In this document: piece by piece, positions 1-64,000 of the stretch | Layout: the number at the start of each line of letters is the position of its first letter | Position numbering within the stretch: position 1 is the first letter of the stretch | Source: Corynebacterium suedekumii | GTDB taxonomy: Bacteria > Actinomycetota > Actinomycetes > Mycobacteriales > Mycobacteriaceae | Assembly (NCBI RefSeq): GCF_030252185.1 | Contig: NZ_CP126970.1 | Span: 682,001 to 746,000 of the forward strand | Reading direction: 5' to 3' | DNA: 64,000 nucleotides | Position numbers and translations under genes: made by a program | Notes under the pieces: generated by a model | The model's database searches: none | Seen by the model: only the letters and a program-made list of their open reading frames with translations | Told to the model about the DNA's origin: nothing

Positions 1-1
1 G

Positions 2-238
2 CTCGGCTGGGGACTGCCCGCGGCCCTGGCCGCCTCCAGCGTGCTGCGCGGTAGCTACCACCTCTACCAGGGGATCTCGGCGGGCTTCGGCAACATCATC
101 ATGGGCGTAGTCTACGGCTGGTTCTACTGGCGCACGGGACGGGTGTGGCCGCTGGTCATCGCCCACTTCCTCATCGACGCCGTCGCCTTCGTCGGTTACT
201 CCGCCCTCGGCGGTGACCTGTCTGTGCTGGGCCTGTGA
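2..238 (+). CDS. CPBP-family intramembrane protease, C-terminal fragment
   Basis: The window opens inside this gene, so only the last 78 codons are present. The residues RGSYHLYQG followed about 35 residues later by IAHFLIDA match the second and third conserved motifs of CPBP (CAAX protease and bacteriocin-processing) membrane proteins, which carry the Arg/His and His residues of the intramembrane metalloprotease site. The segment between them is hydrophobic, consistent with membrane helices. Substrate unknown. It lies 51 bp upstream of the LCP gene on the same strand. Confidence 0.75.
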   Translation, partial: LGWGLPAALAASSVLRGSYHLYQGISAGFGNIIMGVVYGWFYWRTGRVWPLVIAHFLIDAVAFVGYSALGGDLSVLGL

Positions 239-276
239 GGTGTGCGGGTGTGTCGCCTGTGACGGGTGTGGGTGGC

Positions 277-282
277 TACGCT
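277..282 (+). promoter_or_regulatory. Candidate -10 element of a leaderless promoter for the LCP gene
   Basis: TACGCT ends 7 nt before the ATG at 290, the spacing expected when transcription starts at the start codon. There is no Shine-Dalgarno sequence before this ATG, which fits a leaderless mRNA. Confidence 0.4.
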
Positions 283-289
283 ATGACGC

Positions 290-1640
290 ATGACTGATCG
301 CGAGCGGCGCCATGACCGACAGCGGCCCCTGCCCGACGACATCGTCCGGGGCCGCGACGGCAAGCCACTCGTCGACCGCTACGGGCGCCCCGTCCGCCGT
401 CGCCCCACTCCGCCGCGGCAGGAGGATCCCTGCCGCACCCCGCAGCGTCGGCCCCGCCGGCAGGAGCCGACGTGGTCGGAGCGCCCGCGGGTGGAGGCAC
501 CTCGCGCTGTGCCGCCCCGGGCCGATCAGACCCGCTACGACATGCCCCGCCAGGCACCGTCCGGCCGGCCCGGTGAACGCCCCGGTGAACGCCCCCGGCA
601 GTACGTCCCGCCCCGCCAGCCGGTTCCCGAGCGTCGTCCGCTTCCCCCCGCAGCCGCAGCAGCCGGTCGAGGTACCGCGACGGATCAGCCGTCGCACCGC
701 CGCCGGCGCCGCCGGACATTCCGGAGGTGGCCGACGCTTCCGCGCCCCCGGGTGCCTCGGCGCGTTCGGCTGGGTCGTCGCCATCGTTCTCGTGCTCACC
801 CTCGCGGTGACGCTGTGGGCCGACGCCCAGCTCAACCGCGTCGAATCCACCCCGTCCCAGCAGGTGGCCGACACCCGCGGCACCAACTGGCTGCTCGTCG
901 GCTCGGACTCCCGGCAGGGGCTTTCCGACGAGGACGTCGACCGCCTGGGCACAGGCGGTGACATCGGCGTCGGCCGCACCGACACGATCATGCTGCTGCA
1001 CATCCCCACCGGTGGCCAGGCGCGCCTCGTCTCCCTGCCGCGGGACAGCTACGTCACCATCCCCGGTTACGGGGAGGACAAGATCAACTCCGCCTTCACC
1101 TACGGCGGGCCGACGCTACTGACCGCCACCGTCGAACAGGCCACCGGCCTGCACATCGACCACTACGCCGAGATCGGCATGGGTGGACTGGCCAATGTCG
1201 TCGACTCCGTCGGCGGGGTCGAACTGTGCCCCGAGTACCCCATCGACGATCCCCTGGCCAACCTCAACATCCAGGCGGGCTGTCAGGAGATGGACGGCCC
1301 GACCGCCCTGGGATACGTGCGCACCCGCGCCACCCCGATGGGCGATCTCGACCGGGTGGACCGGCAGCGGGAGTTCTTCGCCGCGCTCATCGACACGATG
1401 ACCAACGCCTCCACCCTCCTCAACCCGGTCCGGATCGTTCCACTGGTCACCAGCACCGCCCGGTCCTTCACCGTCGGCGACGGCGACCACGTGTGGCACC
1501 TGGCCCGCGTCGCCCTGGCCATGCGCTCCGGTGTGGAGACCGAGACCGTGCCTGTCGCCGGATTCGCCGACTACGCCGTGGGCAACGTCGTCCTGTGGGA
1601 CGAGGCCGGCACGCAGGCGCTGTGGGACTCGATGAAGTAG
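290..1640 (+). CDS. LCP (LytR-CpsA-Psr) family cell-wall ligase, apparent N-terminal frameshift
   Basis: LCP proteins transfer lipid-linked glycopolymers (arabinogalactan in corynebacteria) to peptidoglycan on the outer face of the membrane. The LCP domain is intact: LVGSDSRQG, RTDTIMLLHI, LVSLPRDSYV, KINSAFTYGG and the Arg-rich GYVRTRATP...DLDRVDRQREF segment, after one transmembrane helix (VVAIVLVLTLAVTLW). The natural N-terminus is MTDRERRHDRQRPLPDDIVR from ATG 290, a charged Arg/Pro-rich cytoplasmic tail, but it is in a different frame from the TM and LCP domain. Removing one C from the C6 run at 644-649 joins the two into a 449-residue protein (RPLPPQPQQPVEVPRR across the joint). The later ATG at 312 gives an unlikely N-terminus. 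The position beside GDPD, the pyruvate-kinase-like gene and ldh resembles the C. glutamicum region with cg3210. Confidence 0.85.
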
Positions 1641-1653
1641 ACGGGAAACAGTG

Positions 1654-1686
1654 AAGGGGAGTGCGCGGATGCGCACTCCCCTTTCT
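1654..1686 (+). terminator. Rho-independent terminator after the LCP gene
   Basis: A perfect 13-bp stem (1654-1666 with 1671-1683, loop GGAT) is followed by a T-rich stretch. It lies 14 bp after the LCP stop and just before the end of the convergent DUF5926 gene, so it may serve both strands. Confidence 0.85.
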
Positions 1687-1704
1687 TCGGCGTCGCCGTG
1701 ACGC

Positions 1705-2619
1705 CTACCGGATGGTCACCTGACGGGACTTGATGTTCTGCAGCTGCTTGCGCTCGTCGGCGCTGAGCTGGGCGTCGTTGTCCAGTTCGGCGGCGATGGC
1801 CTTGTCCAGGCGGGCGAGTTCATCGTCGTACTCGCCGCTGGTGACGGTCGGGTCGAGGTCGAAGACGGGGACGAGGATGCCGTGGGTGCGGAACACACCG
1901 GCGAACTTCGTGTCCTCGCCGAGGTTGAGCTCACCGCGGGCGGCGATGCGGGCCAGGGCGTTGAGCAGGGCGTCCTCGTTGTCGTCGGTGCGGACCCAGC
2001 GGATGTGGGCCTTGCCACTGCCCGGGTCGACCCACCACACGGCGCCGGGGACGTCGGCGTCGACGCGGTGGGACTCCACGACGGCGTCGTTGGCGGTCTG
2101 CAGGGCCTGCGCGGTCATGGCGTCGAGGGTGCTGCCCTCCGGGAACCACCAGTTGAAGTCCTGGTGTTCGGTGATCTCCAGCTCCGCGTCGGCGGCGATG
2201 AGGTCGGTGAGCTTGGGCTCGCTGCCGTCGGCGACGGCGGAGTCGAGGGTGGAGCCGGGGGCGGCGTCCTTGACCCAGGCGAGGGCGTAGGCCAGGTCGC
2301 GGCCGGGGTTGTGGCTGCGGGACTGGGTCTGCAGGGCCACGAAGGCGTCGCCGTTGTCACGCACCATCGCCGGGCCGCCACCGGGGAGGACGGTGGCGAC
2401 GTAGACGTCACGGTCGACGCCGGTGATGTCCAGCTTCGCGACGGCCGAGGGCACGAACTCCTGCAGCGCCACCAGGTCCGCCTCGGCGGCGAGGCCGCCG
2501 TAGGGGCGGGGATCGCGGTCCAGGGCGGCGCGCTCGGCGGCACGGGCGGCAAGCTTGGCCTGCCGGCGGCTCATGCCCTCGGGCAGAACCTCATTGTTCT
2601 TCTTGTTCTTCTTGGCCAT
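1705..2619 (-). CDS. DUF5926 family protein
   Basis: A 304-residue soluble protein with the conserved actinobacterial start MAKKNKKNNEVLPEGMSRRQAKLAARAAERAALDRDPRPYGG, typical of DUF5926. No catalytic motif is recognisable and the function is unknown. I chose ATG 2619 over the in-frame TTG at 2628 because family members begin MAKK. It starts 18 bp after the GDPD stop, so it is probably the last gene of the operon ldh / pyruvate-kinase-like / GDPD / DUF5926, although ldh is separated from the next gene by about 100 bp. Confidence 0.8.
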   Translation of the reverse strand: MAKKNKKNNEVLPEGMSRRQAKLAARAAERAALDRDPRPYGGLAAEADLVALQEFVPSAVAKLDITGVDRDVYVATVLPGGGPAMVRDNGDAFVALQTQSRSHNPGRDLAYALAWVKDAAPGSTLDSAVADGSEPKLTDLIAADAELEITEHQDFNWWFPEGSTLDAMTAQALQTANDAVVESHRVDADVPGAVWWVDPGSGKAHIRWVRTDDNEDALLNALARIAARGELNLGEDTKFAGVFRTHGILVPVFDLDPTVTSGEYDDELARLDKAIAAELDNDAQLSADERKQLQNIKSRQVTIR

Positions 2620-2637
2620 GGCGTCCAAGATACCGGC

Positions 2638-3357
2638 TCACCCGGTGCCGAGGACGCTCAGTGCCAGTTCGGGCTCGTCGGTGGCGATGATGTCCACACC
2701 CGCATCGCGGGCCCAGCGCATGTCGGCGGGTTCGTTGACGGTCCACATGTACGTCGGGACGTCGTAACGCCCGATGAGGCCGGGGTTACGGTGGGCGCGG
2801 GCGAGGGAGAGCCCCAGGCCGGTGGGGCTGCCGGGGTGGGTGTCCACGGGGTTGAGCCAGCGTTCGATCTTGCGCCGCAGGTGGATGCGGTCGATCTGCG
2901 GAGCCAGGTGATGCATGCGGACGATGGCGGAGGCCGCGAAGGACATGACGTGGATCCGGGGGTCATCGGCCAGACCCCGGTGCTGGAGGCAGCGGATGAC
3001 CTGCTCCTCGAGGATGCGGCCGTAGCGCATGGGGTGCTTGGTCTCGATGTAGATGTGCTTGTCGTCGTGCTCGGTGACCATGTCGAGCAGGTCGCCGAGG
3101 GTGAGCACCTCCTGCGGGTCGTCGGCGGTGCCGAAGTTGTAGTCCCGCAGGCGGGGCAGGGTATGCGTGGACACGCGGCCCCGGCCGTCGGCGACGCGGT
3201 CGATGACGGGGTCGTGGATGACCACCACCTCGCCGTCGAGGGTCAGGCGGACGTCGCATTCGACGCCGTGGATCGGCAGGTCGAGCGCCGCCTCGAAGGC
3301 GCGGCGGGTCAGCTCGGGGTAGCGGGCGGAGTACCCGCGGTGGGCGACGATCCTCAT
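2638..3357 (-). CDS. Glycerophosphodiester phosphodiesterase
   Basis: Hydrolyses glycerophosphodiesters to sn-glycerol 3-phosphate and an alcohol. The 239-residue protein is a single GDPD TIM barrel: HRG at residues 6-8, GVECDV with Glu33/Asp35 (metal ligands), HDP at 48-50, YIETK near 110 and a C-terminal TWTVNEP / GVDIIATDEPEL segment. No signal peptide, so it should be cytoplasmic (UgpQ-like). Its ATG overlaps the stop of the upstream pyruvate-kinase-like gene as ATGA, indicating translational coupling. Confidence 0.92.
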   Translation of the reverse strand: MRIVAHRGYSARYPELTRRAFEAALDLPIHGVECDVRLTLDGEVVVIHDPVIDRVADGRGRVSTHTLPRLRDYNFGTADDPQEVLTLGDLLDMVTEHDDKHIYIETKHPMRYGRILEEQVIRCLQHRGLADDPRIHVMSFAASAIVRMHHLAPQIDRIHLRRKIERWLNPVDTHPGSPTGLGLSLARAHRNPGLIGRYDVPTYMWTVNEPADMRWARDAGVDIIATDEPELALSVLGTG

Positions 3358-5246
3358 TCCGAGACCGCTTCCTGGGGAACCCAGCTGCCGATACGGCGCA
3401 GCAGCTGGCGGTTCTTCCGCTGGGACCGCCCCAGCTTCTTGGACAGGGTCTCCAGGATGCGGATCGCGTCGGTGATGTGCGGGCCCTTGTTGAGCATGAC
3501 CGCCTCACTGCGCAGGGCGTAGCCGGCGTCGGTGATCTCCGCCCGCGACGGCAGGCCCGACTTGGCCAGATTCTCCAGGACCTGGGTGGCGGTGATGGTG
3601 GGCACGTGCGCGGCCTCCGCCATCTGGGCGATCAGGCGCGGGACCTCGGCCATCCGCTCGAAGCCGAGTTCGACGGCGAGGTCACCGCGGGCGATCATGA
3701 TGCCCAGGTTGGCGTGGCGCATGCCCTCGAGCAGGACCTGGGCGAGGTTCTCGTAGGCGGGGATGGTCTCGATCTTGAGCACCAGGCCGAGCCCGCGCAC
3801 CCGCTCCGGGTCCTCGGATTCGCCGGCGATCTGCTCGAGGGTGTCCAGGAGGAACGCGACGTCCGCGGCGTTACGGATGAAGGAGACGTTGGCGATCTCC
3901 GCGTGCGCCGCCACGAAGCGCAGTGCCTCGATGTCCTCGTCCGTCAGGCTCGGCAGCGGCAGGTCGGTCTCGGGGAGGTTGATGCCCTTGTAGGCGGCGA
4001 GGTTGGTGCCGTTGCCGCTGGCGTAGGTCACCTCCAGGGTGATGCGGGTGTGGCCGTCGGCGTCGACCTGCTTGTCCAGGGCGGTGGCGGCGATGGACCC
4101 GTCGTCGAAGAGGACCCGCTGGCCGACCTCGATGGCGGCGACCGCCTCGGGGAGGGTGCAGCTGATCGTCGGGGTCCATCCCGGCGCGGGTTCGGCGGGT
4201 GCCTGGTCGTCGGTGAGGATGAGGTGGTCGCCGACGTGCATGCGCAGCTTCTGCTCGGTGGCGGGCACCCCACTGACCCGGGTCTTCTCCCAGTCGTGCT
4301 CGAGGAGGGTGGAGTTGGAGATGTAGGCGTTGCGCTGGCCCTCCGCGAGGACGGCTGCGGGCACCCCTGCACCGTCCTCTCCCGGGATGACCCGGGTGAC
4401 GGTGAACTGGCGCTTCGCGTCGCGGTTGTCGTGGAGGTTGATGGTCGAGTCCACCTCGAGGCGGGACAGCCAGGCGGGGTCGACCTGCAGCGGCAGGGTG
4501 GGGCGGCCGGGCAGCTCGGGGATGGGCGGGACCTCCGCGCCGACCGGGGTGAGCCACAGCTTGGCGGGCGTGAGGACGTGCCCGGTCTCCAGGCGGGTGA
4601 CGCGGGCGCGGCCGACCTCGGGGCCCGGCGCGATGGCCCCGGTGCGCACCTTCGGGCCGGCAAGATCCATGGCTACCTTGACCTCCCGGCCGGCCTCCTC
4701 GGCGGCGGTGTGGACGTGGTCGATCATCCGGGTCCACACCTCGGGCCCGTCGTGGGCGCAGTTGATGCGGGCCAGTTCCATGCCGGCCTCGACGAAGCCG
4801 CGGACGAGGTCGAGGTCGTCGCCGGCCTCGGTGGGCAGGGTGACCATGATGCGGGAGTGGGTGTCCTCGGAGGAGTGCCCGAAGAGGAGGTCGGCGTGGT
4901 CCTCGAGGATGTCGTCGGCGAGGGCGAAGGCGTCGCTGACCTCGGAGCCGGCGAATCTGAGGTCCTCGCCGGCGTAGGCGGACAGGACGTTGCGGGCGGC
5001 CTGGAGCCGGGGCAGGACGGCGGGTTCGGTGGTGGTCAGGCGGGTGGCGCCGATGGCGGCCAGTCCGCCCTGGATCTTGCGGATGTCGTGGCGCCGCAGT
5101 TCCAGGTAGTGGACGAGGTTGCGGGCGCCGTGGCGGTGGGTCTCGGCGACGCGGGAGATGGCCTCCGACTGGCGGTCGGCCGCCTTCTCCAGCGTGTCGA
5201 TCAGTGCATCGACGTCCTCGATGAGTTCTGTCAGCCTGGCGTCCAC
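3354..5246 (-). CDS. Pyruvate kinase-like protein (PK barrel without the C-terminal regulatory domain)
   Basis: A 630-residue protein. Roughly residues 1-110 are a helical, charged N-terminal extension absent from ordinary pyruvate kinases. A PK catalytic barrel follows, with RINCAHD, VKVAMDLAGPKVRTG, LVLKIET (catalytic Lys), IMIARGDLAVELG and ITATQVLENLAKSGLPSRAEITDAGYAL. The sequence ends soon after AVMLNKGPH, so the allosteric C domain is missing. I chose GTG 5246 because AAGGA lies 7 nt upstream; a longer ORF runs back into the ldh region but is low-complexity shadow sequence. C. glutamicum has a second pyruvate-kinase-like gene next to ldh, matching this layout. Whether it has pyruvate kinase activity cannot be told from sequence. 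Confidence 0.85.
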   Translation of the reverse strand: MDARLTELIEDVDALIDTLEKAADRQSEAISRVAETHRHGARNLVHYLELRRHDIRKIQGGLAAIGATRLTTTEPAVLPRLQAARNVLSAYAGEDLRFAGSEVSDAFALADDILEDHADLLFGHSSEDTHSRIMVTLPTEAGDDLDLVRGFVEAGMELARINCAHDGPEVWTRMIDHVHTAAEEAGREVKVAMDLAGPKVRTGAIAPGPEVGRARVTRLETGHVLTPAKLWLTPVGAEVPPIPELPGRPTLPLQVDPAWLSRLEVDSTINLHDNRDAKRQFTVTRVIPGEDGAGVPAAVLAEGQRNAYISNSTLLEHDWEKTRVSGVPATEQKLRMHVGDHLILTDDQAPAEPAPGWTPTISCTLPEAVAAIEVGQRVLFDDGSIAATALDKQVDADGHTRITLEVTYASGNGTNLAAYKGINLPETDLPLPSLTDEDIEALRFVAAHAEIANVSFIRNAADVAFLLDTLEQIAGESEDPERVRGLGLVLKIETIPAYENLAQVLLEGMRHANLGIMIARGDLAVELGFERMAEVPRLIAQMAEAAHVPTITATQVLENLAKSGLPSRAEITDAGYALRSEAVMLNKGPHITDAIRILETLSKKLGRSQRKNRQLLRRIGSWVPQEAVSE

Positions 5247-5343
5247 GTGCCGTCCTTCGTCAGTGGGCCCGTCCCCGGGCCGGGGTTGCTCCGTACCCTC
5301 CTCATTGTGCCCGCGTTCCGGTGGGCGGGCATCTCGAGCGGAC

Positions 5344-6297
5344 TCACTGCCGCGGGAAGAACTCCTCCTGGATGGCGCGCAGGGTGTCCACGGAGTGGCG
5401 GAATCGTTCGGACTCGTGCTCGTTGAGGTCGAGTTCGACGACGCGGGCCACGCCGGTGCGGTTGATGATCGCCGGGGTGCCGATGTAAACGTCGTCGACC
5501 CCGTACTCACCCTCCAGGTAGGTCGACACCGGCAGCGCGACGTCCTGGTTCCGGATGATGGCCTTGGTGATCCGCGCCAGGCCCATGCCGATGCCGTAGG
5601 AGGTGGAGCCCTTGGCGTCGATGATCTCGTAGGCGGCGTCGCGGGTCTCCTCGAAGATCCGCTCGATCCGCTCGCCGAAGTCGGGTTCCTTGGCGGCGCG
5701 CACGCTCAGCGGCACGCCGGCGACGGTGGCGGAGGAGACGACGGGCAGCTCCGTGTCGCCGTGTTCGCCGATGATGTAGGCGTGGATGGACATCGGCGAG
5801 GTGTGGTCGAGTTCACCGAGCATGAAGCGGTAGCGGGCGGAGTCGAGGATGGTGCCGGAGCCGATGACCCGGTGGTGGTCGAGGCCGGAGTACTTCCACA
5901 CCCCATAGGTGAGCAGGTCGACGGGGTTGGTGGCCACGATGATGATCCCGTCGAAGCCGTTGGACATGATCTCGTCGGTGATGGACTTCATGATGTTCAT
6001 GTTCTTGTCCACCAGCTGCAGGCGGGTCTCGCCCGGCTTCTGGGCGGCGCCGGCGCAGATGACCACGATGGCGGCGTCCTCACAGTCGGCGTAGGTGCCC
6101 TCGGTGACGCGGGTGCGGGAGCCGGCCCACACGACGCCGTGGTTGAGGTCCATGACGTTGCCGCGGAGCTTCTTCGCGTCGATGTCGATGATGGCCAGGT
6201 GGTCGACGGTGCCCTGGTTGACCAGTGCGTAGGCGTAGGCCACGCCCACGTCGCCGGCGCCGATGAGCACCACTTTGTTGCCGATGGTCTTGCGCAT
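5344..6297 (-). CDS. ldh: L-lactate dehydrogenase
   Basis: Reduces pyruvate to L-lactate with NADH in the cytoplasm. The 317-residue protein has the Rossmann motif GAGDVG at 13-18, the NAD-selecting acidic segment [16 protein letters not shown], and the catalytic [14 protein letters not shown] motif with the active His. The N-terminus aligns without extension. AAGGA precedes the ATG. The gene next downstream is the pyruvate-kinase-like gene, which could link pyruvate formation and reduction. Confidence 0.96.
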
Positions 6298-6338
6298 GAG
6301 ATCCGATCCTTAGGATGGGGGTGGAACTGCCTCGTCCC

Positions 6339-6344
6339 ATTATC
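6339..6344 (-). promoter_or_regulatory. Candidate -10 element of ldh
   Basis: On the minus strand GATAAT lies 41 bp before the ldh ATG, in the 100-bp divergent gap. No good -35 is seen, as expected for an activated or repressed promoter. C. glutamicum ldhA is controlled by SugR, LldR and RamA, but I cannot place their sites with confidence. Confidence 0.35.
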
Positions 6345-6384
6345 CACTGACCTGCACCGCGCTGCAGGACGCCTGATCCTCTGC

Positions 6385-6390
6385 CACACT
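6385..6390 (+). promoter_or_regulatory. Candidate leaderless -10 element of the alpha/beta hydrolase
   Basis: CACACT ends 7 nt before the ATG at 6398 and no Shine-Dalgarno sequence is present. Confidence 0.3.
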
Positions 6391-6397
6391 CGGGCGC

Positions 6398-8229
6398 ATG
6401 AGGCTTCATCGTCGGCTCGCGCTCCGGGCCCTGTCGGTCGCCGTCACGGGGGCCGCCCGCGGTGCGTTGTTCGCTCTCGATGTGGCCCATGACCTCACGC
6501 CGGGGGTGCGGATGACGCGGCGTCGTCGCCTGCCACGCAGCCTGTTCGCGGGCGTCCTCGGCGCGGAGGTGGCCACGTGGTGGGCGGTGTCGCCGTCGCT
6601 GCTGCCGCGCCCGTGGTGGGTGACGGCGGCGAACGTGGCCATCTGTCAGGGCGTCGGGCACGTGGTGGCCACCGGCCTGTCCTTCAGCGTGTCCCGGACC
6701 TTCGACCGGTTCGGGCGCCGCCCGCACTACCTCATTACCGTGGCGTCGATGCAGCTCACGCACGCCACGTTGGCGGCGATCACCACTGCGGCGATCGCGC
6801 TGAGCCTGCGCCGTCAGCCGGAGCAGGCGCGCCTCGTCGACCTCGGCGGGCGTCGCGGCGCGCGCCACGCGCTCATCGGGGGTGTCGTGGGTACCGCCGG
6901 TTACGGTGCGCTGCTGCTGCTTGGCGACGCCGCCCAGGTCAGCGTCGACCGCCTCGGCGCGCGGCTGTCCCGCTACATGCCGATCTGGGTGAGCTGGCCC
7001 TGGCCGCCGGCCTGGTCGGCTATCTCGCGGCGCTGCTCAGTGACCGGGTCCTGGTCCGCCGGACCCTGCACACGCTCTCCCGCAACGCCGCCGAGCTCAA
7101 CCGGTCCGTCTTCCCCGGGACGATGATGCCCTGGGAGCCGGAGCGTTCCGGAAGCCCCTGGTCGTATGAGGCGTGGTCGAGCGTCGGGGCGCAGGGCCGG
7201 GCGGTCCTGGCGCTCGGCCCCCGGGCCCGCGACATCACCGACGTCACCGGGCTGGCGGAGGTCCACGAACCCATCCGCATCTTCGCCGGGCTGGTGCCGG
7301 GCCGGTCGCTGGCCGCGTCGGCACGACGGGTGCTCGCGGAGATGGACCGGACGGGGGCGTTCCGACGGGACACCATCGTCATCCAGACCTCCGCCGGCAC
7401 GGGCTGGATCACCGACTGGTCCGTGTGCGCCTATGAATTCCTCACCGGTGGCAACTGCGCGACGGTGTCCATGCAGTACTCCTACCTGCCCTCGGCGGTG
7501 TCCTACGTCATGGACCGTGACTCCCCGATCCTCGCCTCCCGCGAGCTCATCGAGGCGGTGCTCGGCCGTATCGACCAGATGCCCGCCGACGACCGTCCGA
7601 AGGTCTACGTCGCCGGCGAGTCCCTCGGCGGCTACGGCATCGCCGCGTCCTTCGACGACCTGGATGACCTGCTCACGCGTACCGACGGCGCCGTGTTCTC
7701 CGGTTCCCCCCGCTTCACCCGGCTCGTCCGGGAGCTGACCGCCGCCCGGGACGCCGGCACCCCGGAGCGCCTGCCCGTCGTCGACGGCGGGCGACATGTC
7801 CGCTTCGTCGCCCACCCCGATCACCTGCGCAGAAACCACAGTGGCGTGAACTACCCCCACCGTTGGCGCCACCCACGGGCGGTCATCGCCCAGCATGCCT
7901 CCGACCCGATCGTGTGGTGGAATCTGCGTCTGGTGTGGCAGCGGCCCGACTGGCTCACCGAACCCGGCTCCCGTGGCGTGCGGGCGCCCCGCGGGCAGCG
8001 TCTCGACGTCGTCCACGGCATGCGCTGGGTGCCCTTCATCACCGCCTGGCAGGTGGGCCTGGACCAGCTGACCTCACTCCACGTTCCCGGCGGCCACGGA
8101 CACAACTACCACGACGAGATGCTCTGGTACTGGGACGCCGTGCTCGGCGACCACGCGGCGGTACGCATGACCGACGAGATCGCGTCCCGGGCGCGCGAGT
8201 TCATCGTGACGGATTCGGTCAGGAGGTGA
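6398..8229 (+). CDS. Alpha/beta-hydrolase family membrane protein, apparent internal frameshift
   Basis: The first part (from ATG 6398) is a membrane domain with several hydrophobic helices. The second part is an alpha/beta-hydrolase catalytic domain (PF10081 type): IVIQTSAGTGWITDW, MQYSYLPSAVSY, a nucleophile elbow VAGESLGGYG, RFVAHPDHL, and a C-terminal HVPGGHGHNYHDE with a plausible catalytic His. The two parts lie in different frames. Adding one C to the CCC run at 6998-7000 restores a continuous 610-residue protein reading PIWVSWPLAAGLVGYLAALL. The substrate is unknown, likely a lipid or envelope ester. The 3' end overlaps the convergent phoD stop by 11 bp. Confidence 0.8.
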
Positions 8230-9952
8230 CCGCGGCGGTGAGCCGCGCGCCGTCGTAACGCATCCTGGGGCCGTCGTCGACACCGGTGCCGGCGAGGTGG
8301 ACGTCACGGACGCGGTGCCACGCCATGTCCGCACCGTCGGCGGTGACGGTGAGCGTGCTGAAACCGTGGACGTCGAGGTTGACGTGGGTGATGTGGGGAT
8401 TCTGGGCGAGCACGTGACCCTCGGCGGCGCGGGAGACGACGTTGCCCTCCTCGAGCCGGAGAATCTCGTCGACGTTCGGGGCGGTGACGGAGGTGCAGAC
8501 GAGCTCGGCGGCGATGACGCGGTCGTCGATAAGAATGTGGTTCGCCCATTCCGAGTGGATGTCCCCCGTGAGGAACACGGTGCGGCCGTGACCGTGCTGC
8601 GTGCCGAGCTGACCGAGCAGCCGGTCCCGGTCCGCCGCATACCCGTCCCACTGGTCCGCGTTGACCGGGGTACCCGCGATGTCCACGCCGACCATGTCCA
8701 GCAGGGGACGGCGCACCACCTGCTCGACGTTGACCAGGTTGAGCGGGGCCATCATCACCGACGTGCCGACGAGATTCCACCGCACATCCGTCGTGGCCAG
8801 GCGCTGGGAGAGCCACGTGAACTGCTCCGACCCCATGATCGTCCGGTCCGCACTCGTCCGCTGCCCCTGCCGCAGCACCCCCGGCGCGCTCCGGTAGGAC
8901 CGCAGGTCCAGCATGTGCAGCTCCGCCAACCGGCCGAACCGCAGCGTGCGGTAGATGTGACCGCCCCGCGACGGCGACGTGCCCCGCACCGGCAACCACT
9001 CCAGGTAGGCCTGCATCGCGGCGTCCCGCCGGGTACCCCACTCGCCGTGGACGTCGCCGTGGTTGACCGCACCACCCGACCAGGCGTCATTGGCGATCTC
9101 ATGATCGTCCCACGTCACCACCCACGGCGCCGCCGCGTGCGCGTCCTGCAGGGCCGCGTCCCGCCGGTAGTGGCCGTGCCGGGAACGGTAGTCCGGCAGC
9201 GTGCGAATCTCCCAGGTGGGCACATGCGGGCGTACCACCCCGTACTTCCCCGCGTACTCCCCCGACGCGTACTCGTAGATGTAGTCACCCAGGTGGACCA
9301 CCACGTCAATCTCATCCGCCCACGCCCGCCGCGCGATGTCGGAATAGGCGCCGAAGTAGCCGGACTCGAAGTTCGCGCACGAACAGACCGCCAGCCGTAC
9401 CTGCCCGGGTATGGCGTCGTCCGGCGGTGCCGTCCTGGTGCGCCCGAGGCGGGAGACCCGGCCGGCGTGCTCCCCGTCCAGCACGGTGAATCGGTAGAAG
9501 TACACCGTGTCCGGCGCCAGGCCGAAAGGATCGACGTGGACGGTGTGATCCGTCGCGGCCGTCGCGGTGGCGACCCCGCTGCGGACCACCTCCGTGAACT
9601 CCGGGGTGGTGGCGACCTCCCACCCGACCCGCACCGCGGGACCCGCGCCCGATCCCGGTACCGCCTCCGGGGTCGGGGTCACCCGCGTCCACAGGATCAC
9701 CGACGTCGGCAGCGGGTCACCCGAGGCCACCCCGTGCATGAACACATGATGCTCGGCGTCCGCGTATGGCACTGGGGCATGGAGCTCCGCCAGGTCCGCG
9801 TCGGTGTAGGACTGGAGGCCGGTGGCCTGCACCTGACTGAGGGAACTCGGGGCGACCGCGGCGGCACCGGCGATGAGGGAGCCCTGCAACAGGCTCCGTC
9901 GGGTGATCTGCCTGGTGGTCTGCCGCCGGGTCAATTCCGTCACAACCCGCAT
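8219..9952 (-). CDS. phoD: Alkaline phosphatase / phosphodiesterase PhoD, Tat-exported
   Basis: A 577-residue secreted metallophosphoesterase that releases phosphate from phosphoesters. The N-terminus has a twin-arginine signal (TRRSLLQGSLIAGAAAVAPSSLSQVQA). A PhoD-type N-terminal fibronectin-like domain (HGVASGDPLPTSVILWTRVTP) follows, then the catalytic domain with CSCANFESGYFGAYSDIA, VVHLGDYIYEY, WDDHEIANDAW and FLTGDIHSEWANH, the metal-binding Asp, Asn and His residues of the family. I chose ATG 9952, 6 nt after a GGTGGTGGGGG purine run. No Pho box was identified in the 106-bp divergent gap. Confidence 0.93.
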   Translation of the reverse strand: MRVVTELTRRQTTRQITRRSLLQGSLIAGAAAVAPSSLSQVQATGLQSYTDADLAELHAPVPYADAEHHVFMHGVASGDPLPTSVILWTRVTPTPEAVPGSGAGPAVRVGWEVATTPEFTEVVRSGVATATAATDHTVHVDPFGLAPDTVYFYRFTVLDGEHAGRVSRLGRTRTAPPDDAIPGQVRLAVCSCANFESGYFGAYSDIARRAWADEIDVVVHLGDYIYEYASGEYAGKYGVVRPHVPTWEIRTLPDYRSRHGHYRRDAALQDAHAAAPWVVTWDDHEIANDAWSGGAVNHGDVHGEWGTRRDAAMQAYLEWLPVRGTSPSRGGHIYRTLRFGRLAELHMLDLRSYRSAPGVLRQGQRTSADRTIMGSEQFTWLSQRLATTDVRWNLVGTSVMMAPLNLVNVEQVVRRPLLDMVGVDIAGTPVNADQWDGYAADRDRLLGQLGTQHGHGRTVFLTGDIHSEWANHILIDDRVIAAELVCTSVTAPNVDEILRLEEGNVVSRAAEGHVLAQNPHITHVNLDVHGFSTLTVTADGADMAWHRVRDVHLAGTGVDDGPRMRYDGARLTAAVTS

Positions 9953-10045
9953 TGTCGCCCCCACCACCCGGCCCCGCTACCTGGGCAGACAACATTTCAC
10001 ATGCGCGTAACTTCGGGGCCACCTGGCGGGCCCCGTGGCGGGCCC

Positions 10046-10051
10046 TAGACT
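10046..10051 (+). promoter_or_regulatory. Candidate leaderless -10 element of the HAD hydrolase
   Basis: TAGACT ends 7 nt before the ATG at 10059, and no ribosome binding site is visible. Confidence 0.45.
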
Positions 10052-10058
10052 GACCGGC

Positions 10059-10748
10059 ATGCTCATCCCGGCCGGAACCCGCGCAATCCTCTACGACCTC
10101 GACGGCACTCTCGTCGACCATGACCACGCCGCCCGTGCCGGTGTCGACGCCTGGTGCGCCGAACTCGGTCTTCCCGACGGCCAGTGGGACCGCTGGCGCG
10201 ACATCGAACGGCGCTGGTTCACCCGCTTCGAACAGGGCCGGGTCAGCCACCTCGGCCAACGCATCGAACGCTGCCGGGAGTTCCTCGGCCGCCCCGACCT
10301 CAGCGACGAGGAGGCCCTGGCCTTCTACGAGCGTTACCTCACCGTCTACCGGGCGAGCTGGCGCGCGTTTGACGACGCCCTCCCCTCCCTGACGCAGGCC
10401 CTGAGCCGGGGGCTGCACGTGGGCATCCTCACCAACGGCGCCGAGACGATGCAGCGCCGCAAACTCGAGGCCACCGGCCTGTGGCTCGACGGCATGGTCA
10501 TGCTCGCCACCGTGGAACTCGGGGCCCCGAAGCCCAGTCCGGAGGCGTATTCGGGTGCGATGAGCGCTCTGGGGGTCGGGGCCGGGGAGACGGTGATGAT
10601 CGGCGACTCCTGGCCCAATGACGTCGCGGGTCCCCGCCGGGCCGGGATGTCCGCGATCTATCTCCTCCGTGACGGCGTGGCACGCGAACGCCACGTGCCC
10701 CGGGATGAGCCGGTGGTCTCGTCACTGGAACAGATCGTCTGGGAGTGA
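10059..10748 (+). CDS. HAD superfamily phosphatase
   Basis: A 229-residue haloacid dehalogenase-like hydrolase with motif I LYDLDGTLVD (nucleophile and acid Asp), motif II GILTNGA, motif III Lys in GAPKPSPEAY, and motif IV MIGDSWPNDVAG. The helical cap between motifs I and II places it in the subfamily IA (Gph/YjjG type). Substrate unknown, probably a small phosphorylated metabolite or nucleotide. The alternative in-frame GTG at 10035 is less likely because a -10-like TAGACT sits between the two. Confidence 0.88.
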   Translation: MLIPAGTRAILYDLDGTLVDHDHAARAGVDAWCAELGLPDGQWDRWRDIERRWFTRFEQGRVSHLGQRIERCREFLGRPDLSDEEALAFYERYLTVYRASWRAFDDALPSLTQALSRGLHVGILTNGAETMQRRKLEATGLWLDGMVMLATVELGAPKPSPEAYSGAMSALGVGAGETVMIGDSWPNDVAGPRRAGMSAIYLLRDGVARERHVPRDEPVVSSLEQIVWE

Positions 10749-10752
10749 ACCC

Positions 10753-11424
10753 CTACCCGGGCAGGCGGCAGGCCACCCCGGTGGAGTGGTGCGGGCAGTA
10801 CCCGTCGGGCACCTTGTGCAGGTACTGCTGGTGCTCATCCTCGGCGAGGTAGTAGGTGCCCGAGGTGGTGTCGGCCAGGGTCTTCACCTCAGTGGTCACC
10901 TCGCCGAAACCGTGACCGGACAGCTGCTCGGCGTAGGCGTCGACGATCGCCTGGATCTCATCGCGCTCCTGCTCGGCCTGCGGACCGACGGTGTAGAAGC
11001 AGGAGCGGTACTGCGTACCCACGTCATTGCCCTGGCGCATGCCCTGCGTCGGATCATGCGCCTCCAGTGCCTGCTTGACGATCTCCGCCAGCGTGATCAC
11101 CTCCGGGTCGTAGACCACCTCGACCACCTCGGCATGGTTGGTCCGCCCGGAACACACCTCTCGATAGGTGGGATTCTTCGTCGCGCCTCCGGCGTAGCCG
11201 ACCGACGTGGAATCCACGCCCTCGGTCTCCCAGTACATCCGCTCCACACCCCAGAAACAGCCGATGCCCACCAGCACCGACTTCTGATTGTCCTTCCACG
11301 GACCCGTGATGGGAGTGCCCAGCACGGCATGGTTGGCCGGGTGGGGCAGCACGGGGGCGCTGCCGCCCGTGAGCGCCTCATCGTCGGGGACCAGTTCCGG
11401 GGTTCGCGCAAACATCCAAGACAT
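10753..11424 (-). CDS. msrA: Peptide-methionine (S)-S-oxide reductase MsrA
   Basis: Repairs methionine S-sulfoxide in proteins and free methionine. The 223-residue protein has the catalytic GCFWG motif with Cys56, GYAGG, the TNHAEVVEVVYDP block, and C-terminal GYCPHHSTGVACRLPG carrying resolving cysteines recycled by thioredoxin or mycoredoxin. It lies one gene away from sodA, as in other corynebacteria, giving a small oxidative-stress neighbourhood. Confidence 0.95.
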   Translation of the reverse strand: MSWMFARTPELVPDDEALTGGSAPVLPHPANHAVLGTPITGPWKDNQKSVLVGIGCFWGVERMYWETEGVDSTSVGYAGGATKNPTYREVCSGRTNHAEVVEVVYDPEVITLAEIVKQALEAHDPTQGMRQGNDVGTQYRSCFYTVGPQAEQERDEIQAIVDAYAEQLSGHGFGEVTTEVKTLADTTSGTYYLAEDEHQQYLHKVPDGYCPHHSTGVACRLPG

Positions 11425-11433
11425 GGCGCCACT

Positions 11434-12789
11434 CTACGCCTCACACTGCTTCACGACACCGCGTGCAAGCGCCGCCACCGCCTCCGCCCCGCCGTCCCGG
11501 TCACCGTAGTCAAGGAAGTTGAGCAGCCTCAGCGTCTCGTTCCACGGCGGGACCTCACCGCCACCGTCCGAAGCCCAGCCCAGATCGGTGAGCAGCGCCC
11601 GCACTGTGGCCACCCAGGAGCCCTCCGGCACCTCGGATCCGACGACGACCAACGTCATCCACCCCGCGTGCTCCTGGAACTCATCCGGGAACGTGGACAG
11701 GGAATCCACGAGCGCATCCCAGACCACCAGCGGATCGTCCGCAGCCCGCAACCCGATCCTCGTCGGCTTGAGCACCCCCTTGTACCTGCGTGCCAGCCCG
11801 AGCCGCTTCGTCCAGTCGTGGACATCACCGGCCGGCGGGAACAACGACTCCCGGTTGATATTGCCGATCCAGCTCTTGTGGTAGCCCATTCCCTCACCCC
11901 ATGCCTGCACGATCGCAGGCGGGAGATACCCCTGAGCGGTGAGCTTCACCCCTTCCTGGCCGATGATCTGCAGCAGCAACTGGAAGGGAGCGGCGATCTC
12001 CGCCACCGCCCTCGGGTTCGGCTCTTCCGGTGTCGTCCATTCCGGTCCCCGGAGAAACTCCTCCACGAGCAGCGGACGTCCGCGGAACATGTCGAGGACT
12101 CCCTGGAACCCCGCCGCCAGGGCGGGACGGGGCCCGAACAGCGCAGCCAGATTCACATTCACCCTGTCCGCGTCGAACTCGTCCGGATGCCAGTCCTCGT
12201 CCAACCAGTCCCGCAGCTCGACCGGATCGAACCACGCACTGTCAAAGGTGTCGGGTCGGCCAGCCCGGACCCACCGCGCCATCTCCGCATAGCCACCGGT
12301 TCCGCCGCAGTCCTCCGGGGGACACGCCTTCCGGCCGGTGACACAGAGGGGGACCTCGGGGACGTCCGCGACACCGACAAACACCTCCTCCACCTTGATC
12401 CGGTGATCCCATCCGTCCCCGAAGTCATAGTCATAACGGAGGATGTCGCCGACCTCGTGGATGATCTGATCCAGCCGCACCTCACCCTCCCAGACGCCCT
12501 CCTCCTTCTCGGAGACCTGGAAATTGTTGAGCAGCTCCCGACGATCGAACTGCGTGCCCGTCCAGAACTGGTGCAGGTGGGAATCGAACCAGCCCATCGC
12601 CTCCTGCAGCACCTCATGCACCCGGTCCATGGTCAGTGCCCCGGGGATGACCAGGCGACGCCACACCGGCGGGCTCGTGTCCAGCAGATCCACCCGAACT
12701 CGGAAGGCCACCGGACTCGATGGCGGATCGGCTATCTCAGGACTACGGCGGGGAGGCAGATCAAACCAGAACGAGGTCGGTGACGTCAT
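11434..12789 (-). CDS. Plasmid pRiA4b ORF-3 family protein
   Basis: A 451-residue protein whose N-terminal ~180 residues match the PRiA4_ORF3-like fold: [47 protein letters not shown], then [18 protein letters not shown] and a [19 protein letters not shown] metal-knuckle-like stretch. Members often travel with mobile elements, but nothing here looks mobile and base use matches the neighbours. The remaining ~270 residues have no motif I recognise. I prefer ATG 12789 to the upstream start at 12846, whose extra residues look like random sequence. Confidence 0.8.
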
Positions 12790-12863
12790 GCCCCAAGCAC
12801 ACCACGGGCCAGCACTGTGCGCCACCACCTCCGCCGCCACGCCCATTTTCGGAACATCATCGT

Positions 12864-12891
12864 TGCCGAATCACCGAAAATGCCTATCATG
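12864..12891 (+). promoter_or_regulatory. Candidate sodA promoter
   Basis: TTGCCG (-35, 12864-12869) and TATCAT (-10, 12886-12891) are separated by 16 bp and lie about 60 bp upstream of the sodA ATG. Confidence 0.55.
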
Positions 12892-12949
12892 GGGGACAGC
12901 GCACCGCCGAGACGGTGGGTGCGACAACGACGAAAGGATCGAAGAAACC

Positions 12950-13553
12950 ATGGCAGTCTACGAACTTCCCGCACTTGATTACGCTTTTGATGCGCTTGAG
13001 CCGCACATCTCCGCCGAGATCATGGAGCTGCACCATGACAAGCACCACGCCACCTACGTGGCCGGTGCCAACGCAGCTCTCCGAGGCTCTCGAGGAGGAG
13101 CGCAACGGCGAGGCCAACCCGGACAAGATCCGCGCCCTGTCCAAGAACCTGGCGTTCAACCTGGGTGGCCACACCAACCACTCCATCTTCTGGAAGAACC
13201 TCTCCCCCAACGGTGGCGGTGAGCCGACCGGTGAGCTGGCTGACGCCATCACCCGTGACTTCGGTTCCTTCGACAAGTTCAAGGCCCACTTCACCGGTGC
13301 CGCCATGGGCCTGCAGGGCTCCGGCTGGGCCGTCCTCGGCTACGACCACATCGCCGGTCGCCTCATCATCGAGCAGCTGACCGACCAGCAGGGCAACATC
13401 TCCATCAACTTCACCCCGCTGCTCATGCTCGACATGTGGGAGCACGCCTTCTACCTGCAGTACAAGAACGTCAAGGCTGACTACGTCAAGGCAGTCTGGA
13501 ACGTCTTCAACTGGGACGACGTAGCCGAGCGCCTCGCCGAGGCCGCCAAGTAA
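12950..13553 (+). CDS. sodA: Superoxide dismutase (Mn/Fe type), apparent one-base frameshift
   Basis: Dismutates superoxide in the cytoplasm or at the cell surface. From ATG 12950 (GAAAGGA upstream) the first ~45 codons read [44 protein letters not shown], with the first metal His. The frame then breaks at 13081-13082. Removing one C from CTCCGAG gives [14 protein letters not shown] and a continuous 200-residue protein, the usual length. Downstream are [36 protein letters not shown], and the metal-binding [13 protein letters not shown]. The extra C is most simply a sequencing error, but the gene as printed would not make active enzyme. Confidence 0.93.
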
Positions 13554-13568
13554 CCCGTTCCACCGCTG

Positions 13569-13602
13569 ACCGCCGTTCCCCTTACCGGGGGCGGCGGTTT
13601 CT
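13569..13602 (+). terminator. Rho-independent terminator after sodA
   Basis: Stem ACCGCC...GGCGGT with an inner CCCC/GGGG extension, followed by TTT, starting 15 bp after the sodA stop. Confidence 0.75.
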
Positions 13603-13724
13603 GCGATTCACGGGTCCCGTTATCCCGCTGCTGTCCCAGGCCCGCGCATCCTGTCCCGAAAAGACGGGATTCCGCCGTCAGTCAGAGCCAGGTGCGCGAG
13701 CCTGGGACGGCGGTGCCCGGCCGT

Positions 13725-14618
13725 TCAGCCAACCCCCATGACGAAGGCCCGGAACTGGTCCACGGGTGGGGCGGGGTCGGACCCGGCGCGCCACACCAGG
13801 CCCAGTTCCCGGTGGGCGGGCGGGTCGAGGGGGCGCAGGACGATGCCGTGGGGCGCGAGGTAGGGGTCGTCGAGAGGGAGGAGGGCCACGCCGAGGCCGG
13901 CGGAGACGAGGCCGGCGACGGTGGTCAGCTCCATGGACTCGAAGACCAGGCGCGGGGTGAAGCCGGTGTCGCCGGCGAGGCGGTCGAGCAGCAGGCGGGT
14001 GCCGTAGCCGGGGAGCATGCCGATGAAGTTCTCGCCGGCGGCGGCCCGCAGGTCGACCGGTTGGGGCCCGGCCTCCGCCAGCGGGTGGTCCTCGGGGACG
14101 GCGAGGGCGAGGCGCTGGAGGCGCAGCTGGTGCCAGCCGAGGTCCTGCCCGACGCCGGCCGGGCGGGGGCCGACGAGGGCGACGTCGGCGGCGTCGGCAC
14201 GCACGCGGTCGACGAGGTCTAGGGAGGCGCCCTGGTGGAGGCGGAAGTCGACGCCGGGGTGGAGGGTGCGGTAGTCGCGGAGGAGGTCGGGGACGAGCCA
14301 GGTGCCCAGGGAGTGCATGAAGTCGAGGCGGACGGTGCCGCGTTCGGGGTCCATGAGGCGGGCGACCTTGGCGGTGCCGTCGGCGAGTTCGGTGACCATG
14401 GCCCGGGCGTGCGGGAGGAAGGCACGGCCGCGGGTGTTGAGTGTCATGCGGCGGCCGGCGCGGTCGAAGAGGTCGGCGCCGAGGGCGCGTTCGATGCGCC
14501 GGATGCGGCGGGTGAGCGTGGGTTGGGGGACGGCGAGGGTGGCCGCGGTGTCGGTGAGGTGGCCGGATTCGGCGACGGCGATGAATCCGCGCAGGTCGGT
14601 GGGGGTGAACTCACTCAT
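13725..14618 (-). CDS. LysR-family transcriptional regulator
   Basis: A 297-residue regulator with an N-terminal winged HTH (LRGFIAVAESGHLTDTAATLAVPQPTLTRRIRRIERALGADLFDR) and a periplasmic-binding-protein-like effector domain. It is divergently transcribed from an MFS exporter across a 62-bp gap, the classical layout in which the LysR protein controls the transporter. ATG 14618 is used because upstream codons start with TTG. The effector is unknown. Confidence 0.92.
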   Translation of the reverse strand: MSEFTPTDLRGFIAVAESGHLTDTAATLAVPQPTLTRRIRRIERALGADLFDRAGRRMTLNTRGRAFLPHARAMVTELADGTAKVARLMDPERGTVRLDFMHSLGTWLVPDLLRDYRTLHPGVDFRLHQGASLDLVDRVRADAADVALVGPRPAGVGQDLGWHQLRLQRLALAVPEDHPLAEAGPQPVDLRAAAGENFIGMLPGYGTRLLLDRLAGDTGFTPRLVFESMELTTVAGLVSAGLGVALLPLDDPYLAPHGIVLRPLDPPAHRELGLVWRAGSDPAPPVDQFRAFVMGVG

Positions 14619-14646
14619 GCACAAAGCGTATCCAAACCAACGAGAA

Positions 14647-14662
14647 ATGTCATTTTACACAT
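14647..14662. promoter_or_regulatory. Candidate LysR operator in the LysR/MFS divergent gap
   Basis: ATGT-N8-ACAT is a dyad centred in the divergent gap, consistent with a LysR-type binding site. The assignment rests only on symmetry and position. Confidence 0.35.
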
Positions 14663-14680
14663 GAGACTAGGTGGGGGACG

Positions 14681-15901
14681 ATGGTGGGCATGAGTGAGAC
14701 GTATGAGGGCCTGCGACGGGGCGACCGCGATTACCGGCGGGCCGTCCTGGCCATGCTGGCCGCCGGCCTGGCCTCCTTCAACGCGCTCTATGCCACGCAG
14801 GCGCTGCTGCCCATCCTCGTCGACGACCTCGGCATGACCCCCACCGGCGCGGCGCTGACCGTGTCGGCGACGACGGGCATGCTCGCCATCTGCATCGTCC
14901 CCGCCTCGATCCTGTCCGAGCGTTTCGGTCGCGGCCGGATCCTCGTCATCTCCGCGCTGCTGGCCACCGCGATCGGCCTCGGCCTGCCGCTGGCCCCAGA
15001 CGGCGCAACCCTCATCGCGCTGCGCGCACTCCAGGGCATCGCCGCCGCCGGCGTCCCGGCCGTGGCCATGACGTGGCTGTCCGAGGAGATCCACCCCGCC
15101 GACCTGGGGCGGGCGATGGGTGTCTACGTGGCGGGCACGACCGTGGGCGGGCTCACCGGCCGTCTCATCCCGGCGGGCATGCTCGAGCTCGTCGACTGGC
15201 GGGTGGCGGTGCTGGTCAGTTCCAGCGTCGCGCTGGCGATCGCACTGGTCATGGCGGTGCTGCTGCCCCACCAGCGGCGTTTCCACCCGAAGAAGATCCG
15301 GTTCGGGTCCGAGCTGGCGGCGATGCTCGGCCATCTGCGCAATCCGCAGCTGGTGGCGTTGTTCGCCACGGCGTTCCTGGGCATGGGTGTGTTCGTGTCC
15401 ATGTACAACTTCTTCGGTTTCCGCATGATCGACCATTTCGGGCTCTCCCCCGCGCTGGTGGGTCTGGTGTTCGTCATGTACCTGTCCGGCACGTGGAGTG
15501 CGGCGCGCGCCGGTGTCATCGCCGACCGGCACGGCCGAGGTCCCACGATGACGATGTGCACGGTCCTGTTGCTGGTCGGTGCGCTGGCGTGTGCGTCCGG
15601 TTGGCTGCCGCTGGCGCTGTTCGGGCTGCTGGTGTTCACGGCGTCGTTCTTCGCCATGCACTCCATCGCCTCGAGCTGGATCGGGCTGGCGGCGACCTCG
15701 CACCGCGCGGAGGCCTCCAGCATGTACCTGTTCAGCTACTACGCCGGTTCCTCGCTCATCGGCGCGGCGGCGGGCCTGGTCTTCGCCCGGTTGTCGTGGA
15801 CCGGGTTCGTGCTCACGCTGTCGGCGGTCCTGCTGCTGCTCGTGGGTGTCGCGCTGCTCGCGGGCCGCCGCGAACGCCGCAGCACGATCCTCTCGGACTA
15901 G
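14681..15901 (+). CDS. MFS transporter (YnfM-like)
   Basis: About 12 membrane helices in 406 residues, with the MFS loop 2/3 signature SERFGRGRILV and a second half repeating the fold (ADRHGRGPTMTM). It resembles drug/metabolite proton antiporters of the YnfM group. The start could be ATG 14681 (a TAGGTG -10-like element 7 nt upstream suggests leaderless) or ATG 14690 (a G-rich stretch upstream). Divergent to the LysR gene, which probably regulates it. Its stop shares a CTAG tetranucleotide with the convergent nuclease gene. Confidence 0.9.
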   Translation: MVGMSETYEGLRRGDRDYRRAVLAMLAAGLASFNALYATQALLPILVDDLGMTPTGAALTVSATTGMLAICIVPASILSERFGRGRILVISALLATAIGLGLPLAPDGATLIALRALQGIAAAGVPAVAMTWLSEEIHPADLGRAMGVYVAGTTVGGLTGRLIPAGMLELVDWRVAVLVSSSVALAIALVMAVLLPHQRRFHPKKIRFGSELAAMLGHLRNPQLVALFATAFLGMGVFVSMYNFFGFRMIDHFGLSPALVGLVFVMYLSGTWSAARAGVIADRHGRGPTMTMCTVLLLVGALACASGWLPLALFGLLVFTASFFAMHSIASSWIGLAATSHRAEASSMYLFSYYAGSSLIGAAAGLVFARLSWTGFVLTLSAVLLLLVGVALLAGRRERRSTILSD

Positions 15902-17436
15902 AGCCGGGGAGTGCCCGGCGCACCGCGTCGCAGCCAGTCCCGCACCGCCGCGGTGGCCCGGCAGTCGTCACCGTTGTAGCGCAGGAGGCGTTCGCGCATC
16001 TCCATCGCCTGCGTATCGACGCCGCGCGCCAACCTCCGCGCATTCACCGATTCCTCCCCGTCGAAATCACCGTCCGCCCACGTGTACCCCGCCTCCGGGG
16101 CCACGACCTTGAGGCCGAGGCCGAAGGGGCCGATGAGCTGGGAGCGCACCGTGCGGAACAGGTCGATCCACTCGTCGGAGGCGATGAACTCGGCGACCTC
16201 CTGCTCATCGGGCACGACCACGTCGCCGTAGCGGCGACCGCCGAAACGCCGGGCGCTCATGGTCAGCCAGTGGTTCTCGCCGTGGTTGGACCAGCAGTAG
16301 GCCGCGAAGCTCAGTCCCAGGTCGTGTGCCTGCGCCCGGCGGGCCTGCAGCCAGGCCCAGAAGCGGGCGAAGTTCTCCGCCTCGTCGTCCCCGCCGAGCG
16401 GGGTCCACGTGGCGAAGGGGTGGTACTCCGCCCCGTCGAACGCTCCCCACAGGTAGGCGCCCTGGTCGAGATAGGCCTCCATGTCGACGTCGATCTCGAC
16501 GTCGGCACGCGGGGCGGTGACCGTGTCCGTCCGGCGCAGCAGGGGCACCCCGTCGCGCCACGCCCGGGCCAGGCGGCTCGGTTCACCGAGGTCCGCGTCG
16601 ATGAGCCCGGTGACGGTGGTGATGCCCCGGTCCCGGAAGGCCCGGGCGCGGTCGCCGGGCAGGAACAGGCTGATGTCGTCCATGGCGACGAGCTCAGGTT
16701 CGCACATCGGCCAGAACCGGCAGCTGGCGCACTCCTTGACCCGGCGCGGCACGGTGGGCAGCCGCTCCGGGGTGATCTCGGCCAGGGCGGCAGTGAGCGC
16801 AGGCTGCAGCGGTGCGGTCGGGGTGAGGAAGGCGCGGGTACGGTCCTGTCCGATGGCCGCGCCCCACCCGCCGTCGACGCCGAGGTCCTCGAGCGCCCGG
16901 GCCGCCAGGGCCAGCCGGTAACCGTCGGCGACGTGGTGGCGCAGGCGGTAGGGGGCGTCGAGCGGCCCGCCGAGGCCGAGGCGGGCGGTGGCGATGACGG
17001 GGGTGGCCTCACCCTCGGCAGAGCGGGCCACCCGGTGATTGCTCACGATCACCGGCAGGTAGGTCCCGTCCGGTTGCCGGGCGAGGATGTCCACGTCCAC
17101 CCGCCAGCTGTCGGTGGCGAACACGGCACCGGTGATGAGGGTCGCCTGCGCCGCGACGGCCTCCAGCGTGGCGAGCTCGGCGCCGAAGGAGTCGCCGTCG
17201 AGGGGGACGGGCGGGATGTCGATACGCAGGAAACGCCGGGCCCGGCTGTCACCGCGGGCGGGGCCCACGGGCAGGCGCTCCCACACGGCGCGGCGGGCCA
17301 GCCCCGCACGCTCCCCACGCATCAGGGCGGGCCGGGTGCGGGGCACCTCCGGGTGCCGACTCCGCTGCACCAGGCGGTACCGGCAGCCGACCAGATCGGC
17401 GGCCGTGACCCGGCGGCTGGAACCTCGTGCACTCAC
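15898..17436 (-). CDS. TM0106-family RecB-like nuclease with RNase H-like domain
   Basis: A 512-residue protein. The N-terminal half carries RecB-nuclease-like features (VDVDILARQPDGTYLPVIV, then a Cys cluster CASCRFWPMC typical of iron-sulfur or zinc-bound RecB/Cas4 relatives). A short helix-hairpin-like segment (FRDRGITTVTGLIDADL) follows, then a YprB-like RNase H-fold domain (VEIDVDMEAYLDQGAYLWG ... LRYNGDDCRATAAVRDWL) with DEDD-type acidic residues. Likely a DNA-repair or processing exonuclease; the specific role is unknown. GTG 17436 starts VSARGSSRRVTAADLVGCRYRLVQ; the longer ORF is not supported. Confidence 0.8.
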   Translation of the reverse strand: MSARGSSRRVTAADLVGCRYRLVQRSRHPEVPRTRPALMRGERAGLARRAVWERLPVGPARGDSRARRFLRIDIPPVPLDGDSFGAELATLEAVAAQATLITGAVFATDSWRVDVDILARQPDGTYLPVIVSNHRVARSAEGEATPVIATARLGLGGPLDAPYRLRHHVADGYRLALAARALEDLGVDGGWGAAIGQDRTRAFLTPTAPLQPALTAALAEITPERLPTVPRRVKECASCRFWPMCEPELVAMDDISLFLPGDRARAFRDRGITTVTGLIDADLGEPSRLARAWRDGVPLLRRTDTVTAPRADVEIDVDMEAYLDQGAYLWGAFDGAEYHPFATWTPLGGDDEAENFARFWAWLQARRAQAHDLGLSFAAYCWSNHGENHWLTMSARRFGGRRYGDVVVPDEQEVAEFIASDEWIDLFRTVRSQLIGPFGLGLKVVAPEAGYTWADGDFDGEESVNARRLARGVDTQAMEMRERLLRYNGDDCRATAAVRDWLRRGAPGTPRL

Positions 17437-17527
17437 AATGGCGTGAGCATAACCCACCGGCACAGGTAGTGTTGAACCAGAACAACCAGTCCGCACTGAA
17501 CTTCAGGAAAGTAAGGTCCCGAACACC

Positions 17528-18163
17528 ATGGGCATTCTCGAGACGATCCGCAAGAGCCGCGCCAGGACCAAGGCCGAGATCAAGGCCGCGAAAGTCCGGG
17601 CACGCAGTGAGACCAAGGAAGCCGCGAAGCTCGAACTCAAGCGGGAACAGTTGTTGGCCAAGGCCGAGAAGAATCTTCTCAAGGAAGAGAAGAAGGGCCT
17701 GAAGGCGAAGCGCAAGCACGAACGCAAGATGGCGGAGAAGACCCTCGAACAGATGAAACAGGGCCGCATCAACTCCAACAACTTCAAGCGTTACGCCGGT
17801 GTCGCCCGCCTCGCGCTACCGATGCTGCTGCCGCTGCTGTACCGGGGCGTCACCGTCGCCCGCGAACAGCTGGTCGGCGCGAAGGCCCGCCGGGTCGGCG
17901 TCACCACCGACCAGCTGGCCCGCTTCTCCGGCCACGGCGCGGAACTCAAGGCCCGCATCGACGGAGTCCGCAGCACCCTCGACGAGGACTACCACGCCCA
18001 CGGCTTCGTCCTCGACGTCAGGGACCGCCTCGATGAACTGGACCGGGCGGTGGACAACTCCGAGTTCATGACCGCGGATCAGCGCCGCCGCGCACACGAC
18101 GCCATTTCCCGGGACATTGATTCCGTGACGCAGGAGATTCAGGATCGCATTCGCCGTCCGTAG
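17528..18163 (+). CDS. DUF6474 family protein
   Basis: A 211-residue protein. The first ~80 residues are extremely Lys/Glu/Arg-rich and helical (KSRARTKAEIKAAKVRARSETKEAAKLELKREQ), probably a coiled coil. A hydrophobic patch VARLALPMLLPLLYRGVTVA may contact the membrane, and a second helical domain follows. The family is actinobacterial and of unknown function. Confidence 0.8.
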   Translation: MGILETIRKSRARTKAEIKAAKVRARSETKEAAKLELKREQLLAKAEKNLLKEEKKGLKAKRKHERKMAEKTLEQMKQGRINSNNFKRYAGVARLALPMLLPLLYRGVTVAREQLVGAKARRVGVTTDQLARFSGHGAELKARIDGVRSTLDEDYHAHGFVLDVRDRLDELDRAVDNSEFMTADQRRRAHDAISRDIDSVTQEIQDRIRRP

Positions 18164-18178
18164 GTTTCTCACACGTTA

Positions 18179-18216
18179 TTGACGGGGTTGTGTCAGTTGA
18201 AACAGCCCCGTCAATC
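18179..18216 (+). terminator. Terminator after the DUF6474 gene
   Basis: An inverted repeat TTGACGGGG...CCCCGTCAA (18179-18187 with 18206-18214) lies 16 bp past the stop. Confidence 0.65.
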
Positions 18217-18335
18217 TATCCCCGAATAACAGATGTGCATGTTGAATCAAATTAGTGCACAATGGGGCAGAACAATGAACACCCTGAGTGAATAAACCAC
18301 GAAGGGCCCCTACGGAAACTCCAGGAGTATCCCCC

Positions 18336-18680
18336 ATGGCACGTCGCGAAATCACCCAGTTCATCGATGACATTGACAACACCCCCCTGTCGGAGGACGA
18401 AGTCAACAGCATTCGTTTCAGCATTGACGGTTCGAACTATGTTCTGGATCTCTCCGAGAAGAACGCCGCCGAGTTCCGCGAACTGCTCGCACCCTACGTG
18501 AAGGTCGCCAGCCCGGCCCCGAGCTCCCGTCGTTCCGGCTCCCGTTCCTCCGGCGGTGCCAAGCGTTCCAACTCCCGCGCCATCCGCGAGTGGGCCCAGG
18601 CCGAGGGCTTCAAGGTCGCCGACCGGGGCACCATCCCCGCCAACATCGTCGACGCCTACAACGAGGCGCACCAGAAGTAG
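18336..18680 (+). CDS. lsr2: Lsr2-family nucleoid-associated xenogeneic silencer
   Basis: A 114-residue H-NS-like protein that bridges AT-rich DNA. The N-terminal dimerisation strand (ITQFIDDIDNTPLSEDEVNSIRFSIDGSNYVLDLSEKNAAEFRELLAPYV) is followed by a Ser/Arg-rich linker and a C-terminal DNA-binding helix pair (SRAIREWAQAEGFKVADRGTIPANIVDAYNEAHQ). AGGAG lies 9 nt before ATG 18336. The minor-groove loop reads RGT rather than the usual RGR. It ends 3 bp from the convergent hrrA stop. Confidence 0.92.
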   Translation: MARREITQFIDDIDNTPLSEDEVNSIRFSIDGSNYVLDLSEKNAAEFRELLAPYVKVASPAPSSRRSGSRSSGGAKRSNSRAIREWAQAEGFKVADRGTIPANIVDAYNEAHQK

Positions 18681-18683
18681 CGG

Positions 18684-19322
18684 TCAGAGCATGCCCTGTT
18701 CCCGGGCGGCGGCCACGGCCGAGGTCCGGGAACGAACGCCGAGCTTGTCGTAGATGTGCACCAGGTGCGACTTGACCGTCGCCTCCGACAGCATGAGGGA
18801 GTGCCCGATCTCCCGGTTGGAGGAGCCGGCGGCCACCAGCTTGAGCACCTCGAGCTCGCGGGGGGTCAGCGACGTGCGCGGGGTGCGCACGCGCGTCATC
18901 AGCCGGTCGGCGACGATCGGCGACAGAGTCGAATCACCCTCGGCGGCCGAACGCACGGCGGCGAGCAGCTCCGTCGGCGGGGCGTCCTTGAGCAGGTAAC
19001 CCACAGCCCCGGCCTCGATGGCGCCGAGGATGTCGGCGTCGGTGTCGTAGTTGGTCACGACGAGCACCTTCGGCGGGGTGGACATGGTGGAGCGGATCTC
19101 CGCGGTCGCCTCCGCGCCGTTCATCACCCGGGTGCCCTCCACGCCGGCGCCGAAGCGCAGGTCCATGAGCAGAACGTCGATCCCGCCGGCCTGCGCGGCG
19201 GCGATGGCGGCCTCCGCGGTGGCGACCTCACCGACCACCTCGATGTCGTCAGCGTCCTCGAGCACCGCCCGCAGTCCCAGCCGGACAATTTCGTGATCAT
19301 CTGCCAGCAGCACCCGGATCAT
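18684..19322 (-). CDS. hrrA: NarL/LuxR-type response regulator, HrrA-like
   Basis: A 212-residue regulator. The receiver domain has LLADDHEIVRLGL (acidic pocket), VLLMDLRFG (phospho-acceptor Asp) and YLLKDAPP (Lys). The C-terminal LuxR HTH is SLTPRELEVLKLVAAGSSNREIGHSLMLSEATVKSHLVHIYDKLGVRSRT. It closely resembles C. glutamicum HrrA, which controls haem oxygenase, respiratory and haem biosynthesis genes. ATG 19322 overlaps the hrrS stop as ATGA, so the pair is translationally coupled. ChrA, the paralogous haem-export regulator, is the main alternative. Confidence 0.9.
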   Translation of the reverse strand: MIRVLLADDHEIVRLGLRAVLEDADDIEVVGEVATAEAAIAAAQAGGIDVLLMDLRFGAGVEGTRVMNGAEATAEIRSTMSTPPKVLVVTNYDTDADILGAIEAGAVGYLLKDAPPTELLAAVRSAAEGDSTLSPIVADRLMTRVRTPRTSLTPRELEVLKLVAAGSSNREIGHSLMLSEATVKSHLVHIYDKLGVRSRTSAVAAAREQGML

Positions 19323-20647
19323 GCCTGCCACCCCTCGTCGGTGTCGTCCTCGGTTGATTGCGCATTCAGTGTAGACGGCGGGTCCCCGGTGACCTGATCA
19401 CCGGTGGGGCCCGCCGCGTCGTCGGCGAGCGGGATCGCCACCGAGACCGCGCTACCCGCGCCCGGCGTGCCCTCCACCTCGAGGACGCCGCCGAGTTCCA
19501 CGGCGCGTTGCCGCATGGCGGCCAGGCCGATGTGGCCGAGCCCGGCCGGGCGGGTCTGCACCTCCGCGGGGTCGAAGCCGCGGCCGTTGTCCACGACGTC
19601 GAGACGCACCTCATCAGGCTCATAGGTGACAGTCACCCGGCACCGGGTGGCCCCGGCGTGCTTGGCCACGTTGCCCACCGCCCCCTGCGCGATGCGCAGC
19701 AGGGCGGCCTCGGTGCGCATGGGCAGCTGCCGGCCGTCCCCCTCGACGTCGACGACGATCGCCAGCTCACCGGCCGCGGCGAACCCGGCCGCCATCCGCT
19801 CCAGGGCATCTCCGAGGGAGGTCTCCGACAGGGACGCCGGCTGCAGCGTGGCGATCATCGCCCGGGTCTCCCCCAGGTTGTCCGCCGCCGTGGTCCGCGC
19901 GAGCTCCAGCATCCGCAGCGGTTTCGCCAGCCGATCCTCCGCCAGACCCAGACCGGTAAGGTCCCGTTCCACGGAGTGCAGCAGCATCTGGATACTCGAC
20001 AGGCCCTGGGCGACGGTGTCGTGGATCTCGTGGGCCAGGCGCTGCCGCTCCTCCGCGACACCCGCGGCGCGCTCGGTCTCCGCGAGCTGGCTGCGGGTGG
20101 CGATGAGTTGGTCGATGAGTTCCTCCCGCTCCCGGTTGATCCGCCACAGCGTGCGGAACGCGTAGTGGATGGCCAGTACCACCGCCGCCGACACCGCCGG
20201 CCCCATGACCCCGCCGACGGTCAACCCACCGGGGATCTGGGTGATCACCGCGATCGCCGTGGCGAAGATGACCGAGACCACCCCGCGGATGTCATCCATC
20301 ACCCGCAGATAGAGGAAGAACAGGGAGAACACCAGGTAGATACCCACCGGGGCGACGAGCATCGCGATGATCCACAGGCCCGTGAGCGCCATGAGCCACA
20401 CCATCCGGGCGGGTTCCCGCCACTCCGGCAGCTGCGCCGAACCGTAGAAGTACAGCACCGCGAACCCCGAGCACAACAGCAGGTTGAGCGCCGCCTCCCC
20501 GAACGGCAGCTGCACGGACGACAGCAGCGCGACGACCAGGAGCACCGCCGTGAGGATGTGGACCCCGTCAGTGAGGACATCCTCGTCGGGCGCCACGGTG
20601 CGTGCCGGGGTGGACCCACCCGCGTGGGCATCTAGGCTGGTCTCCAT
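19319..20647 (-). CDS. hrrS: Sensor histidine kinase, HrrS-like
   Basis: A 442-residue membrane kinase, probable haem sensor. The N-terminal membrane domain has about six hydrophobic helices (HILTAVLLVVALLSSVQL through VMGPAVSAAVVLAIHYAF). A HisKA_3 dimerisation domain carries the phospho-His in RQRLAHEIHDTVAQGLSSIQMLLHSVE. The HATPase domain has LLRIAQGAVGNVAKHAGA and DNGRGFDP / GLGHIGLAAMRQRAVELGG. ATG 20647 shares the tetranucleotide CATG with the divergent DUF2020 gene. GTG about 17 codons in is a possible alternative start. Confidence 0.9.
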   Translation of the reverse strand: METSLDAHAGGSTPARTVAPDEDVLTDGVHILTAVLLVVALLSSVQLPFGEAALNLLLCSGFAVLYFYGSAQLPEWREPARMVWLMALTGLWIIAMLVAPVGIYLVFSLFFLYLRVMDDIRGVVSVIFATAIAVITQIPGGLTVGGVMGPAVSAAVVLAIHYAFRTLWRINREREELIDQLIATRSQLAETERAAGVAEERQRLAHEIHDTVAQGLSSIQMLLHSVERDLTGLGLAEDRLAKPLRMLELARTTAADNLGETRAMIATLQPASLSETSLGDALERMAAGFAAAGELAIVVDVEGDGRQLPMRTEAALLRIAQGAVGNVAKHAGATRCRVTVTYEPDEVRLDVVDNGRGFDPAEVQTRPAGLGHIGLAAMRQRAVELGGVLEVEGTPGAGSAVSVAIPLADDAAGPTGDQVTGDPPSTLNAQSTEDDTDEGWQA

Positions 20648-20660
20648 GCGTTCGAGCCTA
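20633..20660. promoter_or_regulatory. Symmetric divergent leaderless promoter between hrrS and the DUF2020 gene
   Basis: TAGGCT at 20633-20638 (plus strand) ends 7 nt before the plus ATG (20646), and TAGGCT on the minus strand at 20660-20655 ends 7 nt before the minus ATG (20647). The two copies form an inverted repeat around CATG. On the plus strand TGGACC at 20611-20616 could be the -35. Confidence 0.5.
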
Positions 20661-21287
20661 CCCAGCCCACACCGGGGTTCTGCCGCCGGTGCAGTCATCG
20701 TCGGCACGTCCCTGTTCCTCGGCGGCTGCGGCGTCGCCGCACAGGACCCGGGGACCCCCGGCACCGCCGCGAACTCCACATCGGAGGCATCCCCGCAGGT
20801 GACAGAGGCCGCGCCCGCCGACTCCGGCCTGCCGCACGACGCCCTGCCGGAGATCCCCGGCGGCCGGGAATCCTGGGAGGACTGCCCCTACCTGGACACC
20901 GCGTGGGTGGAGGAGACCAACGGCCAGCGCGTCCTCGGCGTGGGCACCGACCCGCGTTTCGACACCCCCGCCTGCGTCTACTGGTCCTACCCGGACGCCC
21001 CGCAGCTCACCGTCATCGTCCGCGACATGCCCGACGAGGCCGCCGCCATCGCCGTCGTCGACTGGGCCGCCCCCATCGACTCCACCGAACCCGCCGAGGA
21101 ACCCGAGGGCTGGTCCGGCGGCCGCGCCGGCGCGGGCATGGTGCCCGGCGGGCTGCCCACCGGCCACGACGGCGCCCTCTACGCCGTGCAGAAGGACAAC
21201 CGGGCGGTCGTGGTGTTCACCAACCAGGACCAGTCCCTCAAGGCGGAGCTGGTGGCCAAGGAGGTCATCGACACCCTCGGCGGTTAG
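20646..21287 (+). CDS. DUF2020 domain lipoprotein
   Basis: A 213-residue exported lipoprotein. The signal peptide AGAVIVGTSLFLGGC ends in a lipobox LGGC. A Ser/Thr/Ala linker follows, then a compact domain typical of corynebacterial DUF2020 (CPYLDTAWVEETNGQRVLGVGTDPRFDTPACVYWSYPDAPQLTVIV). Function unknown. It is divergent to hrrS with overlapping start codons, so a link to haem signalling is conceivable but unproven. Confidence 0.82.
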   Translation: MRSSLPSPHRGSAAGAVIVGTSLFLGGCGVAAQDPGTPGTAANSTSEASPQVTEAAPADSGLPHDALPEIPGGRESWEDCPYLDTAWVEETNGQRVLGVGTDPRFDTPACVYWSYPDAPQLTVIVRDMPDEAAAIAVVDWAAPIDSTEPAEEPEGWSGGRAGAGMVPGGLPTGHDGALYAVQKDNRAVVVFTNQDQSLKAELVAKEVIDTLGG

Positions 21288-21293
21288 TTGCGG

Positions 21294-21446
21294 TCAGACA
21301 GCCACGTCGTTGTAGGGCATGAGAGTGGTCACCCAGGGGAAGACCACCTCCATGAGCAGGAGGAACACCGCCGCCACGAGAACGAGGGTGATCACGAGCT
21401 TGAGCGGCCACGGCCCTGGCAGGGCCCGCCACAAAGCGGCATACAT
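21294..21446 (-). CDS. Small membrane protein (50 aa) coupled to the class E sortase
   Basis: The translation begins MYAALWRALPGPWPLKLVIT, has one long hydrophobic helix (LVITLVLVAAVFLLLMEVVF) and ends PWVTTLMPYNDVAV. The ATG at 21446 immediately follows the sortase stop codon (21449-21447), implying translational coupling. High-GC third positions support coding. It could be a sortase partner or substrate-presentation factor; the function is not known. Confidence 0.7.
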   Translation of the reverse strand: MYAALWRALPGPWPLKLVITLVLVAAVFLLLMEVVFPWVTTLMPYNDVAV

Positions 21447-22259
21447 CTAGGTCTCCTCCAGTACGGCCGGGCGCTGTCCCGGTATCTTCGGGGTCGACTC
21501 GACCTCCATGGCGTGGACGATCATCCGCTCCGCGTTGGAGAACTGCGGGTGGCAGGTGGTCAGCGTGATCAGACCCTCGAGCCCGTCGGTGGGGGCGGCC
21601 TCCGGGCCGCCGGGGACCGGCGAGATCACCTCGATGTGACCGGGCAGGGTGATGTGGCGGCCCAGCACCCCGGCGTAGTCGCCGGTGGTCACCCGTTCCG
21701 CCTGCTCCGGCGTGAGACACTCGGCGGCCTCGGCCCGGCGGGCGTCACCGTCCGAGTCGATGGGCAGGATCCGGTAGGTGACCCACTCGGTGCTGGTCTC
21801 CACGACGATGGCGTCGCACACCTCGAGGTTGTCCAGGTCGTTGAACGGGGCGCCCTTGCCCACCCGGTGACCGGCGACAGCGAAGTTTCCGGCCTCCCCG
21901 GGCATCTGCGTCGTGGTGTAGCGGCCCGGACCAGCCATGAGGTCGGCGTCCTCCGTGCCCTCGACGATGGCGAACTGGAAGTCCGAGCCGAAGGAGGGGA
22001 TGTACATGCGGGCGAACGCCTCGCCCAGTTCCGGGGTGAGCTTCTGGCGGGGGTTGACCCGCTCGCCGGAGTCATCCTCACCCCAGCGCTCCGCCAGCTG
22101 CTCGTCCGCCTGCGACTGCAGGCGTGCCGAATTCAGGTTGGTCCAGTAGGCCTCATAGAACGCGAACAGCAGGAGCAGGACACCGACGGTGAGCAGCAGT
22201 TCCCCGAGGACCTGGCTGGCGCTCAGCCTGGACCTGACCGGGGTGGCGTGACGGCTCAT
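21447..22259 (-). CDS. Class E sortase
   Basis: A membrane-anchored cysteine transpeptidase that links surface proteins to peptidoglycan. The 270-residue protein has an N-terminal transmembrane helix (LGELLLTVGVLLLLFAFYEAYW), catalytic His in NFAVAGHRVGKG, and catalytic Cys in LITLTTCHPQFSNAERMIVHA with the following Arg. ATG 22259 is preceded by GAGGAAG at good spacing; the longer ORF has no ribosome site. The 50-residue membrane gene follows with no gap. Confidence 0.92.
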   Translation of the reverse strand: MSRHATPVRSRLSASQVLGELLLTVGVLLLLFAFYEAYWTNLNSARLQSQADEQLAERWGEDDSGERVNPRQKLTPELGEAFARMYIPSFGSDFQFAIVEGTEDADLMAGPGRYTTTQMPGEAGNFAVAGHRVGKGAPFNDLDNLEVCDAIVVETSTEWVTYRILPIDSDGDARRAEAAECLTPEQAERVTTGDYAGVLGRHITLPGHIEVISPVPGGPEAAPTDGLEGLITLTTCHPQFSNAERMIVHAMEVESTPKIPGQRPAVLEET

Positions 22260-22365
22260 TCGTTTCTTCCTCGCGGGCGACGATAGGATCGGGGCACAGC
22301 TCAGCCTACTGGGCCGTCCCACAATGTTCCGCATCTTCCGCTCGTGTAAGGATGGTCACCGCACC

Positions 22366-23571
22366 GTGCTGGATCCGTTCATCTACCTGGTCTCGGGGGT
22401 GCTGAAACTCTGGCACCTGCTGCTCAACTCGGTCCTCGGTCTCGACGACTCCACCGCCTGGGTGCTCGCGCTCATCGGCCTGGTGGTCACCGTGCGCGGG
22501 CTCATCGCCCCGTTCTCGTGGATGCAGATGCGGACGGCACGGACGTCGGTGATCATGCGGCCGGAGCTGGCCGCCCTCAACGCCGAGTACGCCGACCGCA
22601 CCGACAAGGAGTCCGTCGCCGAGCACGAACGGCGACGCAAGGAGCTGTCCCGGCGGTACAACCACCGGCCGGCGGCGGGCTGTGTGCCCATGCTCATCCA
22701 GATCCCGGTGTTCATCGGCCTGTACCGGACGGTCCTGCAGATGGCGCGGCCGTCGGAGAACCTCGAGGTCGCCCCCGACACGCGGATCGGCTTCCTCAAC
22801 GCCGAGGAGATCACCGCGTTCCTCAACGCCGAGATCCGCGGCATCCCGCTGCCCGCCTACCTGTCGATGCCGCAGGAGATGCTCGCCCAGCTGGGCACGA
22901 CGCGGGATGAGGTCCGCGGGTTCATCCTGCCCATCGTCATCCTCGCCGTCATCTTCACCACCGCCAACCTCGCAGGTTCGATCTACCGGAACCTCGAGAC
23001 GCTGGACTGGGAGTCCTCGCTCGCGCGTGGCACGCAGAAGATGCTCATCGGCATGACTGTGCTGGTGCCCTTCCTGCTGCTCAGCCTCACCTTCTTCGGG
23101 CCCATCCCGGTGGCGATCGTCCTCTACTGGTTCGCCAACAACCTGTGGACCCTCGTCCAGACCGCCCTCATCCGGGTGGTGGTCAGCCGGAAGATGCCCC
23201 TCGACGACGACTACCGGCGCGAACACCGTGCCACCCGGGAGAAGGTCCGCGGTGAGCTGCGGGAGAGGCGCACGCAGAAGTGGGACGTGCGACGTCGTCA
23301 AGCGGCGGGCGCGGTGCAGCCGTGGAAGATCCCCGAGATCCGCCGCGAACTGCAGGCCGAGCGGGTGCAGCAACGGGAGAAAACCGCCGCGGAGAAGGCC
23401 CGCCGCAAGGAGATCGCCCGGGCGAAGCAGGAGGCCCGTAGCCAGCTGACCAAGGAGAGGCTGGAGGCCAACCGGCGGAAGCGGCAGGAGAAGAAGGCTA
23501 GATCGAGTAATCAGCCGGCGGAGCCAGCAGCATCTGACGAGCCAGATCGCGGGCCGTCTGCAACGGACTGA
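22366..23571 (+). CDS. YidC/Oxa1-family membrane insertase (paralogue)
   Basis: Inserts proteins into the cytoplasmic membrane. About 400 residues with the YidC core: FIYLVSGVLKLWHLLL, GLVVTVRGLIAPFSWMQMRTA (TM1/TM2 hairpin with the conserved Arg), CVPMLIQIPVFIGLYRTV, and three further helices ending VAIVLYWFANNLWTLVQTALI. The C-terminal ~130 residues are highly basic and helical, suited to ribosome docking. GTG 22366 fits the family N-terminus; an in-frame ATG at 22324 adds 14 residues. The main YidC beside rnpA/rpmH would lie elsewhere, so this is likely a second copy. The 3' end overlaps the convergent TetR gene by 74 bp. Confidence 0.87.
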   Translation: MLDPFIYLVSGVLKLWHLLLNSVLGLDDSTAWVLALIGLVVTVRGLIAPFSWMQMRTARTSVIMRPELAALNAEYADRTDKESVAEHERRRKELSRRYNHRPAAGCVPMLIQIPVFIGLYRTVLQMARPSENLEVAPDTRIGFLNAEEITAFLNAEIRGIPLPAYLSMPQEMLAQLGTTRDEVRGFILPIVILAVIFTTANLAGSIYRNLETLDWESSLARGTQKMLIGMTVLVPFLLLSLTFFGPIPVAIVLYWFANNLWTLVQTALIRVVVSRKMPLDDDYRREHRATREKVRGELRERRTQKWDVRRRQAAGAVQPWKIPEIRRELQAERVQQREKTAAEKARRKEIARAKQEARSQLTKERLEANRRKRQEKKARSSNQPAEPAASDEPDRGPSATD

Positions 23572-24130
23572 CGTCCCGGACGAACCGCGCTCCCGCCAGG
23601 CCGCCGTCGAGGAAGATGAGCAGCTGGTTGGCCTGCGTCGCCGAGGGATAGCCGTTCTTGGCGGTGAGCAGGTCCGTCATGGTGCGGTGCATCCACGTGC
23701 GGTGCGCCATGCACGCGGCGATGATGCCCAGCTCCGACTCCGTCTCCGGGCGCGGGTACTCGTTGGAGGCGTTCTGGAAGTGCGAGCCACGGAAGTCCTT
23801 GTCCGGTTCCTCCGCGATGGCCAGGTCGAAGAACGCGAGGATCTTGTCCTCCGCGTCGGTCATAGCCTCGGTGCGCTCCGCCCAGCGCCGGCGGTACTGC
23901 TCGTCGAGATTCTCCAGGTACGCGATGACCAGGGCGTCCTTCGACCCGAACAGGGAGTAGAGCGAGGCCTTGGCCACGTCCGCCTCCCGCAGGATGCGGT
24001 CGATGCCGATGACCCGGATGCCCTCCGTGGTGAACAGGTTGGTGGCCGAGTCCAGCAGGCGCTGCCGGGGGCTGGGCCGGTTTCGGCGGCGGCTGCCGGC
24101 GGACTTCTTCGGGGCGGAACCTTGGGCCAC
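23498..24130 (-). CDS. TetR-family transcriptional regulator
   Basis: A 210-residue repressor with an N-terminal HTH (RQRLLDSATNLFTTEGIRVIGIDRILREADVAKASLYSLFGSKDALV) and an all-helical ligand domain. GTG 24130 gives VAQGSAPKKSAGSRRRN, a basic tail; the longer ORF reads through non-coding sequence. AGGAAGGA lies upstream. No obvious target other than itself is adjacent; the nearby palindrome at 24183-24202 suggests autoregulation. Confidence 0.87.
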   Translation of the reverse strand: MAQGSAPKKSAGSRRRNRPSPRQRLLDSATNLFTTEGIRVIGIDRILREADVAKASLYSLFGSKDALVIAYLENLDEQYRRRWAERTEAMTDAEDKILAFFDLAIAEEPDKDFRGSHFQNASNEYPRPETESELGIIAACMAHRTWMHRTMTDLLTAKNGYPSATQANQLLIFLDGGLAGARFVRDVSPLQTARDLARQMLLAPPADYSI

Positions 24131-24182
24131 GGGAAAACCCGTCCTTCCTGACGGTCTAGCGGTGAGGTGTCTCCCACCACAA

Positions 24183-24202
24183 TAGACAAACCGGTACGTC
24201 CA
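24183..24202. promoter_or_regulatory. Candidate TetR operator
   Basis: TAGACAAACCGGTACGTCCA is an imperfect palindrome around ACCGGT, with arms T(A/G)GAC and GTC(C/T)A, 53 bp upstream of the TetR start. The shape is typical of TetR autoregulatory sites. Confidence 0.5.
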
Positions 24203-24265
24203 GCAACAGGCAGGGTGCGCCGGAGGGCACCGCGACCCCTCCCCCGGCACCGGCGCAGCCAACAG

Positions 24266-24303
24266 GAAACACCCGCCCTTCCCGGAGGAAGGAGCGGGTG
24301 TGA
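24266..24303 (-). terminator. Terminator of the GlsB-type gene
   Basis: An ACACCCGC...GCGGGTGT stem extended by CTTCC/GGAAG, read on the minus strand and followed by TTTCC, lies about 20 bp past the stop at 24322. Confidence 0.6.
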
Positions 24304-24321
24304 CCTGCTTGTTCGCAGAGG

Positions 24322-24579
24322 TTACTTGCGGACGGCGTTGACGATCGTCAGCAGGATGACCGCGCCCAGGAGGCAGGTCAGGAAGCTGAAGATGAGACCG
24401 CCGCCGACCACGTCCACGCCGAAAAGGCCGAGGAGGAAGCCGCCGAGGAGGCCGCCGACAACGCCGACGATGACGTTGAGGAGGATGCCCTGCTGAGCGT
24501 CGGTGCCCTTAATCTTGGAGGCGATCCAGCCAGCCAGGCCGCCGATGATGATCCAGCCGAGGATTCCCATTCCGAGCAT
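24322..24579 (-). CDS. GlsB/YeaQ/YmgE-family stress-response membrane protein
   Basis: An 85-residue, very hydrophobic protein with the family's Gly-rich three-helix layout: GILGWIIIGGLAGWIASKI, QQGILLNVIVGVVGGLLGGFLLGLFG, and LIFSFLTCLLGAVILLTIVNAV. AAGGAG lies 9 nt before ATG 24579. Members are often induced by envelope or osmotic stress. The neighbouring universal stress protein fits a stress context. Confidence 0.92.
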   Translation of the reverse strand: MLGMGILGWIIIGGLAGWIASKIKGTDAQQGILLNVIVGVVGGLLGGFLLGLFGVDVVGGGLIFSFLTCLLGAVILLTIVNAVRK

Positions 24580-24869
24580 GTTCGTTTCTCCTTGTTAGTC
24601 TGGTGGATAGACCCCACGAGCGCGGGGCTGCGACTGCCGGGATCCGGACGAGCCGGTACCGCAGCACAATCACATGACAAGTATTTCATGGATACGTCTA
24701 CAATGCCTACTCGGACAGTCCGACTTCACCGGATTGTTTCCGATCAGTGAACAAAGTTTAACCGAACCGACATCAACCCGTCATGGCCCCGTCCCCAGGA
24801 CACTCCCGGGAACGGGGCCACAGGGCAACGGTTCCGCCGCCGGCGACGGAAGCCCGTCACATGTCTTGC

Positions 24870-25766
24870 CTACTGGTCGTCCGGGCGGACCACCATCATC
24901 GGGCAGGGAGCCGACTGCAGCAGGGCGCGCGAGGTCGAGCCGAGCAGCATGCCCTTGAAGCCACCGCGGCCGTGGGAGCCGACGACCAGGAGCTGGGAAC
25001 CCTCGGAGTTCTCCACCAGGGCGCGGACCGGGCGGTCCCGGGTGATCACCTTGCGGACCTGCACGTCCGGGTACTTCTCCGTCAGCGGGGCGAGGCGCTC
25101 GGTGAGCATCTCGATCTGCTCCCGCTCGACATCCTCCCACTGCTGCTGGGCGGCGGACAGGCCGGCCAGGGACGCCTGGACCTGCATGTCCATCCAGGTG
25201 TGCACGGCGACGAGTTCTGCACCCCGGGCATCCGCCTCAGCGAAAGCGATCTCGGTGGCCTTCTGGGACACGTCCGAGCCGTCGACACCGACGACGACGG
25301 GGCCGTACTTCGTGGACTCGTTGACCACGTTGTCCTCACGGACGACGACGACCGGGCAGGTGGCGTGGGAGACCACGGCGGCGGAGACCGATCCCATGAC
25401 CATGCCGGACAGTCCGCCCAGGCCACGGGAACCCATGACGATCATGGTGGATTCCTTCGCCATCTCCAGCAGCATGTCGATGGGGGAACCTTCGGCGATG
25501 GTGTGACCGATCTTGATCTCCGGGGCGACCTCGTGGGCGATGGCCCGGGCCTCGTCGATCTTCTCCATGGTCTCGGCCTGGAGATCATCGAACAGCTCCT
25601 GCGGCGGCACCATTCCCTCGGCGTAGAGGAACTGGGGCATGGTGTACGAGGAGGCCAGTCGCAGCGGGATGCCCCGCTTGTTGGCGGTGTTAGCGGCCCA
25701 CCGCACGGCGTTGTGGGAGGCGGGGGAGCCGTCGACGGCTACGACGACGATGTCTTCCTGGGTCAT
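24870..25766 (-). CDS. Tandem-domain universal stress protein
   Basis: 298 residues with two UspA domains, each with the ATP-binding G-x2-G-x9-G(S/T) signature: MGSRGLGGLSGMVMGSVS (first) and VGSHGRGGFKGMLLGSTSRAL (second). Each domain starts with the VVxVDGS strand (VVVAVDGSPAS, VVVGVDGSDVS). An AAGGG ribosome site precedes the ATG. Likely an ATP-binding stress or dormancy regulator in the cytoplasm. Confidence 0.93.
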   Translation of the reverse strand: MTQEDIVVVAVDGSPASHNAVRWAANTANKRGIPLRLASSYTMPQFLYAEGMVPPQELFDDLQAETMEKIDEARAIAHEVAPEIKIGHTIAEGSPIDMLLEMAKESTMIVMGSRGLGGLSGMVMGSVSAAVVSHATCPVVVVREDNVVNESTKYGPVVVGVDGSDVSQKATEIAFAEADARGAELVAVHTWMDMQVQASLAGLSAAQQQWEDVEREQIEMLTERLAPLTEKYPDVQVRKVITRDRPVRALVENSEGSQLLVVGSHGRGGFKGMLLGSTSRALLQSAPCPMMVVRPDDQ

Positions 25767-25843
25767 CTCGATCGCCCTTTCAGTTAAGGATCGAAGGTTT
25801 TCGTGTCACCTTCAAGTGTAGCTGTTGGTATGAGGTTTCAGTG

Positions 25844-25856
25844 GGTTGTTACAACC
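25844..25856. promoter_or_regulatory. Palindrome upstream of the universal stress gene
   Basis: GGTTGTTACAACC is a perfect 13-bp palindrome about 80 bp upstream of the stress protein ATG. On the minus strand it contains TTGTAA, a possible -35, with TACCAA about 18 bp downstream. It may be a regulator site overlapping the promoter; the regulator is unknown. Confidence 0.35.
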
Positions 25857-25892
25857 AGTTGATACCCCGTACCGGGCGATGACGCCAGCGAT

Positions 25893-26039
25893 CTAGAATG
25901 GGATCTCCACCGGCGTCGCGGCATCGGAGTTGGACGGGTACAGGATGGTGTAGAAGGCCTGGGCGATCTGCAGCAGGACCTGACCGATACCTTCAGAGGA
26001 GAAGGCAGTTGCTTGAGCGAGAATGTCGTCGATGTTCAT
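25893..26039 (-). CDS. Possible small protein (48 aa), function unknown
   Basis: From ATG 26039 the translation starts MNIDDILAQATAFSSEGIGQ, continues through an amphipathic or hydrophobic helix (VLLQIAQAFYTILY) and ends PSNSDAATPVEIPF. It has no signal peptide and no ribosome site; a TACTGT -10-like element 7 nt upstream would make it leaderless. Size and amphipathic character recall the short, signal-less corynebacterial outer-membrane porins, but I see no specific homology. Its start codon shares CATG with the divergent pseudouridine synthase. Confidence 0.45.
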   Translation of the reverse strand: MNIDDILAQATAFSSEGIGQVLLQIAQAFYTILYPSNSDAATPVEIPF

Positions 26040-27035
26040 GAAAGACACAGTAGTACACCCGCGCGGGCAGAAGTCACCGTTGCCGGTGAAGAACGGTCTC
26101 ACCGCCACCAGGGCGCGAGTCCCCGCCGACGTCACCGACATGACCGCCGCCGAGTTCGTCGGCCACCTCATCGCCACGCAGCGTCACCGCCACCCCGACG
26201 ATGACGCCACGGCGCTGCAGGAGCGTTTCGACGCCGGCGAGGTCCTCCTCCGCGGTGGCCTCCACCTGGCACCCGACACGGTCCTTCTGCCTGGACAGGA
26301 CGTCTTCTTCTACCGCACCCCGGCCCCGGAGACCCCCGTCCCCTACCGCATCGACATTCTCCACCGCGACGACGACATCCTCGTCGTGGACAAACCCCCT
26401 ACCTGGCCACCATGCCCCGCGGACGTCACATCACCGAAACCGTCACCGTCCGACTGCGCCGCGAGCTCGACCTCCCCGACCTCGTCCCCGCCCACCGCCT
26501 CGACCGGCTCACCTCCGGCGTCCTGCTGTTCACTCTCCGCCGCGACGTCCGCGGGGCCTACCAGCGACTGTTCGCCGACCGGCAGGTGACCAAGACCTAC
26601 GAGGCCATCGCCCAGACGTCCCCGTCCCTGATCCCGCCACTGGAGTGGCACAACCGCATGATCAAGACCCCGGGGGACATCCAGGGCTTCATCGTCGAGG
26701 GCGCACCCAATGCGCACACCACGCTTATCGACGCCCTCCCCCTCACCGATGCCGAACATGCGGCGCTGGAGTCGGTCCACGGGCCCCTGCCTGCGCACTC
26801 CCGGTACATTCTGCAGCCCACCACCGGACGCACCCATCAGCTCCGCCTCCACATGTGGGCCGCCAGCGTCCCTATCCTCGGGGATCCCGTGTATCCACGG
26901 ATCCACACCGAGGAAGAGGAGGATATGTCCGTTCCGATGCATCTCACCGCCCGGACACTGGCGTTCACCGATCCGCTGAGCGGCAAGCCCCGCAGCTTCA
27001 CCGCCCCGGAACGCCTCTTCCCGGAACGTGCCTGA
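26038..27035 (+). CDS. RluA-family pseudouridine synthase, apparent internal frameshift
   Basis: Isomerises uridine to pseudouridine in RNA. The N-terminal segment reads HPRGQKSPLPVKNGL...PYRIDILHRDDDILVVDKP; the rest, in another frame, reads YLATMPRGRHITETV and then the catalytic motif PAHRLDRLTSGVLLF with the nucleophilic Asp, the VTKTYEAIA strand and GRTHQLRLHMWA near the end. Adding one C to the C5 run at 26395-26399 joins them as DKPPYLATMPRG into a 332-residue protein. The start is uncertain: ATG 26038 shares CATG with the minus-strand small ORF. Confidence 0.85.
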
Positions 27036-27040
27036 ATCGC

Positions 27041-27081
27041 GGGAAAGCCCGGTACGGATCAGATCCGTACCGGGCTTTCCC
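27041..27081. terminator. Perfect 20-bp hairpin shared by the pseudouridine synthase gene and the rRNA operon
   Basis: The arms 27041-27060 and 27062-27081 are exact reverse complements around a single central base. The hairpin lies 6 bp after the plus-strand stop and about 18 bp past the 5S 3' end on the minus strand. On the plus strand a TTTTT run follows at 27096-27100. A bidirectional terminator is the best reading. Confidence 0.85.
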
Positions 27082-27098
27082 GTCGTTCGATTAAGTTT

Positions 27099-27219
27099 TT
27101 GGTCGGCGGCAACTTACTCTCCCACACCCTCCCAGGTGCAGTACCATCAGCGCGAACAGGCTTAGCTTCCGGGTTCGGAAAGGGACCGGGCGTTTCCCTG
27201 CCGCTATCAACCACCGACA
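27099..27219 (-). rRNA. rrf: 5S ribosomal RNA
   Basis: The minus strand shows TGTCGGTGGTTGATAGCGGC, ACGCCCGGTCCC, CCGAACCCGGAAGCTAAGCC and GGGAGAGTAAGTTGCCGCC, the standard actinobacterial 5S framework with pairing ends. The ends are estimated from the terminal helix. Confidence 0.93.
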
Positions 27220-27355
27220 CACATGCGGGAACAGTACCGTTCCGGTGCGTGTGTCGTGTCAGACACTGCATAGTGGACGCGAACCACACCATCACTGGTG
27301 CGATCAAATAATTTGTTTTGTTACAAACGCAAGCAACACATCACCAACCCAACAG

Positions 27356-32367
<5,012 letters not shown>

Positions 32368-33031
32368 AAACTTCTGATAGAAGAAAAAGGCTGTGAAAAG
32401 CCCAAACCCAACCAAAAACAAACAACCGACGATTCAAAAATGATTCATCAATTGTCCGAAAAATCACGAACCACCACACCACCCACACCACAAACAGCAG
32501 TATGAGCGGATCAGCTGGTGATCCGGCCACCGGTGCCTGTCCCGACGGGGATTAGCAGACACCAGGTAACAAATAACAGATGAGACCAATGCTGCATCCG
32601 CACCCGAAACAGTTCACCACACACAGTGTGGCGCGTTGTTTACAGTGGCACCCATTCCAAGTGAACATCAGGTACCACCCGGCACGCACCACCCACAACC
32701 AGTATCAGACCGGCTACAGGGGGTTGACCAGCACAATCATCATCAAAAAACAAAAGTACATTGGCACACTATTGAGTTCTCACACAACATCACCACACCA
32801 CGACACCAACCACATGTTCGTGGTCAATCCGTTGGCGGGATATTTTTCGTCAGGGCCTGTTTTCCTCTCGCCTGCTCGCATCTCTGCGGGGCGCTGTCGG
32901 TCGCGCTGACTCACATAAAGTTACACACCACGACTGACGGACACAACTCCCCAGGTCAGAGCCCGTAAAACCCGCCCCTTCAACACACTAGGAAACACGC
33001 TCTATGCCGTCGCGTGCTTCCGCAGTCCGAG
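32368..33031 (-). other. rRNA operon leader and promoter region
   Basis: No protein gene is credible here. Reading on the minus strand it holds the rRNA promoter near 32918-32946, then about 550 bp of leader. The leader includes TGTTGTGTGAGAACTCAATA (about 32770-32789), the conserved actinobacterial rRNA antitermination box, repeated in the 16S-23S spacer. The stretch between 32368 and 32700 is A/C-rich on the plus strand with no further motif I recognise. Confidence 0.75.
32918..32946 (-). promoter_or_regulatory. Candidate rRNA operon promoter
   Basis: On the minus strand TTGTGT (32946-32941) and TAACTT (32923-32918) are separated by exactly 17 bp, about 550 bp upstream of mature 16S. Other promoters in the leader are possible. 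Confidence 0.6.
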
Positions 33032-34057
33032 CTAAGCACTCGCGCCGGAGGATCCGGGTACCGCCTGTCGGGCCACCGCGGGCAACGTGAGGGCGTGGAG
33101 CAGATACAGCACGATGCCGGACGCCAGCACCATGCCGACGGGGAGATGGCCTGTGGCCCAGAGAACGACCACGCCGACCCCGGCACCGACATAGGCGATC
33201 GGTACCCACCAGGTGCGTCCGCTCGCCAGTTCGGCGAGGACCACGACTATCGCCAGCAGCAGGGCGCCGGCCACCGGCACCACCACCATCTCCGTGGTCA
33301 GCAGCTGACCGGACACCAGTGCAGCGAGGACACCGAGAACCAACGCGCAGACCGGGCTGATGAATCCGATGACAGCTGTTTCCCGTGCCCAGACGGCACG
33401 GTGGCCTCCGAAGCCGACCCATTCGCGGAAGCTCCGGCCGAACTCGCCCATGATGACGAACACGCCCTGGACGAAGACGACGGTGAAGAAGATCCCCGCC
33501 AGGTCCGACTCCAGTCGGGCGTATTGCACGAGCAGCCCAAGAACAATGACCAGTACGGGTGCGCCACCCCAGAGGAATGCCCAGGCCGTCACCTGAGGCT
33601 CCCGGATCATCTGTACGACCGGGGTGAGGGGGAAGCGGGAGCGCTCGGGCATCGCCTGCCCACGATGCTGGTGAGCACCGTCTTTCCGCAGTAGAGCAAT
33701 TCCGCCACCGACGACGAGACCGAGGAGGAACACCGGCTGGATGTGGATGGGCGTGAGCGACCACATCACGACCGCCAGCAGAAGGAGCACGATCACGGTT
33801 GCGGAGACGAGTAACCGGTGGTGGTGGCGCCAGTACCGCGTGTCAAGCCCAATCGCCCGGTAGCGCTCCCACGTGGGAGCAAGGGGGGCCAGGAGTGCGG
33901 TTACCGCCGCCGACCATCCCATGCCTGCCAGTCCGAATCCGTCGGCGGAGGCCGCGGCGAACGACAGGATCACCAGTGCCACGAGGCGTGACACCACCGT
34001 CACGTCGGTGAGCGTGAGCAGTCGGAACAGTCGGGCGTTGTCGGCGACGTGGTTCAT
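33032..34057 (-). CDS. Membrane protein, probable ABC-2-like permease subunit
   Basis: A 341-residue protein with about 10 hydrophobic helices and no catalytic motif (ATVIVLLLLAVVMW, PVLVIVLGLLVQYA, GIFFTVVFVQGVFVIMG, VPVAGALLLAIVVVLAELA). GGAGGTGATC lies 4-13 nt before ATG 34057. It is the last gene of GntR / ATPase / permease, so it is most likely the membrane partner of the ATPase. Substrate unknown; YtrA-type GntR loci often respond to cell-wall antibiotics. Confidence 0.78.
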   Translation of the reverse strand: MNHVADNARLFRLLTLTDVTVVSRLVALVILSFAAASADGFGLAGMGWSAAVTALLAPLAPTWERYRAIGLDTRYWRHHHRLLVSATVIVLLLLAVVMWSLTPIHIQPVFLLGLVVGGGIALLRKDGAHQHRGQAMPERSRFPLTPVVQMIREPQVTAWAFLWGGAPVLVIVLGLLVQYARLESDLAGIFFTVVFVQGVFVIMGEFGRSFREWVGFGGHRAVWARETAVIGFISPVCALVLGVLAALVSGQLLTTEMVVVPVAGALLLAIVVVLAELASGRTWWVPIAYVGAGVGVVVLWATGHLPVGMVLASGIVLYLLHALTLPAVARQAVPGSSGASA

Positions 34058-34871
34058 CGGTGATCACCTCCAGGGCGAGCACGGCCTGTTCGAGGGTGAC
34101 TTCGGAGACACGCACCTTGCCGCCGGTCTGGCGGGCGGTGTCGAAGGCGGCGTCGGCACGCTCGGGAGTGGCACGCAGGTCGATGATGCTGCGGCGGCCG
34201 ATGCTCATGTCTTCACGGCGCAGTTCGGGGACGTTGCCCAGGCGGCTGATGACCCGGTTGACCTCCTCGGCCGGACCGGTGAGCTCGAGGATCTGCTCGG
34301 CAAGGTCCTCGACGGGGCCGGCGAGGGTGAGGTGCCCGTCCTCGAGGTAGAGGACGGTGTCGAGAAGCCTCTCCGATTCGTGCAGGTGGTGCGTGGACAT
34401 GGTGATGGTGCGCGGAAGGCGCTCCATCTCCTCCCGGATGGTGCGGTAGAAGGCCTCCCGTTTTGCGGTGTCGAGGCCGAGGTACGGTTCGTCGAGAAGC
34501 ATCAGTTCGCAGCCGGAGGCACAGGCGAAGACGAGGGAGGCGGCGGATTTCTGGCCGCGGGAGAGTTCGGAGTAGTTCCGGCCGGTGGGCAGGTCGAACC
34601 GCGTGACCAGCTCCTCTGCGCGGTCCGCATCCCAGGTGACGTGGCGGGCGCTGCCCACCGCGAGGATCTTGCGGACCGGCCAGCTGGCGGGGATCGGGGC
34701 GTCGATACCCGCGAGAACGGCGCGGTCGAGGACCTCCGGGTTGTCGAAGGGGCGCTCGCCGAAGACGGTGAGGTCTCCCTCGGAGCGCAGCTGGCCGGCC
34801 AGGACCCGGAGGAGGGTGGTTTTGCCGGCACCGTTGGGGCCGATGAGGCCGTGGATGAGGTCGGTGGTCAT
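33843..34871 (-). CDS. ABC transporter ATP-binding protein (short N-terminus, 3' end overruns the permease gene)
   Basis: The ATPase has Walker A GPNGAGKTTLL at residues 11-21, signature YSELSRGQKSAASL, Walker B CELMLLDEP, and the switch His in ITMSTHHLHES. The usual first two beta strands before Walker A are missing: the protein begins MTTDLIHGLIGPNG, and its ATG overlaps the GntR stop as ATGA. At the C-terminus the frame runs 215 bp into the permease gene. There the codons lose the G/C-ending bias, while the permease frame keeps it. The natural end is probably near 34064, where the other frame has TGA inside the permease ribosome site. Confidence 0.8.
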   Translation of the reverse strand: MTTDLIHGLIGPNGAGKTTLLRVLAGQLRSEGDLTVFGERPFDNPEVLDRAVLAGIDAPIPASWPVRKILAVGSARHVTWDADRAEELVTRFDLPTGRNYSELSRGQKSAASLVFACASGCELMLLDEPYLGLDTAKREAFYRTIREEMERLPRTITMSTHHLHESERLLDTVLYLEDGHLTLAGPVEDLAEQILELTGPAEEVNRVISRLGNVPELRREDMSIGRRSIIDLRATPERADAAFDTARQTGGKVRVSEVTLEQAVLALEVITDEPRRRQRPTVPTAHAHRRDGGVTPRGTGDPVVRRGLRRRIRTGRHGMVGGGNRTPGPPCSHVGALPGDWA

Positions 34872-35242
34872 CGGTAGAGTCCTCGGCTTTCTGCGACGGC
34901 GTCGATGAGGCGGTGGATGTCGGCCCGGGTGAACCCGAGGATGACGGCTTCGTCGATGAGCGGGGCGAGGTAGGCCTCCGCGAAGTCGTCCCGGCGACGG
35001 GAGATGATGAGGGTGCGGGCCTCGGCGGTGACGAACATGCCGATCCCGCGTCGTTTCTCCAGGACGCCGTTGTCCACGAGCAGAGTCATGCCCTTACGGG
35101 CGGTGGCGGGATTGATGTGGTGGAACGCCGCCAGTTCGTTGGTGGAGGGCGCACGGTCCCCGGGGGAGAGGGTGCCGTCGACGATCGAGTCCTCGACGAA
35201 CGTGGCGATCTGCCGGAACAGTGGCGCGGTGGCCTCGTCCAC
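34868..35242 (-). CDS. GntR-family regulator (YtrA subfamily)
   Basis: A 124-residue repressor with an N-terminal winged HTH (PLFRQIATFVEDSIVDGTLSPGDRAPSTNELAAFHHINPATARKGMTLLVDNGVLEKRRGIGMFVT) and a short C-terminal dimerisation tail, as in YtrA. GTG 35242 follows GGAGGAGGTCCC. It heads an operon with ABC ATPase and permease, the usual YtrA layout, and probably represses that operon through the inverted repeat just upstream. Confidence 0.9.
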   Translation of the reverse strand: MDEATAPLFRQIATFVEDSIVDGTLSPGDRAPSTNELAAFHHINPATARKGMTLLVDNGVLEKRRGIGMFVTAEARTLIISRRRDDFAEAYLAPLIDEAVILGFTRADIHRLIDAVAESRGLYR

Positions 35243-35258
35243 GGGACCTCCTCCGTTA

Positions 35259-35284
35259 GTTGGTTAGTTACTTGCCTAATCAAC
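35259..35284. promoter_or_regulatory. Candidate GntR/YtrA operator
   Basis: GTTGGTTAG and CTAATCAAC form an inverted repeat with an 8-bp spacer (one mismatch), 17 bp upstream of the GntR start codon. Confidence 0.55.
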
Positions 35285-35455
35285 CGTAGAACCTATGGCT
35301 CAGATCGGCAACCCCTGTCACCTCCGCATTCCCTCCCCCACCTGCGAATCTGCCGGGAAAATGTGGTTCGACATCGACGTGACCGCAGTTGTTAGGGCAT
35401 GCTGGTGTGGAAGAAAACAACTTAGATTCACCGACAACCACAGAAATTAGGAGCC

Positions 35456-36829
35456 ATGCTTGAACGCACACTCGTCTTCGTCGACACCTCTTACCTCCTC
35501 GCGAGCTTCTACAACTCGTGGGAGACGGGAGCCCGCTCCCAGTTAGAGATCGATCTGCCCGAGGTGGTCAACGTCCTCGGGTCCATGATCCAGAACCAGC
35601 TCCACCAGCCCATCCACCGCCAGCTCTGGTACGACGGCATCCCCGACTCCGGCCCCCACCGTTACCAGCGCGCCCTGCGCACCTGCGACGGCGTGCAGTT
35701 GCGCGCCGGCCAACTCATCGAGTGGGGCGACCGCCGCACCCAGAAAGCGGTGGACACCCGGCTGGTCGCCGACATGGTCTCCACCGCGGTGCGCCAGCAG
35801 TTCACCGACATGGTGCTCGTCTCCGGGGACGCCGACATGATCCCCGGCGTCCAGGAGGCCACCACCAACGGTGTCCGCGTCCACCTCTACGGCTTCGGCT
35901 GGGACTCCATGTCCTCCGCCCTGCGCCACGCCTGTGATTCGACCACCATCCTCGATCCGCGCGAGGACTTCGCCGACGCCATGCAGCTGCAGGTCCTCGA
36001 GGGGCCCCTGCCGCCGGTCGTCCGTTCCCGCCCGCTCGGCGACGCCGAGCCGATCGAGGAACCGGGCATGACCGCCGTCAGCGACGGCGAGATCTACGCC
36101 CCGCAGCCCCCGGCCCCCCGGACCGAGGACGCCACCACATCCGAGGACACCACCACCGTCGAGGCCCCGAACGTTGAGACCGGTGCCGGCGAACACGGTG
36201 ATGACGCCCCCAAGCCCAGCGCGCAGCGCACGGCCCACCCCGCCACGCCCACCGCCCGGGCCGCGGATCCCGACGTCTCCGCGGCAGCCTCGGTGTCCGT
36301 CCGGGAATCCGTCGTCGAGGCGGAACTCGCCCGCGACATGGAGGAACGTCAGCAGACGGAGGAACAGAACCGCAACGAGCACAGCCGACCCGCTCCGAAA
36401 CCCGGCGCTCCCCGCCCCGGTCCCGCACGGGCGGCGGCCGGCCCGGAACAGTCCGGGACCCCCACCCCGGAGGCGCCGAAACCGGGCGTGCCCAAGCCGT
36501 CGATGATGGCGCCGCGCCGCAAGCTGCGGTCCCGTTATGTGCCGCTACCGGAGGAGGTCTGGTCCTCGGCCGGGTTCCAGACGCCCTTCGACGTGGGTCA
36601 GCAGTACGCGACGTGGTGGTTCGAGAACGCCGCCTCCGTGGAACAGCGCGACCAGGCGCACCTGCTCTCCGGCGGTGGGCTTCCCCCGGAGATCGACCGG
36701 CCGCTGCTGCAGTTCGCATGTGAGACGCTCCACGAGTACACGCTCAGCGAGACGCAGCGGGTCAACCTCCGGGACGGATTCCACTCGGGAATCCGCGGGG
36801 TGCTGATCAACTACCGCGTCGGACCCTGA
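35456..36829 (+). CDS. NYN-domain (PIN-like) predicted ribonuclease with long linker
   Basis: A 457-residue protein. Residues 1-170 are a NYN/LabA-type nuclease domain with conserved acidic residues in LVFVDTSYLL, QKAVDTRLVADM and LVSGDADMIPGV. Then come about 190 residues of Pro/Ala/Glu/Thr-rich disordered linker. A conserved C-terminal domain (RSRYVPLPEEVWSSAGFQTPFDVGQQYATWWFE...LLQFACETLHEYTLSETQRVNLRDGFHSGIRGVL) follows. AGGAG precedes the ATG. Likely acts on RNA; the target is unknown. The 3' end overlaps the convergent PspA-like gene by 19 bp. Confidence 0.85.
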   Translation: MLERTLVFVDTSYLLASFYNSWETGARSQLEIDLPEVVNVLGSMIQNQLHQPIHRQLWYDGIPDSGPHRYQRALRTCDGVQLRAGQLIEWGDRRTQKAVDTRLVADMVSTAVRQQFTDMVLVSGDADMIPGVQEATTNGVRVHLYGFGWDSMSSALRHACDSTTILDPREDFADAMQLQVLEGPLPPVVRSRPLGDAEPIEEPGMTAVSDGEIYAPQPPAPRTEDATTSEDTTTVEAPNVETGAGEHGDDAPKPSAQRTAHPATPTARAADPDVSAAASVSVRESVVEAELARDMEERQQTEEQNRNEHSRPAPKPGAPRPGPARAAAGPEQSGTPTPEAPKPGVPKPSMMAPRRKLRSRYVPLPEEVWSSAGFQTPFDVGQQYATWWFENAASVEQRDQAHLLSGGGLPPEIDRPLLQFACETLHEYTLSETQRVNLRDGFHSGIRGVLINYRVGP

Positions 36830-37749
36830 TCCTCGACCGGCTCGCCAGCCTCGGCGTCCTGCTCGTTCTGCTCGGCGCCCGGGGCGGTGCCCATGCCCTC
36901 TGCGGCGGCGTCGGCCTCCGCGGTCTCATCCTCGGTCGCCTTCTCAGCCGTGGCATTCTCGGCCACGGCATTCTCAGCGGCGACATCCTCACCGGTGGTC
37001 AGCTGGTTGGCCCCGGCGGCTGCGGCGCCGGTGCCCAATGAGGCGCGGATCTCAGCGAGGCGCTCAGAAGCACGGAGATCGGTCCCGGCCTGGGAGATCT
37101 CGGCCATCCGGTCACTGACGGAGTGCTGGGTGAGTTCCTGTGCACCGAGGGCGTCTGCGTAGCGACGCTCGATCTTCTCCCGCACCGAGTCCAGCGTCGG
37201 GACATTGTCGTCCGGACGCAGTTCGTTCATGGTGTCCATGGCGCGCGTGGTGGATTCCTGCATGGCGGCCTGGTCGGCCTGGGCCCGGAGCTCGTCGATC
37301 TGGCCGAGCTGCTCCTTGAGGCGGACCTCCGACTCCTTCTGCTGGCGCTGGGCCTGCTCGGCGGCGGTGGTCGCCTGGGCGTGGAGCTGACGGGTCTCCT
37401 CGATCTGCTGCTCGACGGCCACGAGCTGGGAGGCGAAGATCTCGGCGGTGTTGTTGAGTTCCTGCGCCTTCGCGCTGTCCCCGCCGGCGGCGGCCTGGTC
37501 AGCCGCCTGGATGGCGGTGCGGGCCTGATTCTGGTGCTCCTCCTGCGACTTGAGCAGGCGGTTGAGCTTCATCTCCAGCTGCTTCTGGTTGCCGATGACG
37601 GCCGCGGCCTGCTCCGTGATCTGCTGGTGCTGGCGCTTGGCGGCGTCGGTGGCCTGCTGGATCTGGACCTTCGGATCAGCATTCTCGTCGATCTTGGAGT
37701 CGAAGGAGGCCATGAGGTACTTCCAGCCCTTGCTCAGTGGATTAGCCAT
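36811..37749 (-). CDS. PspA/IM30-family protein (35-kDa antigen-like)
   Basis: A 312-residue, almost entirely helical coiled-coil protein (MANPLSKGWKYLMASFDSKIDENADPKVQIQQATDAAKRQHQQITEQAAAVIGNQKQLEMKLNRLL) with the N-terminal amphipathic segment typical of membrane-binding PspA relatives in actinobacteria. The C-terminal ~60 residues are acidic and Ala-rich (ENAVAENATAEKATEDETAEADAAAEG), probably disordered. It presumably maintains membrane integrity under stress. ATG 37749 was chosen over the longer ORF start. Confidence 0.87.
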   Translation of the reverse strand: MANPLSKGWKYLMASFDSKIDENADPKVQIQQATDAAKRQHQQITEQAAAVIGNQKQLEMKLNRLLKSQEEHQNQARTAIQAADQAAAGGDSAKAQELNNTAEIFASQLVAVEQQIEETRQLHAQATTAAEQAQRQQKESEVRLKEQLGQIDELRAQADQAAMQESTTRAMDTMNELRPDDNVPTLDSVREKIERRYADALGAQELTQHSVSDRMAEISQAGTDLRASERLAEIRASLGTGAAAAGANQLTTGEDVAAENAVAENATAEKATEDETAEADAAAEGMGTAPGAEQNEQDAEAGEPVEDQGPTR

Positions 37750-37918
37750 GTCGAGGGTCTCGCTTTCTGTTCTGCTGGTGATCGCGGAGCGAACCGTGTT
37801 GTCCCCCACAGTTTACGGAGAACACCCGGGCCGTGCCGGGCACTGTATATATGACCCCGCATATGTGAGCCGCCCAGTGTCCGCCCCCATCCCGCCATGT
37901 CCCCGGGGCAACACGAAA

Positions 37919-37957
37919 CCCCGGCCCGCCCTCCCGAACAGGGAGGGCGGGCCGGGG
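37919..37957 (-). terminator. Terminator of the thioredoxin gene
   Basis: A perfect 17-bp GC-rich stem (37919-37935 with 37941-37957) and a 5-nt loop lie 16 bp past the trx stop on the minus strand, with TTTCG following. Confidence 0.88.
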
Positions 37958-37973
37958 TCAGGTGCCGGTGAGG

Positions 37974-38363
37974 TTACTGGCCGGGCTGCTCGGCGTCGCG
38001 GGCGGAGTTGGCCTCGGCGACCTGCCGGCGGACATCGTCCATGTCCAGGCCCTTGACCTGGCCGATGAGGTCTTCCAGGGCCGCGGGGGGAAGGGCGCCG
38101 GCGTCGCGGTAGACCATGATGCCGTCGCGGAAGATCATCAGCGTCGGGATGGACTGGATCTCCAGGGCGGCGGCGAGGTTCTGGTTGGCCTCGGTGTCCA
38201 GCTTGGCGAAGGTGGCGTCCTCGTGCTTCTCGGAGGCCGCCTCGTAGGTCGGGGCGAAGGAACGGCAGGGGCCGCACCAGGAGGCCCAGGCGTCCACGAG
38301 GACGATGCCCTCGCCGGTAACGGTCTGCTCGAATGTGGACTCGGTGACGTCAATGGTTGCCAA
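37974..38363 (-). CDS. trxA: Thioredoxin
   Basis: A 129-residue disulfide reductase with active site WASWCGPCRSF (Cys30 and Cys33), conserved Asp24 and cis-Pro in IQSIPTLMIF. A C-terminal acidic tail of about 25 residues (DMDDVRRQVAEANSARDAEQPGQ) extends past the usual fold. The start codon is TTG 38363 with AGGAG 7 nt upstream; no ATG fits. It is divergent to the copper-related genes. Confidence 0.93.
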   Translation of the reverse strand: MATIDVTESTFEQTVTGEGIVLVDAWASWCGPCRSFAPTYEAASEKHEDATFAKLDTEANQNLAAALEIQSIPTLMIFRDGIMVYRDAGALPPAALEDLIGQVKGLDMDDVRRQVAEANSARDAEQPGQ

Positions 38364-38498
38364 GGGAAGCTCCTAGAAAGTCATTTTGTAAGGTCGTACA
38401 CAACAGCCACCGTCAGGCGGCTTCGCTATGTACCAACACTACCCGGCCACTCCCTATTCCATCAGGGCCACGGGGGCCGCCGATCGAGAGGATCCTCC

Positions 38499-38720
38499 AT
38501 GATCAAGCACTACGTCGTCGAGGGCATGACAGGCGAGAACTGCAGGGTAAGCGTCGAGGACGAAATCAACGAGCTTCCCGGCACCCAGGGTGTCGAGGTC
38601 GATGTGGAGACCGGAAACGTGACCGTCACCGGTGAGGTGTTCACCGACGCAGACATCATCCGTGCGGTGGAGAACGCCGGCTTTACGGTCCAGGAGGAAC
38701 CGGACGTCGCCGGACTCTGA
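38499..38720 (+). CDS. Heavy-metal-associated (HMA) domain protein with a lost first cysteine
   Basis: A 73-residue CopZ-like ferredoxin fold. The metal loop reads VEGMTGENCRVSV where family members have GMTCxxC, so only one of the two Cys remains; the codon is GGC, one change from TGC. The rest of the fold is conserved (GVEVDVETGNVTVTGEVFTDADIIRAVENAGFTV). AGAGGA precedes the ATG. It sits 76 bp upstream of an intact CopZ-like gene. Reduced copper affinity or a different partner role is inferred. Confidence 0.85.
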   Translation: MIKHYVVEGMTGENCRVSVEDEINELPGTQGVEVDVETGNVTVTGEVFTDADIIRAVENAGFTVQEEPDVAGL

Positions 38721-38739
38721 TCCGCCCCACCCCTTGCCC

Positions 38740-38757
38740 GATACCCCCAAGGGGTAT
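38740..38757. promoter_or_regulatory. CsoR-like copper operator upstream of the intact CopZ-like gene
   Basis: ATACCCCCAAGGGGTAT is a palindrome of the CsoR type, 40 bp before the ATG of the copper chaperone. In known systems CsoR releases such sites on binding Cu(I). Confidence 0.72.
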
Positions 38758-38796
38758 ATGCTCGGCGATACCATCACCGAGCGAAGGGACCGTTCC

Positions 38797-39006
38797 ATGA
38801 GCGCCATCACGAAGAACTACATGGTCGAGGGCATGACCTGCGGCCACTGCGAAGCCTCCGTCACGGAGGAGGTCGGTGAGATCGCCGGCGTCACCGCAGT
38901 CGAGGCCAGCGCCGCCAACGGCCGCGTGGCCGTGACCGGCGACGGCTTCACCGACGAGCAGGTGGTCGCCGCCGTCGAGGAGGCCGGTTACACGGTCAGG
39001 AACTGA
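38797..39006 (+). CDS. CopZ-like copper chaperone
   Basis: A 69-residue HMA protein with an intact [13 protein letters not shown] metal loop and the beta-alpha-beta fold ([36 protein letters not shown]). It should deliver Cu(I) to the following copper ATPase. An AAGGGA ribosome site precedes the ATG, and a CsoR-like box lies upstream. Confidence 0.92.
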
Positions 39007-39085
39007 CCTCACCCGGCATGACCCGGCCCCGGACCCCGCGTCCGGTGGCCGGGTCTTGCCGTTTCCGCGGCACCCGCCCCCTTGC

Positions 39086-39108
39086 CATATACCCCATGGG
39101 GGTATATG
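39086..39108. promoter_or_regulatory. CsoR-like copper operator upstream of the copper ATPase
   Basis: ATATACCCCATGGGGGTATAT is a near-perfect palindrome 8 bp before the ATPase ATG, matching the box upstream of the chaperone. Such close spacing suggests the operator overlaps the promoter or transcription start. Confidence 0.75.
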
Positions 39109-39116
39109 GTGAGGGC

Positions 39117-41402
39117 ATGACACAGACGCACCCAGCCACGGATCTGCTCCAGATCGACCTCAGCGTGACCGGCATGACCTGCACGTCCTGTTCCGCCCGC
39201 GTCGAACGCAAGCTCAACAAGGTCGACGGTGCCGACGCCACCGTCAACTTCGCCACCGAATCCGCCAGCGTGTCCTACGACCCCGCCAAGGTCGACCCGG
39301 ACGCCCTCATCGAGGTCGTCCGGGGGGCGGGCTATGACGCGTTCACCGTCGCGGACTCCGACGCGGCCTCCGAGGATTCCGCCGAGGAGGGGGACGCGGG
39401 GGCGTCGATAAGCGAGAGCCCCCAGGATGCCGCCCGCGCCCGGGAGGCGGCCGATCTCAAGCACCGCGTCACCGTCTCCGCGCTGCTCACGGTGCCGATC
39501 GTCCTGCTGAGCATGATCCCCGCGCTGCAGTTCACCAACTGGCAGTGGGCCGTGCTCACCATGACCACCCCGGTGTTCTTCTGGGGCGGTGCCCCCTTCC
39601 ACCGGGCGACGTTCATCAACCTGCGGCACGGGTCGTTCACCATGGACACCCTCATCACGCTGGGCACCTCCGCCGCCTACCTGTGGAGCCTGTGGGCGCT
39701 GTTCATCGGCAACGCCGGCCATCCCGGCATGACCATGGAGATGCACCTGTTCCCCTCGGACACGACGATGGACGAGATCTACCTCGAGACCACCGCCGTG
39801 GTGATCACGTTCCTGCTGCTCGGCCGCTGGTTCGAGACGAAGGCCAAGGGTCAGTCCTCCGTGGCGCTGCGCGCCCTGCTCGACATGGGCGCCAAGGACG
39901 CCGCCGTGCTTGTCGACGGCCGCGAGACCCGCGTCCCCGTCTCCCGCCTGCAGGTGGGGGACACCGTCATCGTCCGCCCGGGCGAGAAGATCGCCGCTGA
40001 CGGCCGTGTCATCGACGGCACATCCGCCATCGACGAATCCATGCTCACCGGCGAGTCCGTGCCCGTCGAGGCGACCGTCGGCTCCACCGTCACCGGCGCG
40101 ACCGTCAACACCTCCGGCCGCCTGCTCGTCGAGGTCACCCGCGTCGGCGCCGACTCCACCCTGGCCCAGATGGCGAAACTGGTCACCGACGCCCAGGCGA
40201 AGAAGGCCCCCGTCCAGCGCCTGGTGGACCGGATCTCCCAGATCTTCGTGCCCGTCGTCATCGCCGTCTCCCTCATCACCCTGGCCACCCACCTCGCCCT
40301 GGGCAACGGGCTGGCCCCGGCCTTCACCGCCGCCGTCGCCGTGCTCATCATCGCCTGCCCCTGCGCCCTCGGCCTGGCCACCCCGACCGCTCTGCTCGTG
40401 GGCACCGGCCGCGGCGCCCAGCTGGGCCTGCTGATCAAGGGCCCGGAGGTCCTCGAGTCGACCCGGCGCGTGGACACCATCGTCATGGACAAGACCGGCA
40501 CCGTCACCGAGGGCGCGATGTCCGTCACCGGCGTCACCGCCGCCGCCGACCGTGCCGACGACGACGTGCTCGCCGCGGCCGCCGCCGTCGAGGCTGCCTC
40601 CGAGCACCCCATCGCCCGGGCGATCGTCCGCGCCGCCCGCGGGGAGGTGGCTGAGGTGACCGACTTCCGCAACCTCGCCGGCTCCGGCGTCACCGGCACC
40701 GTCGACGGGCACACCGTCACCGTCGGCCGGCCCGTCGAGACCCTGCCGGCGCAACTCCGGGTGGCGTTCGATGATGCCCAGGAGCAGGGCGGCACCCCGG
40801 TCGTGGTGACGATCGACGACCAGCCGGCCGGCGTCATCGCTGTCCGCGACACCGTCAAGGCCACCTCCCGGGAGGCGGTCACCGGCATGCGGGAGCTCGG
40901 GCTGACCCCCATGCTCCTCACCGGCGACAATTCCGGCGCCGCCCGCGCGGTCGCCGCCGAGGTGGGCATCGACGCCGACCACGTCATCGCCGAGGTCATG
41001 CCCGACGACAAGGTCTCCGTCGTGGAGCGCCTGCAGACGGAGGGCCGCAACGTCGCCATGGTCGGCGACGGCGTCAACGACGCCGCCGCCCTGGCGCGGT
41101 CCGACCTCGGCCTGGCCATGGGCGCGGGAACCGACGTCGCCATCGAGGCCTCCGACATCACCCTCATGAACAACGACCTGCGCTCCGCCGTCGACGCCAT
41201 CCGCCTGTCCCGCCGCACCCTGGGCACGATCAAGGGCAACCTGTTCTGGGCCTTCGCCTACAACGTCGTGCTCATCCCCGTCGCGGCCGTCGGACTGCTC
41301 AACCCCATGCTCGCGGGTGTGGCCATGGCCTTCTCCTCGGTGTTCGTGGTCACCAACTCCCTGCGACTGCGCAGCTTCCGCTCCTCCCACGAACAGTCCT
41401 AA
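39117..41402 (+). CDS. copA: Copper-translocating P1B-type ATPase
   Basis: Exports Cu(I) from the cytoplasm. The 761-residue protein has an N-terminal HMA domain with GMTCTSC (Cys22, Cys25), eight hydrophobic helices, actuator motif LTGESVPVE, the metal-site CPC in [23 protein letters not shown], phosphorylation site [10 protein letters not shown], an HP motif (EHPIARAIV), and hinge [31 protein letters not shown]. The start at 39117 follows a CsoR-like box. CPC plus the upstream chaperone and CsoR-type boxes point to Cu(I) rather than Zn or Cd. Confidence 0.93.
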
Positions 41403-41465
41403 CCGCGGTCGGAGTACAGTTTCCTCCAACCAACTGTCGCTCTGACCCCCGCGAAGGGAAGCCGC

Positions 41466-42821
41466 ATGGACGCCGCGAGCCCGCAGCCGACCACCGAACT
41501 CACCCGGAATCAACGCCTCGACCGTCTACCGGTGACCGCTAAGCACCGTCGTCTGCTCGTGGGCTCCGGCATCGGCTGGGCGCTCGACGCCATGGACGTG
41601 GGCCTCATCTCCTTCATCATGGCGGCCCTGACCGTCCACTGGGGGCTGACCCCGACCGAGTCCTCGTGGCTCGGATCCATCGGCTTCGTGGGCATGGCCC
41701 TCGGCGCGACGTTCGGCGGCCTGCTCGCCGACCGCATCGGCCGCCGCCAGGTCTTCGCCCTCACCCTGTTCGTCTACGGGCTGGCCACCGGCGCCTCCGC
41801 GCTCGCCGGCAGCCTCGCCGTCCTCATCGCCCTGCGTTTCATCGTCGGCCTGGGCCTGGGCGCGGAACTGCCCGTCGCGTCCACGCTGGTCTCGGAGTTC
41901 GCCCCGCGTCGTATCCGTGGCCGCATGGTGGTCATCCTCGAGGCGTTCTGGGCCATCGGCTGGATTCTCGCCGCGATGATCGGTGCCTTCGTGGTCACCG
42001 CCTCCGACGACGGCTGGCGTTGGGCCCTGGCCCTGGGCACCATCCCCACCGTCTACGCCCTCGTCGTGCGTCACGGACTCCCGGAGTCCGTCCGATTCCT
42101 CGAGGACAAGGGCCGGCATGAGGAGGCCGAAGAGGTCGTCTCCTCCTTCGAATCGCAGGTCCCGGCCGAGGACCTCGCGCGTATCGACGCCGCCACCACC
42201 GCATCCCCCACCGCAGGCCGCCCCGAGGTCGAGGGCGCCACCTCCATCTGGGACCGCGTCCTGCGCCGCCGCACCGCCGCCCTGTGGGTCGTGTGGTTCT
42301 GCGTCAACCTCTCCTACTACGGCGCGTTCATCTGGATCCCGTCCCTGCTCGTCGCCGACGGGTTCACCCTGGTGAAGTCCTTCACCTTCACGCTCATCAT
42401 CACCCTGGCCCAGCTGCCCGGCTATGCGGTGGCCGCCTGGCTCATCGAGGCCTGGGGGCGGCGCTCCACCCTGGCGACGTTCCTGGCGGGATCAGCGGCC
42501 TCCGCGATGTTCTTCGGCACTGCGGACTCCGAGGCGATGATCATTATCGCGGGCTGCCTGCTGTCCTTCTTCAACCTCGGCGCCTGGGGCGCGCTCTACG
42601 CCATCGGCCCGGAGCTCTACCCCTCGCACATCCGTGGCGCGGGCACCGGTGCGGCGGCCGGTTTCGGTCGGCTCGCGTCCATCGCGGCTCCGCTCATCGT
42701 CCCCCCGTTGCTGGCGTTCGGTGGCTCGATCCTGTTGTTCGGGCTCTTCTCGCTCGCCTTCGCCATCGCGGCGGTGGCCACGCTGACACTCCCCGAGCAG
42801 CGCGGCAAGGTTATCGACTAG
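41466..42821 (+). CDS. MFS transporter, sugar-porter/aromatic-acid type
   Basis: A 451-residue, 12-helix transporter with the sugar-porter-like motifs LADRIGRRQVFAL, RFIVGLGLGAELPVASTLVSEFAPRRIRGRMV and PESVRFL, and in the second half WGRRSTLATFL and GPELYPSHIRGAGTG. The signature WALDAMDVGLISFIMAAL is seen in NiaP- and benzoate-type carriers. The substrate is probably a small carboxylate such as nicotinate; not certain. GAAGGGAAG precedes the ATG. Confidence 0.88.
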   Translation: MDAASPQPTTELTRNQRLDRLPVTAKHRRLLVGSGIGWALDAMDVGLISFIMAALTVHWGLTPTESSWLGSIGFVGMALGATFGGLLADRIGRRQVFALTLFVYGLATGASALAGSLAVLIALRFIVGLGLGAELPVASTLVSEFAPRRIRGRMVVILEAFWAIGWILAAMIGAFVVTASDDGWRWALALGTIPTVYALVVRHGLPESVRFLEDKGRHEEAEEVVSSFESQVPAEDLARIDAATTASPTAGRPEVEGATSIWDRVLRRRTAALWVVWFCVNLSYYGAFIWIPSLLVADGFTLVKSFTFTLIITLAQLPGYAVAAWLIEAWGRRSTLATFLAGSAASAMFFGTADSEAMIIIAGCLLSFFNLGAWGALYAIGPELYPSHIRGAGTGAAAGFGRLASIAAPLIVPPLLAFGGSILLFGLFSLAFAIAAVATLTLPEQRGKVID

Positions 42822-42828
42822 TGGGGCG

Positions 42829-42999
42829 CTAGCTGAAGGAGAACATCCGGGCCAGGCGGTCGCCGAAGGTCGGCTTCGTCTGGACGGCGAAGGCGTCGAG
42901 CTCACGCGGCACGTTGAGGATGGTCGCGCGTTCGGTGCGTTCGACCGAGACGTGGTTGGTGAAAGCTGCGGTCCGGGGGTCGAAGGTACGGCAGGTCAT
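42829..42999 (-). CDS. Small conserved-looking protein (56 aa), function unknown
   Basis: From ATG 42999 the translation starts MTCRTFDPRTAAFTNHVSVE, continues RTERATILNVPRELDAF and ends AVQTKPTFGDRLARMFSFS. A strong ribosome site (AAAGGAG, 6 nt before the ATG) and G/C-ending codons support a real gene. It is basic, soluble and has no signal peptide; the FGDRLARMFSF tail may be amphipathic. A DtxR-like box lies about 110 bp upstream. Confidence 0.75.
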   Translation of the reverse strand: MTCRTFDPRTAAFTNHVSVERTERATILNVPRELDAFAVQTKPTFGDRLARMFSFS

Positions 43000-43377
43000 G
43001 ATTCACTCCTTTTCTGGTCCACGACGGGTGGTCGTTCAATGAAGGTGAGTCTAGGAAGTTTTCGCAGCTCAGGCACCATTGGTAAGCCAGTCCTTAGTAA
43101 CCTGGCCCTTATATAGGTCAGCCTAAAGCGTGGGAATCCGCAGGAAATCAAGGGCGATCGGCGTGACCCTCCTCACTTATTGGCGACTTTCCTGGAGGTG
43201 GGTCACACCTCCGGCCACCCCATTCCGGGGGTGACCCGGCGCCAGGGCAATCCCCTGGCTTGATTAGGGGTCACCGTGCGCCCGTCACTCCGGGTGGTAA
43301 CGTACCCGCGTCGCGGACCACACCCGGTCCGCGTTCGTGCCGCCGATCACAGGCGCGTGGGGGAAGAGGAGACACCG
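43000..43377. other. Intergenic region between the 56-aa gene and an MFS gene
   Basis: 378 bp without a credible gene. It holds the promoter region of the minus-strand small gene with a DtxR-like sequence (43112-43127), then a GC-rich stretch with several G/C repeats (43190-43260) before the MFS ribosome site. Nothing else recognised. Confidence 0.6.
43112..43127. promoter_or_regulatory. Candidate DtxR (iron) box
   Basis: TATAGGTCAGCCTAAA keeps the DtxR core AGGTNAGCCTAA (12 of 19 consensus positions by my alignment). It lies about 113 bp upstream of the minus-strand 56-residue gene, which would then be iron-repressed. Confidence 0.4.
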
Positions 43378-44541
43378 ATGGGACAGCGCAGCTGGATGCG
43401 CGTCGGATTGGCCCTATTCATCATCGCGTTCGGCGCGAACCTCTTCGCCCCGCTGCTGCCCGCCTACCGCGCCGTCGCCGGACTGAGCCAGTCCCACGTC
43501 ACCTTCCTCCTGGCCATTTACGTCGCCGGTCTCGTACCCGCCCTGCTCATCGGTGGGCCGCTGTCCGACGTCCGCGGGCGTAAGGCCCTCATCCGCCCCG
43601 CCCTCGTCCTCTCCGCCGTCGGTTCCCTCATCCTCATCCTCGGCGTCACCGGGTCGGTGCTCGTGCTCGCGGTCGGCCGCTTCGTCGTCGGCGCCGCCAT
43701 CGGGCTGGTGATGGCCGCAGGTGCCGCCTGGCTCCAGGAACTGTCCACCGGACCACCTCATGTCGGCGCCCGCCGTGCCACGGTCTTCCTCTCCGCCGGG
43801 TTCGGGCTCGGCCCCCTGGCCAGCGGGCTCGTCGCGCAGCTTCTGCCGTATCCGGACCTCCTCCCCTATCTGGTCCACCTGGTGCTGCTCGGGCTCATCT
43901 CCCCCTGGTCCTGGAACGCCGCAGGCGGCACGGCCCACCCTGACGCCCAGCGGCGGGCCTGGTTCCCCCGCAGCGTTCTCACACCACGCTTCCTGTGGTC
44001 CGTCGCCGCCTGGGCACCATGGGGCTTCGGCGCGGTGACCACCGCCTTCGCCACTCTGACGGACCTGGTTCTCGACGAGGTGACCTGGCCGGTGGCGTTC
44101 ACCGGGATGATCGCCGCGGTCACCATGCTCACCGGGGTGCTCATCCAGCCGGTGGCCACCCGCTTCGGCAGCGATCTCGTCCCGCCCGCCGTCCTGGGAC
44201 TGGCGCTGGTCATCGCCGGCATGCTCGCCTCCGCCGCCGTCGCCGCCACCCGACTACCGCACCTGGTCATCCCGGCCGCGATCCTGCTGGGCGCCAGTTA
44301 CGGAATCATTATGGTCTCCGGGCTGCGCGAGGTCCGGGCGATCGCACCGCCCGAGGACCTCGGCGCCGCCACAGGCGTGTTCTATTCGCTGACCTACGTG
44401 GGCTTCTTCGCCCCGTTCGTCATGTCGGTCGTCGGCCCCTTCATCGGCTACCAGACCGTCTTCCTCATCGGCGCCGTCGTCGCCGCGGCGTCGATCATCC
44501 CGGTCACCCGCGTCGCTGCCCGGCCGACCGACACCGACTAA
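43378..44541 (+). CDS. MFS transporter
   Basis: A 387-residue, 12-helix permease with the loop motif GGPLSDVRGRKALIRPAL and LPLLPAYR-like start (NLFAPLLPAYRAVAGLSQSHVTFLLAIYVAGL), similar to EmrB/QacA-unrelated efflux MFS proteins. AGAGGAG precedes ATG 43378. The substrate is unknown. Its TAA stop overlaps the convergent dnaB TAG. Confidence 0.86.
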   Translation: MGQRSWMRVGLALFIIAFGANLFAPLLPAYRAVAGLSQSHVTFLLAIYVAGLVPALLIGGPLSDVRGRKALIRPALVLSAVGSLILILGVTGSVLVLAVGRFVVGAAIGLVMAAGAAWLQELSTGPPHVGARRATVFLSAGFGLGPLASGLVAQLLPYPDLLPYLVHLVLLGLISPWSWNAAGGTAHPDAQRRAWFPRSVLTPRFLWSVAAWAPWGFGAVTTAFATLTDLVLDEVTWPVAFTGMIAAVTMLTGVLIQPVATRFGSDLVPPAVLGLALVIAGMLASAAVAATRLPHLVIPAAILLGASYGIIMVSGLREVRAIAPPEDLGAATGVFYSLTYVGFFAPFVMSVVGPFIGYQTVFLIGAVVAAASIIPVTRVAARPTDTD

Positions 44542-46021
44542 CCCCGGGCCAGATCCACGAAGCGGGAGTAATGCAGCTGGTGGGCCACGGTGACGGTGTC
44601 GATGGGCCCGCCACGGTGCTTGGCCAGGATGATGTCGGCCTCGCCCGCGCGCTCGTTCTCCTTGTCCTGGGAGTCCGGGCGGTAGAGCAGCATGACCATG
44701 TCGGCGTCCTGCTCCAGTGAACCGGACTCACGCAGGTCGGCCAGCTGCGGGCGCTTGTCCGTACGCGCCTCGGGTCCACGGTTGAGCTGCGAGATGGCGA
44801 TGAGCGGCACATCGAGTTCCTTGGCCAGCAGCTTGAGCTGTCGGGAGAACTCCGAGACCTCCTGCTGGCGGGACTCGACCTTCTTGCCGGAGCTCATCAG
44901 CTGGAGGTAGTCGAGCACGATGAGCTGCAGGTCGTGCTTCTGCTTGAGTCGCCGGGCCTTGGAGCGGATCTCCATCATGGTGAGGTTCGGTGAGTCGTCG
45001 ATGAACAGCGGCGCCTCGGAGATCTGGCCGACCCGGTTGGCCAGCTTGGTCCACTGTTCGTCGTTCATCCGGCCGGCACGCATGTCGGAGAGCTTGATCT
45101 CCGTCTCGGCGGACATCAGTCGCATGACGATCTCCGACTTGCTCATCTCCAGCGAGAAGATGGCCGAGGCCTTGCCGTGCTTGATCGAGGCTGAGCGCAT
45201 GAAGTCGAGCGCGATGGTCGACTTACCCACACCGGGTCGGGCGGCGACGATGATCATCTGCCCGCCGTGGAGGCCGTTGGTGAGGTTGTCCAGGTCGACG
45301 AAGCCGGTGGGCACGCCCTGGGCGAGGCCGCCGAGGTTGGCGATCTTGTCCAGTTCCTCCATCGTCGGTTCGATCATGTCGGCCAGGACCGCGTAGTCCT
45401 CGGTCTCCGTGCGCTGGGCGATGGCGAAGACCTCCTGCTGCGCGAGGTCGAGGACCGTCTCCACCTCCGCGCCCTCCGTCCCCTCATAGCCGAGCTGGAC
45501 CACGCGGGTACCGGCGTCGACGAGGCGGCGAAGAATGGCCTTCTCCGCGACGATCTCTGCGTAGTAGCGGGCGTTGGCGGCCGTGGGCACCGAGGAGATG
45601 AGGGTGTGCAGGTACGGCGCCCCGCCGACCCGCTCGAGCTCGTTGTGGCGGTCCAGTCGCCCGGCGACGATGACCGGGTCAATGTCCTTGCTCTCGCCGA
45701 ACAGGTCGATCATCGCGGTGTAGATCAGCTGGTGCGCCGGGTGGTAGAAGTCCTCCGGGTCCAGATCACCGATGATCTCCACCACCGTGTTCGGGCTCAG
45801 CAGCATGGCGCCGAGGACGCCCTGCTCCGCCTCCCGATCATGTGGTGGCTGGCGAAACTCGCCGTAGTTCGTCGGGGCGGCCGACTTGTCACGGTAGCGC
45901 CGGGACGGCCCCTCCCCGACTGGGCCTGGGGAACGGGCAGGGCGGAATCGTCCGGCTCCGAGGGTTCCGTCGGCGGAACGTAGTCGTCGTCGAAGCTTGC
46001 TCCGCCAAATCCCGTGGTCAT
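44538..46021 (-). CDS. dnaB: Replicative DNA helicase DnaB, apparent one-base frameshift near the N-terminus
   Basis: Hexameric 5'-3' helicase that opens the replication fork. N-terminal domain: FRQPPHDREAEQGVLGAMLLSP and PAHQLIYTAMIDLF. RecA-fold motor: Walker A AARPGVGKSTIALDF, Walker B LQLIVLDYLQLM, and IAISQLNRGPEARTDKRPQLADLRESGSLEQDADMVMLLYRP. The first ~36 codons (MTTGFGGASFDDDYVPPTEP from ATG 46021, AAGGA upstream) are in another frame. Adding one base to the run at 45914-45917 (CCCC on plus) gives QAQSGEGPSRRYRDKSAAPTNYGEF and a 494-residue protein. An essential gene cannot be broken, so this is probably a consensus error. The upstream gap carries the DnaA-box cluster. Confidence 0.94.
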
Positions 46022-46644
46022 GGGCACTATCCTTCCTTGCCGCCGGCTGGTCGCCGTGCTGTCCGCAGTGTATCCCCGTGAACCCCGGCACGCCCAAGCG
46101 AATCCGGGGTCGGCTGTGGGTAACCACCCCTCCCCGCAGGCGTCCCGGAGCGGTTGTCCACAGCCGGATCACCCCCGGGGATCCGCCGGTTATCCACAAC
46201 CCCTGTGGATTATTCAGGTTAACGGCGGTGAACGTTCCACCGGGACCCGGCCGCCTTGTGGACAACCTGTGGACAAACCAACCTCTTCCCGGCGCCGTCG
46301 GGGCGGAAACCGCAGGTCACGGGGACTGTGACACCTGTGACCAACGAGGTCTCCACAGTGGACAACTGCCCCTACCAGCCTGTTTGACAGACCCCGGAAA
46401 GACCGCTACTTCATTCATGAAGAATGCCGGGACACATCGTGGGGGCGACGCGGGGGTGGCCACCAGGTGAATCATCCCCAGTTCTCCACAGTTGTCCACA
46501 GCCGGAGATCCGGTCGGGTCCACCCGTGGCAGACCAGCGGCCCCGGTCCGGCACCATGGGTGTCGGAGCGGGGCCGCGGGCCTGCTGTTGTCGTTGGGCC
46601 GAGTCATCCCCGGTGAGGGGCTCAGCCGCCGTCTGGCGCGTGAG
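46022..46644. other. dnaB-rplI intergenic region with a cluster of DnaA-box-like sequences
   Basis: 623 bp without a credible gene. Nine 9-mers match TTATCCACA or the actinobacterial form TTGTCCACA with at most one change: 46115-46123 (-), 46154-46162 (+), 46190-46198 (+, exact TTATCCACA), 46204-46212 (-), 46257-46265 (-), 46268-46276 (-), 46357-46365 (-), 46482-46490 (+), 46492-46500 (+). Four are exact TTGTCCACA. Two pairs are spaced one helical turn apart (46257/46268 and 46482/46492). There is no AT-rich unwinding element and no dnaA/dnaN beside it, so it is unlikely to be oriC itself. It could titrate DnaA or let DnaA control dnaB. Confidence 0.8.
46067..46097 (-). promoter_or_regulatory. 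Candidate dnaB promoter
   Basis: On the minus strand TACACT (46072-46067) lies 45 bp before the dnaB ATG, with TTGGGC (46097-46092) upstream at a long 19-bp spacing. The nearest DnaA-box-like sequence is 18 bp further upstream. Confidence 0.4.
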
Positions 46645-47097
46645 TTACGCGGCGACGACCTCAAAGTTGATCTTGCCGGTCACGTCGTCGTGCAGCTTGA
46701 CCTGAACCTGGTAGTTACCGGTCTTCTTGACCAGTCCCTTGGGAAGCTCGATGTTGCGCTTGTCCAGGGTCGGGCCGCCTGCCTTCTTGACGGCGTCGGC
46801 GATGTCGTCTGCCTTCACGGAGCCGAAGAGCTTGCCGCTGTCGGAGGTGCGGACAGCGACGGAGACGCCGGTGAGGCCCTCCAGCTGCTCGCGGACCTCG
46901 CGGGCGTGATCGAGGTCGCGGATGGCGCGAGCCTCCTGGGCACGCTGGATGCCCTCGATCTGCTTCTCGGCACCGCGGGTGGCCACGATGGCCAGTCCGC
47001 GGGGAAGCAGGTAGTTGCGTCCGTAGCCGTTCTTGACCTCGACGATGTCGCCTGCGACTCCGAGGTTCTCAACGGCAGCGGTGAGGATCAGCTTCAT
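46645..47097 (-). CDS. rplI: 50S ribosomal protein L9
   Basis: A 150-residue 23S-binding stalk-base protein. The N-terminal domain MKLILTAAVENLGVAGDIVEVKNGYGRNYLLPRGLA is the L9 signature, followed by the long connecting helix and the C-terminal domain (GKLFGSVKADDIADAV). GAAAGGCAGGGATC precedes ATG 47097. It lies 88 bp after ssb; the usual rpsR copy is absent between ssb and rplI, as often in corynebacteria. Confidence 0.97.
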   Translation of the reverse strand: MKLILTAAVENLGVAGDIVEVKNGYGRNYLLPRGLAIVATRGAEKQIEGIQRAQEARAIRDLDHAREVREQLEGLTGVSVAVRTSDSGKLFGSVKADDIADAVKKAGGPTLDKRNIELPKGLVKKTGNYQVQVKLHDDVTGKINFEVVAA

Positions 47098-47185
47098 GAT
47101 CCCTGCCTTTCGTTGTGGGTCCCACCAATACGCACGCCGATCCGGCGGCGGGGCGGGACAAATGATGTGTGGGAATGCTTGTCGA

Positions 47186-47791
47186 TCAGAACGGAGGCTC
47201 GTCGTCGGCCGCACCACCGAAACCACCGGCCGGCGGGGCGGAACCCCACGGGTCGTTGTTCGGCATCTGGTTGCCCTGGTTGCTCTGGTTCCGCTGGGGC
47301 TGGTTCTGGTTTCCACCGAAACCGCCCTGGTTACCCTGGCCACCGCCGAACCCGCCCTGCGGCTGGCTCTGGGGCTGACCCTGATTCTGGTTCTGGCCGC
47401 CGCCGAAGTTGCCGCCACCCTCACGAGGGTTGCGGTTGACCTGGGCGGACGCGTACTTGAGGGAGGGGCCGACCTCGTCGACCTCGATCTCGTACACGGT
47501 GCGGTTCTCGCCTTCCTTCGTCTGGAAGGAGCGCTGACGAAGGCGGCCGGTCACGATGATGCGCATGCCCTTGGAGATCGTCTCGGCGACGTTCTCCGCG
47601 GCCTGGCGCCACACGTTGCAGGTGAGGAACAGGGCTTCGCCGTCCTCCCACTGGTTCGTCTGGGAGTTGAACTTGCGGGGGGTGGAGGCGATACGGAAGT
47701 TGGCCACCGCCGCACCCGAGGGGGTGAAGCGGAGCTCCGGGTCGTTGACGGCGTTGCCGACGACCGTGATGTTCGTGTCTCCCTGTGCCAT
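47186..47791 (-). CDS. ssb: Single-stranded DNA-binding protein
   Basis: A 201-residue SSB. The OB fold spans about residues 1-110 ([32 protein letters not shown] ... [40 protein letters not shown]). A Gly/Gln/Asn-rich linker of about 75 residues with repeated GGFGG and NQ units follows. The acidic tip DDEPPF binds replication and repair partners. Part of the rpsF-ssb-rplI operon. Confidence 0.97.
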
Positions 47792-47885
47792 GTGTTACTG
47801 CCTTCCTGCTGCGCGGTGGTCGTGTCCGTTGGTGACGTGCCTGTCGGGGCGACGGGCGTGGTGCTCGTCTCCCCAGTATCCGCTC

Positions 47886-48173
47886 TTAGGCGTCGTTGCG
47901 CAGCACCTTGGTGCGCATGACGTCGTCGTTCAGGTTGAGAACGCGGTCGAGTTCGAGCACGGTTGCGGACTCGCACTCGAGGTCGACGACGGCGTAGACG
48001 CCCTCTTCCTTCTTGTTGATCGGGTAGGCAAGACGACGCTTGCCCCACACATCAACCTTGGCTACCTTGCCGTTGTCCTTGCGGACGATCTCGAGGAACT
48101 TGTCCAGGGACGGGGCAACGGTGCGCTCATCCTGGCTAGGATCCAGAATGATCATGATTTCGTAGTGACGCAC
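47886..48173 (-). CDS. rpsF: 30S ribosomal protein S6
   Basis: A 95-residue S6 with the fold-spanning sequence [56 protein letters not shown] and [22 protein letters not shown] 48173 is chosen because AGGAGG lies 10-11 nt upstream; an ATG 9 nt earlier sits too close to that site. First gene of the rpsF-ssb-rplI group. Confidence 0.96.
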
Positions 48174-48309
48174 GGACCTCATCACCTCCTGTGGTCTTGG
48201 TTTTGAATCGGCCACGCCCCTTGTGGGCATGGCAGGAGGGTCTGTTGCGTCAAGCAACCCCACCACCGTACCCCAGTGACGGGGTGGGCCGAAATCCACC
48301 GGGCCGGAC

Positions 48310-48639
48310 CTAATCGGCGACCCGGGTCACCACCCCGTCGGACTGCATCCTGACCTCCACACCGTCGTGCTCGAGGTCCCAGTACCCCTCCTCGTCCCAC
48401 TCCTTGTCACCGCCACCGGCGCAGGTCTCGGCGACGACGGCCGCGACCTCTTCGGCGGAGACACCTTCATCGTCGAGCTGCTCCTGGGCGTCCTCGGTGT
48501 AGCTGGCGACCTGGCAGGGCTGCTCGGGCCCGGCGTTGTCGTCCGAGCCGGAACAGGCGGTGAGCAGGAGGGCCCCGGCACCGGTGAGGGCGATGGCGGT
48601 GAGGCGGAGCGGGCGGTGGGTGATCGTCGTGGTGGTCAT
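48310..48639 (-). CDS. Small lipoprotein of unknown function
   Basis: A 109-residue exported lipoprotein: signal peptide [19 protein letters not shown] with lipobox LTAC, then an acidic domain with a second Cys pair ([37 protein letters not shown]) that probably forms a disulfide, and a short beta-rich end ([18 protein letters not shown]). No characterised homologue recognised. It sits just upstream of rpsF in the same direction. Confidence 0.75.
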
Positions 48640-48656
48640 GCCCGCCAGTGTAGAGA

Positions 48657-48845
48657 TTATCCCGGCGATGTGGCGTAGAACACAGCCAGGAAGACCGGGA
48701 TGAGGGTCAGCGTCACGAAGGCGACGATCCCCAGGGCGACGGGGACGTACGTCGGTTTCTTGTACATGTAGGCGGCGAAGGCGCTGGCCACGCAGACCGC
48801 GCCGATGGCGATGGAGATGATGCCGATGATCGTCGCGGTGTTCAT
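48657..48845 (-). CDS. Small two-helix membrane protein
   Basis: 62 residues, nearly all membrane: ATIIGIISIAIGAVCVASAFAAYMY, a short basic loop (KKPTYVP), then VALGIVAFVTLTLIPVFLAVFYA. Its ATG overlaps the stop of the GT87-type gene as ATGA, so it is translationally coupled to that gene. Function unknown; possibly an accessory subunit of the mannosyltransferase. Confidence 0.75.
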   Translation of the reverse strand: MNTATIIGIISIAIGAVCVASAFAAYMYKKPTYVPVALGIVAFVTLTLIPVFLAVFYATSPG

Positions 48846-50305
48846 GCCCTCATCCTCCCATCATCCGCGGCCGAGAGGGCCAGCGGGTCGCGCCCGTGGT
48901 GGGCGTCGGCGACCGGGTCGGCCTCCCGGCCGAGCATCTGCCGGATCACCAGGACCACCATGACGGTGAGGAGGAGCAGGCGGGTGAGCAGGGCGGCGTC
49001 GAGAAGCTCGTGGGGGATGCCCTTGTTCTCGGCGCCCAGCATGTACCACATGAGCAGGGGCCACACGGCGGCGTCGAGAAGCATCCAGGTGAGCAGGAGC
49101 CGCCAGCGGGGGAGGGCGAGCACCGCCGGGACGAGCAGCCACAGCGAGTACTGCGGGGACCACACCTTGTTCACCACGAGGAAGGCCACGAGGATGAGGA
49201 AGACCAGCTCGGCGACGCGGGGGCGGCGGGTGACGCGGACACCCAGGACGAAGATCGCCAGGCACAGGACCGCGAACAGCGCGAAGGTGACGGCGTTGAG
49301 GATGACGGGTACACCGTCGCCGTCGAAGCCCGACCAGCCGGTGCCACGGGCGAGCATCGCGTAGATGGTGGTCCATTCCCAGCTGCGTTCCCGGTTGAGG
49401 CGCAGGAACTCACCCCAGGCGGCGGGGTACGCGAGCATGACCGGCAGGTTGACGGCCAGCCAGGTGGCCACCGTGGTGGCGAGCATGAGCAGGAACGGCC
49501 GCCACCGGGAGCTGCGGACGGCGAGGATGAGGTAGGCACCGAGAATGAACAGCGGCCACAGTTTGACGGCGGTGCCGATCCCGATGAGCACACCGGCCCA
49601 GCCGGGACGGCCGTGGCGCACCGCGGAGAGGGCGGCGGCCGTGGCGGCGATGGACGGGATGTCCCAGTTGGTGAAGGCGTGCACGATGACCAGCGGGGAC
49701 GCGGCGACGAGGACGACGTCCCACACCCGGTTGCCGGCCAGGTCCACGACGAGCCGGATGGTGAGCACCCACAGCGCCGACATGACCAGCGCGGTGACCG
49801 CGAAGTACCAGGCGGCGGGCGCGACGGGGAGGGGCAGGACGTCAACCAGCGGGTAGGTGAGGCGGGAGACCCACGCCATGGCGCCCTGGAACAACCCGGC
49901 GAGGACGGGGTACTCCATGTACCGGGTGAGATCACCCTCCGTCCAGGACCAGGCGTAGGGGAATCCGCCCTGGCTGAGGCCGCGGCCGTCGAAGAGCGGG
50001 GCGATGTCGTTGTAACAGGCGGAGGTGTACTGGCGGTTGCCCGACCAGTCGAGGCTGACCGTGCCGTCCTCGGCGACCGCCGCACCGAGGCAGTTCGCCT
50101 TGGACAGGTAGCCGAAGGACAGGAAGATCAGGGCGGTGAATATGAGGGTGCGCAGTGGCGTCCACCACCGCTGGCGGCCGACGGCGGCGAAGTACCCCAC
50201 AGGGCCGCCGAGGAATCCGAGAAACCCGCGGGCCACCGGCTCGGTGTGGGCCGGGGACACGCGGGATCTGCGCACGCGCGAGGGCGTGGGCACCGGGGTG
50301 CTCAT
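48842..50305 (-). CDS. GT87-family (DUF2029) polyprenyl-phosphomannose-dependent mannosyltransferase-like protein
   Basis: A 487-residue membrane protein with about 11 hydrophobic helices. Conserved GT-C features include the acidic residues in ACYNDIAPLFDGRGL and RYMEYPVLAGLFQ in the first periplasmic loop, plus NWDIPSIAATAAALSAVRHGRPGWAGVLIGIGTAVKLWPLFIL and VNKVWSPQYSLWLLVP. It corresponds in position to M. tuberculosis Rv0051 (next to ponA1 and rpsF). It probably elongates a mannose-containing envelope glycolipid; the acceptor is unknown. Confidence 0.83.
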   Translation of the reverse strand: MSTPVPTPSRVRRSRVSPAHTEPVARGFLGFLGGPVGYFAAVGRQRWWTPLRTLIFTALIFLSFGYLSKANCLGAAVAEDGTVSLDWSGNRQYTSACYNDIAPLFDGRGLSQGGFPYAWSWTEGDLTRYMEYPVLAGLFQGAMAWVSRLTYPLVDVLPLPVAPAAWYFAVTALVMSALWVLTIRLVVDLAGNRVWDVVLVAASPLVIVHAFTNWDIPSIAATAAALSAVRHGRPGWAGVLIGIGTAVKLWPLFILGAYLILAVRSSRWRPFLLMLATTVATWLAVNLPVMLAYPAAWGEFLRLNRERSWEWTTIYAMLARGTGWSGFDGDGVPVILNAVTFALFAVLCLAIFVLGVRVTRRPRVAELVFLILVAFLVVNKVWSPQYSLWLLVPAVLALPRWRLLLTWMLLDAAVWPLLMWYMLGAENKGIPHELLDAALLTRLLLLTVMVVLVIRQMLGREADPVADAHHGRDPLALSAADDGRMRA

Positions 50306-50319
50306 CAGGCGACGCGGCG

Positions 50320-52515
50320 CTAGAGCAGGTCCGGCAGGACGATGCCCGGCGCGATCTCCACGCCGCCACCGTCACCCGGCGGGGGCGGCAGCTCGGGCAG
50401 CTGGATCTCCGGCGCCGGCTCGGGCTCCGGGGCCGGCTCAGGTTCCGGCGACGGCTCCTCGGCCGGGGCGGGTTGTTCGGCCGGGCCGGTGGCCACCGGC
50501 GGCGGGGTGTAGGCGGGGGCCGGGGCGTAACCCATCGGGCCGGTGCCGAAGTTGATCGGTGCGGGCGAGGCGAACTGCTCGATCTCCTTGCCCTCCAGGG
50601 CACCGTCGAGGGTGGACTTCCAGATGCGGGCCGGGGTGCCGGAGCCGAACATGTTGCCGCCCCACTCGTTGAAGATGGCGGTGGTGTTGTCGGCGGTACC
50701 CACCCACACGGCGGTGGCCAGCTGGGGGGTGGCGCCGATGATCCAGGCGTCCTTGTTGTTGCCGGTGTCGCCGAGCTGGGCGGTACCCGTCTTGGCGGCG
50801 GACGGGCGGCCACCGGCGAGGGAGTTGCCGTTGGAGTAGGCGGCGAGCGGCCCCATGGCGGAGAGCAGGTTGTCGGCGACGACCTCGGAGACGCGGCGCT
50901 CACCGTCACCCGCCTGGTGCTCGTAGAGGACCTCACCGGTGCCGGTCTCGACCCGCTCGACGAAGTGGGTCTCGTGCCACACGCCACGGTTGGCGATGGT
51001 GGCCATCGCGGTGGCCAGGTCGATCGCCCGGGACTGGTACTGGCCGAGGATGATGCCCTCGTAGGGCTGACCGCCGTTCTCGGTGAGCGTGGCGGGGATG
51101 CCGGGCAGGCTGCGGGCGACACCGAGGGCGTGGGCCATGTCGGCGGTGTCCTGGGTGGTGTTCTCCAGGTCGTCCTGCAGGCGGATGAAGCTGGTGTTGT
51201 AGGAACGCTTGAGCGCCTCGGCGATGGTGGTGTAACCGGCGGAGGAGTTGTCCCAGTTGTTCACGGTGATACCGCCCGGCAGCTGCACCGGGGAGGAGTC
51301 GTACTGGGCGCTGAGCGGGATGCCCTGCTGGAGGGCAGCGGCCAGGCCGAAGATCTTGAAGGTGGAGCCGGTCTGCAGGGCGGCGTTGGCGTAGTCCCAG
51401 CCGGCGGCGTCCTCACCGCCGTAGTAGGAACGCACGGCACCGGTGCCCGGCTCGACGGTGGCCACCGCGGCCCGCGCATCCTCCTGCAGGCCGGCCATCT
51501 GCGTCTCCACCGCGTTGAGGGTGGCGTTCTGCGCCTGCATGTCGATGGTGGTGGTGATCCGCAGACCACGGGTGGTCACGTCGTCCTCGGTGATGCCGAC
51601 CCGCTGGAGCTCCTCCATGACGTGGTTCTTGATCATGCCGTTGGTGCCGGTGGCCTCGGTGTAGGCGGAGTACTCGGCCGGGTCGCGGGTCTCGGGGTAG
51701 ACCATGCCGGTGCGCTGCTCCGCCGGCAGGGCGTCCATCTCGACCATGCCGTCGAGGACGTAGTTCCAACGCTGTTCCGCCCCCTCCGGGTTGGTCCACG
51801 GGTCGAGCTGGCTGGGCAGCTGGATGGTGGCGGCCAGGACCGCCCCCTCCTCGGGGGTGACCTCGGCGACGGGCTTGTTGAAGTAGGCGTGGGACGCGGC
51901 CTCCATGCCGTAGGCGTTGCGGCCCAGGTAGACGGTGTTGAGGTAGGCGGAGAGGATGTCCTCTTTGCTCCACTCGTTGGTCATCTTGATGGAGTACACC
52001 AGCTCACGGGCCTTGCGGACGTAGGAGTGCTCGTCGCCGACCAGGGCGTTCTTCACGTACTGCTGCGTGATGGTGGAACCACCGCCGGCGGAGTCGTTGC
52101 CGGTGAGCTGGCCGATGACCGCGCGGCCGAAGCCGGTGAGGGAGAAGCCTCTGTTGGTCCAGAACTCCCGGTCCTCGGCGGCGAGGACGGCGTTCTGCAG
52201 GTGCTCCGGCACCTCATCCAGCGGCACCTGACGGCGGTTGCCCTCCGGGGGGACGACGCGGGCGAGCTCGGTGGAGGCGTCGGAGGCGTAGATGGAGGAG
52301 ACCTGCTTCGAGGTCAGCTCCTCCGGCTCCGGCACGTCATAGGTGGTGTAGGCGACGACGAACACACCCAACGGGATGAGGATGATCGCCGCGAGAATGC
52401 CCAGCAGCCACAGGAGCACGGTCCTGCCGCGGCTCCCGGAGCGCGTCTCCGCCGACGCCTTCGAACTGCCCCCACCCTTCCGGCTGGTGGAGGGCTTCCT
52501 TTTATCTTCAGACAC
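50320..52515 (-). CDS. ponA: Bifunctional class A penicillin-binding protein
   Basis: A 731-residue peptidoglycan polymerase. Cytoplasmic basic tail, one TM helix (VLLWLLGILAAIILIPLGVFVVAY), then the glycosyltransferase domain (AVLAAEDREFW with catalytic Glu, GGSTITQQYVKN, YLNTVYLGRNAYGMEAAS). The transpeptidase domain has STFK (TGSTFKIFG), SYN (KRSYNTSF) and KTGT (AAKTGTAQLGD). The C-terminal ~75 residues are a Pro/Glu-rich tail with repeated EPxPEPEPAP units. Position matches M. tuberculosis ponA1. Confidence 0.95.
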   Translation of the reverse strand: MSEDKRKPSTSRKGGGSSKASAETRSGSRGRTVLLWLLGILAAIILIPLGVFVVAYTTYDVPEPEELTSKQVSSIYASDASTELARVVPPEGNRRQVPLDEVPEHLQNAVLAAEDREFWTNRGFSLTGFGRAVIGQLTGNDSAGGGSTITQQYVKNALVGDEHSYVRKARELVYSIKMTNEWSKEDILSAYLNTVYLGRNAYGMEAASHAYFNKPVAEVTPEEGAVLAATIQLPSQLDPWTNPEGAEQRWNYVLDGMVEMDALPAEQRTGMVYPETRDPAEYSAYTEATGTNGMIKNHVMEELQRVGITEDDVTTRGLRITTTIDMQAQNATLNAVETQMAGLQEDARAAVATVEPGTGAVRSYYGGEDAAGWDYANAALQTGSTFKIFGLAAALQQGIPLSAQYDSSPVQLPGGITVNNWDNSSAGYTTIAEALKRSYNTSFIRLQDDLENTTQDTADMAHALGVARSLPGIPATLTENGGQPYEGIILGQYQSRAIDLATAMATIANRGVWHETHFVERVETGTGEVLYEHQAGDGERRVSEVVADNLLSAMGPLAAYSNGNSLAGGRPSAAKTGTAQLGDTGNNKDAWIIGATPQLATAVWVGTADNTTAIFNEWGGNMFGSGTPARIWKSTLDGALEGKEIEQFASPAPINFGTGPMGYAPAPAYTPPPVATGPAEQPAPAEEPSPEPEPAPEPEPAPEIQLPELPPPPGDGGGVEIAPGIVLPDLL

Positions 52516-52638
52516 CTGTCGACCCCGCTGCTATTGCTGATGACACTGATACAACTGTGAACACTACTTCCAATGCAGGCATTCGTGGAAACTTTTGTAC
52601 CCGGCGACACATCGCCGGCGCCCCGTCCCCGCCGTGCT

Positions 52639-53010
52639 TCACGACGCCGTCGCCGTCACCGCAGTGAGCAGATGGTTCCACCGGCAGCGCGGGCACACCT
52701 CCACGGTGTGGACGGTGGCCTCTTTCCCGGTGGCGACGATCCGGTCGATCTCCTCGTCGCTGCGGGCGGTGCCGGACATCCGGCCGAGCTGCTCACCGTG
52801 GATCCACCGCACCACCCGCAGGTCGTCTCCCCCGCACACCGGGCAGGGTCGGTCCGCCGGGCGACCGTGGTGGGTGGCGGCGGTGACGAGGAGGAAGTCC
52901 GCGTCGCAGATCTCCGCCCGGGTCACCGCGCCGGCCCGCCACCGCCGGAGCAGGTCGCGCCGTTCCCATTCATGGGACACCTCATTGCGATAGACAGCCA
53001 CGCCCGCCAT
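52639..53010 (-). CDS. DUF5318 family protein (zinc-ribbon-like)
   Basis: A 123-residue soluble protein. It starts MAGVAVYRNEVSHEWERRDLLRRWRAGAVTRAEICDADFLLVTAATHHG and carries two CxxC pairs (RPCPVCGGDD and VCPRCRWNHL) that probably form a zinc ribbon. It corresponds to M. tuberculosis Rv0049 next to ponA1. Function unknown. ATG 53010 is used rather than the longer ORF start. Confidence 0.85.
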   Translation of the reverse strand: MAGVAVYRNEVSHEWERRDLLRRWRAGAVTRAEICDADFLLVTAATHHGRPADRPCPVCGGDDLRVVRWIHGEQLGRMSGTARSDEEIDRIVATGKEATVHTVEVCPRCRWNHLLTAVTATAS

Positions 53011-53171
53011 CGTAGCGCCCGACGCCCGGGGCCGTGACCAGGCTTCTTGATCGATCAGGCGGGGTCGGAATGCGGGTTTGACCACACACCCGGCCTACGA
53101 TGGCCGTTTATGTGTGGGGCACACCCGTGCCCCGTAGCGGTACCCCCAAAGTACGAGGAGTGGATCCATCC

Positions 53172-54263
53172 ATGAGCAAGGTTCGCGTAGCGATTGTGGG
53201 CGTGGGCAACTGCGCCACCTCGCTGGTCCAGGGCGTCGAGTTCTACCGGAACGCCGCTGTCGACGAGAAGGTCCCGGGCCTCATGCACGTCAAGTTCGGT
53301 GACTACCACGTCAGCGACGTCGAGTTCGTCGCCGCCTTCGACGTCGACGACAAGAAGGTGGGCAAGGACCTCGCCGAGGCGATCGATGCGTCCCAGAACT
53401 GCACCATCAAGATCGCGGACGTCCCCACCTCCGGCGTCACCGTCCAGCGCGGCCCGACCCTCGACGGCTTGGGCACCCACTACCGCGACAGCATCGACGA
53501 GTCCGCGGCCGAGCCGGTGGACGTCGCTGCCGCGCTTCGCGACGCCGAGGTGGACGTCGTCGTCTCCTACCTTCCCGTGGGCTCGGAGCAGGCCGACAAG
53601 TTCTACGCCCAGGCCGCCATCGACGCGGGCTGCGCCTTCGTCAACGCCCTCCCGGTGTTCATCGCCTCCGACCCGGAGTGGGCCCAGAAGTTCGTCGACG
53701 CCGGCCTGCCCATCGTCGGCGACGACATCAAGTCCCAGGTCGGTGCCACCATCACCCACCGCGTCATGGCCAAGCTCTTCGAGGACCGCGGCGTCCGCCT
53801 CGAGCGCACCATGCAGCTCAACGTCGGCGGCAACATGGACTTCAAGAACATGCTCGACCGTGACCGCCTCGAGTCCAAGAAGATCTCCAAGACGCAGGCC
53901 GTGACCTCCAACCTCGTCGACTCCCCCATCGCCGGCAAGACCGCCGACCGCAACGTCCACATCGGCCCGTCCGACTACGTCGAGTGGCTCGACGACCGTA
54001 AGTGGGCCTACGTCCGCCTCGAGGGCACCGCCTTCGGTGAGGTGCCGCTCAACCTGGAGTACAAGCTCGAGGTGTGGGACTCCCCCAACTCCGCCGGCAT
54101 CATCATCGACGCGGTCCGCGCCGCCAAGATCGCCCTGGACCGCAAGGTCGCCGGCCCGGTCCTGCCCGCCAGCGCCTACCTGATGAAGTCCCCGCCGGTG
54201 CAGCTCGGCGACGACGAGGCCCGCGCCCAGCTCGAGGCCTTCATCATCGGTGCCGATGACTAG
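53172..54263 (+). CDS. ino1: Inositol-1-phosphate (inositol-3-phosphate) synthase
   Basis: Converts glucose 6-phosphate to inositol phosphate with NAD, the first step to phosphatidylinositol and mycothiol. The 363-residue protein has the N-terminal Rossmann motif [64 protein letters not shown] and the C-terminal block [44 protein letters not shown] lies 12 nt before the ATG. In C. glutamicum the regulator IpsA controls this gene. Confidence 0.96.
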
Positions 54264-54315
54264 GGACACCCACCCCGCATGTGGTCCCCTGGACAATTTC
54301 AGGGGCAAACATGTC

Positions 54316-54321
54316 TATCAT
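54316..54321 (+). promoter_or_regulatory. Candidate leaderless -10 element of the MarR gene
   Basis: TATCAT ends exactly 7 nt before ATG 54329, with no ribosome binding site in between. Confidence 0.5.
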
Positions 54322-54328
54322 GGTTGCC

Positions 54329-54790
54329 ATGACTAACCCGACCCCTGAGGACATTGCCGCCCGGATCCGCCCGGCACTGACGAAGCTGTACGTGATGTAT
54401 TTCCGCATCGCCGAGCAGTCCGACCTCACGGGCCCCCAGCTGTCGATCCTGGCCCGCCTCAAGGACAACGGCCCCTCGCGCATCAGCCACATCGCCAAGC
54501 AGGAGGGCATCCGCATGCCCACCGCCTCGAACGCGCTGCACCAGCTGGAGCAGCGTGAGCTGGTCGAGCGGGTGCGCGACGAGTCGGACCGGCGCGGTGT
54601 CCGCGTCACCCTCACCGACCTCGGGGCCAGCGAGCTCCAGCGCGTCGGTGAGGAGCGGACCACGTACCTGGCGGAGATGCTGGGCACCCTCGACGAGGAG
54701 GGCCTCAAGCGGGCGGACGAGCTCGCGGAGGTCATCAACGAACTGGCGGACGCCTACGGCGCGAACCTGATTGACACGACCACGGAGTGA
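54329..54790 (+). CDS. MarR-family transcriptional regulator
   Basis: A 153-residue winged-helix regulator. The HTH is LTGPQLSILARLKDNGPSRISHIAKQEGIRMPTASNALHQLEQRELVERVRDESDRRGVRVTLTDLG with the wing Arg/Asp residues typical of MarR. Helical dimerisation ends follow. It is co-directional with ino1 and the universal stress gene. The ligand and targets are unknown; the start codon follows a TATCAT element at leaderless spacing. Confidence 0.9.
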   Translation: MTNPTPEDIAARIRPALTKLYVMYFRIAEQSDLTGPQLSILARLKDNGPSRISHIAKQEGIRMPTASNALHQLEQRELVERVRDESDRRGVRVTLTDLGASELQRVGEERTTYLAEMLGTLDEEGLKRADELAEVINELADAYGANLIDTTTE

Positions 54791-54839
54791 CCGGGAATAA
54801 TGGGCTGTGACACCACGTCCGCCGACCCCATCATCCTGA

Positions 54840-55793
54840 ATGGCATCCACTCTCCCTGCCTCTGACTCTGACGCCCCCGCCCGTCTCCTCATTGCCTGGC
54901 ACCCGGACACCCCGGGCACCGAGGCACTGGAACTGGCCGCCTGGCTCAGCCGCACCACTGACGTCCGCATCCGCGTCGTCAGTACCTTCGTGCGCCCGTG
55001 GCCGTCCTCGTCCCTGAGCAAACTGGGCGGGAAGTACCGGAAGTGGGTGGCCCGGCAGGCGGCGGCCGCAGAGAAGGCGGTCAAGAACGCGCTCACCGAT
55101 GCCGGGGTCGACCGGGAGTTCTGGGACGAGGAGATCTCGGTGTTCGCCGACGGTCCCTCCGAATCCGTGCTGCTCACCGAGGCGGCCAACGCCTTCGGCG
55201 CCCAGCTGGTCATCCTCGGTTCGGACGCCGCCGCCCCCAAGGGACGGTTCCTTGCCGGGACGACCGCGGACTCCCTGCTCCACTCCTCCCCCAAGCCGCT
55301 CGGCCTGGCGCCGCGCGCGGTGAAGCTGTCCAAGCGGGGCGTGACCCGGATGAACTTCGCGTTCCTGGAGAGCCTGGGCACTGAGAATGACCCCTCCCTC
55401 CACTTCGCCGCCGGCCTCGCCGCGAAGTGGGGCGTGAGCCTGCGGATCCTCGCCTTCTCCCCCTCCGGGATCGCGGACATGCCGTTCAACGACAAACTCG
55501 ATCTCTCCCGGGAGCTCGTGGACGAATGGCGGGAACACTCCCTGGCCATGCTCGACCGGGCCCATGACGCCGTGCACGACGCCTACCCCGATCTGCCCGT
55601 CGAATCGGAGATCGGCACCGGCGTCGGCTGGGCCGGAGCGATCGACGCCCTCAAGTGGAAGAAGGGCGACCTGCTCATCCTCGGGTCAAACCCGATGGGC
55701 GCGATCGAGCGGGTCTTCGTCGGCTCGACGGCCACGGAGTTCCTCCGCCACGTCCAGGTGCCCGTGGTCATCCACCCCTCCCCCAACGCATAA
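54840..55793 (+). CDS. Universal stress protein family, two-domain
   Basis: 317 residues with two UspA-type domains. The second carries ILGSNPMGAIERVFVGSTATEFLRHVQVPVVIHP, a recognisable but degenerate ATP-binding G(x2)G(x9)GS loop. The first carries VILGSDAAAPKGRFLAGTTADSLLHSSPKPLGLAP, also degenerate. Nucleotide binding is therefore doubtful. Follows the MarR gene by 49 bp. Confidence 0.85.
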   Translation: MASTLPASDSDAPARLLIAWHPDTPGTEALELAAWLSRTTDVRIRVVSTFVRPWPSSSLSKLGGKYRKWVARQAAAAEKAVKNALTDAGVDREFWDEEISVFADGPSESVLLTEAANAFGAQLVILGSDAAAPKGRFLAGTTADSLLHSSPKPLGLAPRAVKLSKRGVTRMNFAFLESLGTENDPSLHFAAGLAAKWGVSLRILAFSPSGIADMPFNDKLDLSRELVDEWREHSLAMLDRAHDAVHDAYPDLPVESEIGTGVGWAGAIDALKWKKGDLLILGSNPMGAIERVFVGSTATEFLRHVQVPVVIHPSPNA

Positions 55794-55814
55794 GTTTTCT
55801 GCCCGCCCGGGGAC

Positions 55815-55820
55815 TAGGCT
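55815..55820 (+). promoter_or_regulatory. Candidate leaderless -10 element of the 182-aa membrane protein gene
   Basis: TAGGCT ends 7 nt before ATG 55828, the same sequence and spacing found at the hrrS/DUF2020 promoters. Confidence 0.5.
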
Positions 55821-55827
55821 CGAGGGC

Positions 55828-56376
55828 ATGACTGGCGCACACCCGGACGACCCCCATGATCCCACCTCCCCCGATTCCGGCCGCCGGAACGGGCGGTGGC
55901 GCGGATTCCTCGAGCACCCCGAGAATGATCTGACCGCGGACGCCGACTTCGCCAACCGTCGCCGCCCGGAACCACACTCCCCCGAGGAGCTGGCCTCCTC
56001 CGTCGACCCGGCCGTGCAGGCGGCGCGCAACACGCAGTCCACCCGACAGGCCATCCAGTGGCTCATCGCCATCCCGGCGGTCACCTTCGCCCTGGCCCTC
56101 ATTCTCGGGATCATCTTCCGGGTCATGGGCGGGCCGGCCTGTGACGCCGGGCAGGCGGCGTTCCTGTGCACCCGGGACGCGCAGATCTGGTGGTCCGTGA
56201 TCACCAGCATCCCGCCGATCGTCGGCGTGCTGGGCTGCGCGTTCATCATGAACCACAAGCTGAAGAACTACACCCGCTGGCGCCCCTGGATGGGCGTGTT
56301 CTGGGTGATGATCCCCTTCTGCATGATCTGGCTCATCACCGCCGGCCAGATCCTCATCACCGCCCTGAACAGCTAG
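55828..56376 (+). CDS. Hypothetical membrane protein
   Basis: 182 residues: a Pro/Asp-rich cytoplasmic N-terminus of about 75 residues, then three transmembrane helices ([65 protein letters not shown]), with two Cys in the first extracytoplasmic loop ([16 protein letters not shown]). Function unknown. The TAG stop shares CTAG with the convergent trhO gene. Confidence 0.78.
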
Positions 56377-57287
56377 GCCCGGGCGAGCTCGGCGGCGACC
56401 TCCGCGCAGTCGGGGCGGCCACAGTGCGCGGTGGCCACCCCGGCGGCGCAGGTCTCACACACCAGGGCCTGCTTCCGGCAGGTGTCCTCGTTGACGCAGT
56501 TGATGAAGTTGTTCGTCGCGGCATCACAGTGGATGCAGTGCCCGAGCTCCGTGTAGTCCTCGCCGAACTCGACGTGCATCCGCTTGTCGAAGACGTAGAG
56601 CGAGCCCTCCCACAGACCCTTGTTGCCGAACTTCTCCCCGTAGCGGACGATGCCCCCGTCGAGCTGGTAGACCTCCCCGAACCCGCGGTTCTTCATCAGC
56701 GTCGACAGCACCTCGCAACGCACCCCGCCAGTGCAGTAGGTGACCACGGGACGGTCCTTCATCCAGTCGTACTTGCCGGACTCGATCTCCCCGATGAAGT
56801 CATGGGTGGTGGCCACGTCCGGGACCACGGCGTCGCGGAAACGGCCGATCTGCGCCTCCATCGCATTGCGGCCGTCGAAGAATACGACGTCGTCGCCGCG
56901 GGCGTCGACAAGCTCGTTGACCTCCTCGGGGCTGAGGTGGACGCCGCCACCGACGACCCCGTCCTCATCCACCTTCAGCTCACCCGGCGCGCCGAACGCG
57001 ACGATCTCGTCCCGGACCTTCACCGACAGCTTCGGGAAGTCCTCCGCCCCGCCCTCGGACCACTTGAACTCCATGTCGTGGAAGCCCGGGTAGTCGCGCG
57101 TCTTGCGGATGTAACGCTTGCACGCGTCAATGTCGCCGCCGACCGTGCCGTTGATGCCGTGCTCGGAGACAAGGATCCGGCCGCGCAGCCCGAGGGACTC
57201 GCAGAGGTCACGCTGCCAGAGCATGACCGCCTTCGGGTCCGCGACGGGGGTGAAACGGTAGTACAGGAGGATTTTGCTGATGGCCAC
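56373..57287 (-). CDS. trhO: tRNA uridine hydroxylase TrhO (rhodanese-like, UPF0176)
   Basis: TrhO enzymes hydroxylate U34 of tRNA. The 304-residue protein has the N-terminal UPF0176 domain ([49 protein letters not shown]), then the rhodanese domain with active Cys in [23 protein letters not shown], and a C-terminal zinc-like Cys cluster ([32 protein letters not shown]). GTG 57287 gives the conserved [12 protein letters not shown] start. Confidence 0.92.
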
Positions 57288-57297
57288 GGCAGAGAGT

Positions 57298-59058
57298 CTA
57301 GTCGGCGTCGTCGGTGCTCTGATCGACCAGGCGGTACCGCTGGTTCGGTGACCGAGCCGGTTCGGTGAACTCCACCACCCCTTGCTTCCTGAGGTCCTGG
57401 AGAATTGGGTTGATCTGCCCATCCCTCAAGGTGGTTGCCTCTTTGAGCTCTTCCTTGGACAGCGGCTCAGATGCTCCGGTAAGGGTGTCCACCACTCGCC
57501 GTCGCCGCTCCCGAGCTGGGACTCGACCAGTCCCTCCGGACTTGGGGAGATCGGGCTGGTCGATGCCGGTGGATGAGGAGGCGTCCCGATAAACGTAGAC
57601 AGTGCCACCGCGCTCGCCACGGGCACGAGCAAGGCCGAACTGGACTAGTTCCTGTAGCTGGCGTCGAGCTTCAACCGAGTCCATCGTCGGAAACTCGGCT
57701 CGGAAACTGGCATTCGTGATCTTCTCACCTTTACGCAGCGCAACCAGTGCCACGCGCTGCCCGACACTAAGTTGAGAGAGTCCGGGAACGGACTGGAGCC
57801 ACTCCAGCTCCTCTGCGGAGAACAAGGAAACTGACGACAGCTCAACCTCGAAAGAGACGACCTTGTCCCGAAACCTGGGTTCCGGAAGGTGCGCCCTCTC
57901 GAGTTCGGAACGTATCGAGGGTATGCCCGTCGCGCTCGCTTCGATAACTCGATTGCCATCGCTCGTCGTAATGGATCTGCACATCTCATAGAGCACAGGA
58001 TTCCTCGCGCTGGGCCCGGTTCTACCCAACTGCCTCACTGTCAGCCCCCAAAGGCCGCCTGGGTTTGTCACAAAGAGTTTGCCCGGCTTCTTCACGACGT
58101 TGATGTAGGAATTCTGCGAAGCAGCTGACAGATCCCGATGAACGAGTGCGTTTGCGACGATCTCCCGTAGAGCCACCAGAGGAAGGTCGTGTATATCGCG
58201 ACCATGACCGCTTTCCGGATCAAAAACCACTGAAACGCCGGAATTCTCCGCCAACCAGTCCACCGTGGACTCCAGGAGATCAGGGATGGGACCGGCGCCC
58301 TCCCGCTGGTTCCGGAGCCGAAACTGAGACTCACTACCCTCGCCGGGGATGACTCGGGCCTTGACCGACAGCGTAGGGAGGAACTGCTGTGGATGAATGC
58401 CCATCGCATAGACCGCTGCCACGGTAGGCGACCCCGATTCCGGATCCACAACATTGGTCCTGACAAGAAGGGTCTTTCGATCAAGTCCATCTAAACGCGG
58501 TGCACGTTGACGCTGCCGCGAAAGGTACTGATCCAGTAACTGTGGATCCAGATCTCGATCCACGTCAGCACCGTGCACCGGCTGTACATCGAATCGCGGT
58601 GCCATCTGGTGTGCCACCATGATCCGCACTTCGTGCTCACTCAGTTGGTGGTCACCGTCACCAGAGCGAATGTACGCGGGACCATTTTCTCCGACCCTGT
58701 AGGGCCGAAGTTCAGGCGCCTGAGGTGGCACGACACAGGCGACGACGTCTTTCCCGTCGATGACATGCTTTTCGACGGCTCCGAGCCTGATGGGTGGATT
58801 GATCCTCCCTCTAGCTTTCGCTCCGAGCGCATCCATCAATGCACCGGCATCACCGACTCCTGTGACATCGATGACCCCAGGGCCCTCCGAGATTCCAAGT
58901 AGTATCAGTCCACCTTCGGGCATGTTGGCGAAAGCACTGAGGGTTTCATCCAAGCTCTCCGGATAACCGTCAGCCGCCTTCTTTGCCTCTATATTCCAGG
59001 TATCACCGCCCGTTTCCTGGAGAAACTCTATCTGCGCCCGGACATTGATGCTGTGCAT
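57298..59058 (-). CDS. AlbA_2/Schlafen-type ATP-binding protein with C-terminal winged helix
   Basis: A 586-residue protein. N-terminal AlbA_2 domain ([47 protein letters not shown]), a middle segment, then a GHKL-like ATPase motif ([19 protein letters not shown] ... [13 protein letters not shown]) typical of RecG-like COG2865 regulators. C-terminal winged-helix repeats follow ([66 protein letters not shown]). Codons end in A/T more often than neighbours, suggesting recent gain. ATG 59058 starts [13 protein letters not shown]. Some AlbA_2 proteins act in transcription control or phage defence; the role here is unknown. Confidence 0.8.
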
Positions 59059-59073
59059 ACGCCCAACATAGCT

Positions 59074-59127
59074 AACATATATGGAACATGCATGGAAGCA
59101 TTCATCCATCCATGTTTCATATATGTT
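59074..59127. repeat. AT-rich inverted repeat between DUF1846 and AlbA_2 genes
   Basis: Arms 59074-59090 (AACATATATGGAACATG) and 59111-59127 pair over 17 bp with one mismatch, with a 20-nt loop that contains further ATCC/ATGC repeats. It fills the 72-bp gap upstream of the AlbA_2 gene and has no G/C-rich stem, so it looks more like an operator for that gene than a terminator. Confidence 0.7.
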
Positions 59128-59130
59128 TTC

Positions 59131-60624
59131 CTATCGCTTCCGGTACAGCGACTTGCGCCAGAACTGCGGCTCGGAGGTGACCAGGACGCCGAGGTTGCGG
59201 AAGATGCCCTCGTCGACGGAACCGAGGATGGTGGTGGTGTGGGCCTCGCAGCCGGCGAGGTTCTTCAGCTGCGCCAGGGCGCGGCGGGCCTCCTCGGAGC
59301 GGGCGGCGGAGACGGACAGGGCGATGAGCACCTCGTCGGTGTGCAGTCGGGGGTTGCGGGAGCCGAGGTGGTCGGTCTTGAGGGTCTGGATCGGTTCGAT
59401 GGATTCCGGGGAGAGCAGGTGGGTCTCCTTGTCGATGCCCGCCAGCTGCTTGAGCGCGTTGAGCAGCATGCCGGCGGAGCAGCCGAGCAATTCGGTGGTC
59501 TTGCCGGTGATGATGGTGCCGTCGGCGAGCTCGAGGGCGGCGCCGGGCAGGCCGGTCTGCTCGGCGATGGCGAGGGCGGGGGCGACGACGGCGCGGTCGT
59601 CGACACGGCAGCCGGCCTTGCTCATGACCATGGCGACGCGGGAGGAGAGGGTGTCGTCGAGTTCGTCACGCCGCTCGTCCACCTGGGCCTTGAAGTAGCG
59701 GCGGATGATCTCCTGGCGGGAGGCCTCGCGGCACACGTCGTCGTCGGAGATGCAGTAGCCGGCCATGTTGACGCCCATGTCGGTGGGCGACAGGTAGGGG
59801 CTGGACCCGGCGAGGGTCTCCAGCAGCGTCTTGAGCAGCGGGAACACCTCAACATCGCGGTTGTAGCTGGTGACCTGCTCGCCGTAGGCGGCGAGGTGGA
59901 AGGGGTCGATGACGTTGATGTCGTCGAGGTCGACGGTCGCCGCCTCATAGGCGAGGTTGACGGGGTGCTCGAGCGGCAGGTTCCAGATGGGGAAGGTCTC
60001 GAACTTCGCGTAGCCGGCGGTGATGCCGCGCTGGAACTCGTGGTAGACCTGCGACAGGCAGGTGGCCAGCTTGCCGGAACCGGGGCCGGGGGCGGTGACG
60101 ACGACCACGTCGCGGGAGGTCTCCACGTACTCGTTGACGCCGAAGCCCTCCTCGGAGACGATCCGGCGGGTGTCCGTCGGGTAGCCGGGGATGATGCGGT
60201 GGCGGGCGACCCGGATGCCCAGGCGTTCGAGCCGGTCGATGAAGGCCTGGGCGATGGGGTTGTCGTCGGTCAGCTGGGTCATGACGACGTTCTCCACGAG
60301 GAAACCGCGCTCGCGGAACACGTCGATGAGCCGCAGGGCGTCCTCCTCGTAGGGGATGCCGAGGTCGGCGCGGACCTTCTGTCGTTCGAGGTCCTTGGCG
60401 TTGAGGCAGACGACGATCTCCAGGTCGTCCCGGATGCGCTCGAGCATGGCGATCTTGTTGTCCGGGGTGAACCCGGGCAGGACGCGGGAGGCGTGCATGT
60501 CGTCGAAGAGTTTGCCGCCCATCTCCAGGTAGAGCTTGCCGCCGATCTCCCGGCGTCGGGCGTTGATGTGCTCCGACTGCATCTCGATGTACTTCTCGCG
60601 GTCAAAGCCGATCTGGTGCGGCAT
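59131..60624 (-). CDS. DUF1846 family protein
   Basis: A 497-residue protein matching the DUF1846 family over its length: [82 protein letters not shown] (a P-loop-like segment) and [21 protein letters not shown]. Structures of relatives suggest a phosphate-binding multidomain enzyme, but no activity is established. Confidence 0.9.
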
Positions 60625-60713
60625 GCGTGCATCCCCTGGTGAGACTGAGTGAGACTGTGTGAGGCCTGAAACTTACCGGTCCGACTCTACCGCGTGGGCC
60701 AATCCGCGGCGTC

Positions 60714-60719
60714 TACACT
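60714..60719 (+). promoter_or_regulatory. Candidate leaderless -10 element of the Nei-like gene
   Basis: TACACT ends 6 nt before ATG 60726; no ribosome site is visible. Confidence 0.45.
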
Positions 60720-60725
60720 GTCGCC

Positions 60726-61538
60726 ATGCCCGAAGGTCATGTGATCCACCGTCTCGCCCGCGAGCTCAACGCGCGTTTCACGGGCCGTGACCTGCAGGTC
60801 TCCTCCCCGCAGGGGAGGTTCAGCGCGGAGGCGTCGCTTATCGACGCCGCCCGGATCCACCATGCGGAGGCCATCGGCAAGCATCTGTTCATCGACTTCG
60901 CCACCGACCACCCCGAGCACATCGTCTACATCCACCTCGGCCTCATCGGCCAGCTGCGTTTCGAGCCCGTCGAGGACGTGTGGGGGCAGATCCGACTGCG
61001 CATCGACAACGGTGAGCAGGCGGCGAACCTGCGAGGGCCGCAGTGGTGCCGCCTGATCACGGACGCGGAGTATGACGCGGCCGTCGCGAAGCTGGGTGAG
61101 GATCCCCTCCGTGACGACGCCGACCCCGATGCCCTCTGGGCCCGCGTCTCCCGCTCGCGGCGGAGCATCGGCTCCCTGCTCATGGACCAGAAGCTGTTCG
61201 CCGGGGTGGGCAACATCTACCGCGCCGAGACCCTCTTCCGCCTGGGCATCTCCCCTTTCCTGCCCGGCGCGCAGCTCGACCGCAACGAGCTCGACAGCAT
61301 CTGGCTCGACCTCGTCGGCCTCATGGCGGACGGGGTCCGCGACGGGCGGATCGACACCGTCCGCCCCGACCACACCCCGGAGGCGATGGGGCGTGAACCC
61401 CGCAAGGACGACCACGGTGGCGAGGTCTACGTCTACCGCCGGGCCGGCCAGCCCTGCCACGTCTGCGGCACCCCGATCAGCGAGCAGGTGATGGAGGGAC
61501 GCAACCTCTTCTGGTGCCCGACGTGTCAGCCCGGCTGA
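60726..61538 (+). CDS. Fpg/Nei-family DNA glycosylase (endonuclease VIII-like)
   Basis: Removes oxidised bases and cuts abasic sites. The 270-residue protein starts MPEGH, where Pro2 is the nucleophile and Glu3 the general acid; PEGH rather than PELP marks the Nei branch. H2TH helices lie around RSIGSLLMDQKLFAGVGNIYRAETLFRLGI. The C-terminal zinc finger is CHVCGTPISEQVMEGRNLFWCPTC with the DNA-binding Arg. The 3' end overlaps the convergent membrane gene by 62 bp. Confidence 0.95.
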   Translation: MPEGHVIHRLARELNARFTGRDLQVSSPQGRFSAEASLIDAARIHHAEAIGKHLFIDFATDHPEHIVYIHLGLIGQLRFEPVEDVWGQIRLRIDNGEQAANLRGPQWCRLITDAEYDAAVAKLGEDPLRDDADPDALWARVSRSRRSIGSLLMDQKLFAGVGNIYRAETLFRLGISPFLPGAQLDRNELDSIWLDLVGLMADGVRDGRIDTVRPDHTPEAMGREPRKDDHGGEVYVYRRAGQPCHVCGTPISEQVMEGRNLFWCPTCQPG

Positions 61539-62193
61539 GCCGTTCCCACGGCCAGGTCATCACCCCGGCCCACACCACCCCGAGGAGGCCCAGTCCGGTG
61601 ACCAGGTACCAGGGCCACGGGCCCAGGTGGTCGAGAAGGGAGGGGCCGGGCGGAAGGCCGTTGAGGTAGCCGTAGTTGCTGCCCGTGACCGCGTTGACCA
61701 GCATGGTCACACCGATCCACCCGGCGGACCAGCCGGCGGTGACCCGCAGCCAGCTCCAGCGTGGCCGGTGGCCCATCCCCCAGACGATGACGATCGGGGC
61801 GGCGAGCACCGCGATGTGGAGGAACCAGTACATGGTGAACTCGAGCGGCGGGTGGATGAAGTAGCCCAGGTCCGGGGTGAGGATGGACTGCGTGTTCAGC
61901 GTCAGGCCCCAGTAGTAGGTGGGGGCGATGAAAATCCGGTGCCGGGTGATCAGCGCGAGGGAGGCGGTGAGCCGGGCGAGGTCGGAGAGCTGCAGCGGGA
62001 GGGAACGCTGGACGTCGAAAAGCGCCGGGTGCATGTCCCACAGCGCCCACGCCGAGGACACCAGGAGGAGGACCCAGCCGGCGGCGGTGACCTGCCGCTC
62101 CCGCCCACCCCGGCGCACATAGGTGAGCAGCACGGCGGTGACCACCACTGTGGTGGTCAGCGCCGCCCAGTGTTCGGCACTGTAGTGCTGCAT
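61477..62193 (-). CDS. TIGR02206 (YwaF-like) membrane protein
   Basis: A 238-residue protein with about six to seven helices (HWAALTTTVVVTAVLLTYV, AAGWVLLLVSSAWALWDM, YWFLHIAVLAAPIVIVWGM, WPWYLVTGLGLLGVVWAG) and the family pattern LPLQLSDLARLTASLALIT ... YYWGLTLNTQSILTPDL ... NAVTGSNYGYLNGLPPGPSLLDHLGPWPWYL. Function unknown. GGAGG sits just before a double ATG; ATG 62193 has the better spacing. Confidence 0.87.
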   Translation of the reverse strand: MQHYSAEHWAALTTTVVVTAVLLTYVRRGGRERQVTAAGWVLLLVSSAWALWDMHPALFDVQRSLPLQLSDLARLTASLALITRHRIFIAPTYYWGLTLNTQSILTPDLGYFIHPPLEFTMYWFLHIAVLAAPIVIVWGMGHRPRWSWLRVTAGWSAGWIGVTMLVNAVTGSNYGYLNGLPPGPSLLDHLGPWPWYLVTGLGLLGVVWAGVMTWPWERLSRADTSGTRRGCVPPSPAR

Positions 62194-62226
62194 CATGCCT
62201 CCACAGACTACCGGCCGGAACGTGGC

Positions 62227-62232
62227 TAGCCT
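62227..62232 (+). promoter_or_regulatory. Candidate leaderless -10 element of nnr
   Basis: TAGCCT ends 6 nt before ATG 62239; no ribosome site is visible. Confidence 0.45.
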
Positions 62233-62238
62233 GGGGCC

Positions 62239-63960
62239 ATGAGCTACGTGTTCACCGTCGACCAGATCCGCGCGGCCGAGCAGGTCCTCCTGCGGGCCGA
62301 GTCCTCCCCCGATGAGCTCATGCGGCAGGCCGCGCACCTCGTCGCCCTCACCGCCGAGGCGATGTGCGGGTGGGAGATGTCCCCGGTCCAGCAGGTCCAG
62401 GCCACCGATGACCGGATCCTCCTGCTCGTCGGCGCGGGCGGCAACGGCGGGGACGCCCTCTACGCCGGTACGGAACTGCTGCGCTCCCGAGGAGTGGACG
62501 CGGTCCTGCTCGGCCGCGACGGCCGGGTGCATGAACGTGCCCTGGCAGCCTTCACCGACGCCGGCGGCACCGTCCTGCCGGAACTGCCCCGTGACCTGAG
62601 GGTCTACCGCCTGATCGTCGACGGGATCCTCGGTATCGGCGGTGTCGGCGGCCTGGGCGAGGACCTGGCCCTGTGGCTGGAGCTGGCACGGCAGATGTCC
62701 ACCCCCATCCTCGCGGTCGACGTGCCCTCGGGCGTGGCCGCGGACACCGGCGCCCTGCCCGAACCCGTGGAGACGACCCGGATGGACCTACACCCGGGCC
62801 TGCCCGCCCCTGATACGGACGTCGATCCCGCCGACTTTCTGGGGCGTCGACTCCCCCAGCACGTCACCGCGGACGCCACCGTCACCTTCGGCCAGCTGCG
62901 CCGGGCCCACGCCGTCAGCCCGGCGTGCGGCGAGGTGGTCTACGCGGACATCGGCATCCACGACCTGTCCCTCCGGGAGGAACTGCACCGGCGTGTCGTT
63001 GACGGGGGCAGCGTGCTGGCGTGGCGGGCGGTCCACCCCGAGCAGGCCCCGTGGCCGGAGCCGCTGAGCACCCTGAGCACCACCCACGTCCCCACCCCGG
63101 AGCCCGGCGTCGACGACGACAAGTACTCCGGCGGGGTGGTCGGCATCTGCGCGGGCAGTGCCCGCTACCCCGGCGCGGCCGTCCTCACCACCACCGCGGC
63201 GGTCCGGGCGACCAGTGCGATGGTGCGCTACGTCGGATCACAACGCCAGGAGGTGGTCCGGGCGCTGCCGGAGGTGGTCGCCTCCGCCACCGTCGCCGAC
63301 ACCGGCCGCGTCCAGGCCTGGGTCGTCGGACCCGGCCGCGGCACCGACGACACCGCCCGGACCGAGCTGGCGGAGCTGCTGGCCCGCCCGGAGGCACTGA
63401 TCATCGACGCCGACGCGCTCACCCTCCTCGCCGAGGATGCTGACCTGCGGGAACAACTCCGACAGCGGGACCCCGCCGTGCTACTCACCCCGCATCTCGG
63501 GGAGTTCCGGCGGCTGTCCGCGACCCTCGACTCCCCCGTCCCCGACCCCGCCGACGACCGGATCGGCGCGGTGCTCGCCCTGTCCGGGGCCCTCGACTGC
63601 GGGGTGCTGCTCAAGGGGCGGCACACGGTGATGGTCACCCGCGGGTCGGGGACGGACATCGTCACCGTCGACGCCGGGTCCTCGTGGGCGGCCACCCCCG
63701 GCTCCGGGGACGTGCTCGCCGGCCTGATCGGAGCGTGGACCGCCTCGACGGTCGCCGACACGGATGCCTTCCGGTCCCGGTATCCCGGGCTCGACGATGA
63801 TCCGAATCTCCCCCTGTCGCTGGTCTCCACCTTCGAGGCTGTCACCGTCCACGGGATGGCTGCGTGGCTGGCGGCACAGACTCCGGACGGCCCGGGACCG
63901 ACGTCGGCCCTACCCATCGCTGAAGCGATCCCCCGCGCCATCGCCCGCCTGAGCAGGTAG
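62239..63960 (+). CDS. nnr: Bifunctional NAD(P)H-hydrate epimerase / dehydratase Nnr
   Basis: Repairs hydrated NADH and NADPH. The 573-residue protein has an N-terminal YjeF epimerase domain (TVDQIRAAEQVLLRAESSPDELMRQAAHLVA, LLVGAGGNGGDALYAGTELL, LAVDVPSGVAADTGAL) and a C-terminal ADP-dependent dehydratase domain (YSGGVVGICAGSARYPGAAVLTTTAAVRATSAMVRYV, VVGPGRGTD, LLTPHLGEFRRL, LKGRHTVMV, AATPGSGDVLAGLIGAW). Eighteen bases after its stop an ATG (63978) opens MESANRG and runs off the window, possibly the next gene. Confidence 0.95.
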   Translation: MSYVFTVDQIRAAEQVLLRAESSPDELMRQAAHLVALTAEAMCGWEMSPVQQVQATDDRILLLVGAGGNGGDALYAGTELLRSRGVDAVLLGRDGRVHERALAAFTDAGGTVLPELPRDLRVYRLIVDGILGIGGVGGLGEDLALWLELARQMSTPILAVDVPSGVAADTGALPEPVETTRMDLHPGLPAPDTDVDPADFLGRRLPQHVTADATVTFGQLRRAHAVSPACGEVVYADIGIHDLSLREELHRRVVDGGSVLAWRAVHPEQAPWPEPLSTLSTTHVPTPEPGVDDDKYSGGVVGICAGSARYPGAAVLTTTAAVRATSAMVRYVGSQRQEVVRALPEVVASATVADTGRVQAWVVGPGRGTDDTARTELAELLARPEALIIDADALTLLAEDADLREQLRQRDPAVLLTPHLGEFRRLSATLDSPVPDPADDRIGAVLALSGALDCGVLLKGRHTVMVTRGSGTDIVTVDAGSSWAATPGSGDVLAGLIGAWTASTVADTDAFRSRYPGLDDDPNLPLSLVSTFEAVTVHGMAAWLAAQTPDGPGPTSALPIAEAIPRAIARLSR

Positions 63961-64000
63961 GACGGGAACAGACAATCATGGAATCCGCCAACCGTGGGTG

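Follow-up and report, generated by a model that had tools for sequence, protein, structure and literature searches.

A conserved array of DnaA boxes between rplI and dnaB in Corynebacterium, a probable DnaA-binding control region of the replicative helicase gene

Structure of the rplI–dnaB gap

The window, i.e., the whole stretch of 64,000 nucleotides of Corynebacterium suedekumii analyzed here, corresponds to G000:C1:682001-746000 in a genome composed of one contig of 2,858,263 bp. It was searched for the DnaA-box motif TTRTCCACA, either exact or with one mismatch. The gap between rplI and dnaB was found to carry an array of such boxes, and the features in and around this gap are as follows.

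44538–46021, minus strand: dnaB, replicative helicase (Pfam DnaB and DnaB_C)
46067–46072, minus strand: putative −10 element of dnaB (TACACT); TAnACT is conserved here in an alignment with eight close relatives
46115–46500, both strands: DnaA-box array in the rplI–dnaB gap (box scan, shuffles and conservation)
46115–46123, minus strand: one-mismatch box TTACCCACA, the box closest to dnaB; several close relatives have it in exact form
46154–46162, plus strand: exact box TTGTCCACA (motif scan)
46190–46212: head-to-head pair with 14 bp spacing, exact TTATCCACA (46190–46198, plus strand) and one-mismatch TAATCCACA (46204–46212, minus strand)
46257–46276, minus strand: tandem pair with 11 bp spacing, both exact TTGTCCACA (46257 and 46268)
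46312–46319, minus strand: accessory motif TGACCTGC, present in the window as a single half-site
46357–46365, minus strand: one-mismatch box TTGTCCACT, weak
46482–46500, plus strand: tandem pair with 10 bp spacing, one-mismatch TTCTCCACA (46482) and exact TTGTCCACA (46492)
46537–46577, minus strand: inverted repeat 3′ of rplI, seen in the sequence (arms 46537–46545 and 46569–46577)
46645–47097, minus strand: rplI, ribosomal protein L9 (Pfam Ribosomal_L9_N and Ribosomal_L9_C)

In the direction of transcription, rplI is followed by the inverted repeat, which judging from its sequence is likely to be the rplI terminator, and then by the pair 46492/46482, the weak box at 46357 and TGACCTGC at 46319–46312. 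The second half consists of the pair 46268/46257, the pair 46204/46190, the boxes at 46154 and 46115, the putative −10 element and dnaB. A DnaA-box cluster is located directly 5′ of dnaB: the box nearest to this gene (46115) lies 42 bp from the putative −10 element and does not overlap it. In the alignment with the eight close relatives, the boxes and the TAnACT sequence near the dnaB start stand out amid diverged sequence.

The nine boxes described in the earlier note were all found at their positions: one exact TTATCCACA (46190, plus strand), four exact TTGTCCACA (46154 and 46492 on the plus strand, 46257 and 46268 on the minus strand), and four with one mismatch (46115, 46204 and 46357 on the minus strand, 46482 on the plus strand). 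The two pairs of boxes that it had pointed out as having the same orientation and being separated by one helical turn (46257/46268, 11 bp; 46482/46492, 10 bp) were also verified, and a third pair absent from that note, the head-to-head pair 46190/46204 with 14 bp spacing, was recognized.

Several other sequences were found in this region. One is the 9-mer GACAACAGC at 46584–46592, just 3′ of rplI and before the likely terminator, which is shared by 39 of the 40 non-redundant gaps of Corynebacterium, lies in the flanks of 3, and is rare beyond Corynebacterium (2 of 49 family rows and 0 of 20 class genomes). Another is the conserved DnaB start peptide MTTGFGGASFDDDYVPP (45876–46021, minus strand, start at 46021), which is out of frame with the DnaB core; this offset is a frameshift or a sequence error within the first 50 codons of dnaB. 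A GTCACA repeat (around 46317–46345), which we take to resemble the MtrA motif, was dropped as a candidate, since close relatives carry a box-like sequence at the same place. An RNA element was likewise rejected, because a search of 45900–46700 against Rfam gave only two matches, both far below the gathering score.

Occurrence of the boxes in the window and in the genome

All five exact boxes of the 64-kb window are in the array, within 347 bp, and none of 100 shuffles reached five. For the stretch of 773 bp from the rplI stop codon to the conserved DnaB core, which contains these five boxes, 5000 dinucleotide shuffles provided a mean of 0.0074 exact boxes and a maximum of 1; a chance origin is very unlikely, as the earlier note had supposed. 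The sites with at most one mismatch number 24 in the window as compared with a shuffle mean of 12.5, and a lone one-mismatch site therefore means little.

In the whole genome, 43 exact boxes occur, while the reversed pattern used as a control occurs 12 times. The clusters among them are the array (5 in 347 bp), the rpmH-dnaA region (4), the dnaA-dnaN region (3), and a cluster near 823 kb (3). The last cluster (L083 1062–1276, corresponding to G000:C1:823.06–823.28 kb) is flanked by a rhomboid gene and crgA, with a gene for a PASTA-domain protein in the vicinity. Nowhere else in the 2.86-Mb genome are exact boxes packed as densely as in the array. The C-terminal DnaA domain is encoded at 801.6–801.8 kb, which places the array about 72 kb from dnaA and oriC.

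The box density of the array is similar to that of oriC, and a minor or cryptic replication origin may be considered on this ground. An origin-like reading was rejected, however, from two facts: the gap has no AT-rich unwinding tract, its poorest 60 bp having a GC content of 50%, and dnaA, with the oriC clusters and its own box clusters, is about 72 kb away rather than adjacent together with dnaN. It is well supported that the array is not the main oriC, and even a cryptic origin is very improbable.

Isolated box pairs arranged back-to-back at a fixed spacing of 15 bp were also observed in the genome of the window (G000:C1 at 141.2, 153.1, 1164.1, 1673.1 and 2511.3 kb), and among the matches listed for C. 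flavescens (G208), such pairs occur at many places with a spacing of about 28 bp. These pairs form a repeated palindrome of their own, one copy of which (L084) lies in front of an open reading frame without a Pfam match. Their recurrence at fixed spacing, which is strong in C. flavescens, might suggest that the boxes of the array are also unrelated to DnaA, being a repeated palindrome or the sites of another protein that resemble boxes. Nevertheless, the pairs of the array are tandem or head-to-head, not back-to-back, the same motif composes oriC and the rpmH-dnaA cluster, and the mycobacterial counterpart is bound by DnaA (PMC7738170, in the excerpts at hand). We regard a non-DnaA origin of the array as hardly credible.

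Conservation in and beyond the genus

From 344 rplI loci, the best 80 were kept as the genus sample. For 13 of these, no dnaB was found within the locus, and the 67 remaining named rplI–dnaB loci together with the window provided 68 gaps. Relatedness was handled only in a set of 40 non-redundant gaps (shorter than 1.5 kb), and the other counts are unweighted. A clear contrast is seen between the gaps and their flanks: 257 exact boxes occur in 88,236 bp of gaps, while only 2 occur in 738,340 bp of flank, and the reversed motif has no match in the 68 gaps. At least one exact box was found in 68 of the 68 gaps, at least two in 66, and at least three in 59. The earlier note had named a lack of conservation in sister species, or a box density equal to the background, as findings that would speak against it, and these counts clearly show the opposite on both points. 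The one-mismatch sites provided a weaker signal (170 in the gaps and 233 in the flank).

Of the 40 non-redundant gaps, 39 contain TTATCCACA and 18 contain TTGTCCACA, and their flanks contain neither; these gaps carry 165 exact boxes as compared with a shuffle mean of 0.39. When the spacings were counted for pairs with at least one exact box, the commonest close ones were head-to-head 14 (19 gaps), tandem 20 (15), tandem 11 (14) and tandem 10 (11).

At the family level, dnaB was located in 151 genomes, and the sequence upstream of it was examined for 30 other genera in 45 rows, which represent 44 distinct loci (L107 and L142 are the same G050 locus). For loci with no rplI found in the vicinity, the 700 bp directly preceding the DnaB core served instead. 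In these rows, 49 exact boxes occur in 36.6 kb 5′ of dnaB, as compared with 2 in 141 kb of comparison sequence. An exact box is present in 30 of the 45 rows (21 of the 30 genera) and absent in 15, and a box with at most one mismatch is present in 44. For the class, 20 genomes taken from 60 provided 14 exact boxes in 20.6 kb versus 1 in 38.5 kb; the exact box is present 5′ of dnaB in 10 of the 20 and absent in the other 10, and at least a one-mismatch box is present in all 20. The box signal at this position is conserved in other genera of Mycobacteriaceae and in other families of Actinomycetia.

Positional relationship between the array and dnaB

The loci in which the gene order differs may provide a clue to understanding which gene the array accompanies. 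In six loci (L055, L056, L059, L060, L063 and L064), other genes lie between rplI and the array, and the array stays at dnaB. In L065 and L061, boxes were found upstream of a dnaB located elsewhere (the contig of L061 ends 2.6 kb past rplI). In nine loci (L011, L013, L014, L018, L022, L046, L049, L050 and L051), a co-directional open reading frame of about 600–640 amino acids lies between the array and dnaB; it belongs to GH15 by Pfam in all three cases tested (L011, L022 and L046), mostly ends close to dnaB (except in L022), and has the array upstream of it in all nine.

Four further loci have the array parted from dnaB. In L026 and L028, rplI and dnaB are divergently oriented on one contig, with about 9.3 kb between them, and the array remains 3′ of rplI. 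The gene after the array in L028 is a convergent UPF0176/rhodanese gene, and its neighbor in L026 is inferred to be the same. In L034, two opposite-strand genes (TatD-like and ThiF-like) split the array from dnaB, so that the array lies between convergent ends, and in L036, a histidine-kinase frame and an opposite-strand frame do so. In all four, dnaB has no exact box close by; for L026 and L028, none was found within 1.5 kb upstream of dnaB, and for L036, no box was found within 1.5 kb of it. When L026 and L028 are compared, five boxes are identical at 45 of 45 positions, while the remainder of the array shows 81% identity (197 of 242), the two parts flanking it show 72% and 56%, and rplI shows 98.7%. 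L026, L034 and L036 are metagenome assemblies, and errors of assembly could account for their rearrangements; L028 carries no such label, and agrees with L026. These four loci indicate that dnaB is not the only purpose of the array and that dnaB can dispense with it.

The array appears to be nearly or wholly lost in four genomes, each with at most one exact box at the places read: no exact box was found near rplI or dnaB in G054, none in the places read in L054, and one each in those read in L029 and L052. L053 and L066 terminate at contig edges. In L076, L078 and L081, named as members of Propionibacteriaceae genera or of the family, and in L079, named as Propionibacterium, no exact box was found just 3′ of rplI, the only side read; in L079 and L081, a single exact match falls within the coordinates of rplI.

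These results bear on another suggestion of the earlier note, namely, that the array is mainly a DnaA sink or activity switch of the datA or DARS type. The array would then lie beside dnaB by chance and, being duplicated early, would bind free DnaA or alter its nucleotide state and thereby limit or time re-initiation. The density of the array, the highest in the genome, its distance of about 72 kb from oriC, its persistence where dnaB is elsewhere or cut off, and the identity of the five boxes in L026 and L028 amid the less conserved rest all fit this idea. On the other hand, the boxes follow dnaB across the class and stay with it in the six loci separated from rplI, the array appears lost in several genomes, and the effect of a mycobacterial DnaA mutant on dnaB points to transcription (PMC7738170, in the excerpts at hand). 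We consider a role mainly as a sink or switch possible but rather doubtful.

Accessory motif

The gaps contain the motif TGACCTGC 75 times (48 of the 68 loci), as compared with 99 times for the 738 kb of flank; of 30 corynebacterial dnaA upstream regions, 10 carry it. Many clades have it as a dyad, TGACCTGC-13/16-GCAGGTCA. The perfect dyad occurs 7 times in the gaps and never in the flanks, and with at most one mismatch, the numbers are 21 and 4; at two or three mismatches, the absolute number of matches is higher in the flanks. In eight genomes, composed of seven picked for a good dyad and that of the window, six have a single copy of the perfect dyad, one has two copies, and that of the window has none. 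The dyad is retained in L026 and L028, and is absent in the clade of the window (the window and L002–L009), where a half-site was found in the window and in L005. Because of this absence, the dyad was left out of the main claim.

Upstream of dnaB in the class, TGACCTGC was found in 12 of 20 genomes (12 in 14.3 kb versus 6 in 45.2 kb, one of the 12 being probably in coding DNA; reversed control, 1 versus 3). In the family, it was found in 9 of 49 rows (9 in 34.6 kb versus 10 in 161 kb, two of the nine rows being the same genome; reversed control, 3 versus 27). A strict composite, TGACCTGC-N10-TCCAC-N4-TGTGG, the box part of which is a head-to-head pair, occurs nine times in 60 class genomes: five are upstream of dnaB, and four are upstream of YgjP-like genes, which are metallopeptidase genes. 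The YgjP locus L254 carries a further strict composite, and L252 carries a variant. The loci with TGACCTGC or the composite comprise the window (46312–46319), L028, L041, L148, L150, L223, L227, L244 and L254. The composite was not found at the corynebacterial YgjP loci examined (22 loci of relatives, 9 of them without a parsed open reading frame). A loose form, found in 30 of the 60 genomes, was discounted, since the reversed control was comparable in many genomes, and only the strict 32-base geometry stands out. The occurrence of the composite in several other families, upstream of both dnaB and a YgjP-like gene, may point to a small shared regulon of DnaA and a partner.

A different sequence, TTAACGGC, seen by eye in the array and in the dnaA upstream region of the same genome, was dropped because it is rare: the gaps contain 4 copies in 88 kb, the flanks 5 in 738 kb, and 1 of 30 dnaA upstream regions carries it. 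A search of the open-licence literature yielded no description of the array in Corynebacterium or of TGACCTGC at dnaB, and nothing relevant on TGACCTGC with DnaA.

Possible function of the array

The presence of the boxes in Corynebacterium, their excess over chance, their conservation, their arrangement and their location are direct observations. Judged from the sequence and by analogy, DnaA binding appears to be the only reasonable reading of the boxes, since the same motif builds the oriC and dnaA-promoter (rpmH-dnaA) clusters of the genome, since all 30 corynebacterial dnaA upstream regions tested carry it, and since the DnaA of Mycobacterium tuberculosis binds the counterpart (PMC7738170, in the excerpts at hand). 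With a probability of about 0.6, the array is a set of high-affinity sites for DnaA within the dnaB control region, and the corynebacterial counterpart of the mycobacterial Rv0057-region site. Direct control of dnaB by DnaA, which the earlier note had offered as an alternative, agrees with the position of the array, its conservation and the mycobacterial data on binding and expression (same excerpts of PMC7738170); DnaA binding and the link to dnaB are published for mycobacteria only, and would hold for Corynebacterium by analogy. The boxes 5′ of dnaB across the class and the array staying at dnaB favor such control, while its persistence without dnaB favors an additional direct effect on DnaA.

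DnaA most likely loads cooperatively on the paired boxes, two pairs being tandem and one head-to-head. Since the nearest box is 42 bp upstream of the putative −10 element and does not overlap it, DnaA would more likely tune, and probably raise, the transcription of dnaB than block it, and the supply of the helicase would follow the initiator. Following each initiation, the array probably also retains a part of the DnaA, because it is large, about 72 kb from oriC, and kept in some genomes without an adjoining dnaB. A broader and more tentative proposal, which we put forward as a conjecture, is that a self-standing DnaA control module of Actinomycetia, composed of paired boxes and a TGACCTGC partner site, is normally located at dnaB, is under selection even when separated from it, and acts on both DnaA (as an analogue of datA or DARS) and dnaB.

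The limits on replication initiation are less understood in Actinobacteria than in Escherichia coli. An array tied to the helicase gene throughout the class would link the initiator level to the helicase supply. The genomes in which the array is cut from dnaB offer a natural way of telling control of transcription from sequestration of DnaA, and the accessory motif TGACCTGC points to a partner.

Comparison with known systems

The array resembles datA, DARS1 and DARS2 of E. coli in being a non-origin box cluster that could hold or switch DnaA, with TGACCTGC as a possible accessory site. These E. coli loci are defined by IHF or Fis sites and by nucleotide hydrolysis or exchange: datA, which has an IHF site, promotes the hydrolysis of DnaA-ATP or titrates DnaA, and the box core of DARS promotes the nucleotide exchange of ADP-DnaA. 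In Streptomyces, DnaA-box clusters near, but outside, oriC are thought to titrate DnaA; like the array, they are actinobacterial boxes outside oriC. In the distant phylum of Caulobacter, dnaB belongs to the DnaA regulon, with predicted upstream boxes and DnaA-dependent expression (Hottes et al. 2005, cited in PMC8203912), and a dense array is not stated in the excerpts of PMC8203912 at hand.

The closest system is that of mycobacteria (Hicks et al. 2020, PMC7738170; in the excerpts at hand). The DnaA of M. tuberculosis binds five regions in vitro, namely, oriC, Rv0010c-Rv0011c, Rv0057 (upstream of dnaB), Rv3843c-RVnc0040 and rpmH-dnaA, and the homologues of these regions are bound in vivo in M. 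smegmatis, as found by ChIP-seq. The DnaA mutant I282T binds more weakly upstream of dnaB and under-expresses dnaB, which is a correlation in one mycobacterial mutant. The box clusters of the window genome match the four of these five sites that were compared (oriC, Rv0010c-Rv0011c, Rv0057 and rpmH-dnaA); the match of Rv0010c-Rv0011c, by position, is the 823-kb cluster, which is distinct from the array and about 95 kb away from it. The same excerpts describe neither an array at the mycobacterial dnaB site nor its conservation. The Rv0057-region site likewise consists of DnaA-type boxes 5′ of dnaB near the origin; binding is known for the mycobacterial site, while the corynebacterial array has more exact boxes, a longer gap and clear paired modules.
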